Source: Clostridia bacterium
GTDB taxonomy: Bacteria > Bacillota > Clostridia > Oscillospirales > CAG-272
Direction: 5' to 3'
DNA: 41,144 bases
NCBI GenBank assembly: GCA_017613355.1
Contig: JAGAEA010000037.1
Span: 1-41,144 of the forward strand
The translations under genes were made by a program, and so were the position numbers. Numbering within the stretch: position 1 is the stretch's first letter; the number at the start of each line of letters is the position of its first letter. The notes beneath the pieces are model-generated. The model worked only from the letters and a program-made list of their open reading frames with translations. It was not told the DNA's origin and ran no database searches. Below are positions 1 through 41,144 of this stretch, one piece after another.

Positions 1-43
1 CCGAAGCGGTACAGGCGCGGGCTTTTCTTCGGTTTGTTTCGGG

Positions 44-334
44 TCACGCCGTGTAGTTGGTGTTCTTGACGATGATGACCAACACGGAAACCAAAATGAC
101 CAGCAGAACCGAGCCGATAATGGTCAGGCGCGCAAGGATCGCGTCCTTATCGCCGCCGCGGTTCTTGCCGAAATAGCTGTCCGAGTTGCCGACGATCGTG
201 CCGGACAACCCCTTTTCTTTTCCCGCCTGCTTCGCGATCACGATCGCCAAAAATACGGCAAGCACCACGAGGATCACCCCGAGAACCCATGTCCAAACGG
301 GGGAAATTGCCGCCAATACATTTGTTAAAGCCAT
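44..334 (-). CDS. secG: SecG preprotein translocase subunit
   Basis: This 96-residue protein has the SecG layout. An N-terminal hydrophobic helix (about residues 13-35) is followed by a short basic/Gly-rich cytoplasmic loop containing the motif LSGTIVGNSDSYFGKNRGGD, and then a second hydrophobic helix (about 70-92). SecG is the small auxiliary subunit of the SecYEG membrane channel. The start at 334 was chosen because GGAGGAC lies just upstream of that ATG and the preceding residues of the open frame look like leader sequence. The gene has its own sigma-A promoter and lies downstream of mutS2 on the same strand. In many Firmicutes secG precedes rnr and smpB, but the window ends too soon to see this. 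Confidence 0.88.
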   Translation of the reverse strand: MALTNVLAAISPVWTWVLGVILVVLAVFLAIVIAKQAGKEKGLSGTIVGNSDSYFGKNRGGDKDAILARLTIIGSVLLVILVSVLVIIVKNTNYTA

Positions 335-401
335 GTTTCTGTCCTCCAAAACACTCTGTCTCCCTCTCGTTTTTCTCACAAGGGGGCATTGATACCTTTT
401 T

Positions 402-430
402 ATTTTACCATACCGAAACCGAAAATGCAA
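402..430 (-). promoter_or_regulatory. sigma-A promoter of secG
   Basis: Read on the minus strand, TTGCAT (425-430) and TAAAAT (402-407) are separated by exactly 17 bases, about 70 bases upstream of the secG start. An A-tract-rich segment (432-486) lies immediately upstream. Confidence 0.65.
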
Positions 431-431
431 T

Positions 432-486
432 AGATTTTTTCGATTTTTTCAAGTTTTTCCGTTTCTTTTTCCGTTTTTTCCGATTT
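432..486 (-). promoter_or_regulatory. phased A-tract segment upstream of the secG promoter
   Basis: On the minus strand five runs of five to six A residues, separated by CGG, CTTG or TCG, begin roughly every 9-12 bases just upstream of the -35 box. Such phasing is known to give intrinsic bending and may act as an UP-like element. The function is inferred only. Confidence 0.45.
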
Positions 487-518
487 GCACGGCAAAAAAC
501 AGACGTCGACGCGCTTTT

Positions 519-2903
519 TTACGCTTTCAATTCCACGACCGTGACGCCGCCGTCGCCCTCTCCGTACTGACCGATGCGGAAATCCGCGACCCTTCGATCC
601 TTTTTCAACCGTTGCCAAATGGCGTTCTTCAAAGCTCCCGTTCCCTTTCCGTGGATCAGGCGCACCTTGGTAAATCCCGCCACGACGGCATCGTCGAGAT
701 ATTTGTCCACCGCTTGCCAACCCTCGTCGCCGAGCATTCCGCGCAGGTCGATCTCGTCCCGAAAATCGCGGTTGACGCTGACACGGTATCCCGCCGCGGG
801 TAATTGTTTTCCGTTTTGAATGATGTGGCTCTCTTCCTCGATCAGCCGCAGATTTTCCAGCTTGGTTCGCGTTTTGAGAATACCCGTTTGCACCATGACG
901 TTCCCGTTTCTATCCGGCAGATCGACGACCACACCCTCTTTTCCGACGTTCGCGAGCTTGACTCGGTCGCCCTTTCGCAATGCTCTCGGAAGCGTGTACT
1001 GTTCGTCGTTTTTCTCTTCCACGGGATCGACCCGATCCTCGCTGCGGTGCAGTTCCGCACGAACGGCGCGTCTCGCGTCGTCCAATTCTTCCCGCAACCG
1101 TCCCGCCGCTTCGGCTTTTTTCGCCTTTTCGAGTTGCCCGAAAATGAAATCGCTGGACGCGCGGGCGCTCTCCAACATTTGCCGCGCCTGCCGTTTTTCC
1201 TGTTCGATCTCTTTTTCCGCGTCCCGCCGCATTTGCGCCACGGCGCGTTCGGTGTCGGTGCGTCGTTTTTCGTATTCGGTGCGAAGCCGCTCCGCTTCGG
1301 CGCGGTTCCGGTCGGCTTCCAATCTTGCCGCTTCGAGCTGACCCAGCACTTCTTCAAATTGTTTGTGGTCGGTGTTCACAAGTTCTTTTGCCCGCTCGAT
1401 GACCTCCGCCGGCAGTTCCAACTTTGCCGAAATGGCGAACGCGTTGGATTTTCCCGGCATTCCGATTATGAGCCTGTATGTGGGTTTGAGCGTGGTCACG
1501 TCGAATTCGCAGGACGCGTTGAGAACGCCCTCGGTTTTGAGCGCGAAGGTTTTGAGCTCGGTATAGTGCGTGGTCGCCATGCACATTGCTCCCGCTTTGC
1601 GGACTTCCTCGATGATGGCGACCGCCAGTGCCGCGCCCTCCACGGGGTCTGTCCCCGCTCCGAGCTCGTCAAACAGACAGAGCGACCGCTCGTCGATCCG
1701 CTTGATAACGGAAACGATGTTGACCATGTGCGAAGAGAAAGTGGAAAGCGACTGCTCAATGCTCTGTTCGTCGCCGATATCGACCAACACGTGCTCGAAA
1801 ATGCGGACTTTCGACTCGGGATCGGCAGGAATATGCAGTCCCGCCTGCGCCATGATCGTCAGAAGCCCTACCGTTTTGAGCGTGACCGTTTTCCCGCCCG
1901 TGTTGGGTCCCGTAATGATGAGCGTATCGCATCCGTCTCCCATTTTCACGTTGATCGGCACCACGCGCTCGCGGTCGATCAACGGATGTCTTGCACGCCG
2001 CAGGTCGATCACGTCGTCGGTCAGGATCGGTTCGTCGGCTTTCATTCTTGCCGACAGCTCCCCGCAGGCAAAGCAAAAAGCAAGCTCCGTCAAGTTGTAG
2101 TAATCTCGCCGCAGGCTTTCCGCCGCGGTTCCGACGTCCGCGGAGAGCGCAAACAGGATCTTTTCGATCTCGTGCGCTTCCTTTGATCCGAGCATCCGCA
2201 ATTCGTTGTTGGCGTCCACCACCGCCATCGGTTCGATGAACACCGTGGCACCCGAGGACGACGTGTCGTGGATCAGTCCCTTGACGTCGTTTTTACACTC
2301 GGCTTTCACGGGAACGACGTACCGCCCGTTCCGCATGGTGACGATCGCCTCTTGCAGGTACTTGGAACAGGAGCCGCCGATGATATGCTGCAAAGTCTCC
2401 TTGATGCGGTAGTTTGCCTCGCGGATTTTGCGCCGCACCTCCGCCAATTCCCGACTTGCCTCGTCCGCGATCAGATCTTCCGAAAGGATAGACCTCGTGA
2501 TCTTCTCTTCGAGCGTTCGGTTGGGCAGAAGCCGCTCGAAAATTTCATCGAGCGAGGTCGGAAACGTTCGGTTGACCTTGTTATAATCCGCGAGCGCCCG
2601 CGCGCTGTGCAAAACGCGCGCCGCTTCCAAAAGCTCTCTCGTGGTAAGCATGGCTCCCTTTTCCGCCCGTTCGCAAGCGCTCTCAACGTCGTGGATGCTG
2701 CCGAACGGCGGAACCCCCTTGACCTCGATGAGTCTTTTTGCGTCGGTGGTGTGCGCCATCCTGCGGCGAATGACGGTCTCTTCCGTGGACGGCAAAAGGC
2801 GCCTTGCCAGTTCCTTTGCTCCCTCGGTGGGGGCGCAGTTCTCCAACATGGCGCAAATCTTATCGAATTCCAACGTCATCAATGTCTTATCGGAAATGCT
2901 CAT
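519..2903 (-). CDS. mutS2: MutS2 family DNA mismatch/ribosome-rescue ATPase with Smr nuclease domain
   Basis: This is a full-length 794-residue MutS2. The core and clamp region is followed by the ABC-type ATPase with Walker A GPNTGGKT at residues 332-339 and a Walker B/signature segment LCLFDELGAGTDP near 410. Next comes a long charged coiled coil rich in Glu, Arg and Ala (about 510-640), and a C-terminal Smr domain (about 715-794) with DLRG and the loop HGKGTGALK. MutS2 proteins are known to act against recombination intermediates and, in Bacillus, to split collided ribosomes; they lack the MutS mismatch-recognition domain. The start at 2903 is preceded by AAAGGAA. recO ends 20 bases upstream, so the two are probably co-transcribed. 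Confidence 0.95.
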   Translation of the reverse strand: MSISDKTLMTLEFDKICAMLENCAPTEGAKELARRLLPSTEETVIRRRMAHTTDAKRLIEVKGVPPFGSIHDVESACERAEKGAMLTTRELLEAARVLHSARALADYNKVNRTFPTSLDEIFERLLPNRTLEEKITRSILSEDLIADEASRELAEVRRKIREANYRIKETLQHIIGGSCSKYLQEAIVTMRNGRYVVPVKAECKNDVKGLIHDTSSSGATVFIEPMAVVDANNELRMLGSKEAHEIEKILFALSADVGTAAESLRRDYYNLTELAFCFACGELSARMKADEPILTDDVIDLRRARHPLIDRERVVPINVKMGDGCDTLIITGPNTGGKTVTLKTVGLLTIMAQAGLHIPADPESKVRIFEHVLVDIGDEQSIEQSLSTFSSHMVNIVSVIKRIDERSLCLFDELGAGTDPVEGAALAVAIIEEVRKAGAMCMATTHYTELKTFALKTEGVLNASCEFDVTTLKPTYRLIIGMPGKSNAFAISAKLELPAEVIERAKELVNTDHKQFEEVLGQLEAARLEADRNRAEAERLRTEYEKRRTDTERAVAQMRRDAEKEIEQEKRQARQMLESARASSDFIFGQLEKAKKAEAAGRLREELDDARRAVRAELHRSEDRVDPVEEKNDEQYTLPRALRKGDRVKLANVGKEGVVVDLPDRNGNVMVQTGILKTRTKLENLRLIEEESHIIQNGKQLPAAGYRVSVNRDFRDEIDLRGMLGDEGWQAVDKYLDDAVVAGFTKVRLIHGKGTGALKNAIWQRLKKDRRVADFRIGQYGEGDGGVTVVELKA

Positions 2904-2923
2904 ATTCTGTTCCTTTATTTCTC

Positions 2924-3733
2924 TCAGCGTTCCGTTTCTCGCATTTTATGGTAAAACCGCAGTGACTCGAACCCGTGTCCCACGTGCGAAAGCAGATAAA
3001 GCTCGGTTTGCTTTGCAAACACGGAAAGGTCGTTCGCGTCGGCAAGTTCAAACGCAAACAAACGGTTGAGCGGCGCTGTCAAGCAATACCGCATGGCGGC
3101 GACGACCGCCGCAGGCAAAACCGCCCGGATCTCGGCCTCTCTCAACTCGTCCGCGTAGGCTCCGATTTTTGCCGTTCTTCCCGCTTCGGACAAACACTTC
3201 GGACAAATGATCGCCCCATTCATGACGTCGAGATAAAACGGGTCGGCGTATGTTTCCCGACAAACGGCGCATCCCGAAAAATCGGGTTCATACCCCGAAA
3301 TGGCGGCAATTCTCCATTCAAACGCTCCTTTGATTTGCTCGAGCGGGTACAGCCCCCGACTGACGGCATGGAGCGAATTGAGCATCAGTCGCAGGACATC
3401 CTCCGCCTCTTCACCCTCGTCCGTGAACTCCGCCGCGACCTCGCAAAGATATGCCGCGAGGTTCAGCCGATCCATGTCCTGTGCCAGTCGGTAAAAAGAC
3501 TCGATCGGGCTTCCACCTTTGAGAATGTTGAAATCCCCCCGCCGATAGTACTCGAAGTTGGCATAGGTATAGAGTTGACTGACTGCCGTTTGCGGTCCTT
3601 TCAGCGATCTCCCGCCCTTGGCAAGAATGGTGATGCGTCCCCTCTCGGCGGTCAGGACGGTAAGGTATCGGTCATGGTCTCCCATATCCTTCGTTCGGAG
3701 GATCAGGCCGTTGATATTCTCATGTGTTGCCAT
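2924..3733 (-). CDS. recO: DNA repair protein RecO
   Basis: This 269-residue protein has the RecO order. The N-terminal OB fold begins MATHENINGLILRTKDMGDH and contains ILAKGGRSLKG. A helical domain follows, then a zinc-binding module with CAVC and, about 20 residues later, CPKC. RecO loads RecA on SSB-coated single-stranded DNA together with RecR. The start at 3733 was chosen from a strong GGAGAGGAGGGG Shine-Dalgarno stretch directly before that ATG. The open frame continues upstream only through a repeat-bearing intergenic segment. The neighbours are era upstream and mutS2 downstream, a conserved Firmicutes arrangement. Confidence 0.93.
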   Translation of the reverse strand: MATHENINGLILRTKDMGDHDRYLTVLTAERGRITILAKGGRSLKGPQTAVSQLYTYANFEYYRRGDFNILKGGSPIESFYRLAQDMDRLNLAAYLCEVAAEFTDEGEEAEDVLRLMLNSLHAVSRGLYPLEQIKGAFEWRIAAISGYEPDFSGCAVCRETYADPFYLDVMNGAIICPKCLSEAGRTAKIGAYADELREAEIRAVLPAAVVAAMRYCLTAPLNRLFAFELADANDLSVFAKQTELYLLSHVGHGFESLRFYHKMRETER

Positions 3734-3762
3734 TTCCCCTCCTCTCCTGCTTTTCATAAAAA

Positions 3763-3868
3763 GATACTTTCCCTGCGGGAAAGTAGGCAAAAGAACTTTC
3801 GCGCATAGACAAGCTGAAACGGGACGTATTTGCTCCCTTGGAAAGGGGCAAAAGAACTTTCTCGCAAA
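3763..3868. repeat. intergenic repeat pair between era and recO
   Basis: Two copies of a roughly 25-base unit, each centred on GGCAAAAGAACTTTC, lie at 3778-3805 and 3840-3868. The first is preceded by a 9-base hairpin (TACTTTCCC, TGC, GGGAAAGTA at 3765-3785). The 167-base gap is unusual inside an otherwise tightly packed operon. The identity is unknown; it may be a small genome-wide intergenic element. Confidence 0.5.
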
Positions 3869-3900
3869 ATCCCGTTTTTCGGGGACACGTTCTGCAAAAA

Positions 3901-4785
3901 TCAATCGGCGCAATAGCCGAAATCGGTCACGCCGCGTTGGCTGTCTCTCCAATTTTCCTTGACCTTGACCCAAAGGTCGAGGTAAACCTGTGTTCCGAGC
4001 AGTTTTTCCAGATCCTCTCTGGCATAGGAACCGATGCGTTTGAGTGTTTCTCCGCCCTTGCCGACAAGGATCCCTTTATGCGACGCCTTTTCGCAGAAGA
4101 TCTCCGCCCGAATGTGCGTGACCGTTTCCTCTTCGCGGAATTCCTCGATGACAACGGCGATCCCATGCGGGACTTCCCGATCCACCGTTCTCAAAATCTT
4201 TTCTCGGATAATTTCCGAAGCGAGCGTTCGCTGCGTTTGATCCGTGATCATGTCTTCCGCGAAGATCCATTCGTCCTCGTGGAGAAATTTCTCGCATTCC
4301 GCCATCAATTCGTCGATATATTTTCCTTTTTTTGCCGAAATCGGAACCACAGCCGCAAAATCGTGCGTGGCGGCATACGCCGAAATGGTTTTTGCCAGCT
4401 TTTCCCGACGGTAAAGATCGACTTTATTCAGCGCGAGGATCGCGGGAATTTCGGAACGCTTCAACGATTGCAAGATACGGGTCTCCGTTTCCCCCGGGGC
4501 AAAACCCGCGTCCGCCACGAGAATGACCGCGTCGGCGTCCTGCATGGCGCTGTTCGCGGTTTTTACCATATAGTCTCCGAGCGAATTTTTCGCTTGAAAG
4601 ATACCGGGCGTGTCCAGAAAAACGAACTGATTTTCCCCGCGCGTCTCAATGCCGAGAATGCGGTTTCTTGTGGTTTGCGGCTTTGAGGAAACAATGGCGA
4701 TCTTTTCCCCGAGGATTTGATTGAGCAGAGTGGATTTTCCGACGTTCGGTCGCCCGACGATGGCAAAAAAGCCGATTTTTTTCAT
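3901..4785 (-). CDS. era: GTPase Era
   Basis: This 294-residue protein is a complete Era. The GTPase domain has G1 GRPNVGKST at residues 11-19, G3 DTPG near 59 and G4 NKVD near 121. A C-terminal KH RNA-binding domain contains VGKGGETLKRIGSYARE. Era binds the 3' end of 16S rRNA and acts in small-subunit assembly at the inner face of the membrane. The start ATG overlaps the stop of the upstream hypothetical gene by four bases, which argues for translational coupling. The terminal sequence WRDSQRGVTDFGYCAD is slightly shorter than in some homologues, but no domain is missing. Confidence 0.96.
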   Translation of the reverse strand: MKKIGFFAIVGRPNVGKSTLLNQILGEKIAIVSSKPQTTRNRILGIETRGENQFVFLDTPGIFQAKNSLGDYMVKTANSAMQDADAVILVADAGFAPGETETRILQSLKRSEIPAILALNKVDLYRREKLAKTISAYAATHDFAAVVPISAKKGKYIDELMAECEKFLHEDEWIFAEDMITDQTQRTLASEIIREKILRTVDREVPHGIAVVIEEFREEETVTHIRAEIFCEKASHKGILVGKGGETLKRIGSYAREDLEKLLGTQVYLDLWVKVKENWRDSQRGVTDFGYCAD

Positions 4786-5255
4786 GCCGCGCTCTCCTCT
4801 TGTTGTGTCAATGTACCGTCGAAAAACGCCCGAACGTCGTCCGTTAACAGATTGATCCGCACGCCGCTGTCGAGGTTTTCCAGAAAAACGGTCAGTTTTC
4901 CCGTCGTCTTGTTCCGAATCGCGAGGATCAGGTATTTTTCAAAATCCATGTAGTATGCCTCAACGGTCTCGGTCTCGTTGTACCGTCCGTCGTATTTGCG
5001 CAGAAGATCGAATGTGACCGCCGCGGGATTTTCTGCGAGCTTCAGCGTTTCTTCCACCGTCATCGGCTTTTTTTGATCGGCGCGCCGCTCGATCAGTTTC
5101 CCGATCGTAAACACGCTGACGGGTCCGAAAAAGGCGAGAAAGATCGCGATGCAGGTCAAAAAGGTGATGAGCCTGACATTCCGCGTAAAGAACGTTTCGG
5201 TTTTACCCGCGCTATCGGGCAGGATCGTTTCGCTCCGTTGCTCTTCGGATTTCAC
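4782..5255 (-). CDS. uncharacterised single-pass membrane protein
   Basis: I do not recognise this 157-residue protein. It has a polar N-terminus (about 1-28), one strong hydrophobic helix (about 29-53, with TFLTCIAIFLAFFGPVSVF), and a mixed alpha/beta soluble part. The soluble part contains two hydrophobic strands (YLILAIRNKT, KLTVFLENLD) and is probably extracytoplasmic or membrane-proximal. The predicted start is GTG at 5255, with GGAGGT six bases upstream. It overlaps ybeY and era by four bases on each side, so it is a genuine coupled operon member. In Bacillus this slot between ybeY and era holds dgkA and cdd. The protein has one helix, not the three of DgkA, and no deaminase motifs, so it is neither of these. 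Confidence 0.8.
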   Translation of the reverse strand: MKSEEQRSETILPDSAGKTETFFTRNVRLITFLTCIAIFLAFFGPVSVFTIGKLIERRADQKKPMTVEETLKLAENPAAVTFDLLRKYDGRYNETETVEAYYMDFEKYLILAIRNKTTGKLTVFLENLDSGVRINLLTDDVRAFFDGTLTQQEESAA

Positions 5256-5749
5256 TTGCCGACCTCCAACCCCATCCGCGAAAGGATCTCGCTCTGCCGA
5301 CGGCGCATATCCGCTTCGTCCGCTTCGCTCGTTTCGTGGTCGTAGCCCAGCAGGTGGAGCATGGAATGCACGCAGAGAAACGCCGCTTCGCGCTCGAATC
5401 CGTGACCGTACTCATCCGCCTGCTTTTTCGCCTGCTCGAGGGAGATCACGATGTCGCCGAGCATTCCCACCAGCTCGTCCACGGGCGGCTCGTTCTGCTC
5501 GCCCGTGTAGTCGAAGAGCGGGAAGGAAAGCACGTCGGTCGCCCGATCGATCTTGCGGAATTTCTTGTTGAGCGCACGGATCTTTTCGTTGTCGGTGAAG
5601 GTGACGGAGACCTCCGCGGGATTTCGGTACTGTTCGTAGTCGAGCGTTGCTTCCGCGGCGGCGCGGATCAGCATTTTGAGCTTGTACGTGACGGGTATCT
5701 GCTCCTGCTCGTTTTCAAAATCGATTTTCAGGTTCGTTTTTTCTGCCAT
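5252..5749 (-). CDS. ybeY: endoribonuclease YbeY (rRNA maturation factor)
   Basis: This 165-residue protein carries the diagnostic zinc-binding motif H128-S-M-L-H132-L-L-G-Y-D-H138. Upstream it has the family segment KIDRATDVLSFP and the glycine/leucine stretch MLGDIVISLEQA. YbeY is a metalloprotein needed for 16S rRNA 3'-end processing and late 70S quality control. The start at 5749 overlaps the region of the phoH stop codon (5751), and its Shine-Dalgarno sequence lies inside the end of phoH. It is followed with a four-base overlap by the uncharacterised membrane protein gene, then era. Confidence 0.95.
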   Translation of the reverse strand: MAEKTNLKIDFENEQEQIPVTYKLKMLIRAAAEATLDYEQYRNPAEVSVTFTDNEKIRALNKKFRKIDRATDVLSFPLFDYTGEQNEPPVDELVGMLGDIVISLEQAKKQADEYGHGFEREAAFLCVHSMLHLLGYDHETSEADEADMRRRQSEILSRMGLEVGK

Positions 5750-5750
5750 T

Positions 5751-6803
5751 TCAACGTCCTCTCTTTTCCTCATCCGCAAGCGGTTTCTTTGCGGCGCGGT
5801 AACGCCTTTCCGCCCGCTCGTTCTCGCGGCGGAGCTGCTCGCGGTCATATTTTTCGTAAGCCTTGATGATTTTCTGCACCAATCGGTGACGAACCACATC
5901 CCGTTCGTTGAAAACATGGATGGCGATGTCGTCGATCCCTTCGAGGATCTTTACGGCGGCGGAAAGTCCGCTCTTCTGCCCGCGCGGCAGGTCGGTTTGC
6001 GTCAGGTCGCCCGTTACCACCGCCTTGGAATTGAAGCCGAGACGGGTGAGAAACATTTTCATCTGTTCGGGCGTGGCGTTTTGTGCCTCGTCGAGGATGA
6101 TGAAAGAATCGTCGAGCGTCCGACCCCGCATATACGCAAGCGGCGCGATCTCGATGGTTCCCTTTTCCACGAGCTTTTGATAGGTGTCCACCCCGAGCAT
6201 TTCATAGAGCGCGTCGTAAAGCGGGCGGAGATAGGGGTCGATCTTGCTTTGCAGGTCTCCCGGGAGAAACCCGAGTTTTTCGCCCGCTTCGATCGCGGGG
6301 CGCGTGAGAATGATGCGGCTGATCTGTTTTTCGCGGAGTGCCTTGACTGCCATGGCGACCGCGAGAAAGGTTTTTCCCGTTCCCGCAGGACCGACGCCGA
6401 GCACGATCGTGTTCTTTCGGATCGCTTCCACATACTGCCCCTGCCCGACCGTCTTCGCCTTGATGGGTTTGCCCTTGGCGGTGACGCAAATGCAGTCGTC
6501 GCCCATGGCGCGCAGTTCGTTTCCCTGCCCGCCCACGATCATGTCGATCGCGTATTGCACGCTTTGGTCGGAAATGACGTCGGTTTTCGGAGCGAGTTCA
6601 AGCAAATAGCGGATGCATTGCAACGCCGCCGAGACCTTTTCTTCGTCGGCTCCCTCGATCAGAATGGAGTCGCCGTCCCCGTTTGCGCGATTGCGCAGAG
6701 TCACGCCGAAATGCGCTTCGATGAGGGACGCGTTGGAGTCGAAACTCCCGAAAATTTTTGCGGTTGCGTCGGGTTGTTCGATTTTTACGGTTTTACGGAT
6801 CAT
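5751..6803 (-). CDS. phoH: PhoH-like ATPase (YbeZ family)
   Basis: This 350-residue P-loop NTPase has an N-terminal KH-like region, Walker A GPAGTGKT at residues 138-145 and Walker B FIILDEAQN near 243, as in PhoH/YbeZ. It commonly works with YbeY, encoded directly downstream, and is thought to be an RNA-linked ATPase or helicase. Two in-frame ATGs exist six bases apart. I chose the one at 6803 because GAAGG sits six bases upstream of it, whereas it abuts the earlier ATG at 6809 too closely. A 17-base gap separates it from yqfD. Confidence 0.94.
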   Translation of the reverse strand: MIRKTVKIEQPDATAKIFGSFDSNASLIEAHFGVTLRNRANGDGDSILIEGADEEKVSAALQCIRYLLELAPKTDVISDQSVQYAIDMIVGGQGNELRAMGDDCICVTAKGKPIKAKTVGQGQYVEAIRKNTIVLGVGPAGTGKTFLAVAMAVKALREKQISRIILTRPAIEAGEKLGFLPGDLQSKIDPYLRPLYDALYEMLGVDTYQKLVEKGTIEIAPLAYMRGRTLDDSFIILDEAQNATPEQMKMFLTRLGFNSKAVVTGDLTQTDLPRGQKSGLSAAVKILEGIDDIAIHVFNERDVVRHRLVQKIIKAYEKYDREQLRRENERAERRYRAAKKPLADEEKRGR

Positions 6804-6820
6804 AGACATCCTTCCCGCCG

Positions 6821-7999
6821 TCAGGACGGTTCCACCACGTCAAATTCGTTCTGAACGGCAATGTTTTCCACACAGGTAAGATGACATTCCAGAATCAGCG
6901 CCGTGTCGGTAATGGTCGTGGTCACACGTTTGCCGATCGGCTGCACGTCGGACGAGAGTTCGGAAAGTTCGTTTCCGAGCTGTTCATAGGCGATCTCCAA
7001 AGCCTCTTCGGGGGATCGCTCCGCCGATTGCAGGATGTACGGTCGGTAGGTGCGCCGAAGAACGGAAACGGGCAAATCGTGCATCCCGAGCCAATCTTTT
7101 CCTGTGGTCACCTCTATTATATCACACAACGGCGGTTCATTTCTACTGTTTTTTGAAAAATTTAACGAAAAATTGAAGAATTGCAGGACGGTTCCCCCGC
7201 GTTTTTCCGCTTCATAAATTTTTTCCTCGTAGGTAAAGGGAATTTCCACGCGGATCACGCGCTCGGTTCGCGCCATGACCCGCCCGCTCGCACGGGTGTA
7301 GCGGTAGCCGCGCGTGGCGCTGTCGTAAACGCCGCTGACAAGCAGATCTCCCGCTCGAACGGGTTGACCGATATGCACCGCCGCGCGTCCGCGGAAAAGT
7401 TCCAGCCCCTCGATCTGCCCATCCCTCGCGGCAACGAGATTGGCGGGACGGCCGTTTCGCTCGGGAACAGGCGCCCGCTCGACCACTTGCACCACCGCGA
7501 CCGTTCCGTCCATGTGGATCGCGAGCCACGCGAGGTCTTCCGATCGCATCAGGATACGGGTCTCGATCTCGCCCGCGCGGAGCTTCGGGATGTAGCTCCC
7601 GACCGACAGTCCCTCTTTTGAAAGTTCCTGTCGGATCTCCCCCGCCGTCAACCGCTCGTTTCCGCTCACACGGACTGTCCAAACGACCTTTTGCGAAAGA
7701 ACGAACAGAAAAACCGCACAGATCGCGCCGACCGCCAACCCCGCCCGATCTCTCAACCGCCATAGCAGAAACGGCAGACCGCCGCCCGCCGAACGGACGG
7801 GGATTTTTTCGGCGCGGCAGGCGCGAAGGATGCGCGAAGCGGAAACAAGCCCGAGGCGAAAACGAAATCCCCCGTTTTCCGAAACTTCGGGGGCGGCAAG
7901 CGACACGCCCTCGGCAAGGCAGAAATTGAGCAGACGGGTCACGTCCTCCCGCCCGACTTCCAGCGTTCGGTAACCGAGCAACCGCAAAACAAAATTCAT
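6821..7999 (-). CDS. yqfD: sporulation protein YqfD
   Basis: This 392-residue protein matches YqfD. A cytoplasmic N-terminal domain (about 1-85) is followed by one transmembrane helix (about 88-110, LAVGAICAVFLFVLSQKVVW). A large external part starts with a POTRA-like segment (VRVSGNERLTAGEIRQELSK) and continues with the family block AWLAIHMDGTVAVVQVVER. In Bacillus yqfD is a mother-cell sigma-E gene needed for efficient sporulation; its biochemical role is not established. The start codon overlaps the yqfC stop by four bases, as in other Firmicutes. Confidence 0.92.
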   Translation of the reverse strand: MNFVLRLLGYRTLEVGREDVTRLLNFCLAEGVSLAAPEVSENGGFRFRLGLVSASRILRACRAEKIPVRSAGGGLPFLLWRLRDRAGLAVGAICAVFLFVLSQKVVWTVRVSGNERLTAGEIRQELSKEGLSVGSYIPKLRAGEIETRILMRSEDLAWLAIHMDGTVAVVQVVERAPVPERNGRPANLVAARDGQIEGLELFRGRAAVHIGQPVRAGDLLVSGVYDSATRGYRYTRASGRVMARTERVIRVEIPFTYEEKIYEAEKRGGTVLQFFNFSLNFSKNSRNEPPLCDIIEVTTGKDWLGMHDLPVSVLRRTYRPYILQSAERSPEEALEIAYEQLGNELSELSSDVQPIGKRVTTTITDTALILECHLTCVENIAVQNEFDVVEPS

Positions 8000-8274
8000 C
8001 GTTCGTCTCTCCCCTCGGACAATTCCACGGCGATCAGAATTCCCTCAACGGTCACACACCCGCCCGTGAATGAAGTGCACCGCAGATCCCTGCCTCGCAA
8101 GAGCAACTCCCGATCGCGCAATGCCAAACGGATCTCTTTCGGGTCATAGGAAAGGATCCTGCGGCATCCCCGCACGTTTACCCGACGGTTTCCGTAAAGC
8201 ACCGTCATTTCGGAAAACACCGTCCCGCCGAAATGACGGCGTATCCGTTCCGTCCATTTTTTCCGTTCTTCCAT
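7996..8274 (-). CDS. yqfC: sporulation protein YqfC
   Basis: This 92-residue protein resembles YqfC. It contains the beta-rich core VNVRGCRRILSYDPKEIRL and the segment GGCVTVEGILIAVELSE. The start at 8274 (MEERKKW) was chosen because AGGGGA lies about six bases upstream and the length then fits the family (about 90-95 residues). It overlaps yqfD by four bases and stands first in this operon, divergent from the YlbJ-like gene. The role is sporulation-associated by context; the biochemistry is unknown. Confidence 0.85.
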   Translation of the reverse strand: MEERKKWTERIRRHFGGTVFSEMTVLYGNRRVNVRGCRRILSYDPKEIRLALRDRELLLRGRDLRCTSFTGGCVTVEGILIAVELSEGRDER

Positions 8275-8292
8275 CCGTCCCCTGCTTTCCCC

Positions 8293-8325
8293 GTACGCAT
8301 AAAACGCCGTTTCCCTGCGTACAGA
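8293..8325 (+). promoter_or_regulatory. divergent yqfC/ylbJ control region with dyad and possible sigma-E site
   Basis: The 93-base gap between the divergent starts contains a 7-base inverted repeat, GTACGCA (8293-8299) and TGCGTAC (8316-8322). On the plus strand GCATAAA (8297-8303) lies 14 bases before CGTACAGA (8318-8325). This loosely resembles a sigma-E promoter, as expected for ylbJ. The similarity is imperfect, so this is a suggestion only. Confidence 0.3.
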
Positions 8326-8367
8326 TTGGAATATACAGAACCATTTTATGCCAAGGAGGGTCGCGGC

Positions 8368-9351
8368 ATGACAACGCAAAAAGCAGAACGCCGAAAAAGA
8401 TACCGTTCGGGACTTTTACTCTTTCGACAGGCGTTCCCGACGGTCGGCGTTCTGTTTTGTATGCTTTTCTTTCTGCGCGACTCCTCGCTTGCGCGCGACG
8501 CGGTGCTTCGCGGACTTCGCATTTCGGCGCTGAACGTGATCCCTTCCGTTTTTCCGTTTCTCGTCCTTTCCGACCTTCTTCTGTCGGGCGGCGGACTGCC
8601 AAACGGTCGGGGGAAAGGATTGCGATCGCTTTTCCGTTTATCGGCGGTGGGGGGTACCGCGATTTTGCTCGGTTGGGTCTGCGGATTTCCCGTTGGTGCG
8701 CGGTGTGCCGCGACGGAACTGAAAAACGGTCGTCTGACCCGCGAGGAAGCAGAACGGGTGATCGCCGCGGCAAGCGTTCCCTCTCCCGCTTTTCTCATTG
8801 GCGGCATTGGGGTGGGACTTTTCGATGACCGCGCAACGGGGCTGTTTCTTTGGGGAAGCGCACTCGCGGCGGCGGGGATCGTCGGTGTTTTTTCGACTTT
8901 TCGAAAAACGACAACCTTCCCAAAATCCTACACTCCGAGCCACGGCTCGACCCGTCCGACGTCGTTCCCCGTCCGATTGACGGATGCGCTGCGCGGAGCC
9001 GCGCTTGCCGCGCTGAACCTTTGTGCTTACATCGTATTTTTCTCGGCGGTTTCCGCCGCGGCGAGCGCGGTACTTTCCCGCTTCGGGGCGTCCGATCCGC
9101 TTCGGGCGGTCGTCTCCTGCCTGCTCGAACTTTCGGGCGGCGTCTCGGACGCCGCCGCGCTCCCCGACCGTCGGCTCTCCCTGCTTTTCTGCGCCGCCGC
9201 CATCGGTTGGAGCGGACTTTCGGTGCATTTTCAAACGCTCGCCGTTTGCGACGGGCAGAGTTTACGGTTCGGTCGCTTCGCGTTCCGCAAGGGTCTGCAA
9301 GCGGTTCTTTGCCTCGGTTTTGCAGCCCTGTGGTTGCGATTTCACGGCTGA
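8368..9351 (+). CDS. ylbJ: YlbJ-like sporulation integral membrane protein
   Basis: This 327-residue protein is strongly hydrophobic, with about eight membrane segments. It has the Gate/nucleoside-recognition features seen in YlbJ: ALNVIPSVFPFLVLSDLL near residue 53, and the loop CGFPVGARCAATELKNGRLT followed by a run of small residues around SVPSPAF. YlbJ (SpoVV) of Bacillus is a sigma-E protein of the forespore outer membrane linked to dipicolinic acid transport. The start at 8368 has an AAGGAGGG Shine-Dalgarno sequence ten bases upstream. It is shorter than the roughly 400 residues of Bacillus YlbJ. Its position opposite yqfC/yqfD supports a sporulation role. Confidence 0.8.
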   Translation: MTTQKAERRKRYRSGLLLFRQAFPTVGVLFCMLFFLRDSSLARDAVLRGLRISALNVIPSVFPFLVLSDLLLSGGGLPNGRGKGLRSLFRLSAVGGTAILLGWVCGFPVGARCAATELKNGRLTREEAERVIAAASVPSPAFLIGGIGVGLFDDRATGLFLWGSALAAAGIVGVFSTFRKTTTFPKSYTPSHGSTRPTSFPVRLTDALRGAALAALNLCAYIVFFSAVSAAASAVLSRFGASDPLRAVVSCLLELSGGVSDAAALPDRRLSLLFCAAAIGWSGLSVHFQTLAVCDGQSLRFGRFAFRKGLQAVLCLGFAALWLRFHG

Positions 9352-9414
9352 AAAACGTCGATTTTCGCACACACGCACAAAAAAATCCAAAAAAGTGACC
9401 TGCTCATAAAAACG

Positions 9415-9453
9415 ATAAAATCCCGACAGATAAAATATCTGTCGGGATTTTAT
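9415..9453. terminator. bidirectional terminator between ylbJ and the RAYT gene
   Basis: An 18-base perfect stem (9415-9432 with 9436-9453) closes on an AAA loop. It is A-rich on its left edge and T-rich on its right edge, with a GC core TCCCGACAGA. It abuts the stop codon of the minus-strand transposase gene and follows the plus-strand ylbJ gene, so it can terminate both. Confidence 0.8.
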
Positions 9454-10011
9454 CTATTTATATGTTGTATGGCAAGTTTTGCTCTCTGTGTTTAATTCGT
9501 CGTAATACCAATGGATCGGGTTTTCGTATATATACCTTATGTGTTCTTCATAATCTTCACGATTTCGGATAATGTGGTCGTAAAACGATTTCTGCCAAAT
9601 CGTCGTATTCACCCGCTTGGAAACATATCCCTTCAATTGTTTTACAACCCTTGCTACCGTAGGGGCGACCATTGGTCGCCCGCATTCGTCGGCACGTATC
9701 CGTAATAATAAATGAATATGATCCGGCATGATCACATAACTCTCAACCGATAACGCGGGGTATATAAAAGAGATGTTATGAATTGCGTCATATACGATTT
9801 TGCCATACGGAGACAATTCGATATTCGGCGGGCGACCAATGGTCGCCCCTACGGTGATGTTCTCATTTTCCCGAGCAGTATGAATGCTTTTCCAAAAATA
9901 ATTTTGCCTTTCCAAAGTGCATACCGTAATAAAATATGCACCGCAAGAACTGTAATCATAATTCTCCAAACGATTTCTTTTTCGTGTCGGCAAGTCTTTT
10001 TCGTTTTCCAT
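9454..10011 (-). CDS. REP-associated tyrosine transposase (RAYT, Y1_Tnp family)
   Basis: This 185-residue protein has the HUH single-strand nuclease fold. The N-terminal beta strand is YFITVCTLERQNYFW, the metal-binding pair is H98-I-H100 within VIMPDHIHLLL, and the C-terminal helix region is SFYDHIIRNREDYEEHIRYI followed by NP, typical of RAYTs. These are domesticated IS200-like transposases associated with palindromic REP sequences. The start at 10011 follows AGGTGA. The gene is visibly more AT-rich than its neighbours, which suggests separate ancestry. Two inverted copies of a REP-like palindrome lie inside the frame and encode residues 53-61 (TVGATIGRP) and 110-119 (CGRPMVAPTV), on either side of the HUH motif. 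Activity is not demonstrated. Confidence 0.88.
   Translation of the reverse strand: MENEKDLPTRKRNRLENYDYSSCGAYFITVCTLERQNYFWKSIHTARENENITVGATIGRPPNIELSPYGKIVYDAIHNISFIYPALSVESYVIMPDHIHLLLRIRADECGRPMVAPTVARVVKQLKGYVSKRVNTTIWQKSFYDHIIRNREDYEEHIRYIYENPIHWYYDELNTESKTCHTTYK
9656..9683 (+). repeat. REP-like palindrome, copy 1 (inside RAYT gene)
   Basis: This 28-base unit contains the near-perfect palindrome GGGCGACCATTGGTCGCCC. It is the exact reverse complement of 9828-9855. On the coding strand it reads CGRPMVAPTV, placed just after the HUH motif. Confidence 0.75.
9828..9855 (-). repeat. REP-like palindrome, copy 2 (inside RAYT gene)
   Basis: This is an exact 28-base inverted copy of 9656-9683. 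On the coding strand it reads TVGATIGRP, in a loop before the HUH motif. The two copies use different reading frames of the element, and both are free of stops. Confidence 0.75.
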
Positions 10012-10074
10012 TTCATCACCTGTTCTCATGATAATCCGTTGTGGCAAGGAAAACAATCTCTCTGCCGAAACACA

Positions 10075-10127
10075 TTGTCGTTTCCAATAAAAAAGCAAAA
10101 TCGTTTTTTGTCTTGCGGGAGAAGGTT
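10075..10127 (-). terminator. possible weak terminator after hisIE
   Basis: Downstream of the hisIE stop the minus strand carries CAAAA, AACGA, TTTTG and then CTTTTTT. This is a short A/T-rich hairpin with a T-run. It is weak, but it is the only terminator-like structure before the RAYT gene. Confidence 0.3.
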
Positions 10128-10787
10128 TTACGCTTGATTTCCCGTCATTTTCTCCTGCTTGACCTTTTTATCGATGACGTGGCGCGAAGCAAGTTCGTTG
10201 TGGATGTCTTCCAGCGAGATGCCCGCCTCGATCATCAGAACCATGACATGATAGGTCAAATCGGAAATTTCATAGATGGTTTCGGCTTTGTCCTGCGCCT
10301 TGCCCGCAATGATGACTTCGGTGCACTCTTCGCCGACCTTTTTCAGAATTTTGTCCAATCCCTTTTCAAAGAGATACGTGGTGTAGGAACCCTCTTTTTT
10401 CTCGGTCTTTCTGCCCTCGATCAGTTTCATGAGCGATTGGAGCGAAAAGGCATGGCGGTTCTCACTTTCATAAACGGGATCAACAAAACAGGATACGGTT
10501 CCCTTGTGGCAGGCGGGTCCGTCGGGTTCGACCAGCACCACGAGCGCGTCACGGTCGCAATCCGCCGTGATCGAAACGATGTGTTGGTAATTCCCGCTCG
10601 TTTCGCCTTTCAGCCAAAGTTCCTGCCGCGAACGGCTCCAAAAGCAGGTCAGCTCCTTTTCCATGGAAATTTTGAGGCTCTCGCGGTTCATGTAAGCAAG
10701 CGTGAGCACCTCGCGGGTCTTTGCGTCCTGCACGATCGCGGGGATCAATCCGTTTGCGTCGAATTTCAGTTCGTCAATGTTCAGCAT
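10128..10787 (-). CDS. hisIE: bifunctional phosphoribosyl-AMP cyclohydrolase / phosphoribosyl-ATP pyrophosphatase
   Basis: This 219-residue fusion catalyses the second and third steps of histidine synthesis. The N-terminal HisI domain (about 1-115) has [30 protein letters not shown] and the zinc-binding segment [20 protein letters not shown]. The C-terminal HisE domain (about 125-210) has [20 protein letters not shown] followed by [10 protein letters not shown], the acidic helix typical of MazG-like pyrophosphohydrolases. The start at 10787 follows AAAGGAGAA. It is the last gene of the his operon, 13 bases after hisF. Confidence 0.96.
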
Positions 10788-10800
10788 AATGTTCTCCTTT

Positions 10801-11559
10801 TTATATCCGCGCGGGGATCCCCGCCGCTTTCATTTGAGTTTTCAAATCGTCGATCTTCACGGTCCCGAAATGGAAGATGGACGCCGCAAGCCCCGCGTCC
10901 ACACGCGGCAAAGTTTTGAAAAGCGTGATGAAATCTTCGATACGTCCCGCACCGCCCGAGGCGATGACGGGGACGTCCACCGCACGGCAGACCGCATCCA
11001 GCATTTCCAGGTCAAAACCGCCCTTTACCCCGTCAGTGTCGATGGAATTGACCACGATCTCTCCCGCGCCCGCTTCCACACATCGGCGAATCCATCCGAT
11101 GGCTTCCATGCCCGTGTTCTCTCTGCCGCCTTTGGCAAATACACGGAACACGCCGTCCACTCGTTTGACGTCCGCCGAGAGCACTACGCATTGGTTGCCG
11201 TAGCGTTCCGCCGCCGCACGAACCAAGTCGGGGTTGCGGATCGCTCCCGAATTGACGCTGACTTTATCCGCGCCGCATTTGAGAACGCGGTCGAAATCTT
11301 CCAACGTGTTGATGCCGCCGCCGACCGTGAGCGGGATAAAGACCCGTTTTGCGGTTTCGGTCAGAATGTCGGTAAACAGTTTTCGTCCCTCCGCCGAAGC
11401 GGTGATGTCGTAGAAAACGAGTTCGTCCGCGCCGCACCGACTGTAATATTCGGCGAGCGTGACGGGCGAGGACACGTCCCGCAGACCTTCGAAATTCACT
11501 CCCTTGACCACGCGCCCGTCGCGGACGTCGAGGCACGGGATGATGCGTTTGGTAATCAT
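10801..11559 (-). CDS. hisF: imidazole glycerol phosphate synthase, cyclase subunit HisF
   Basis: This 252-residue TIM barrel converts PRFAR and HisH-derived ammonia to imidazole glycerol phosphate and AICAR. Visible features are the N-terminal [19 protein letters not shown] with the catalytic Asp near residue 11, the second catalytic Asp in [10 protein letters not shown] near 130, and the phosphate-binding loops PLTVGGGI and VIASGGAG. It overlaps the hisA stop by four bases (ATGA), so the subunits and flanking enzymes are translationally coupled. Confidence 0.97.
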
Positions 11560-12269
11560 GTTGTCTCCTTGATCGCGGCGGCGAGGTCGATCGCCCCCGT
11601 GTAGTATGCCTTGCCGATGATGGCGCCGTAAAGACCCATTCCGGCAAGCGCCCGCACGTCCTCCATGGAAGAAACCCCGCCCGATGCGATCAGGCGCACG
11701 GAATAGCGTCGGGAAAGTTCCCGATAAAGCGCGCGGTTGGTTCCCTTCATGGCGCCATCGCGGGAAATGTCGGTGCAGATCACGGTTTTCACGCCGATCC
11801 CTTGCAGTTTTTCAAAAAACGTATGTGCATCGGTGTCCGACCGCTCCGTCCAACCTTTGACGGCAACATACCCGTCTTTGAGGTCAACTCCGACGGCGAT
11901 CCGCTCCCCGTAACGCTCCACCGCTTTGCACAGGAACGCTTCGTCGGCGAGCGCAGCCGTGCCGAGAATGACGCGATCCAGACCCGCCGCGAGGTACCGT
12001 TCCACCGTTTCCATGTTCCGAATACCGCCGCCGATCTCGCAGGAAAGCCCGCAGGATCTCTTGATGCGAAGCACCGTTTCATAATTCGGTGTTTCCCCGC
12101 TCTTGGCACCGTCCAGATCGACCAGATGCATCCACTTCGCGCCCGCTTCGGCAAAGTCGTTCGCCACGGCAACGGGGTCATTGTTGTAAATCGTCATTTG
12201 GTTGTAATCTCCGCGCAAGAGCCGCACGGCGCGACCATCCGAAAGGTCAATGGCAGGTAACAGGATCAT
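11556..12269 (-). CDS. hisA: ProFAR isomerase HisA
   Basis: This 237-residue TIM barrel isomerises the ribosylamine moiety of ProFAR in histidine synthesis. It starts MILLPAIDLSDGRAVRLLRG, with the catalytic Asp at residue 8. It has a second catalytic Asp in GVDLKDGYVAVKGW near 129 and the phosphate-binding loops CEIGGGIRN and LIASGGVSS. The longer open frame upstream was rejected because the ATG at 12269 overlaps the hisH stop by four bases, as at the other his junctions. Confidence 0.96.
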   Translation of the reverse strand: MILLPAIDLSDGRAVRLLRGDYNQMTIYNNDPVAVANDFAEAGAKWMHLVDLDGAKSGETPNYETVLRIKRSCGLSCEIGGGIRNMETVERYLAAGLDRVILGTAALADEAFLCKAVERYGERIAVGVDLKDGYVAVKGWTERSDTDAHTFFEKLQGIGVKTVICTDISRDGAMKGTNRALYRELSRRYSVRLIASGGVSSMEDVRALAGMGLYGAIIGKAYYTGAIDLAAAIKETT

Positions 12270-12895
12270 ATCGCCGCTCCCCCTTCCGCAAAATTCACGA
12301 ACGCGCGCAGGATGGAAAGTCCCACGTTGCCGCTTTTTTCGGGATGGAACTGACACCCCATCACATTGTCGCGCCGAACGGCGGCGGTGAGCGGCGCACC
12401 GTAGTCGGTGGTGGCAATGACCGCTTCGTCGCAGTCGGCGGCGTAATAGGAGTGAACAAAATACACGTGGTCGCCCTCTTTGATGCCGGAAAAAATCGGG
12501 GACGGCTTGACGAGATGCAGGGCATTCCAACCGATATGGGGAATTTTATAATCCTTCGGGATCACGTCCGCAATGGGACGAACCGCCCCGGGGATCAGAC
12601 CCAAACCCTCGTATTCGCCATATTCGTAGCTTTTCTCAAACAGCATCTGCATTCCGAGGCAGATGCCGAGGAGCGGCTTTCCCGCGCTCGCTTCATTTCG
12701 GACAACCGTCCAAAGTCCCGTTTCCCGCAGTTTCGCGGCGGCGTCACGGAACGCGCCCACCCCGGGCAGGATCACACCGTTGGCACGGCGGATCACCTCG
12801 GGGTCGGACGTGGCAACCGCTTCCGACCCGATGGCGGCAAAAGAGGAGCGAAGGGAAAACAGGTTTCCAACGCCGTAATCGACGATCGCAAGCAT
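12266..12895 (-). CDS. hisH: imidazole glycerol phosphate synthase, glutaminase subunit HisH
   Basis: This 209-residue class I glutamine amidotransferase supplies ammonia to HisF. The nucleophile Cys lies in LLGICLGMQMLFEKS (about residue 83), and the His-Glu pair is in GCQFHPEKSG near 183-190. The oxyanion-strand motif GVILPGVGAF is also present. A TTG one codon earlier is possible, but the ATG at 12895 is preferred: it overlaps the hisB stop as TGATG and has AGGGAG about eight bases upstream. Confidence 0.95.
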   Translation of the reverse strand: MLAIVDYGVGNLFSLRSSFAAIGSEAVATSDPEVIRRANGVILPGVGAFRDAAAKLRETGLWTVVRNEASAGKPLLGICLGMQMLFEKSYEYGEYEGLGLIPGAVRPIADVIPKDYKIPHIGWNALHLVKPSPIFSGIKEGDHVYFVHSYYAADCDEAVIATTDYGAPLTAAVRRDNVMGCQFHPEKSGNVGLSILRAFVNFAEGGAAI

Positions 12896-13482
12896 CAAAG
12901 AACTCCCTTCGTGGACGGAATTTCATCCGCGGCGGCGGGGTCGATGGCGACAGCCGCACGGAGCGAACGCGCCACCGATTTGAACGCGCCTTCGAGGATG
13001 TGGTGCGAATTTGCCCCCGCAAGCTGACGGATGTGCAAAGTCACGTTTGCGTTGCGGGCAAACGCGAGCCAGAACTCCGCGCCCAACTCGGTATCGAAGG
13101 TTCCCACCTTTTCGGTGGGGAGCGTCATTTCATAGCCGAGGTACCCTCTGCCCGAAATATCGACCGCGGAAAGAACGAGCGCCTCGTCCATGGGCAGAAC
13201 GGTATTTGCAAAACGAGTAATTCCCTTTTTGTCGCCAAGTGCCGCGTCAAACGCCTTGCCCAGCGCGATCCCGATATCCTCGGCGGTGTGGTGATCGTCC
13301 ACATTGACGTCGCCCGCGCAGGTGATGTTCAGGTCAAACCGCCCATGACGGGCAAAAAGCGTGAGCATGTGATCAAGGAAGCCGCACCCGCTGTTGATTT
13401 CGGAAACTCCGCTTCCGTCGAGGTTCAACGACAGGCGAATGTCGGTTTCGTTGGTTTTGCGTGTCACATTTGCTGTTCTCAT
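12895..13482 (-). CDS. hisB: imidazoleglycerol-phosphate dehydratase HisB
   Basis: This 195-residue monofunctional IGP dehydratase has the two duplicated metal-binding motifs, DDHHTAEDIGIALG near residue 65 and NSHHILEGAFKSVARSL near 160. It also has the N-terminal GCGFLDHMLTLFARHG. No N-terminal histidinol-phosphatase domain is present, unlike the enterobacterial fusion, and no histidinol-phosphatase gene is visible in the operon. It overlaps hisC by four bases. Confidence 0.97.
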   Translation of the reverse strand: MRTANVTRKTNETDIRLSLNLDGSGVSEINSGCGFLDHMLTLFARHGRFDLNITCAGDVNVDDHHTAEDIGIALGKAFDAALGDKKGITRFANTVLPMDEALVLSAVDISGRGYLGYEMTLPTEKVGTFDTELGAEFWLAFARNANVTLHIRQLAGANSHHILEGAFKSVARSLRAAVAIDPAAADEIPSTKGVL

Positions 13483-14543
13483 TTGTTTTCCTCCAAAATC
13501 ATTTGAATTGCCGCGAGAAGCGCATTCACTTCATCGGCGCTGCCAACGGTAATGCGGTTATAATCTTTGAGAAGCGGCGTCTCGAAATGACGCACGAGAA
13601 TTCCCCGCTCCCGCAAGGCGAGATAAAGCGCCTTACCTCCGATTTTCGGGTGCTTCGCAAACAGGAAGTTTGCTTGCGAAGGTACCACTTCAAATCCGTA
13701 ATTTCGCAATGCGTGTGTGCAAAATTCGCGGTTTTTGATGATGATTTCGCAATTTTTCTTTGTCTGCGCCTCGTCCTCGATCGCGCCGATCCCCGCCGCC
13801 ATGGTCATACGGTTGACGTTATAGGGATTGGTGGAATTGCGGATGGCTTGCAGGTCGGCGATCAGCGGTGCCTGTGCAATGCCGAAGCCGAGCCGCGCGC
13901 CCGCCATGGAGCGCGATTTGGAAAAAGTCTGCGTGACGAGCAGGTTTTCATATCTTCGGATCAAAGGCACGCAGGTCTCCGCTCCGAAATCCACGTAAGC
14001 TTCGTCGATGACCACAACATCGTTCGGGTGCGCGTTCAAAATCCGCTCGATCTCCCGCACGGAAAGCGCGGTGCCCGTGGGCGCGTTCGGGTTTGCGAGG
14101 AACACGGTTCCTTTCTTTTGGCAAAGCCCGTCCACGTCCACCGAAAAATCCTTGTTCAGCGGGACTTCGGTAAACGGGATGCCGTGGAGATCGGCGAACA
14201 CGCGGTAAAACCCGTACGTGATATTCGGGAACACGGCGGGGCGGTCTTTCCCGCAGAACGCCATGAACGCGAAATTGAGAATTTCGTCCGAACCGTTCGT
14301 CGCCATCACTTCATCCGTGCCGACGCCGAGCAGGGCGGCAAAACTCTCGTTGAGTTTTTTCGCCGTCGGGTCGGAATAAAGCTGCAGCCGTTCGGCTTCC
14401 CGCTTTGCCGCCTCGATCGCGCGGGGTGACGGCGGGAAAGGTGATTCATTGGTATTGAGCTTGATGTAGGTACGCTCTCTCGGCTGTTCCCCGGGAACAT
14501 ACGGAACCAAATTTGCGTACCGTTCGTGCAAAAATCGGCTCAT
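13479..14543 (-). CDS. hisC: histidinol-phosphate aminotransferase HisC
   Basis: This 354-residue fold-type I PLP aminotransferase carries out the imidazole acetol phosphate to histidinol phosphate step. It shows the substrate-binding N-terminus KLNTNESPFPPSP, the cofactor Asp/Tyr segment VVIDEAYVDF, and the Schiff-base Lys in TQTFSKSRSMAGARLGF near 215. The start overlaps the hisD stop by four bases and is preceded by GGAGGAAG. Length and motifs are normal for the family. Confidence 0.96.
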   Translation of the reverse strand: MSRFLHERYANLVPYVPGEQPRERTYIKLNTNESPFPPSPRAIEAAKREAERLQLYSDPTAKKLNESFAALLGVGTDEVMATNGSDEILNFAFMAFCGKDRPAVFPNITYGFYRVFADLHGIPFTEVPLNKDFSVDVDGLCQKKGTVFLANPNAPTGTALSVREIERILNAHPNDVVVIDEAYVDFGAETCVPLIRRYENLLVTQTFSKSRSMAGARLGFGIAQAPLIADLQAIRNSTNPYNVNRMTMAAGIGAIEDEAQTKKNCEIIIKNREFCTHALRNYGFEVVPSQANFLFAKHPKIGGKALYLALRERGILVRHFETPLLKDYNRITVGSADEVNALLAAIQMILEENK

Positions 14544-15823
14544 TTACTTTCTTCCTCCGTGCGAATGACCGCGCTTTTGGCGTGCGCCGTCAATCCTTCG
14601 AGGCGCGCGAAACAGGCAACGTCGTCGGCGAGTTCCGCGAGCGCATCTTTCGTAAAATAAGTAAACTGCGTTTTCTTAACGAAATCGTCCACCGAGAGCG
14701 GACTTGAAAATTTCGCGGTGCCGCCCGTGGGGAGCGTGTGGTTGGGTCCCGCCATGTAGTCGCCCAACGCCTCGGGGCAATTCCGCCCCATGAAAACCGA
14801 CCCCGCGTGGCGGATGCTTCCGAGGTAGGCGAACGGATCGTCCACGCAAAGTTCCAAATGTTCGGGAGCGATCTCGTTGGCAATGTCGATGACGGTTTCG
14901 AGGTCTTTCGCAACAATGATTTTTCCGTTGTTATCGATCGACGCCCGCGCGATCTCGGCACGTTCGAGCTTCGGGATCTGTTCTTCGAGTTCCCGTTGCA
15001 CGGCGAGAGCCAAGTCCGGGGAGTCGGTAACCAGCACTGCCGACGCGAGCTTGTCATGCTCGGCTTGCGAGAGCAGATCGGCGGCGATATGGCGCGGGTC
15101 GCTCTTGCCGTCCGAAACGATGAGAATTTCGCTCGGTCCCGCGATCATGTCGATCGAGACCTCGCCGAACACCTGTTTTTTCGCTTCGGCGACGAACGCG
15201 TTTCCGGGTCCCACGATCTTATCCACTTTCGGGATTGTTTCGGTCCCGTACGCCAGCGCCGCGATCGCCTGTGCGCCGCCCACTTTGAAAATGCGGTCGA
15301 TGCCTGCCACCTGCGCCGCCGCGAGAATAGCGGGATTGACCTTGCCGTCCTTCCCCGGGGGCGTGACCATGACGACCTCGCCCACGCCCGCGATTTTTGC
15401 GGGGATGGAATCCATCAGCACGGTGGAAGGGTACGCCGCCGTGCCGCCCGGGACGTAAAGCCCAGCGCGATCGACGGGAGTGACTTTCTGCCCCATGACG
15501 ACGCCGTTTTCGTCTTTGATCTCGAATCCCTGCCGTACCTGCTTTTCATGGAAACGGCGGATGTTCGCGGCGGCACGCCGCAAAATTTCGAGGAAACGCG
15601 GTTCGACCTTTGCCACCGCCTCTTTGATCTCCTCGGGTGTAACCGCGAGGGACGTCAGGTTCGCTTTATCGAATTTCGCGGTATATGCGAGCAGGGCGCG
15701 GTCGCCGTTCCGCCGAACGTCGGCAATGATGTCGGCAACGATCGACGCCACATCGACCGACGGCACCACGCGAGCGAATATCTCGCTGTTTTTCACTTCT
15801 CCGTAACGTAAAATCTTAATCAT
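14540..15823 (-). CDS. hisD: histidinol dehydrogenase HisD
   Basis: This 427-residue zinc enzyme performs the last two NAD-dependent oxidations to histidine. Visible motifs are VGPGNAFVAEAKKQVFG, the zinc-ligand region LSQAEHDKLASAVL, and near the C-terminus GPNHTLPTGGTAKFSSPLS. The start at 15823 (MIKILRYGE) was chosen because it overlaps the hisG stop by four bases; the longer frame would add only a glycine-rich leader. Confidence 0.97.
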   Translation of the reverse strand: MIKILRYGEVKNSEIFARVVPSVDVASIVADIIADVRRNGDRALLAYTAKFDKANLTSLAVTPEEIKEAVAKVEPRFLEILRRAAANIRRFHEKQVRQGFEIKDENGVVMGQKVTPVDRAGLYVPGGTAAYPSTVLMDSIPAKIAGVGEVVMVTPPGKDGKVNPAILAAAQVAGIDRIFKVGGAQAIAALAYGTETIPKVDKIVGPGNAFVAEAKKQVFGEVSIDMIAGPSEILIVSDGKSDPRHIAADLLSQAEHDKLASAVLVTDSPDLALAVQRELEEQIPKLERAEIARASIDNNGKIIVAKDLETVIDIANEIAPEHLELCVDDPFAYLGSIRHAGSVFMGRNCPEALGDYMAGPNHTLPTGGTAKFSSPLSVDDFVKKTQFTYFTKDALAELADDVACFARLEGLTAHAKSAVIRTEEESK

Positions 15824-16473
15824 GCTTCCGCCCCCGCCTGTTTCTTTGCCACGCATTCGGCAAGTCGTTCGGTCAGCTCGCGGATCTGCGCATTCTTGAA
15901 TTGATAACTTGCTTTGTTCGCGATCAGCCGCGCGCTGATGGGCACGATGTTCTCCACCACTTCCAAGTGGTTTTCCCGCAAGGTCGTTCCCGTTTCCACA
16001 ATGTCCACGATCACGTCCGAAAGCCCGAGAATGGGCGCCAGCTCAATGGAACCGTTGAGGTGGATCATGTCGATCTCGCGACCCTGACCGCCATAATACG
16101 TTTTTGCGATATTCTGAAATTTCGTTGCCACGCGCAACGTCCGCGAAGGATCGTCGCGGAAGCCGACGGGCGCGGCGACCGCCATGCGGCAGTTACCCGT
16201 GCAGAGGTCGAGCAGTTCATAAACGTCGGGGGCATATTCAAGCAGAATATCCTTGCCCGCAACGCCGATGTCCGCCGCTCCGCGCTCGACATAGATGGTC
16301 ACGTCCGAAGGCTTGACCCAAAAATAGCGTACTCCCGCTGCCTCGTTCTCGAAAATGAGCTTGCGATTGTTCTCGCGAATGGACGGGCAATCGTAGCCGA
16401 CCGCCTCGAACATGGAGTAAACTTTTTCGCCGAGCCTTCCCTTCGGAAGCGCGATATTGATCAATTCTTTCAT
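15820..16473 (-). CDS. hisG: ATP phosphoribosyltransferase, short-form catalytic subunit HisG
   Basis: This 217-residue HisG catalyses the first committed step of histidine synthesis. It is the short form: ALPKGRLGEKVYSMF begins the protein, VERGAADIGVAGKDILLE follows, and the phosphate-binding region is DIVETGTTLRENHLEV. The C-terminal regulatory ACT-like domain of long HisG is absent. Short HisG is known to need HisZ, which is encoded 12 bases upstream. AAGGAGA precedes the start. Confidence 0.97.
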   Translation of the reverse strand: MKELINIALPKGRLGEKVYSMFEAVGYDCPSIRENNRKLIFENEAAGVRYFWVKPSDVTIYVERGAADIGVAGKDILLEYAPDVYELLDLCTGNCRMAVAAPVGFRDDPSRTLRVATKFQNIAKTYYGGQGREIDMIHLNGSIELAPILGLSDVIVDIVETGTTLRENHLEVVENIVPISARLIANKASYQFKNAQIRELTERLAECVAKKQAGAEA

Positions 16474-16485
16474 GTGGGTCTCCTT

Positions 16486-17562
16486 TCAAAGGCGGATCAG
16501 CTCTTGCCCGACCATGGACGCGGGCAGTTCGCGAACGGCGATTGCCCGTTTGCCCGCGCGGGTCAGCTTTTGCATGGTTCCGGCAACGTCGGAAAGCGCG
16601 GTGTTCTCGCCGTAGAGAACGACGGTGTCCACGTCGTAATCGTTCGCGGAAGGGGTCAGCCGTTCGATCCCGTCGAGGTAAACGGCAAATCCGATGGCGC
16701 CGGACGTTTTACCGAGCTTTTGCATGAGTTTGTCGTATTGCCCGCCAGAGAGAACGCGATCGGGAACGCCGTCCACATAGCCGTGGAACACGATACCGTT
16801 ATAGTAATTGCGGTCGCCGACCACCGAAAAATCCAGTCTTACGCATTCCATGGGCAGCACGTTCAGCACACGGCGCAACGCCGAAACGTCCGATTTCCAC
16901 GCTTCGTCGCCATAGAGAGACGCCAACAATTCCAACGTGGACTGTACCTCTCCCGTTCCCGAAAGGACGGCGAACAATTTTTCCGCGTGATCGACCGAAA
17001 CGCCGAACTCCGGCGAACGAAGTTTCAGCTCGCCGAGGTTTTTCTCCCCGATCATGCGGAAGAGTTCGGAATGGCTCTCCTCGGGGTAGCCTGCCCGACG
17101 GATGAGCTCGGCGAGAATGCCGAGGTGAGCAATGCCGAGGGCATGGCGCGGCGAAATTTCGGCAAGGCTCCGTTCCGCCAACGTCAGCGTTTCCGCAATG
17201 GCGTAGTCATCCACGTTGCCGATACATTCCAACCCGACCTGCGCGATCTCGCGGTAGGTGCGGCTTCCGCGGGCGGGGCGGTAAACGTTTTCATGGTAGT
17301 AAACTTTTCGGGTGCCGCTCTCGCCGTCCTTGGTGTTGCGGACGATGGAAAGAGTCACGTCGGGTTTGAGCGCCATGAGTTTGCCGTTGGTGTCGGTGAA
17401 CGTGATGATATTATCCGACACGAGGAAGCTCTTGTTGCGAACGTAAAAATCGTACTCTTCGAACTTGCTCATGCGGAACTGCGAATAGCCGTAGGAGCGG
17501 TAGAGCGAACGCAGGGCGAACGCCACGCGCTCCTCGGGTTTGAAAACATCCGTTTGATTCAT
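16486..17562 (-). CDS. hisZ: ATP phosphoribosyltransferase regulatory subunit HisZ
   Basis: This 358-residue protein resembles the catalytic core of histidyl-tRNA synthetase. It has YGYSQFRMSKFEEYDFYVRN near the N-terminus, LKPDVTLSIVRN (motif 2-like) and GGQYDKLMQKLGKTSGAIGF (motif 3-like). It lacks an anticodon-binding domain. Such HisZ proteins pair with short HisG, encoded next, to form the feedback-inhibited complex. The start overlaps the yerC stop by one base (TAATG). Confidence 0.95.
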   Translation of the reverse strand: MNQTDVFKPEERVAFALRSLYRSYGYSQFRMSKFEEYDFYVRNKSFLVSDNIITFTDTNGKLMALKPDVTLSIVRNTKDGESGTRKVYYHENVYRPARGSRTYREIAQVGLECIGNVDDYAIAETLTLAERSLAEISPRHALGIAHLGILAELIRRAGYPEESHSELFRMIGEKNLGELKLRSPEFGVSVDHAEKLFAVLSGTGEVQSTLELLASLYGDEAWKSDVSALRRVLNVLPMECVRLDFSVVGDRNYYNGIVFHGYVDGVPDRVLSGGQYDKLMQKLGKTSGAIGFAVYLDGIERLTPSANDYDVDTVVLYGENTALSDVAGTMQKLTRAGKRAIAVRELPASMVGQELIRL

Positions 17563-17852
17563 TATGGTTTCTCCTCTCTTCGATCAAGAACGGTGCGGTA
17601 GCCGCGGCTTCCGTAATTCAGGCATTTGTTGACACGGCTGATGGTTGCCGTGCTTGCGCCCGTTTCGCGCGAGACGTCCATATAGTTCTTGCCCGCGTCG
17701 AGCAGAACGGCGACCGAATAACGCTGGGTCAGATCCTGCAATTCCCGAATGGTGCAAATGTCGTCGAGGAACGCCTCGCATTCGTCCACCGTTTGCAGGG
17801 AGAGTATGGCGCGGCAAAGGGCTTCCCGATCCGCGTGTTTGCTCTTCTCCAT
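17562..17852 (-). CDS. yerC: YerC/YecD family TrpR-like DNA-binding regulator
   Basis: This 96-residue all-helical protein matches the YerC family related to the Trp repressor. It has ELQDLTQRYSVAVLLDAGKN followed by a helix-turn-helix segment SRETGASTATISRVNKCLNY. Members often precede histidine genes in Clostridia. Here it is the first gene of the his operon, joined to hisZ by TAATG. A striking dyad over its own promoter (17896-17935) makes autoregulation of yerC-his the simplest reading. The effector, if any, is not known. AGAGGAG precedes the start. Confidence 0.9.
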   Translation of the reverse strand: MEKSKHADREALCRAILSLQTVDECEAFLDDICTIRELQDLTQRYSVAVLLDAGKNYMDVSRETGASTATISRVNKCLNYGSRGYRTVLDRREEKP

Positions 17853-17892
17853 ATCTGTTCTCCTCTCTGTTCTTCCATGAAATGTAATACTT

Positions 17893-17936
17893 GCGCTTTA
17901 TCACTTTATCATTTTAGCACAGTAAAGCGATAAAGT
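17893..17936 (-). promoter_or_regulatory. dyad operator over the yerC-his promoter
   Basis: On the plus strand CTTTATCACTTTA (17896-17908) and TAAAGCGATAAAG (17923-17935) form a 13-base inverted repeat with one mismatch and a 14-base centre. Each arm is itself a tandem of CTTTA half-sites. One arm covers the -35 and spacer and the other the region just past the -10. YerC is the obvious candidate ligand, by inference. Confidence 0.6.
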
Positions 17937-17939
17937 CAA
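17911..17939 (-). promoter_or_regulatory. sigma-A promoter of the his operon
   Basis: TTGACT (17934-17939, minus strand) and TAAAAT (17911-17916) are spaced by exactly 17 bases, about 60 bases upstream of the yerC start. Both boxes lie within or between the arms of the dyad operator. Confidence 0.8.
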
Positions 17940-18002
17940 GTGGTTTTGAAAACTTTTTTATAAAACTTTTTATGTTTTCTCGATGGAAACGATCGGGCAA
18001 CG

Positions 18003-18042
18003 AAAAAGAGCTTTTCGGTATTTGCGCCGCAAAGCTCTTTTT
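18003..18042 (-). terminator. intrinsic terminator after the arg-car operon
   Basis: A 12-base stem, AAAAAGAGCTTT with AAAGCTCTTTTT (18003-18014 and 18031-18042), has a 16-base loop and a T-rich tail. It lies 19 bases past the stop of the CarB-DapF gene. Confidence 0.75.
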
Positions 18043-18061
18043 GTGTTTGGTTTTGGTTTTC

Positions 18062-21000
18062 TCAATATTCAAATTCGCCTTCGTAAACGAGCACGGCGGG
18101 ACCCGTGAGCGTCAAGGTGCCGTCCTCTGCGTTGTTGACGATGAGATCTCCTCCCGTCAACTTGACCCGAATATCGGTTCCTTTTTCGCAAAGTCCGTTC
18201 TCGCAGGCGGCGACCACGGCGGCGCAAGCCCCCGTTCCGCAAGCGAGCGTTTCTCCGTTTCCGCGTTCCCACGTCCGCATCCGCAGGGTGGTTTGATCCA
18301 CCGCTCGGACAAACTCGGTGTTCACCCGCTCGGGGAACAGCTCGGAATGCTCGAATTTCGGTCCCACGGTTGCGAGGTCCAGCCCGTCGATCGCGTCGCA
18401 GAACACCACGCAATGCGGGTTTCCGACCGAAACGCAGGTGACGTTCCAGTCGGCGTCCGCAATGCGGACGGGTTCGTTGACCATTTGCGGCAGCTCGGTT
18501 TTCACGGGGATCGCCTTCGCGTCCATGATCGCTTTGCCCATATCCACACTGACCGTTCCGACCTTTCCGTCCCGCAGGAAGAGCCGCAGACGATGCACGC
18601 CGCTCGGCGTTTCCACGGTGAGCGTATCCCGACGGACGATGCCTTTATCATAGACATACTTCCCGACGCACCGGATGTTGTTCCCCGCCATTTTTCCTTC
18701 GCTTCCGTCGCGGTTGAAAGAACGCATTTTCACGTCGGCAACGGTCGAAGGCTCCATGAGCACGATGCCGTCCGCTCCGATGCCGTAATGCGGCGCGCAA
18801 AGGCTGACGCAAAGCGACTCGGGACAAGTGATCTCCCCGTGAAAGTTCTCCACGAAAATATAATCGTTCCCGCAGGACTGCATTTTGACAAACGGAATTT
18901 TACGGCGGCTATCCCGCATCCGGTTGATGTCCACAAGTTCGGTATTTTCCTTGGTAAACCGGCTTTCGATGATCCCGGCAAGCGCGCCCGCCGTGTCAAG
19001 AGACGTCAGGCAAGGAATGCCGAGCTGCATCGCGCGGCGGTGGATCAGGTTATAGTCTCCCACCGTGGCGTCATGGATCGCTCCCGTATAAATAATATAG
19101 TTGATCTTTCCGCTTTCGATCAGAGCGGTTACGGACGCCGCACCGTTCTTGACGTCGGTCACGGGAATTCCCAACTTGGCAATGGCTTTTGCCGTTCCCG
19201 TGGTGGCATAGAGATCGATTCCGAGGTCGTAGAACCGTTTTCCAACGGAAAGGATCTCTTCATAGTCGGATTCCGCAACGCTGACGAGCACGCCCGCCCG
19301 ATGCTTTCCAACTGCCGACGGCACCGAAAATCCCGCCGCCGTCAACCCCTTGAAGAGTGCTTCGGCAACCGTTTTCCCGATACCGAGCACCTCTCCCGTG
19401 GACTTCATTTCGGGTCCCAGAATGGAATTTGCGTCGCTCAACTTTTCAAAGGAGAACACGGGGACTTTCACGGCGCAATACGGCGGCGTGCGGTAAAGTC
19501 CCGTTCCGTAGCCGAGAGACTTCAACGGCTCGCCGAGCATCACGCGCGAAGCGAGATCCACCATGGGAACGCCCGTGACCTTGCTGATATACGGCACCGT
19601 CCGCGACGCGCGCGGATTGACCTCGATCACATAAAGCTCGCCTTCGTAGATCAGATATTGAATGTTGACAAGCCCCTGCGTTCCGAGAGCCAGCGCGAGC
19701 TTTTCGGAACAGTCGCAAATCTTTTCCAGCGAACGGTCGTCGAGGTTGTAGGGCGGATAGACGGCAATGGAGTCCCCGCTATGCACGCCCGCGCGTTCGA
19801 TGTGCTCCATGATCCCCGGGATCAGCACGTCGGTACCGTCCGAGATCACGTCCACTTCAAGTTCCACTCCCGGCATATAGCGGTCGATCAGCACGGGATT
19901 GTCGATCCCGCCCGCGAGAATTTTCTTCATGTATGCCTCGGTCTGCTCGCGGGTCCTCGAAATCATCATGTTCTGCCCGCCGATGACGTAGGAGGGGCGC
20001 AGCAAAACGGGATAGCCGAGCTGCTCCGCGGCGGCGATCGCTTCCTCCATGGAAGAAACGCCCATCCCCTTCGGACGGCGAATGTCGAAACGTTCGAGCA
20101 GTTCGTCAAAGCGCGCGCGATCCTCGGCAACGTCGATGCTTTCCGCCGACGTTCCCAAGATCCGAACGCCCGCTCGGTCGAGAAATCCCGTGAGCTTGAT
20201 GGCGGTCTGCCCGCCGAAAGCAACCACCACACCGATCGGGTTCTCCACGCGGATAATGTTCATCACATCCTCGGGTGTGAGCGGCTCGAAATAAAGGCGG
20301 TCGGCGGTGTCGTAGTCGGTGGAAACGGTTTCGGGGTTGTTGTTGACAATAACCACGTCATAGCCCATTTCCCGCAGCGTCCAAACGCAATGCACCGAAC
20401 TGTAATCGAATTCGATCCCCTGCCCGATGCGAATGGGTCCCGATCCGAGCACGACCACCACGGGTTTTCCACTCCTCGGATGCTGCCGCGCTTCGCAAAC
20501 GCCGCTCGGCACCGAATAGAAATAGGGGGTTTCCGCGTCGAACTCCGCGCCGCAGGTATCCACCATTTTATAGGAGAAGGTTCCGTCGGGCAAATAGGTC
20601 GCTCCCGTCAGGCGGCGAATGGCGGCGTCGGGATACCCGAGGCGCTTCGCTTTGCGGTAATCTTTCTCGGAAATCTGCCCTTTTTCGCATACACGCGCTT
20701 CAAATTCGGCAAGTCCGCGCAGTTTCGTCAGGAACCATTCGTCGATCATGGTCACCGCGTGGATCTCCTCGACCGTGACCCCCGCTTTGAGCGCCTCGAA
20801 TACGGTGAAAATGCGGCGGTCGTTCTGCTCGGCAAGGCGTTCCCGCACGGGGCGACCGTCAAGCGGTGCCGCGTTGAGCGTGTCAAGCGAGATTTCCGCA
20901 CCCCGAACGGCTTTGAGCAAAGCCGCCTCGAAGCTCTGTCCGATCGCCATAACCTCGCCCGTCGCCTTCATTTGCGTTCCGAGCGCACGGCTCGACCCCG

Positions 21001-22096
21001 CAAACTTATCGAACGGCCATTTCGGGAATTTGACCACCACGTAGTCGAGCGTCGGCTCGAAGCAGGCGCAGGTTTTGCCCGTGATGTCGTTTTTGATTTC
21101 GTCGAGCGTATAGCCGAGCGCGATCTTCGCGGTAATTTTGGCAATGGGATAACCCGTTGCCTTGGAAGCCAACGCCGAGGAACGCGAAACGCGCGGGTTG
21201 ACTTCGATCACGGCATACTCAAAACTCTCGGGATTGAGCGCGAACTGACAGTTGCAACCGCCGACGATCCCAAGCTCCGAGATCATGCGGAGCGATGCGC
21301 TCCGCAACATTTGATATTCTTTATCCGCGAGCGTCAGAGCGGGCGCGACAACGATCGAATCGCCCGTGTGAACGCCAACGGGGTCGAAATTCTCCATGGA
21401 GCAAACGGCAATGACGTTCCCCGCGCTGTCGCGCATGGTCTCGAATTCGATCTCCTTCCACCCCGCAATGCACTTTTCGATCAGCACCTGCGTGATGGGG
21501 GAAAGGTCCAACCCCGTGGCGGCAATGGTGCGCAGTTCCGCCTCGTTCGCGGCAATTCCGCCGCCGCTTCCGCCGAGCGTGTAGGCAGGGCGGACGATGA
21601 CGGGATAGCCAATGTCATCCGCGGCTTTGACGGCTTCCTCCACCGTGACCGCGATCTCGGAAGGCACAACGGGCTCCCCGATGGATTTCATCATGTCGCG
21701 GAAGCGTTCGCGATCCTCCGCCCGCTCGATCGCGTCAATGTCCGAACCGAGCAAACGAACGCCGTATTTTTCCAACACGCCCCGACGCGAAAGCTGCATG
21801 GCGATCGTCAGTCCCGTTTGCCCGCCGAGCCCCGCGAGAAGTCCGTCGGGACGTTCCTTTTCGATAATGCGGGTGACCGTTTCGGCGTCAAGCGGTTCGA
21901 GATAGATCTCGTCGGCAAGGTGCTGATCGGTCATAATGGTTGCGGGGTTGGAATTGACCAACACCGTGTTGATCCCTTCCGCCCGAAGCACACGGCACGC
22001 CTGCGCGCCCGCATAGTCGAATTCCGCCGCCTGCCCGATGACGATGGGACCCGAACCGATGACCAACACTTTTCGGATGTTCTTATCCTTCGGCAT
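18062..22096 (-). CDS. carB: carbamoyl-phosphate synthase large subunit fused to a diaminopimelate epimerase domain
   Basis: This single 1,344-codon frame encodes two enzymes. Residues 1 to about 1050 are a complete CarB. They comprise the first ATP-grasp half (VLVIGSGPIVIGQAAEFDYA; PVGVHTGDSIVVAPA), an oligomerisation region, the second ATP-grasp half (VLGSGPIRIGQGIEFDYSSV; NPRASRTVPYISK) and a C-terminal MGS-like allosteric domain (GIDLYATTGTAKAIAKLGI). A short basic linker (MRDSRR) leads into residues 1066-1344, a full-length DapF: KMQSCGNDYIFVEN, HYGIGADGIVLM, FNRDGSEGKMAGNNIRC and ERGNGETLACGTGACAA. No stop or good internal Shine-Dalgarno separates them. CarB makes carbamoyl phosphate for arginine and pyrimidines; DapF makes meso-DAP for lysine and the cell wall. 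The DapF part has Ala (residue 1137) where the first catalytic Cys normally stands; the second (C1286) is present. carA overlaps the start by 14 bases. Confidence 0.93.
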   Translation of the reverse strand: MPKDKNIRKVLVIGSGPIVIGQAAEFDYAGAQACRVLRAEGINTVLVNSNPATIMTDQHLADEIYLEPLDAETVTRIIEKERPDGLLAGLGGQTGLTIAMQLSRRGVLEKYGVRLLGSDIDAIERAEDRERFRDMMKSIGEPVVPSEIAVTVEEAVKAADDIGYPVIVRPAYTLGGSGGGIAANEAELRTIAATGLDLSPITQVLIEKCIAGWKEIEFETMRDSAGNVIAVCSMENFDPVGVHTGDSIVVAPALTLADKEYQMLRSASLRMISELGIVGGCNCQFALNPESFEYAVIEVNPRVSRSSALASKATGYPIAKITAKIALGYTLDEIKNDITGKTCACFEPTLDYVVVKFPKWPFDKFAGSSRALGTQMKATGEVMAIGQSFEAALLKAVRGAEISLDTLNAAPLDGRPVRERLAEQNDRRIFTVFEALKAGVTVEEIHAVTMIDEWFLTKLRGLAEFEARVCEKGQISEKDYRKAKRLGYPDAAIRRLTGATYLPDGTFSYKMVDTCGAEFDAETPYFYSVPSGVCEARQHPRSGKPVVVVLGSGPIRIGQGIEFDYSSVHCVWTLREMGYDVVIVNNNPETVSTDYDTADRLYFEPLTPEDVMNIIRVENPIGVVVAFGGQTAIKLTGFLDRAGVRILGTSAESIDVAEDRARFDELLERFDIRRPKGMGVSSMEEAIAAAEQLGYPVLLRPSYVIGGQNMMISRTREQTEAYMKKILAGGIDNPVLIDRYMPGVELEVDVISDGTDVLIPGIMEHIERAGVHSGDSIAVYPPYNLDDRSLEKICDCSEKLALALGTQGLVNIQYLIYEGELYVIEVNPRASRTVPYISKVTGVPMVDLASRVMLGEPLKSLGYGTGLYRTPPYCAVKVPVFSFEKLSDANSILGPEMKSTGEVLGIGKTVAEALFKGLTAAGFSVPSAVGKHRAGVLVSVAESDYEEILSVGKRFYDLGIDLYATTGTAKAIAKLGIPVTDVKNGAASVTALIESGKINYIIYTGAIHDATVGDYNLIHRRAMQLGIPCLTSLDTAGALAGIIESRFTKENTELVDINRMRDSRRKIPFVKMQSCGNDYIFVENFHGEITCPESLCVSLCAPHYGIGADGIVLMEPSTVADVKMRSFNRDGSEGKMAGNNIRCVGKYVYDKGIVRRDTLTVETPSGVHRLRLFLRDGKVGTVSVDMGKAIMDAKAIPVKTELPQMVNEPVRIADADWNVTCVSVGNPHCVVFCDAIDGLDLATVGPKFEHSELFPERVNTEFVRAVDQTTLRMRTWERGNGETLACGTGACAAVVAACENGLCEKGTDIRVKLTGGDLIVNNAEDGTLTLTGPAVLVYEGEFEY

Positions 22097-23159
22097 GGTT
22101 TTCCCCTCCCATCATGGCAATAAAACGGTCAAACAAAAATTCGGTGTCATGCGGTCCGCCGCAAGCCTCGGGGTGGAACTGCACCGTGAAGCACCGCTTC
22201 CCGGGGTATTCCATTCCCTCGCAGCTGCCGTCGTTGGCATTGACGTACAGCTCCCGACCGACGCCTTGAAGGGTGCTTGAAACCACGGCGTATCCATGGT
22301 TCTGACTGGTGATATAGGTTCTCGCGCCACCCACTTCGCGCACGGGCTGGTTGCCGCCGCGATGACCGAACGGGAGCTTGACGGTCTTGCCGCCCATGGC
22401 AAGCGCGGCAAGCTGATGCCCGAGACAAATGCCGAACACGGGGACTTTCCCGATCAGCTTTTTCAGCTCGGCGATCGCCGCCGTATTCTCGGTGGGGTCG
22501 CCGGGTCCGTTGGAAAGCATGACGCCGTCCGGCGAAAGAGCCAGAATTTCCTCCGCGGTTGTATTCTCGGGAACGCGGATGACCCGACAGCCGCGGCGTG
22601 TCAGATTGCGGACGATGTTTTCTTTCGCGCCATAATCGACCAGTACCACGGTGTGGGTGAATTTTCCCTCGGGTTTGTAAATCGTGTTTTTCGCACAGCT
22701 GACCGACGGCACCACACCCGTCACGCGGTATGCCCTGACCGCTTCGAGATCGACCTTGGGGGTGGATGAGATCACGGCGTTCATCACGCCGTGCTTTCGG
22801 ATCAGGCGCGTGATCTCGCGTGTGTCCACTCCGGCGATCCCGGGGATGTGACGCGCGCAAAGAAACTCGTTCAGCGTCATCCGTGCGCGGAAATTGGACG
22901 GTTCGGAGCAACACTCGCGCACCACGTACCCGCGCGCGGCGGTCTTTCCCTCGAAATCCTCGGGGGCAAGCCCGTAGTTGCCGATGAGCGGGAAAGTCTG
23001 CAAAACGATCTGACCCGCGTAACTCGGGTCGGTCAGCGTTTCGGTGTAGCCGACCATGCCCGTGGTGAACACGAGTTCGCCGACCGCGTTTCCCGCGTCG
23101 CCGATCCGTTCGCCCTCAAAGGTCGTTCCGTCCTGTAAGATCAAATATGCTTTTTCCAT
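22083..23159 (-). CDS. carA: carbamoyl-phosphate synthase small (glutaminase) subunit
   Basis: This 358-residue protein hydrolyses glutamine for CarB. The N-terminal small domain begins YLILQDGTTFEGERIG and contains GNYGLAPEDFEGK. The class I glutaminase domain has VFGICLGHQLAALAMGGK with the nucleophile Cys, then KLPFGHRGGNQPV and VQFHPEACGGPHDTEFLFD with the His-Glu pair. CCGAGGAGA precedes the start at 23159. The end overlaps the carB start by 14 bases, and argF lies 27 bases upstream. Confidence 0.97.
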   Translation of the reverse strand: MEKAYLILQDGTTFEGERIGDAGNAVGELVFTTGMVGYTETLTDPSYAGQIVLQTFPLIGNYGLAPEDFEGKTAARGYVVRECCSEPSNFRARMTLNEFLCARHIPGIAGVDTREITRLIRKHGVMNAVISSTPKVDLEAVRAYRVTGVVPSVSCAKNTIYKPEGKFTHTVVLVDYGAKENIVRNLTRRGCRVIRVPENTTAEEILALSPDGVMLSNGPGDPTENTAAIAELKKLIGKVPVFGICLGHQLAALAMGGKTVKLPFGHRGGNQPVREVGGARTYITSQNHGYAVVSSTLQGVGRELYVNANDGSCEGMEYPGKRCFTVQFHPEACGGPHDTEFLFDRFIAMMGGENHAEG

Positions 23160-23186
23160 GGGTTTCTCCTCGGAAGGATTTTGCGG

Positions 23187-24173
23187 TCAGGCAAGTGTTG
23201 CCGCCATGACGGCTTTGATGGTGTGCATCCGGTTTTCCGCTTCGTCGAACACGATGGAAGCCTCGCCCTCGAAAACGGCGTCGGTCACTTCCATACAGTC
23301 GATGCCGAATTTTTCATGGATCTGCCGCCCGACCTCGGTTCCGAGATCGTGGAAAGCGGGCAGGCAGTGCATGAAGCGGCATTGGGGTCCCGCCGCCGCC
23401 ATCAGTTGCTCGGTCACGCGGTAGGGCAGAAGCGCCTCGATGCGCTCTTTCCAAACGCTGTCGGGTTCTCCCATGGAGACCCAAACGTCGGTATAGATCA
23501 CGTCCGCGCCCGCAACGGCTTTGAGCGGATCGGTCTCAAACACGATCTCCGCGCCCGTTTCCGCCGCGATCGCATGGCATTTTGCCGCCAATGCGTCATT
23601 CGGGAAATACGCTTTCGGCGCACACGCAACGAACCGCATTCCCATTTTTGCGCAACCGATCATGAGCGAGTTGCCCATGTTATAGCGCGCGTCGCCCATA
23701 TAGACCAGTTTTTTCCCTTTCAGCGATCCGAAATGCTCGCAGATGGTGAGAAAATCGGCAAGAATTTGCGTGGGGTGATATTCGTTGGTCAATCCGTTCC
23801 AAACGGGTACCCCCGCATACTTTGCCAAAGTCTCCACGATCTCTTGCCCGTAGCCGCGGTATTCGATGCCGTCGAACATCCGACCGAGCACACGCGCGGT
23901 GTCGGCGATGCTTTCCTTTTTCCCAATCTGCGAGCTTTTCGGGTCAAGATACACGGGATGCATTCCGAGATCCGACGCGGCAATTTCAAAGGAGCAACGG
24001 GTACGGGTACTCGTTTTCTCGAAGATGAGCGCAACGTTCTTTCCTTCGCAGAGACGGTGCGGGATTCCCTGTTTCTTTTGCGCCTTCAATTCGGCGGCAA
24101 GATCCAGAAGTCCCTCGATTTCTTTCGGCGTGAAATCAAGCAATGTTAAAAAATGACGATTTTTCAAGTTCAT
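23187..24173 (-). CDS. argF: ornithine carbamoyltransferase
   Basis: This 328-residue enzyme joins carbamoyl phosphate and ornithine to give citrulline. Diagnostic motifs are [13 protein letters not shown]-like [13 protein letters not shown] near residue 55 (carbamoyl phosphate binding), FDGIEYRGY, the [11 protein letters not shown] segment near 130, VWVSMGEP near 235 and [10 protein letters not shown] with the ornithine-side Cys near 270. The start at 24173 ([20 protein letters not shown]) is typical of the family; the longer frame was rejected. It lies between argD and carA in the operon, so the maker and user of carbamoyl phosphate are encoded together. Confidence 0.97.
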
Positions 24174-24211
24174 ATCTTTCCGATCCTTTTTCTTTTTTGT
24201 GCAAGGCCTTT

Positions 24212-25405
24212 TCAATCCAACAATCCGTCTTTCGGAAGTCCTTCGGCGCACACGTCCCGCAAAATTTCCAGCGCGCGCACGAGCTGTTCCTCGGGAATGT
24301 TGAGCGGGGGCAGGAGTCTGACTTTATCCTTTGCGGAGAGGCAAAGTACACCGCGTTCGCGGCACGCCGCGAGAACCTCTCCCGCCGGTTTGACGGTTTT
24401 GACCCCGATCATGAGTCCCATGCCCGTGACCGACTCGATCCCTTCCGCACCGGAGAGCATCCCGAAGGCAAGACGGCTCTTGCGGCGAACCTCGGCGAGC
24501 AAATCCTCGTCGATCCGCGAAAGGATACTCACAGCGCCCGCGCAGGCAACGGGATTGCCGCCGAACGTGGAACCGTGGTCGCCCGCACCGAGAACGTTTT
24601 TCACCTTTTCGCCGAGCAGCGTGGCTCCGATGGGAAGTCCGCCGCCCAGGCCTTTCGCCGTGGTGACGATGTCGGGCGTTACGTCAAAGTTCATATAAGA
24701 GTAGAGCTTTCCTGTTCTGCCGTTACCCGTTTGCACTTCGTCCACGATCAGCAACGCGCCGTGTTCGCGGCAGAGCGCGGCGACCTCGCGGACATAGGTC
24801 TTTTCCAAAGGATTGACGCCGCCCTCGCCCTGCACGCATTCGATCATCACGGCGGCGGGTTTAACGCTCTCCACCATGGTTTTCATCGCACCGATGTCAT
24901 TTGCGGGGACGTGGACAAACCCCGGAGTGAGCGGTTGGAAAAGCGCGTGGAATTTTGCCTGCCCCGTTGCGGCGAGCGTAGTCAGCGTTCGACCGTGAAA
25001 ACTGTTTTCGAGCGTGACGATCGTATTCCGCTCCGCTCCGTAGGTGTCGGCGGCATATTTGCGCGCAACTTTGACGGCGCATTCGTTTGCTTCGGCGCCC
25101 GAATTGGAGAAAAATACTTTCTTCATGCCCGTTTTTCCGCAGAGCATTTCGGCGAGCTTTCCGCAGGGCTCCGTGTAATACAGATTGGAAGCGTGTTGAA
25201 CCTGCCCGAGCTGTGCGGTGACTGCCGCGACCCATTCGTCGTCGCAGAAGCCGAAGCTCGTTACGCCGATGCCCGAACCGAGGTCGATATATTCTTTGCC
25301 GTTGCTGTCGACCGCCACCGACCCTTTTCCCGAAACGATCTCAACGGGGAAACGCGCGTAGGTCGCGGCAACGTAAGTTTGATCTCTTTCCTGAATGTTA
25401 CTCAT
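24212..25405 (-). CDS. argD: acetylornithine aminotransferase
   Basis: This 397-residue class III PLP aminotransferase converts N-acetylglutamate semialdehyde to N-acetylornithine. It contains [34 protein letters not shown], the cofactor segment [19 protein letters not shown], and the Schiff-base Lys in [14 protein letters not shown]. ArgD can also serve as DapC in lysine synthesis in some bacteria. That is relevant here because the same operon ends in a DapF domain, but nothing in the sequence proves it. The start at 25405 was preferred over an ATG three codons earlier because of AAGGA about ten bases upstream. Confidence 0.96.
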
Positions 25406-25468
25406 GAAAACCAAATCCTTTTTCGGGGCAAAACGCCCGTTTTTTGATATACGTACCGTAAATTTCCG

Positions 25469-26332
25469 TCAATTCCCCGTGACCATCGTGCCCGCGCCTT
25501 CGTCGGTCAGAAGCTCCATGAGGATCGAATGCGGGACGCGACCGTCCATGATGATCACGCACCCGACGCCGCGGTGGATCGCTTCCACACAGCAGTTGAC
25601 TTTCGGGATCATTCCACCCGAAATAATGCCGTCGCGGAAGAGCTGTTCGGTCTCCTTGATGGAGAGTTCGGGGATCAACGTTGCGGGGTCGTTGCGATCG
25701 CGCAGGATGCCCGCAATGTCGGTCATCATAATCAACCGCTCGGCACCGAGCGCACCCGCGATATGCGCGGCGGCGGTGTCGCCGTTGATGTTGTAGGTAC
25801 AGCCGTCGCGGTCACATCCCAGCGTGGAGATCACGGGGATATATCCCCGTTCGAGCAGATCGGTCACGGGAGCGATATTGATATTCGTGATCTCCCCCAC
25901 GTATCCGAGCCGTTCGTCCTTGATCTTCGCCTCGATCAAATGCCCGTCCATGCCCGAAAGTCCGATGGCGCGGCCGCCTTTCATTTCCAACAGGTTGACC
26001 AGCGTTTTGTTGACTTTTCCCGCGAGCACCATTTGCGCAATGTCCACGGTTTCTTTGTCGGTCACGCGCAACCCGTCCACAAACTCGGACTTTTTGCCGA
26101 GTTTATCCATCAGATCGTTGATCTCGGGTCCGCCGCCGTGTACCAGCACGACCTTGACCCCGATCAGGTGCAAAAGAACGATATCCTCCATGACCTGTTG
26201 TTTGAGTTGTTCGTTGACCATCGCGTTGCCGCCGTACTTGACGACCACGATCTTGCCGTTATATTTCTTGATGTTCGGAAGCGCTTGGGTCAATACCTCG
26301 GCACGCTCCGCATTGGAAAACGCATTCTGCAT
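25469..26332 (-). CDS. argB: N-acetylglutamate kinase
   Basis: This 287-residue amino acid kinase phosphorylates N-acetylglutamate. Motifs are VVKYGGNAM near residue 35, VVLVHGGGPEIND near 62, and the nucleotide-binding segment INGDTAAAHIAGALGAERLI near 180. The N-terminal extension (about 25 residues, MQNAFSNAERAEVLTQALP) is like the helix that mediates hexamer assembly and arginine feedback in arginine-sensitive NAGKs, so feedback control is plausible. AAAGGAAA precedes the start. Confidence 0.97.
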   Translation of the reverse strand: MQNAFSNAERAEVLTQALPNIKKYNGKIVVVKYGGNAMVNEQLKQQVMEDIVLLHLIGVKVVLVHGGGPEINDLMDKLGKKSEFVDGLRVTDKETVDIAQMVLAGKVNKTLVNLLEMKGGRAIGLSGMDGHLIEAKIKDERLGYVGEITNINIAPVTDLLERGYIPVISTLGCDRDGCTYNINGDTAAAHIAGALGAERLIMMTDIAGILRDRNDPATLIPELSIKETEQLFRDGIISGGMIPKVNCCVEAIHRGVGCVIIMDGRVPHSILMELLTDEGAGTMVTGN

Positions 26333-26347
26333 ATCCCGTTTCCTTTC

Positions 26348-27565
26348 TCATGTACGGTAATCGCCGTTGATCTTCACGTAGTCGTAGGTCAGGTCACAGC
26401 CCCAAGCCGTGGACGACACGTTTCCCGCGTTCAGCCCGACCTCGATCACGATCTCCTTTTCGGAAAGCACCTTTTTGGCGATCTCTTCCGAAAAATCGAC
26501 GCCCGCGCCGTTCTTGCAAACGGCAACCGTTCCCGCCGCGCTCGTGAACGCAACGTCGATGCGGTTGACGTCCACCTCCGCTCCGCTGTATCCGATAGCG
26601 CAAAGCACGCGACCCCAGTTGGCGTCCGCGCCGAACATGGCGGCTTTGAGCAAGCTGGAACAAATGACGCTCTTCGCAACGGTTTTTGCCACGCCGAGGT
26701 CGGCGGCGCCCGTCACCTTGCATTCCAAAAGTTTGGTCGCGCCCTCGCCGTCGCCCGCGATCATGCGGCAAAGCCCGACCGTGACGGTGTTGAGCGCACG
26801 CATGAACGCGGCAAAATCGTCGCCGTCGGTCGTGATCTCGGCGTTGCCCGCCATCCCGTTGGCAAGGATCGAAACCATGTCGTTGGTGGAAGTGTCGCCG
26901 TCAATACTGACCATGTTGAAGGTGTCGGCAACGTCGGTTTTCAGCGCCTTTGCAAGCATTTCGGAAGAGATCGCCGCGTCGGTCGTGAGAAAGACGAGCA
27001 TGGTTGCCATGTTGGGGTGGATCATGCCGCTTCCCTTCGCCATGCCGCCCAAGCGGCAGACCTTGCCGCCCGCCGTGAATTCCACGGCAACTTCCTTGCG
27101 GATCGTGTCGGTCGTCATAATCCCCTCGGCGGCAGTGACTCCGCCCTCGGGGGAAAGCGCCTTGACGAGAAGCGGGATGCCCGCTTGAATGGGTGCGAGA
27201 TCCAACGGCTGACCGATGACTCCCGTGGACGCGACGATCACGTCCTTCGGAGAAATGCCGAGCGCGTCTCCCACGAGACCGCACATCGCTTCGGCAATCT
27301 CGATGCCGTTTGCATTGCAGGTATTGGCGTTTCCGCTGTTGCAGATGACCGCTTGCGCGCGACCGTTTGCAAGGTTGGATTTCGTTACGATCAGGGGCGC
27401 GCCCTTGACGAGGTTGGTCGTGTAAACGGCGGCAGCCGAAGCGGGAACTTCGCTGTAAATCATCGAGAGATCGCGCTTGGTCTTATTTTTGCGAATGCCG
27501 CAATGAACGCCTGCGGCGGAAAAACCCTTTGCGGCGCAAACGCCGCCTTCCATCAAATGTATCAT
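26348..27565 (-). CDS. argJ: bifunctional glutamate N-acetyltransferase / ornithine acetyltransferase
   Basis: This 405-residue ArgJ belongs to the Ntn-hydrolase-like family that self-cleaves. The conserved site is in GSGMIHPNMATMLVF, with the new N-terminal Thr at residue 188. Other family segments are CNSGNANTCN near 75, STGVIGQPLDL near 113 and MTTDT at 150-154. It recycles acetyl groups between acetylornithine and glutamate; whether it can also use acetyl-CoA cannot be read from sequence. No separate argA is visible, which fits ArgJ providing the cycle. AAAGG lies nine bases before the start. Confidence 0.96.
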   Translation of the reverse strand: MIHLMEGGVCAAKGFSAAGVHCGIRKNKTKRDLSMIYSEVPASAAAVYTTNLVKGAPLIVTKSNLANGRAQAVICNSGNANTCNANGIEIAEAMCGLVGDALGISPKDVIVASTGVIGQPLDLAPIQAGIPLLVKALSPEGGVTAAEGIMTTDTIRKEVAVEFTAGGKVCRLGGMAKGSGMIHPNMATMLVFLTTDAAISSEMLAKALKTDVADTFNMVSIDGDTSTNDMVSILANGMAGNAEITTDGDDFAAFMRALNTVTVGLCRMIAGDGEGATKLLECKVTGAADLGVAKTVAKSVICSSLLKAAMFGADANWGRVLCAIGYSGAEVDVNRIDVAFTSAAGTVAVCKNGAGVDFSEEIAKKVLSEKEIVIEVGLNAGNVSSTAWGCDLTYDYVKINGDYRT

Positions 27566-27596
27566 TTCTGAAAACCTTTCTTTTTCGGTATTTTTT

Positions 27597-28520
27597 TCAA
27601 TTGAGAACCAATCCCGTTGCCTCGGGCAGACCCAACACCAAATTCATGTTCTGAATGGCGGCGCCGGACGCGCCTTTGCCGAGGTTGTCAAATCGGGAAA
27701 CCAGCAAAACGCGCTCTTCGTTGCCGAAAACGGCGACCTGCATATCGTCCCGCCCCGCAAACGCTCCGGCGGAAAGAAACCCGTTTTCGTCGGCGGTTTC
27801 GGCAAAACGGATGAGACCCTTTCCGTAAATCTCCCGATAAACCGAACGAGCCGCGTCCGCGCCGCCGCGGAGCATCCGTCCGTCGATCGGAACGGTCACT
27901 TCCATCCCCGCGTAGTACGGAGCCACGATCGGGCAGAAGCACGGCGGCGAGACGAGAGACCCGTAAACCCGCATTTCGGGAAGATGTTTATGCGCTTGGG
28001 AAAGTCCGTACTGGCGCGGCGCTTCAAGGAGCGGATCGCGGTCGGGCACTTCGTAATCGGCGATCATTTTTTTGCCGCCGCCCGAATACCCCGTTAAGGA
28101 AAAGCAGGAAAGAAACGCATCGGGGGAAAGAACGCCCGCTCGAACCAACGGGGCAACCAAAGCGATAAAACCGCTCGCGTGGCACCCGGGGTTGGCGATT
28201 CGCTTCGAGGAACAAATTTTTTCCCGCTGTCCGTCGAGTTCGGGAAATCCGTAAACCCAGCCGTCCGCCGTCCGATGTGCCGTTGAGGTGTCGATGACGA
28301 CGGTGTTCGGATTTTGCACAAGTCCCACCGCTTCCACCGCCGCCGCGTCGGGAAGGCAAAGGAACACCACGTCGGCGCGATTCATGCATTCGGCGCGGGC
28401 AGCAGGGTCTTTTCGCCGATCGTCGGGAAGGGTCAATACCGTCAGATCGCTCCGTGCGGCAAGCCGCTCATGGATCCGCAGACCGGTCGTTCCCGCGGCG
28501 CCGTCAATAAAAATCTTCAT
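27597..28520 (-). CDS. argC: N-acetyl-gamma-glutamyl-phosphate reductase (short class)
   Basis: This 307-residue NADP-dependent reductase has an N-terminal Rossmann motif KIFIDGAAGTTGLRIHERL and the catalytic Cys in RIANPGCHASGFIALVAPL near residue 115. It also contains SLTGYSGGGKKMI and LPEMRVYGSL. The short length and the IFIDGAAGTTG start are those of the second ArgC class rather than the longer Bacillus-type enzyme. Two adjacent ATGs occur at 28523 and 28520; the second has the better spacing from GGAG. It is the first gene of the arg-car operon, after a consensus promoter. Confidence 0.95.
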   Translation of the reverse strand: MKIFIDGAAGTTGLRIHERLAARSDLTVLTLPDDRRKDPAARAECMNRADVVFLCLPDAAAVEAVGLVQNPNTVVIDTSTAHRTADGWVYGFPELDGQREKICSSKRIANPGCHASGFIALVAPLVRAGVLSPDAFLSCFSLTGYSGGGKKMIADYEVPDRDPLLEAPRQYGLSQAHKHLPEMRVYGSLVSPPCFCPIVAPYYAGMEVTVPIDGRMLRGGADAARSVYREIYGKGLIRFAETADENGFLSAGAFAGRDDMQVAVFGNEERVLLVSRFDNLGKGASGAAIQNMNLVLGLPEATGLVLN

Positions 28521-28606
28521 CATAAAACTCCGATTCCGATCGGCGAACGCTCGTTTTCCGCTTTTCGGAAAGCCCTCGCGACGCCGTTGTATTTTATCTT
28601 TTCTAT

Positions 28607-28635
28607 ATTATACACAAGTTCTTGCGGTTTGTCAA
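28607..28635 (-). promoter_or_regulatory. consensus sigma-A promoter of the arg-car operon
   Basis: TTGACA (28630-28635) and TATAAT (28607-28612), both perfect consensus on the minus strand, are 17 bases apart, about 85 bases upstream of argC. ArgR-like boxes lie directly upstream. Confidence 0.88.
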
Positions 28636-28642
28636 GAGAAAA

Positions 28643-28731
28643 AATGAAAAAATATTCATGTTTTTTCAAAAAAAATGTATTCTATTCATTTTTTGATGAA
28701 TATTCGGCATATTTTATGAATTTTTCGGTAT
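28643..28731 (-). promoter_or_regulatory. array of ArgR/AhrC-like boxes
   Basis: On the minus strand CATGAATATTTTTTCATT (28643-28660) and AATGAATAGAATACATTT (28673-28690) fit the 18-base ARG box well. Two weaker candidates lie at 28695-28712 and 28714-28731. The closest box ends eight bases from the -35 of the argC promoter. Control by ArgR and arginine is inferred; no argR gene is in the window. Confidence 0.55.
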
Positions 28732-28802
28732 ATTTCCACGATTTTTCGTTTGCGCTTCGGTCATTTCGTTCCGTTTGTCCTTTTCGATGAAAGAAAAAAT
28801 AA

Positions 28803-28834
28803 CAAAAAAGGACTTTTCCGCGAGAAAAAGTCCT
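28803..28834 (-). terminator. intrinsic terminator after the GNAT gene
   Basis: AGGACTTTT (28826-28834, minus strand) pairs with AAAAGTCCT (28810-28818) around a seven-base loop, and a run of six T residues follows. It isolates the upstream gene from the arg promoter region. Confidence 0.85.
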
Positions 28835-28848
28835 CTTTCCGAAGTTTT

Positions 28849-29358
28849 TTATCGGACGATCTTTTGAAACGCGATGCGCTCGGAACTGATGTCGTCCCGA
28901 ACGCCGTCCGGAAATACGCGGATGACTCCGCACCGCCGGAATCCTGCGGCAGTCAGCGCCGCCTGCATGGCGCGATTGTCCGCGTGGGTATCCACGCGCA
29001 GATTATTCGTAACCCGCGAACTCCACTCCACGGCGGCTCGAAGGACTCCGCGCGCGACGCCGTCCGACGCGATGCGGTGGATCGCGCCGTAAGGCTCGTT
29101 GTTGAGCCATGCACCGTCGATTTCGCGGTAGGTCTCATCCTCGCCGAGATAAAACGCGAACACGCCGCAAATGCGTTCGCCATCCGCAATCACGTAGCCG
29201 TGTCCCTCGGGGGAACAGTCCTCGCGGATCATGTCGTCTGGCGGCCACACGTCGCCCCATTGGGTCGGGTTTCCGCTCTCGCGCATCCGGCGGCGCGCGT
29301 CGGCATAAATTTCGAGAACGCGGGGGATGTCCTCTTTAACGGATTTTCGGATCTTCAT
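28849..29358 (-). CDS. GNAT family N-acetyltransferase
   Basis: This 169-residue protein has the GNAT order. It starts MKIRKSVKEDIPRVLEIYA, and a central strand (GHGYVIADGERICGVFAFYL) is followed by the acetyl-CoA-binding region around HRIASDGVARGVLRAAVEWS. The segment LRVDTHADNRAMQAALTAAG plus FRRCGVIRV closes the fold. The substrate cannot be told from sequence; similar small GNATs acetylate amino groups on small molecules or protein N-termini. The start at 29358 has AAGGAAA upstream. The gene lies 19 bases after the antiporter gene, so the two may be co-transcribed. Confidence 0.85.
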   Translation of the reverse strand: MKIRKSVKEDIPRVLEIYADARRRMRESGNPTQWGDVWPPDDMIREDCSPEGHGYVIADGERICGVFAFYLGEDETYREIDGAWLNNEPYGAIHRIASDGVARGVLRAAVEWSSRVTNNLRVDTHADNRAMQAALTAAGFRRCGVIRVFPDGVRDDISSERIAFQKIVR

Positions 29359-29377
29359 TTTTTCGGTTTCCTTCCGG

Positions 29378-30448
29378 TCAAATAACAAATTGAAACACGC
29401 AGAACCCCGCATACAGGCAGAGAAGCAGAATGCCCTGCCAGCGTGCGAGCTTCCCGCGAAGCAACGCGGGAACCGTCAGGATCAGCATGACGCAAGCCAT
29501 GAGCGGCAAGTCGATCACAAGAGATGTGTTCACCCCGCCGATGAAAGAGGTCGCGGGGACGTCAAACGGACGCAGGGTGATCGAAAGTCCGCAAACCAGA
29601 ACAAGGTTGAACAGGTTTGCTCCGATGATGTTGCCGATGGACAAGGCGCTGTGTCCCTTGATGAGCGACGTGATCGCCGTGATCAACTCGGGAAGCGAGG
29701 TGCCGAGCGCCACGAAAGTCAGTGCGATGACCGTGGAGGGAACGCCCATCTTTTGGGCAAGCTCGGTGCCGTTATCCACCAAAAGCCGCGCGCCGACGGC
29801 GATCAGCGCCGCTCCGACGATGAGAAACGCAAGGTCTTTCAAGAGCGCGAGACGGGCTTTTTTCTTTTCCGCCGACGGGTCGGGCGCATCGGTTTCCGGT
29901 TGCTCCTCGGGCACGTCGGAACCGACGGCCGCGGCTTCGGACGAAAACTCCATGGGTTCTTCGGGGGCTTGTCCTTCGGCAAGCGCGGGCAAGGGATTTC
30001 GCTTCGCTTCGCGAACGGAAAGGATCATATAAACGAGGAAGATCGCGAGCAACACGATCCCGACGGGTCGGGCAAACGTTCCCGCAAAATACGACACCGC
30101 ACAATAAAGAACGGCTGACAGAAAGAAGAAAACGACAGGCAGTTTCATGCTCCGCCGGTTCACCGCCCCCGGGCGCACGGCGATGGTGACCGCCGCGATC
30201 AAAGCCGCGTTGCAAATGATCGAGCCGACGGCGTTTCCGTAGGACATCTCGGACTGTCCCTGCACCGCCGAAGTGGCGGACACCATCACCTCGGGCAGGG
30301 TCGTGCCGATGGAGACCACCGTGGCGCCGATCAGGATTTCCGGCAGACGGAAGCGCCGCGCAACGCCGACCGCGCCGTCCACAAACCAATCCCCGCCCTT
30401 GATGAGCAGAACCAACCCCAGGATAAACAGCAATATCGGTTTTACCAT
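29378..30448 (-). CDS. calcium/sodium antiporter family membrane protein (CaCA, YrbG-like)
   Basis: This 356-residue protein has two homologous halves of about five helices each. The alpha-repeat motifs are GTTLPEVMVSATSAVQGQ with GNAVGSIICNAALIAA in the first half, and GTSLPELITAITSLIKGH with GNIIGANLFNLVLV in the second. These acidic GxxxPE and GNxxGS/AN motifs bind the exchanged cations in CaCA exchangers. Between the halves lies an acidic, Pro/Glu-rich cytoplasmic linker (about residues 180-220). The ion specificity cannot be told here. AAAAAGGAGAA precedes the start. Confidence 0.88.
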   Translation of the reverse strand: MVKPILLFILGLVLLIKGGDWFVDGAVGVARRFRLPEILIGATVVSIGTTLPEVMVSATSAVQGQSEMSYGNAVGSIICNAALIAAVTIAVRPGAVNRRSMKLPVVFFFLSAVLYCAVSYFAGTFARPVGIVLLAIFLVYMILSVREAKRNPLPALAEGQAPEEPMEFSSEAAAVGSDVPEEQPETDAPDPSAEKKKARLALLKDLAFLIVGAALIAVGARLLVDNGTELAQKMGVPSTVIALTFVALGTSLPELITAITSLIKGHSALSIGNIIGANLFNLVLVCGLSITLRPFDVPATSFIGGVNTSLVIDLPLMACVMLILTVPALLRGKLARWQGILLLCLYAGFCVFQFVI

Positions 30449-30529
30449 GTTTCATTCTCCTTTTTCAAACGTCCTTTTTCAAATACGAAACCGTAAATTT
30501 TCACCCCGTGCGGCCGAAAAACGGTGTTT

Positions 30530-31132
30530 TCAGAAAAAACCTTTCACAAATATTTCGATCCCGATGGCAATTAAGATCACGCCGCCGAGGATCGACGCGC
30601 GCCAAGCAAGAAGCGTTCCGAATTTGCGTCCCAGATAAACGCCCGCCATGCAGATCGCAAAGGTTGTCAGCGCGATGAGGAGCGCCTCGACCAGCGCCGC
30701 CGCCCAACCGTAATCCGCGATCGTGAAGCCGACGGAAAGCGCGTCGATGGAAGTTGCGATCCCCTGAACGAGAAGCACGCGAACCCCCAACGAGGTCACC
30801 GTACTCTCTTCGCCGTCGGGGTCGTCGGATCTGCGCCCGCGGATCCCTTCGGCGAGCATCTTTCCGCCGATCCAGCAAAGCAGGATCAACGCGATCCACG
30901 GGATGAATTTGCGGAACGCCTCGAATTTTTCCGCCGCCGTATGCACCAAAATCCATCCCGCCAGCGGCATAAGCGCCTGAAACGCCCCGAACGTTCCCGC
31001 AATCGCCGTCGCGCGCCCGCGGCGCATGGACGGGTCGTTCATCCCGTTTGCGAGAGAGACCGAAAACGCGTCCATCGCAAGCCCGACCCCAAGCAGGATA
31101 CTATTGAAGAAAAAAAGAAAATTCCAAGTCAT
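30530..31132 (-). CDS. mntP: manganese efflux pump MntP
   Basis: This 200-residue protein has about six transmembrane helices and the duplicated MntP core, LAMDAFSVSLANGM near residue 19 and GIATSIDALSVGFTIADYG near 130, with conserved intramembrane Asp residues. GAFQALMPLAGW is also diagnostic. MntP exports excess Mn2+ from the cytoplasm. The start at 31132 gives the usual family length; the longer frame runs through a riboswitch. The yybP-ykoY element upstream independently supports the manganese assignment. Confidence 0.95.
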   Translation of the reverse strand: MTWNFLFFFNSILLGVGLAMDAFSVSLANGMNDPSMRRGRATAIAGTFGAFQALMPLAGWILVHTAAEKFEAFRKFIPWIALILLCWIGGKMLAEGIRGRRSDDPDGEESTVTSLGVRVLLVQGIATSIDALSVGFTIADYGWAAALVEALLIALTTFAICMAGVYLGRKFGTLLAWRASILGGVILIAIGIEIFVKGFF

Positions 31133-31153
31133 CGTCGGTTCCGACACACTCCG

Positions 31154-31192
31154 AAAAATAAAAATCCGTCTACCGAAAAACGATAGCGGATT
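31154..31192 (-). terminator. riboswitch expression-platform terminator before mntP
   Basis: On the minus strand AATCCG/CTATCG pairs with CGGTAG/CGGATT around TTTTT (31163-31192), with one bulged base, and is followed by a T-rich tail (31154-31162). It lies between the Mn2+ aptamer and mntP, as expected of a transcriptional ON switch. Confidence 0.72.
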
Positions 31193-31198
31193 CTTCTT

Positions 31199-31325
31199 CG
31201 CAGAAAGACCCCATGCATCGCCTCGGCAACGCATGAGTCTCGCAATTTCAAACAAGCCAGACGCGAAATGCGACGGGATGTTGGCTTGTTCCCGCGGCGG
31301 CGCCGCGTTTGCTACTCCCTCAAGC
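31199..31325 (-). ncRNA. yybP-ykoY manganese riboswitch aptamer
   Basis: The minus strand carries GAGGGAGTAGCAAACGCGG near the 5' side, GCCAACATCC in the middle and GAGACTCATGCGTTGCCGAG plus GATGCATGGGGTC on the 3' side. These match the conserved elements of yybP-ykoY RNAs, which sense Mn2+ and often precede mntP. The exact ends are approximate. Confidence 0.85.
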
Positions 31326-31331
31326 GTTCTT

Positions 31332-31360
31332 ATTCTACCATATTTTATTCGCTTTGTCAA
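31332..31360 (-). promoter_or_regulatory. sigma-A promoter of the mntP riboswitch transcript
   Basis: TTGACA (31355-31360) and TAGAAT (31332-31337) on the minus strand are 17 bases apart and place the transcript start just before the aptamer. Confidence 0.85.
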
Positions 31361-31424
31361 TCGTTTTTACAAAAATCCGGAAAAAATGTTTTTTCGCAGT
31401 CTGCCGAAAAAACCGAAAAAACTA

Positions 31425-31453
31425 TTTACAAAGGCGGGAAAATCGTGTATAAT
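31425..31453 (+). promoter_or_regulatory. sigma-A promoter of cysE-tmk
   Basis: TTTACA (31425-31430) and TATAAT (31448-31453) are 17 bases apart on the plus strand, about 31 bases before the cysE start and divergent from mntP. No T-box or other leader structure fits in the short 5' region. Confidence 0.82.
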
Positions 31454-31484
31454 GGTATCAGAATACAAAAAACGGAGGTGCCGC

Positions 31485-32198
31485 ATGGACAAGAACAAGT
31501 CCTCCGCAGAAGCAATCTTCCCGATTTTCTCCGAATTGCGCGGGGAAATTCACGATATGATCCAAGCCGTGAAAAGCAAGGATCCCGCCGCGCGCAACAG
31601 CGCGGAGATCCTTTTGCTCTATTCGGGCGTTCACGCGCTCCTCGCGCATCGCGTGGCGCATCGCCTGTACCAAAACGGCTATTTCTTTTCCGCCCGCGCC
31701 ATCAGCCAGCTTTCCCGATTTTTCACCGGCATCGAAATTCACCCGGGCGCAAAGATCGGCAAAGGGCTCTTCATCGACCACGGCATGGGCGTTGTGATCG
31801 GAGAAACGACCGAAATCGGCGACAACTGCACGATCTACCAGGGCGTAACGCTCGGCGGTACGGGAAAAGACGTTGGAAAACGTCACCCGACGATCGGGGA
31901 CAACGTGATGATCGGCGCGGGCGCAAAAGTGCTCGGGCCTGTGAAAGTCGGCTCTAACAGTAAGATCGCTTCCAACGCGGTCGTCATTCGCGAGGTACCC
32001 GAAAACTGCACCGCCGTCGGCATTCCCGCCCGCGTGGTGCGCCGCGACGGTATTCGCGTTTACGACCAGATGGATCAATGCCACCTGCCAGACCCGATCG
32101 TGCAAGAGATCGCCGCGCTCAAAGCGCGCCTTGCGAAACTGGAAGGACACCCTTTGTCAAGTTCTCCCGAACCGCCGAAGGACGGTGACGCGCAATGA
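31485..32198 (+). CDS. cysE: serine O-acetyltransferase
   Basis: This 237-residue protein acetylates serine for cysteine synthesis. An N-terminal helical domain (SAEILLLYSGVHALLAHRVAH) leads into a left-handed beta helix of hexapeptide repeats: FFTGIEIHPGAKIGKGLFID, HGMGVVIGETTEIGDNCTIY, QGVTLGGTG and KRHPTIGDNVMIGAGAKVLG. The catalytic His-Asp region is in IDHGMG. The tail (LEGHPLSSSPEPPKDGDAQ) is Pro/Ser-rich and longer than usual. GGAGGTG lies directly before the ATG at 31485. The stop overlaps the tmk start by four bases. Confidence 0.96.
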   Translation: MDKNKSSAEAIFPIFSELRGEIHDMIQAVKSKDPAARNSAEILLLYSGVHALLAHRVAHRLYQNGYFFSARAISQLSRFFTGIEIHPGAKIGKGLFIDHGMGVVIGETTEIGDNCTIYQGVTLGGTGKDVGKRHPTIGDNVMIGAGAKVLGPVKVGSNSKIASNAVVIREVPENCTAVGIPARVVRRDGIRVYDQMDQCHLPDPIVQEIAALKARLAKLEGHPLSSSPEPPKDGDAQ

Positions 32199-32836
32199 CC
32201 GCGGAAAGTACGCGCGGGCGTTTTATCGTGTTCGAGGGGATCGACGGCGCGGGAAAAACCACGCAGATCGAACTGCTTGAAACCTACTTGCGGGAACGGG
32301 GCAGAAAGGTGTTCCGCACCGCCGAACCGACCGACTCTACGATCGGGCGGATGCTCCGCGACGCGCTTTCGGGCACGGTGTCGCGCACCGCTTGCGAGCT
32401 TGCCGCGCTCTTTACGCTCGATCGCGTCAGCCACAACGTCGATCCCGAAAACGGAATTGGGCAAGCGCTCGCGCGGGGAATGGACGTGATCTGCGACCGC
32501 TACTATTATTCCACCCTCGCCTATCAGGGTTCGGAAACCGACGCGAAATGGGTCCGCGACATGAACCTGAATTGTCCCGAGATCCGCCGTCCCGATCTTT
32601 GCGTGTTTCTCGACCTTTCCCCCGAAGAAAGCATGGCGCGCATTTCCCACAGGAACGCATCAAGAGAGATTTTCGAGACGCGAGAACGTTTGGAACGAGT
32701 GCGAGCGCAGTTTTACCGCGTTTGGGACGAACTTCCCGACGAGAACGTTCAGATTGCGGATGCCGCTCGTTCAATTGAGGAAATACAAACGGATATCCGC
32801 CGCATGGTGGATCGTCTTACCGTAAACGAAACATAA
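32195..32836 (+). CDS. tmk: thymidylate kinase
   Basis: This 213-residue P-loop kinase phosphorylates dTMP to dTDP. Walker A is FEGIDGAGKTTQ at residues 13-24. AEPTDSTIGRML, the DR(Y/H) motif CDRYYYSTLAYQG near 99-111, and the LID-region segment SRE(I)FETRERLERVR near 155-170 complete the family pattern. The pairing with cysE by a four-base overlap is unusual, since tmk more often lies near holB or recR. A long terminator follows. Confidence 0.94.
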   Translation: MTAESTRGRFIVFEGIDGAGKTTQIELLETYLRERGRKVFRTAEPTDSTIGRMLRDALSGTVSRTACELAALFTLDRVSHNVDPENGIGQALARGMDVICDRYYYSTLAYQGSETDAKWVRDMNLNCPEIRRPDLCVFLDLSPEESMARISHRNASREIFETRERLERVRAQFYRVWDELPDENVQIADAARSIEEIQTDIRRMVDRLTVNET

Positions 32837-32884
32837 AAACAGCCCCGTAAAAATCGAAAACGCGATTTTTACGGGGCTGTTTTT
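32835..32884. terminator. bidirectional terminator between tmk and pepD
   Basis: A perfect 22-base stem (32835-32856 with 32863-32884) has core AGCCCCGTAAAAATCG and a six-base loop. It is flanked by A- and T-runs, so it can end both convergent transcripts. Confidence 0.92.
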
Positions 32885-32943
32885 ATTCTGAATTTTAGAA
32901 TGATAACAAGTCTTATTATAATTGATTAGACTCAAACTTCTTT

Positions 32944-34383
32944 TCAAAGCGCTTCGATCAGCCGTTCCAATGTTTTCCAGAAGATCTCGACGGAAGAGAG
33001 GTCAAGTGTCTCGTTCGGCGAATGAACGTCGCGCATATCGGGTCCGACCGAGATCATATCCATTTCGGGAAGATGCGAATGAATGATCCCACATTCCAGC
33101 CCCGCATGGATGACGTTCACGACCGCTTCCTTGTCGGTAACCTCGCGGTAGGCTCTGCCGTAGGCATCCCGCAAGGGAGACGCGGGCGCGTAGCTCCACC
33201 CCGGGTAGCGGCTGTGATGGTTTGCCGTGCATCCCACGGACGCCGCAAAGAGGTTCAGTTCCCGTTCGGTGGCGTCAAGCTGATTTTCGATCGGAGAGCG
33301 GCTTGAAAAGGTGAAGGTCAGTTTTCCTTCTTCCTGCCGCACCACGCCGAGGTTCCGCGAATATTCCACAAGTCCTTTGATTTGCTTGCTCATTTCCAGA
33401 ACGCCCGTTCTCGCGCACGCAAGAACCGTGACGGCGCGTTTGGTGTCCTCCGCCGAAAGCATAACGGTTTCCGGTGCGCAATCCTCGATCGCAACGCGGA
33501 ACCCGCGATCTTCCGCCGAAAGTTCTTCGCAGAGGCGCGCGGCGGCAGAGGTCAAAAGGTCCTGCGCCGCGGACGGATCGGGGACTGCTATGACCGCGGA
33601 ACACTCGCGCGGAATGGCGTTATCCTTGGAACCGCCGCAGAGTGTGACAAGCCGCGCGTCGGTTTGGACGATCAGCTCCGCGAGCAACCAACCCATGAGC
33701 AGGTTTGCGTTGGCTCTTCCGCTGTTGATGTCCTCGCCGGAATGTCCGCCCGCAAGCCCCGAAACGTCCACTCGAAGCGCTTCGCCCGCGAACGCCACGG
33801 GATGATAACAAAGCGTCAGATCGCTCCGCACGCCGCCTGCACATCCCGCCACAATGACGCCGAGGGTCTCACTGTCGAGATTGACCATCCGACGGGCGGA
33901 AATTCGGGAATAGTCGAAAGCGCGCGCGCCATCCAGCCCGACCTCTTCCGCCGCGGTGAACAGGCATTCATAGGCGGGATGCGACGCGACCGCTCCGTCG
34001 AGCAACGCAAGCATGACCGCAACGGCGATCCCGTCGTCGGCGCCGAGCGTTGTTCCCTCGGCGCGAAGAAAATTTCCGTCCACATACAGTTCCAAAGGAT
34101 CGTTCAGAAAATCATGCTCCACGTCGCCGTTCTTTTCGCAAACCATGTCGGTATGTCCCTGAAACAGGATCGGTGCGGCATCCGTCCGATCGGACGTTGC
34201 GGGCGCTTTGATGAACACGTTGTCGGTTGAGTCGCGGTAGCATTCCAGCCCCCTCGCCGAGGCGAACGCTACCAGATAATCCGCGATCTTCCGCTCTCGA
34301 TAGGAACCGCGCGGAATCGCGCTGATCTCCTCGAAAAAGCGAAAAACCGACGCGGGTTGACGGTTTTGAATGACATATTTCAC
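32944..34383 (-). CDS. pepD: aminoacyl-histidine dipeptidase (peptidase M20C, PepD-like)
   Basis: This 479-residue di-zinc peptidase is of the PepD type. Metal and catalytic motifs are LFQGHTDMVCEK near residue 71, GTTLGADDGIAVAVMLALLD near 108, the catalytic glutamates in FTAAEEVGLDGARAFDYS near 140, NLDSET near 165, and the late ligand His in AGLECGIIHS near 440. It cleaves dipeptides such as beta-alanyl-histidine in the cytosol. I chose the GTG start at 34383, since GGAGGA lies about ten bases upstream and the length then matches the family; the earlier ATG has no support. It follows comF on the same strand. Confidence 0.93.
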   Translation of the reverse strand: MKYVIQNRQPASVFRFFEEISAIPRGSYRERKIADYLVAFASARGLECYRDSTDNVFIKAPATSDRTDAAPILFQGHTDMVCEKNGDVEHDFLNDPLELYVDGNFLRAEGTTLGADDGIAVAVMLALLDGAVASHPAYECLFTAAEEVGLDGARAFDYSRISARRMVNLDSETLGVIVAGCAGGVRSDLTLCYHPVAFAGEALRVDVSGLAGGHSGEDINSGRANANLLMGWLLAELIVQTDARLVTLCGGSKDNAIPRECSAVIAVPDPSAAQDLLTSAAARLCEELSAEDRGFRVAIEDCAPETVMLSAEDTKRAVTVLACARTGVLEMSKQIKGLVEYSRNLGVVRQEEGKLTFTFSSRSPIENQLDATERELNLFAASVGCTANHHSRYPGWSYAPASPLRDAYGRAYREVTDKEAVVNVIHAGLECGIIHSHLPEMDMISVGPDMRDVHSPNETLDLSSVEIFWKTLERLIEAL

Positions 34384-34445
34384 GCTTGGGCTTCCTCCGT
34401 TTCTCCTGCAAAAAATTCGAATTTTACATACACGCATTTCAAATT

Positions 34446-35255
34446 TTACAAGCGGTGACGTGCGTAAATTCCGTCGAGTTCGCCGTCGAGGCTCCGTTGC
34501 TTTGCCGCGGGTTGACGGTTGTTTTCATCCGAAGCGACGGCGACCGAAAGAAAGCTTTTTACGCCTGCGCGGCGCAGCAACCGAACCGCCGCCGACATAC
34601 TCGCGCCGCTCGTTACAATGTCGTCCGCCAAAATCGCGCATTTACCGCGAACGGCTTCGGTCGTGCGAAGGCGGAATGCCGCCTTCGCGTTCTTTTGCCG
34701 CTCTGCGGTGGAAAGCAATTTTTGCGGTTTGTTATGCCAAAATTTACGGGCAATCACATGGCAAAGCGGAATTTTCAGCAATTCCGACAGTGCTTTTGCC
34801 AGTTCCTTTGCCTGATCGGTCCCGCTTTCCAGCACCGCGCGTTTGCCGCGCGGCAGATAGGTCAGAAAAACGTCGTTCGGCTCAATTCCCCGCTCGTTCA
34901 GCGTTTTTCGGATCGCCGTGCTCAACTCGCGCGCCAAAAAGGAGATCGCCGACGCATCGGCGCGGTCTTTGATGCGGTAGATCACGCGGTTCTGCACCTC
35001 TTCGCGGTTACCGGGTCGATAAAAAACGAGCTTTCGGAAGCTTTTGCACCCCGCCTTCCCCAACGCCTCGGGAACGCAGTTGCAATCGGAAACGGGTTTT
35101 CCGCAAATCACGCAAAGTTCCGCCCGCGCATCGTCCCAAGCCTTTCGGCAAGCGGGGCAAAGCGCCTCGGGCGGCAGAGCGAGGTCGGGATACGGCACCG
35201 GCTCCCCGCACCCCGCGCACATCGGCGGGAACAGCAGGTCGGCAATGCGGCTCAT
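34446..35255 (-). CDS. comF: ComF family phosphoribosyltransferase-like protein
   Basis: This 269-residue protein has the ComF/GntX architecture. An N-terminal zinc-ribbon part has CAGCGE, CPAC and CVICGKPVSDCNC (about residues 13-62), and a C-terminal PRTase fold carries the PRPP loop ILADDIVTSGASMSAAVRLL near 215. In transformable bacteria ComFC acts in single-strand DNA uptake or processing. The start at 35255 overlaps the recD2 stop by four bases, which links it to a DNA-processing helicase. The natural substrate is not known. Confidence 0.9.
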   Translation of the reverse strand: MSRIADLLFPPMCAGCGEPVPYPDLALPPEALCPACRKAWDDARAELCVICGKPVSDCNCVPEALGKAGCKSFRKLVFYRPGNREEVQNRVIYRIKDRADASAISFLARELSTAIRKTLNERGIEPNDVFLTYLPRGKRAVLESGTDQAKELAKALSELLKIPLCHVIARKFWHNKPQKLLSTAERQKNAKAAFRLRTTEAVRGKCAILADDIVTSGASMSAAVRLLRRAGVKSFLSVAVASDENNRQPAAKQRSLDGELDGIYARHRL

Positions 35256-37516
35256 AGGTTCGTATCTTCCGAAAGCCAATTGACAAGTCCCGTATAGCGC
35301 ATGGTCTGGCGGTTGTTCGCCACCATGCGGGCAATCGCCGCTTCACTGCCGACCAAAATCACGATGTTCTGCGCCCGCGTGACGGCGGTATAGAGCAAGT
35401 TCCGTGAAAGGAGCATGGGCGGGACACGTTCGCTGACAGGAAGAATGACGATCGGATACTCGCTCCCTTGACTTTTATGCACGGTAACGGCATACGCCGG
35501 TTCCAACTCTTCCAACATATTGAATTCGTAGCGAACGGTGCGGTCGTCGAAGCGAACGATCATTTCGGAATTGCGGTTCCGAATTTGCATCACGGTTCCG
35601 ATGTCCCCGTTGAACACGCCCATTCCCGCGCTTCCGTCGTCGCGCTCCCATTCCATGTCGTAGTTATTCCGAATTTGCATCACGCGGTCACCCTCGCGGA
35701 AAACCATGTCGCGGAAAGCGTGTTCCTGCTTGTCGGGCGACGGCGGATTGAGCGCCGCTTGCAGAACGCGATTGAGATGTTCGGTTCCCACTTCGCCGCG
35801 GCGCGACGGCGCGATGACCTGCGTTCCCGCGATCGCCATTTGCCCGTAGGTATGCGGCAAACGGACGGCGCAAAGCTGCGCCACCGTTTCGGCGATCGTT
35901 GCCTCATCCGCGCGGGGCAGGAAGAAAAAGTCGTTGTCCTTCACGTCGAGACGTGGCATTTCTCCGCGGTTGACGGCATGGGCATTGGTCACGATCAGGC
36001 TCTTTTGCGCCTGACGGAAAATTTCGGTCAGGCGAACCGTAAAGAACCGACGGCAGGCGATCAAATCATGCAGAACGTTTCCCGCACCGACCGACGGAAG
36101 CTGGTCGCTGTCGCCGATCAAAATCAGCCGCGCTCCGGGTTTTGTGGCTTTGAGGAGCGCACACATCAGCGCGTTATCCACCATGGACGCCTCGTCCACG
36201 ATGATCACGCTTTCTTCGAGCAGGTTGTTTTCGTTGCGGTGGAATTTTGCGCGGTCGTTTCCTTCTTCGCCGCCGTATTCGAGCAAACGGTGGATGGTTT
36301 TCGCCTCGCAGGACGTCGCTTCCGACAGACGCTTGGCGGCTCTCCCCGTCGGTGCGGTGAGCGCGGGACGCTCATCCATGCTTCGGAAGATGTGCAGCAA
36401 AGCGCGAACGACCGTGGTTTTCCCCGTTCCGGGTCCGCCTGTGAGAAGCATGACACCGTTTTCGAGCGCTCCCGTGATCGCTTGCCTTTGCAGGCTGGCA
36501 TACTCCATGCCGCTTTCGGCTTCCTCGCGGCGCAGGATCGCGCCGATGTTGGCGGTTTCCACGGCGGGACAAACCCGATCGAGCAGAAGCAGTTTTTTCG
36601 CGATGTATTTTTCGCTCTCGTACTGCCGCTTTTCATACAGATAATGTACGCCCGAAAATGCCGTTTCATGCAGCCGTTCTTCCAATAAAAGTCCCGAAAC
36701 GGCTTGATGAATGCGGTCTCTGTCAACGCCGAGCAGTTTTGCGGCGCTCTCTTCCGCTTTCTCCCGCGGCAGGCAGACGTGTCCGTTCTGTCTCGCGTTC
36801 TCTCCGAGCAAATAGCAAATGCCGCTTGCGAGGCGCTCCGGCGAATCGGCGGCGATCCCGAGTTGCCGTGCCATGCGGTCGGCACGCTCAAAGCCGATGC
36901 CCTCGATCTCCTCGCAAAGACGGTAAGGGTTCTTTTTGGCAAGGTCGATCGCCGCGCTTCCCCACCGCTTGTAAATGCGAACGGTTGCCGCCGCGCCGAA
37001 AAAGTCGCGGAAAAAGAGCATGGCGGAACGGATGTCCGCTTTCTTTTGAAAGTCCTCGGCAATGGCACGGGCACGCTTTGGCGTGATACCCGGGATCTCG
37101 GCAAGCCAATCGGGATGGTTTTCCATGACGTCGAAGGTCTCCTCGCCGTAGAGATCGACGATCCGTTTGGCGGTTTTGGGGCCGATCCCTTTGATCGCGC
37201 CCGACGAGAGATAACGCAGGATCGACGCGCGGTCGGCAGGCAGTTGCTTTTCGCATTGCTCCACGCGGAATTGCCGACCGTATTTCGGGTTGTGTACCCA
37301 TTTTCCGACGACCGAAACCGTGTCCCCCTCGGCAACGTCGGGAAGCGTTCCGACAATGGTAACGAGTTCCTGACGGTCGGTTCCGAGGTCACAAATGGCA
37401 TAGCCGTTTTCTTCGTTGGAATAGATCACGTGCTCGATCGACCCGGAAAGGCGGATCATGCCGTTGTCGTCGGTCTCTTCCATGGGGGACTGCATGAACT
37501 GTTCGTCTCGCGGCAT
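35252..37516 (-). CDS. recD2: RecD2-type ATP-dependent DNA helicase
   Basis: This 754-residue SF1B helicase is the RecBC-independent RecD2 form. An N-terminal OB-like domain (about 20-100) is followed by tandem HhH-like segments (GAIKGIGPKTAKRIVDLYGE; IPGITPKRARAIAE) and the helicase motor. The motor has Walker A TGGPGTGKTTVVRALLHIF near residue 355, motif II IIVDEASMVDNAL near 440, SVGAGNVLHDL, and the late motif AVTVHKSQGSEYPIVILPVS near 700. RecD2 unwinds 5' to 3' and takes part in replication-linked repair. AAAGGAGACGGAG precedes the start. It is encoded 57 bases downstream of metK and coupled to comF. Confidence 0.95.
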   Translation of the reverse strand: MPRDEQFMQSPMEETDDNGMIRLSGSIEHVIYSNEENGYAICDLGTDRQELVTIVGTLPDVAEGDTVSVVGKWVHNPKYGRQFRVEQCEKQLPADRASILRYLSSGAIKGIGPKTAKRIVDLYGEETFDVMENHPDWLAEIPGITPKRARAIAEDFQKKADIRSAMLFFRDFFGAAATVRIYKRWGSAAIDLAKKNPYRLCEEIEGIGFERADRMARQLGIAADSPERLASGICYLLGENARQNGHVCLPREKAEESAAKLLGVDRDRIHQAVSGLLLEERLHETAFSGVHYLYEKRQYESEKYIAKKLLLLDRVCPAVETANIGAILRREEAESGMEYASLQRQAITGALENGVMLLTGGPGTGKTTVVRALLHIFRSMDERPALTAPTGRAAKRLSEATSCEAKTIHRLLEYGGEEGNDRAKFHRNENNLLEESVIIVDEASMVDNALMCALLKATKPGARLILIGDSDQLPSVGAGNVLHDLIACRRFFTVRLTEIFRQAQKSLIVTNAHAVNRGEMPRLDVKDNDFFFLPRADEATIAETVAQLCAVRLPHTYGQMAIAGTQVIAPSRRGEVGTEHLNRVLQAALNPPSPDKQEHAFRDMVFREGDRVMQIRNNYDMEWERDDGSAGMGVFNGDIGTVMQIRNRNSEMIVRFDDRTVRYEFNMLEELEPAYAVTVHKSQGSEYPIVILPVSERVPPMLLSRNLLYTAVTRAQNIVILVGSEAAIARMVANNRQTMRYTGLVNWLSEDTNL

Positions 37517-37573
37517 TTCTCCGTCTCCTTTCCGTTCGTTTTAATCGGAATTTGCAGGGCGTGTGTGCAAAAA

Positions 37574-38758
37574 TCAGTCTTTTACGGCTTTTTTCAGCGC
37601 GTCGGTCAGGTCACAAGCCTCCCACGGGGCTCCGACGTCTTCGCGCCCCATGTGACCGTACGCCGCCACCTTGCAATAGATCGGGCGGCGCAAATCGAAC
37701 CGCTTGATGATGGCGGCAGGTCGCAGATCGACCAAAGTTGAAATTGCCCGCTCGATCTTCTCCTCGGGCACCGTTGCCGTTCCGAACGTATCCACGCGCA
37801 AAGATACGGGTTTGGCAACGCCGATGGCATATGCCACCTGCACCTCGCAACGGTCGGCAAGTCCCGCTTTGACGACGTTTTTCGCAATGTACCGCGCGGC
37901 ATAGCACGCGGAGCGGTCTACTTTGGTCGGGTCTTTGCCCGAAAACGCCCCGCCGCCGTGACGCGAATAGCCGCCGTAGGTATCCACAATGATTTTCCGT
38001 CCCGTAAGACCCGTGTCTCCCGCAGGTCCGCCGACGACGAAACGTCCCGTCGGGTTGACGTAGATTTTCGTGTTTTCGTCGATCATGTTCGCGGGAACGA
38101 TGGGACGGATGACCTCGCGGATCATGTCCTCGCGGATCGTTTCAAGCGTTACGCTGTCGCTGTGCTGCGAGGAAATGACCACCGTATCCACGCGAACGGG
38201 GGTGTTGTTTTCATCATATTCCACCGTGACCTGCGTTTTGCCGTCGGGGCGCAGATAGGGGAGCGTTCCGTTTTTGCGCACCTCGGTCAGTCGCTTTGCA
38301 AGGCGGTGTGCGAGCGAGATGGGAAGCGGCATAAGTTCGGGCGTTTCGTTGCAGGCATAGCCGAACATCAGCCCCTGGTCGCCCGCGCCCGTATCGAGCC
38401 CGTCCCCTTCGCCGTTCTTCGCTTCATAGGACTTGTCCACGCCCATGGCAATATCGGGCGACTGCTCGTGAAGCGAGGTGATGACCGCACAGCTGTCGCA
38501 ATCGAAGCCGTACTTGGCGCGGTCGTAGCCGATTTCGCGCACCGTTTCGCGCACGATGCGCTGAATGTCCACGTCGGCGTGGGTCGTGACCTCGCCCATG
38601 ACGCAGACCATGCCCGTTGTGACAAACGTCTCGCACGCCACACGGGATATGGGATCCTGACGGAGCATTTCATCGAGAATGGCATCCGAAATTTTGTCGC
38701 AGATCTTATCGGGATGCCCCTCCGTGACCGATTCGCTGGTAAAAAGTTTTGTTCTCAT
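37574..38758 (-). CDS. metK: S-adenosylmethionine synthetase
   Basis: This 394-residue enzyme makes SAM from methionine and ATP. Motifs are [20 protein letters not shown] at the N-terminus, [20 protein letters not shown] near 115, the P-loop-like [20 protein letters not shown] near 260 and [18 protein letters not shown] near 355. I prefer the ATG at 38758 ([11 protein letters not shown]) to the one at 38770, which sits directly on the AAAGG; the shorter form also matches family N-termini. A SAM-I riboswitch with a terminator precedes it, giving feedback control by the product. Confidence 0.95.
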
Positions 38759-38831
38759 GTCGGTATCCATACCTTTCTTTATTCTCCCGTCCGTACAGAT
38801 CGGGCATGGATCATTCTCTCTTTTTTGACAT

Positions 38832-38859
38832 AAAAAAGGCTCCGTGACGGAGCCTTTTT
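38832..38859 (-). terminator. SAM riboswitch terminator before metK
   Basis: A 12-base stem, AAAAAGGCTCCG with CGGAGCCTTTTT (38833-38844 and 38848-38859), closes on a three-base loop and ends in a T-run on the minus strand, immediately after the S-box. Confidence 0.9.
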
Positions 38860-38861
38860 CG

Positions 38862-38947
38862 CTCTCATCTCTCCGGATTTAGCACCTTACCGCTTGGCAG
38901 GTTGCTGTAACGTCATCGTGCCGGTCACTACGTTACTCTCGATAAGA
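38862..38947 (-). ncRNA. SAM-I (S-box) riboswitch upstream of metK
   Basis: The minus strand has the S-box landmarks in order: TCTTATCGAGAG, GTGACC, CGATGACG, GCAACCTGCC, AAGGTGCTAAATCC and GAGAGATGAGAG. P2 is formed by GTAACG and CGTTAC. SAM binding should favour the following terminator and switch metK off. Confidence 0.95.
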
Positions 38948-38964
38948 ATGATTCAATTTTATAT

Positions 38965-38993
38965 AGTATAACATAAAGCGCCGCGTTTTTCAA
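38965..38993 (-). promoter_or_regulatory. sigma-A promoter of metK
   Basis: TTGAAA (38988-38993) and TATACT (38965-38970) on the minus strand are 17 bases apart, placing the start just upstream of the S-box. Confidence 0.8.
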
Positions 38994-39002
38994 TACTTTT
39001 TT

Positions 39003-39065
39003 GAAAAAAAGAAAAGCAAAGGCGTCGAACTTCCCCTGTTGGCGGGTTCGACGCCTTTGCTTTTC
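39003..39065 (-). terminator. intrinsic terminator after the COG2426-type gene
   Basis: A 20-base stem (39011-39030 with 39046-39065, core AAAGGCGTCGAAC) has a 15-base loop and is followed on the minus strand by a T-rich run at 39003-39010. Confidence 0.88.
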
Positions 39066-39079
39066 CGTTTACGGTTTGA

Positions 39080-39637
39080 TTACACCACGGCTTTGATCGC
39101 ATAGGAGATCACGGACATGATCGCGGCGGCGATAAACACGCCGAACGTTGCCGCGAGCAGGGATTTTTTGAAGTCCAGTTTGAGCACGGCAGCGATCAAG
39201 GAGCCTGTCCACGCGCCCGTCCCGGGGATGGGAATGGCAACGAACAGCACCACGCCCCAATAGGAGTATTTCTCGATCTTCCCTTTGTGCTTGTCCACTT
39301 TCCGTTCCAGCCACCGCCCGAACCGATTGATCCATTTCACGCGGCAATAGTGCTTCTTGCGCGGCGCTTCGTTTTTCTCGTCGGGCTCACCTTCGGCGGT
39401 CGCCGGTTCTTCACCCGTCATCCAGCGCAGAACCGCGCGGATGAACAGCAGAATGAACGGGACGGGCAGCAAATTCCCCGCAACGGCAAGCAGATAGGTC
39501 TGCCACCACGGAAGTCCCAGCCCGCACCCGAGCGGTACCGCTCCGCGGCACTCGATGATGGGCAGGAGCGAACAGAAAAACACGCAGAGTTTCGCGCCCA
39601 CGATATTCAAAAAGAAATTTTCGATTGCTTGGATCAA
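39080..39637 (-). CDS. small multidrug export family (COG2426) membrane protein
   Basis: This 185-residue integral membrane protein has family hallmarks. LLPIIECRGAVPLGCGLGLP near residue 23 and FVAIPIPGTGAWTGSLIAAV near 132 flank a charged cytoplasmic loop rich in Glu and Lys, with about four hydrophobic segments in all. The family (Sm_multidrug_ex in Pfam) is named for a weak drug-export link; the true substrate is uncertain. I chose the TTG start at 39637, with GGGGAGGA eight bases upstream; upstream in-frame ATGs fall before or within the promoter. It has its own consensus promoter and terminator, so it is probably monocistronic. Confidence 0.83.
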   Translation of the reverse strand: MIQAIENFFLNIVGAKLCVFFCSLLPIIECRGAVPLGCGLGLPWWQTYLLAVAGNLLPVPFILLFIRAVLRWMTGEEPATAEGEPDEKNEAPRKKHYCRVKWINRFGRWLERKVDKHKGKIEKYSYWGVVLFVAIPIPGTGAWTGSLIAAVLKLDFKKSLLAATFGVFIAAAIMSVISYAIKAVV

Positions 39638-39670
39638 GGGCTTTTCCTCCCCACAGGTCGCTACCCTTTT

Positions 39671-39699
39671 ATTATATCGGATTTGGTAGGATTTGTCAA
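39671..39699 (-). promoter_or_regulatory. consensus sigma-A promoter of the COG2426-type gene
   Basis: TTGACA (39694-39699) and TATAAT (39671-39676), perfect consensus on the minus strand, are 17 bases apart, about 34 bases before the TTG start. Confidence 0.88.
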
Positions 39700-39710
39700 G
39701 AGAAAACGAA

Positions 39711-39745
39711 AAAAACGGGGCTTCCGCCGGGAAGTCCCGTTTTTT
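39711..39745 (-). terminator. intrinsic terminator after ribU
   Basis: AAAAACGGG pairs with CCCGTTTTT and CTTCC with GGAAG around a GCCG loop (39711-39744). The structure touches the end of ribU and ends in a T-run on the minus strand. Confidence 0.85.
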
Positions 39746-39747
39746 CT

Positions 39748-40428
39748 TCAAACACCGAACTTGAACGTTCCGTGGAGCACTTGGAAAATGATGACCAATG
39801 CCGCCGCCATGAGCGCCAACGCCGCCACGGTAACCAAAACGGTTCTGCGGTCGAATTTCAGCGTTGCCTCGGACTTGGGCAAAAATCCCGTTTTCTGCAG
39901 CACATTGGAAACCGGTTTATAGAGCAACAGCACGATCGCCGCATTGAAAGTTGCCTTCACGAGGTTGAACGGCAGCAGAAGCGTTGGGATCATGCTTCGC
40001 ACCTGCGCGACCTCAACGTGCATATATCGCGGCGTAACGATCAGGTTGAACACCATCATCACCGCCGTCATGGCGACAACGCCGGACACCAGCCCGATGA
40101 TCGCCCCGAAAAAACTCTTTCTGTACTTATAGATCACGCTGACCGTGACCGAAAACGTCGCCGTTCCCAACACGTTCATCACAAACCCATATGCCCCCGT
40201 ACTACTGACGGTGACCATTTCCACAAGCGCGACGATTGCCGACGAAACCAATGCCGAAATCGGACCGAAGCAAAGCCCGCACAGGGTAATAACCGCGTCC
40301 TTGGCGTCAAGCGTGAGGAATGACACGGGAAAATGGATGAGCAGCATGACGACGTATGCCAGCGCCGTAAAGAGTGCAACGCCGACCATCCGGCGCAACC
40401 GCATTTGAAAAGTTTTGTTCGTATTCAT
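39748..40428 (-). CDS. ribU: riboflavin ECF transporter substrate-binding component RibU
   Basis: This 226-residue protein has about six hydrophobic helices. It has ECF S-component features: the N-terminal FTALAYVVMLLIHFPVSFLT, then LDAKDAVITLCGLCFGPISA and VEMVTVSSTGAYGFVMNVLG. S-components capture a vitamin and dock with the shared EcfT-EcfA energy module, which is not encoded here. The FMN riboswitch directly upstream makes riboflavin the expected ligand. AGGAG lies upstream of the start at 40428. A C-terminal single helix (about 200-220) follows a short polar stretch. Confidence 0.92.
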   Translation of the reverse strand: MNTNKTFQMRLRRMVGVALFTALAYVVMLLIHFPVSFLTLDAKDAVITLCGLCFGPISALVSSAIVALVEMVTVSSTGAYGFVMNVLGTATFSVTVSVIYKYRKSFFGAIIGLVSGVVAMTAVMMVFNLIVTPRYMHVEVAQVRSMIPTLLLPFNLVKATFNAAIVLLLYKPVSNVLQKTGFLPKSEATLKFDRRTVLVTVAALALMAAALVIIFQVLHGTFKFGV

Positions 40429-40503
40429 GTGTAAAAACTCCTATCAAGATGTTTTTGCCCGAAAGTTTTTCGGACTTTTTCACTTCGATCGGAGAAAAGA
40501 AAA

Positions 40504-40535
40504 CGTCCCGACGTCAACAAAAAGACGCGGGGCGC
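40504..40535 (-). terminator. candidate expression-platform hairpin of the FMN riboswitch
   Basis: On the minus strand CCC/CGTC pairs with GACG/GGG around TTTTTGTT, with a small internal loop, followed by a T-rich stretch. That stretch (40492-40501) is complementary over ten bases to the 3' edge of the aptamer (40555-40564), which suggests competing folds. Confidence 0.4.
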
Positions 40536-40552
40536 GAAACAAAAATCGTTTT

Positions 40553-40706
40553 ACTTCTTTTCTCATCCGGACTTTCAGGCTTTTCCCGTTTTGTCGGGAG
40601 CCGCCGTTACCGTCGGTTCGGGAGTTTCACCCGATCGGCGCAAACCGATTGATTTGCGTTCGCAGACTGTGACTGCCGGTATGGAATTTCACCATTCCCC
40701 AAAGAT
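40553..40706 (-). ncRNA. FMN riboswitch (RFN element) upstream of ribU
   Basis: The minus strand shows the RFN landmarks: ATCTTTGGGG, GGTGAAATTCC, ACCGGCAGT, GGGTGAAACTCCCGA, CCGACGGT and AGTCCGGATGAGA. FMN binding should reduce expression of the riboflavin transporter. Confidence 0.95.
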
Positions 40707-40733
40707 TTTGAAAACGTTATATAAAATTTTTCC

Positions 40734-40770
40734 CACGGGGGAACGGCATTTTTACCGTTCCCCCAATGGG
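40734..40770 (-). terminator. intrinsic terminator after tuf
   Basis: GGGGGAACGG pairs with CCGTTCCCCC, with flanking CCCA/TGGG, around an eight-base A-rich loop, 23 bases past the tuf stop. The tail begins with A residues before TTTT, so termination strength is uncertain. Confidence 0.7.
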
Positions 40771-40792
40771 TTGTTTCGGATTTTATCCGAAA

Positions 40793-41144
40793 TTATTTGA
40801 TGATCTTGGAAACAACGCCGGAACCAACGGTTCTGCCGCCTTCACGGATCGCGAAGCGGAGACCCTCTTCGCAAGCGATGGGGGTGATGAGTTCAACCGT
40901 CATATCCACGTTGTCGCCGGGGCGGCACATCTCAACGCCGTCGGGAAGCTCGATGGTTCCCGTAACGTCGGTAGTTCTGAAATAGAACTGCGGACGGTAG
41001 CCGGCGAAGAAGGGCTTTTTACGGCCGCCTTCCTTCTCGGTCAGAACGTAGACGTGACCCACGAACTTGGTGTGGGGATGAACGCTGCCGGGCTTCGCAA
41101 GAACCTGACCTCTTTCGATCTCGTCCTTCGCGATACCACGGAGC
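40793..41144 (-). CDS. tuf: elongation factor Tu, C-terminal part (truncated by window edge)
   Basis: The visible 116 residues cover the end of domain 2 and nearly all of domain 3 of EF-Tu. They include [75 protein letters not shown] and the terminal [20 protein letters not shown]-Tu delivers aminoacyl-tRNA to the ribosome. The GTPase domain lies beyond the right edge, so the entry is 5'-partial. The reading frame is open to the last base. Confidence 0.97.

Follow-up and report, generated by a model that had tools for sequence, protein, structure and literature searches.

A carbamoyl phosphate synthase large subunit fused to a DapF-like domain lacking the first catalytic cysteine in Clostridia

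The DNA analyzed here (the window) is a 41,144-nucleotide contig, JAGAEA010000037.1, from a Clostridia bacterium assembly (GCA_017613355.1). Its minus strand carries carB~dapF (18062..22096), a single open frame with zero internal stops encoding a protein of 1344 residues. The first part of this protein (residues 1-1047; 18956..22096, minus strand) was delimited by the Pfam domains CPSase_L_D1/D2/D3 and MGS, by TIGR01369, and by alignment with 1bxr_A. It contains two ATP-grasp halves, an oligomerisation domain, and an MGS domain at residues 947-1031; it scores 1400 bits against TIGR01369 over residues 2-1040 (cut-off 1027), and residues 1-1036 align with the E. coli CarB chain 1bxr_A. The full domain set and the profile score identify it as CarB. 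A linker of about 20 residues (1048-1066; 18899..18955, minus strand), defined as the gap between the CarB and DapF matches, leads into a DapF-like domain (1067-1344; 18065..18898, minus strand) recognized by TIGR00652 and by the two halves of PF01678. Taken alone, this domain scores 278 bits against TIGR00652 (cut-off 114.65), the match spanning about residues 1068-1342 of the chain and thus the full length of the fold; the nearest solved structure is 2otn_A. The single uninterrupted carB-dapF frame proposed in the first-pass annotation is therefore borne out by the reading frame and by the many relatives described below. Its description of a full CarB joined to a full-length DapF-like domain holds for both profiles, but the first catalytic cysteine of the DapF part is replaced by alanine.

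The order of the operon is argC-argJ-argB-argD-argF-carA-carB~dapF. The carA gene (22083..23159, minus strand), assigned by inspection of its translation and by its position, shares 14 bases with the beginning of carB~dapF and provides the CarA partner. Upstream and in the same direction lie argF, argD, argB, argJ, and argC (23187..28523, minus strand), all identified by NCBIfam except argD, which was recognized from its translated sequence only. It had been suggested that argD supplies a metabolic link to diaminopimelate (DAP); this link is unneeded, since an arginine operon frequently lies ahead of the fusion and argD belongs to it. Control by a riboswitch was considered and rejected, as the only Rfam matches were FMN and SAM riboswitches more than 10 kb from the operon's upstream end. 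A terminator-like hairpin and U-run follow the stop codon (17995..18062, minus strand; -18.3 kcal/mol, z -4.06; none of 200 shuffles equally good), as had been claimed for the end of DapF. A consensus terminator scan of 17800-19200 listed none, probably because the loop of this hairpin exceeds the length allowed. At the CarB-DapF junction, which is nearly invariant in length among fused relatives, the first reading had noted neither a stop nor a good internal Shine-Dalgarno (SD) site. This agrees with a scan of 155 fused loci, a total that retains repeat entries for a gene: 39 of them have a start codon close to where DapF begins, versus 33 of 35 separate dapF genes, and 8 versus 27 have one with an SD-like sequence. 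A separate DapF start at the junction is not evident.

The two catalytic cysteines of DapF are named in PMC4227774 and PMC5296763. When placed by motif, the first (Cys73 of E. coli DapF) corresponds in the window protein to Ala1137 (GCG; 18686..18688, minus strand), and the second (Cys217) is retained as Cys1286 (18239..18241, minus strand). The DAP-contact residues listed in PMC5296763 are present (Asn11, 64, 75, 157, and 190, Glu208, Arg209, and Thr219). According to the same paper, the CgDapF variants C83A and C221A are almost inactive, and DAP binding closes the two lobes of the enzyme. In E. coli, the C73A/C217A variant of DapF retains both binding to and stimulation of RppH (PMC4227774), which shows that a DapF fold need not be catalytic to act as a regulator. 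The window gene thus encodes a complete CarB and a DapF-fold domain that, judging from its residues, should no longer carry out two-cysteine epimerization. The stand-alone dapF for which a search had been recommended was found in the same genome; it has both cysteines and is accompanied by a diaminopimelate dehydrogenase (Ddh). Together with the alanine substitution, this speaks against the fused domain being the working epimerase originally supposed.

The fusion is widespread. Within the window's family, at least 62 of the 196 genomes carry it, and a draw across the phylum gave at least 18 carriers among 397 other genomes, from 8 other families. A genome-contig scan retained 80 loci, of which 79 are fused and one is cut by a contig end. 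Carriers also include two single-contig genomes (G376 and G401) and two records that are not labelled as MAGs, those of Ruminococcus sp. FC2018 and Gemmiger sp. An120. At least 3 genomes are shared between the genome sets (L067 = G189, L091 = G182, L108 = G181), so the family and contig sets were kept apart in the tests below.

Loss of Cys73 is the common state of the fused domains, affecting 53 of 63 in the family and 121 of 150 in the tree set. Parsimony puts the number of losses at about six, two of them on nodes with support of 0.54 and 0.48. Both cysteines were kept in all 39 separate DapFs fetched, including all 32 from fusion-carrying family genomes, and in 13 of 13 of a second set; the window genome's own copy is in both sets. 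Among the 121 Cys-lost domains, nine of the ten non-cysteine DAP contacts are each kept in at least 96%. All ten are kept in only 83, with Asn11 changed in 28%, and once Asn11 is set aside, the contacts exceed other DapF-conserved positions in conservation only marginally (p 0.056). Cys217 is kept in 94% of these domains; a pure sensor would not need it, and its retention counts against a sensor reading. In terms of selection, the median dN/dS of the DapF domain over 92 Cys-lost pairs is 0.107 (range 0.03-0.33), compared with 0.056 for intact fused domains and 0.067 for the CarB part beside the Cys-lost ones. The Cys-lost domains are under purifying selection. Some relaxation may exist, since their rate is about double that of intact ones and also exceeds that of the adjoining CarB.

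Cys-less fused domains usually coexist with another DapF or with Ddh. In the family, a separate DapF was found in 1 of 10 intact-fused versus 31 of 53 Cys-lost genomes (Fisher p 0.006, kinship ignored), and in the contig set in 1 of 16 versus 48 of 61 (Fisher p 1.4e-7, kinship ignored). The contig-set search covered all 16 intact and 11 hand-chosen Cys-lost genomes and then 50 more Cys-lost ones, leaving out three of the 53 remaining loci (L067, L099, L125). A second DapF-family match was obtained in 39 of the 50 added genomes, although 13 of these matches are only 32-37% identical and were assigned without a cysteine check, and that in G650 is a contig-edge piece. The phylum draw shows no association (4 of 5 intact versus 13 of 13 Cys-lost genomes, p 0.28), because four of its five intact genomes also have a second DapF. 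Eighteen of the 53 Cys-lost family genomes have Ddh and no separate DapF that was found; two family Ddh matches (G050 and G063) are weak. Neither another DapF nor Ddh was found in ten Cys-lost genomes (4/53 in the family, 6/61 in the contig set, where Ddh was sought in 29 of 77 genomes). Ddh also occurs beside intact fused domains (10 of 16 contig-set and 4 of 10 family genomes). Gene context, surveyed at 80 loci of which five had no entry (L067, L091, L098, L108, L125), differs as well: arg genes lie upstream at 27 of 38 Cys-lost loci (absent at 11) versus 0 of 10 intact ones, and a DapL-like gene lies downstream at 0 of 47 versus 6 of 13. At locus L226, a Cys-lost carB~dapF is followed within a few bases by a separate two-Cys dapF and then by a class I/II aminotransferase gene.

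The DapF tree was built after removing 10 domains that were cut or unparsed, along with 5 duplicates. In it, 150 fused domains group with 8 separate sequences in one clade (support 0.685), which favors a single fusion without proving it. Parsimony also places on weak nodes five reversions to a separate gene and two regains of the cysteine (L042 and L174). The CarB-side tree contains 160 fused and 10 unfused sequences, too few of the latter for judging a single fusion. In some family members carB and dapF do stand next to each other as separate genes, the arrangement named earlier as contrary evidence, but their CarB belongs to a distant branch.

Our preferred reading, to which we give a probability of about 0.5, is that carB~dapF descends from an ancient bifunctional CarB-DapF whose epimerase half has repeatedly become a non-catalytic, probably DAP-binding regulatory domain. 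In this history, dapF would have joined carB in an ancestral clostridium to give a bifunctional enzyme, on which some lineages may still rely as their sole DapF. In other lineages, mostly those with another route to meso-DAP, the epimerase half would have lost its catalytic cysteine several times and yet been kept. The lost catalytic cysteine, the kept pocket, and the conservation of the joined gene make it probable that the domain senses or tethers and is not a second enzyme. The first guess, that it regulates or tethers beside the MGS domain, fits this evidence.

Several other explanations were weighed. An altered enzyme, in which Ala at position 73 and Cys at 217 act on DAP or a different amino acid by one-base chemistry, such as elimination or one-sided proton exchange, would account for the kept Cys217 and pocket. 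Trans-3-hydroxyproline dehydratase, a member of the same superfamily, functions with one cysteine replaced, and the window domain has a weak, sub-cut-off match to its profile (E 0.008). However, in a distinct group (L038-L040, L111, L143) Ser and Ala have replaced both cysteines, and the domain is still constrained, so we regard this possibility as unlikely. A structural or tethering domain, whose DapF dimer interface sets CPSase oligomers or recruits a separate DapF, is likewise doubtful. DapF is a dimer (PMC5296763 and PMC4227774), and the 31 Cys-lost family genomes with a separate DapF would offer a partner, but the ligand contacts are mostly kept and no second DapF to recruit was found in the 18 genomes with Ddh, which weakens such partnering as a general role. 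That the window's domain is itself an active epimerase is improbable despite its strong profile score and the retention of the other active-site residues checked: the equivalent substitution in CgDapF (C83A; PMC5296763) nearly abolishes activity, and the genome has its own two-Cys DapF and Ddh. Bifunctionality was dropped as the main reading of this gene because of Ala1137; it is likely for the two-Cys relatives, since in 25 of their 31 genomes no DapF besides the fused one was found, though this holds for only 1 of the 5 from the phylum draw. A decaying passenger would explain the lost catalytic residue and the doubled dN/dS, but is very improbable given values far below 1 and frames that stay open across deep divergence. 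Finally, although the source assembly is in 49 contigs and 76% complete, an assembly or frameshift artefact is ruled out by the same fusion in many separate assemblies, including the four named above.

In the preferred reading of a DAP-binding regulatory domain, the fused domain would bind DAP or a close analogue and close as DapF does; the closed state would be passed to the adjoining MGS allosteric domain, and the supply of carbamoyl phosphate would track DAP, aspartate-family, or cell-wall status. More tentatively, and with somewhat less than even odds, a catalytically dead DAP epimerase may serve many Clostridia as a DAP sensor that controls carbamoyl phosphate synthesis and, with it, arginine and pyrimidines. 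Relatives with both cysteines would preserve the bifunctional ancestor, so that the path from enzyme to sensor could be traced. If true, this would newly link the level of a cell-wall and lysine precursor to CPSase, wiring it to nitrogen and nucleotide metabolism. It would also provide a natural series of separate, fused intact, and fused Cys-less forms in which an enzyme became a non-catalytic domain several times. The label "DAP epimerase" would then be wrong for most fused domains seen, with consequences for predicting pathways in gut bacteria.

Among the open-access papers listed by the literature searches, one of which showed 15 of 722 hits, no report of CarB fused to a Cys-less DapF was found. 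The window domain resembles DapF (TIGR00652, EC 5.1.1.7) in profile fold, full-length match, DAP-contact residues, and second catalytic cysteine, but differs in having Ala for the first cysteine, in sitting at the CarB C-terminus, and in sharing its genome with a separate two-Cys DapF. Likewise, the protein has all the domains of glutamine-hydrolysing CarB (TIGR01369), an adjoining carA, and an arginine operon, but adds a C-terminal DapF-like domain directly after MGS. Another chain joining DapF to a second enzyme, a MurE-like Mur ligase, occurs in genome G035 (L227); there, however, DapF is N-terminal with both cysteines present, and meso-DAP would presumably be the substrate of the ligase. 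A regulatory parallel is E. coli DapF and RppH (PMC4227774), where the cysteines of DapF are dispensable for its action on a second enzyme, as is proposed here; in that case DapF is a separate protein, its partner is a different one, and the natural DapF is active.

The carB~dapF fusion gene (18062-22096, minus strand) is a stop-free frame of 1,344 residues in which a match to nearly the whole length of CarB (residues 1-1047) is followed by a match to DapF (residues 1068-1342), as the uninterrupted frame of the first-pass annotation implied. The terminator that it placed after the DapF end corresponds to a U-run hairpin directly 3' of the stop codon, and its view that the junction lacks a good internal Shine-Dalgarno (SD) site agrees with the wider comparison: close to where DapF begins, a start codon accompanied by an SD-like sequence is present at 8/155 fused loci versus 27/35 separate dapF genes. 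Across the fused gene family, evidence for an internal start is sparse. Upstream on the same strand lie argC, argJ, argB, argD, argF, and carA, and the fused copy is the only CarB found in the window's own genome assembly (1.37 Mb, 76% complete). On the 3' side (13479-17852, minus strand), a gene for a YerC/YecD TrpR-like regulator is followed by a hisZ-like gene (TIGR00443, under the cut-off) and then by hisG, hisD, and hisC, assigned by sequence only, such that histidine genes adjoin arginine genes. The window also holds, on the minus strand, SAM (38862-38948, Rfam RF00162) and FMN (40551-40710, Rfam RF00050) riboswitches.

The fusion is real and widespread. It occurs in at least 62 of 196 family genomes and, in a phylum draw of 398 genomes, in at least 18 besides the window's own, across 8 other families. 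A scan of genome contigs found 79 of the best 80 loci to be fused, including those of Ruminococcus sp. FC2018 and Gemmiger sp. An120, with the remaining one cut by a contig end. Two genomes (G621 and G638) have two long-frame (fused) DapF matches each. In the same family, carA-carB-dapF loci with a distant-branch CarB (L193-L197, L210, L211, L217, and L220) carry a separate two-Cys dapF at most about 230 bases 3' of carB, and a locus of genome G035 (L227:571-2931) encodes a 786-aa chain with a two-Cys DapF at its N-terminus and a MurE-like Mur ligase after it.

The window domain reads MAGN where DapF has MCGN, placing Ala1137 at the first catalytic cysteine (Cys73 in E. coli); the second is present as Cys1286. 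The genome does contain the second stand-alone dapF that had been suggested as a check, encoded on contig C14 with both cysteines, as well as a diaminopimelate (DAP) dehydrogenase (Ddh) on contig C6. The first-pass annotation was right about the fusion but overlooked these three features, which together indicate that the fused domain is neither the sole nor a likely DAP epimerase of the organism. It is very probably not a normal one. Among family members, Cys73 is replaced by Ala, Gly, or Ser in 53/63 fused domains and kept in 10, and it is absent from 121/150 fused domains in the tree set. Every one of the 39 separate DapF domains retrieved for comparison (one joined to a Mur ligase) has both cysteines, as do 13/13 in a second sample, which shares one domain with the first. 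Parsimony on the DapF tree gave six Cys73 losses and two doubtful regains, and one group (L038-L040, L111, and L143) has lost both cysteines.

Ignoring relatedness, a separate DapF was found in 1/10 intact (both fused-domain cysteines present) versus 31/53 Cys-lost genomes of the family (p 0.006) and in 1/16 versus 48/61 of the contig set (p 1.4e-7); the pattern was not seen in the phylum draw (4/5 versus 13/13, p 0.28). Among Cys-lost genomes in which no separate DapF was found, 18/22 (family) and 7/13 (contig set) have Ddh, an enzyme that yields meso-DAP with no need for DapF; neither was found in the other 4 and 6 genomes, respectively. Because Ddh is also present in intact genomes (10/16 in the contig set, 4/10 in the family), it is not by itself what leads to cysteine loss. 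No DapF match was found in 88/196 family genomes, some of which have Ddh (for example G003, G007, G010, and G133).

The two classes also differ in neighborhood. Genes for arginine synthesis lie 5' of the fusion at 27/38 Cys-lost versus 0/10 intact loci with at least 3 kb of upstream sequence, and a DapL-like gene (DapL, LL-DAP aminotransferase) lies 3' at 0/47 versus 6/13 loci with 2.5 kb of downstream sequence, two of the six being assigned by TIGR03542 and the rest by similarity to those two. At a locus outside these counts (L226, genome G621), a separate two-Cys dapF starts a few bases after a Cys-lost carB~dapF, and a class I/II aminotransferase gene lies beyond it; the arrangement looks as if a new supply of the epimerase had been needed.

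Cys-lost domains are under constraint, though weaker than in intact domains: median dN/dS is 0.107 (0.03-0.33; 92 pairs of fused genes) versus 0.067 for the adjoining CarB part, with 0.056 and 0.041, respectively, for 12 intact pairs. When the ten non-cysteine DAP contacts taken from PMC5296763 were scored, nine were each present in 96% or more of Cys-lost domains, Asn11 was present in 72%, and all ten were retained in 83/121 Cys-lost versus 29/29 intact domains. Without Asn11, the contacts are only marginally better conserved than other DapF-conserved positions (p 0.056). This conservation supports ligand binding, short of proof. With the second cysteine retained, an altered enzyme activity is possible, as is a tethering role. 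Conversion of an enzyme to a regulator is the most likely reading, and a more interesting one than a plain fusion.

We give a sensor role for the DapF-like domain a probability of 0.5; the phylum-draw counts and dN/dS medians temper the argument but left both this estimate and the one against a normal epimerase as they were. UMP and ornithine act at the MGS domain of E. coli carbamoyl phosphate synthase. Carbamoyl phosphate and aspartate are used jointly in arginine and pyrimidine synthesis, DAP derives from aspartate too, and peptidoglycan precursors draw on both UTP and DAP. A dead, DAP-binding DapF directly after MGS would sit where it could readily signal DAP to the synthase. According to PMC5296763, Ala at either cysteine of C. 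glutamicum DapF nearly abolished activity, and the lobes were drawn together upon DAP binding. E. coli DapF lacking both cysteines, according to PMC4227774, still bound and stimulated RppH.
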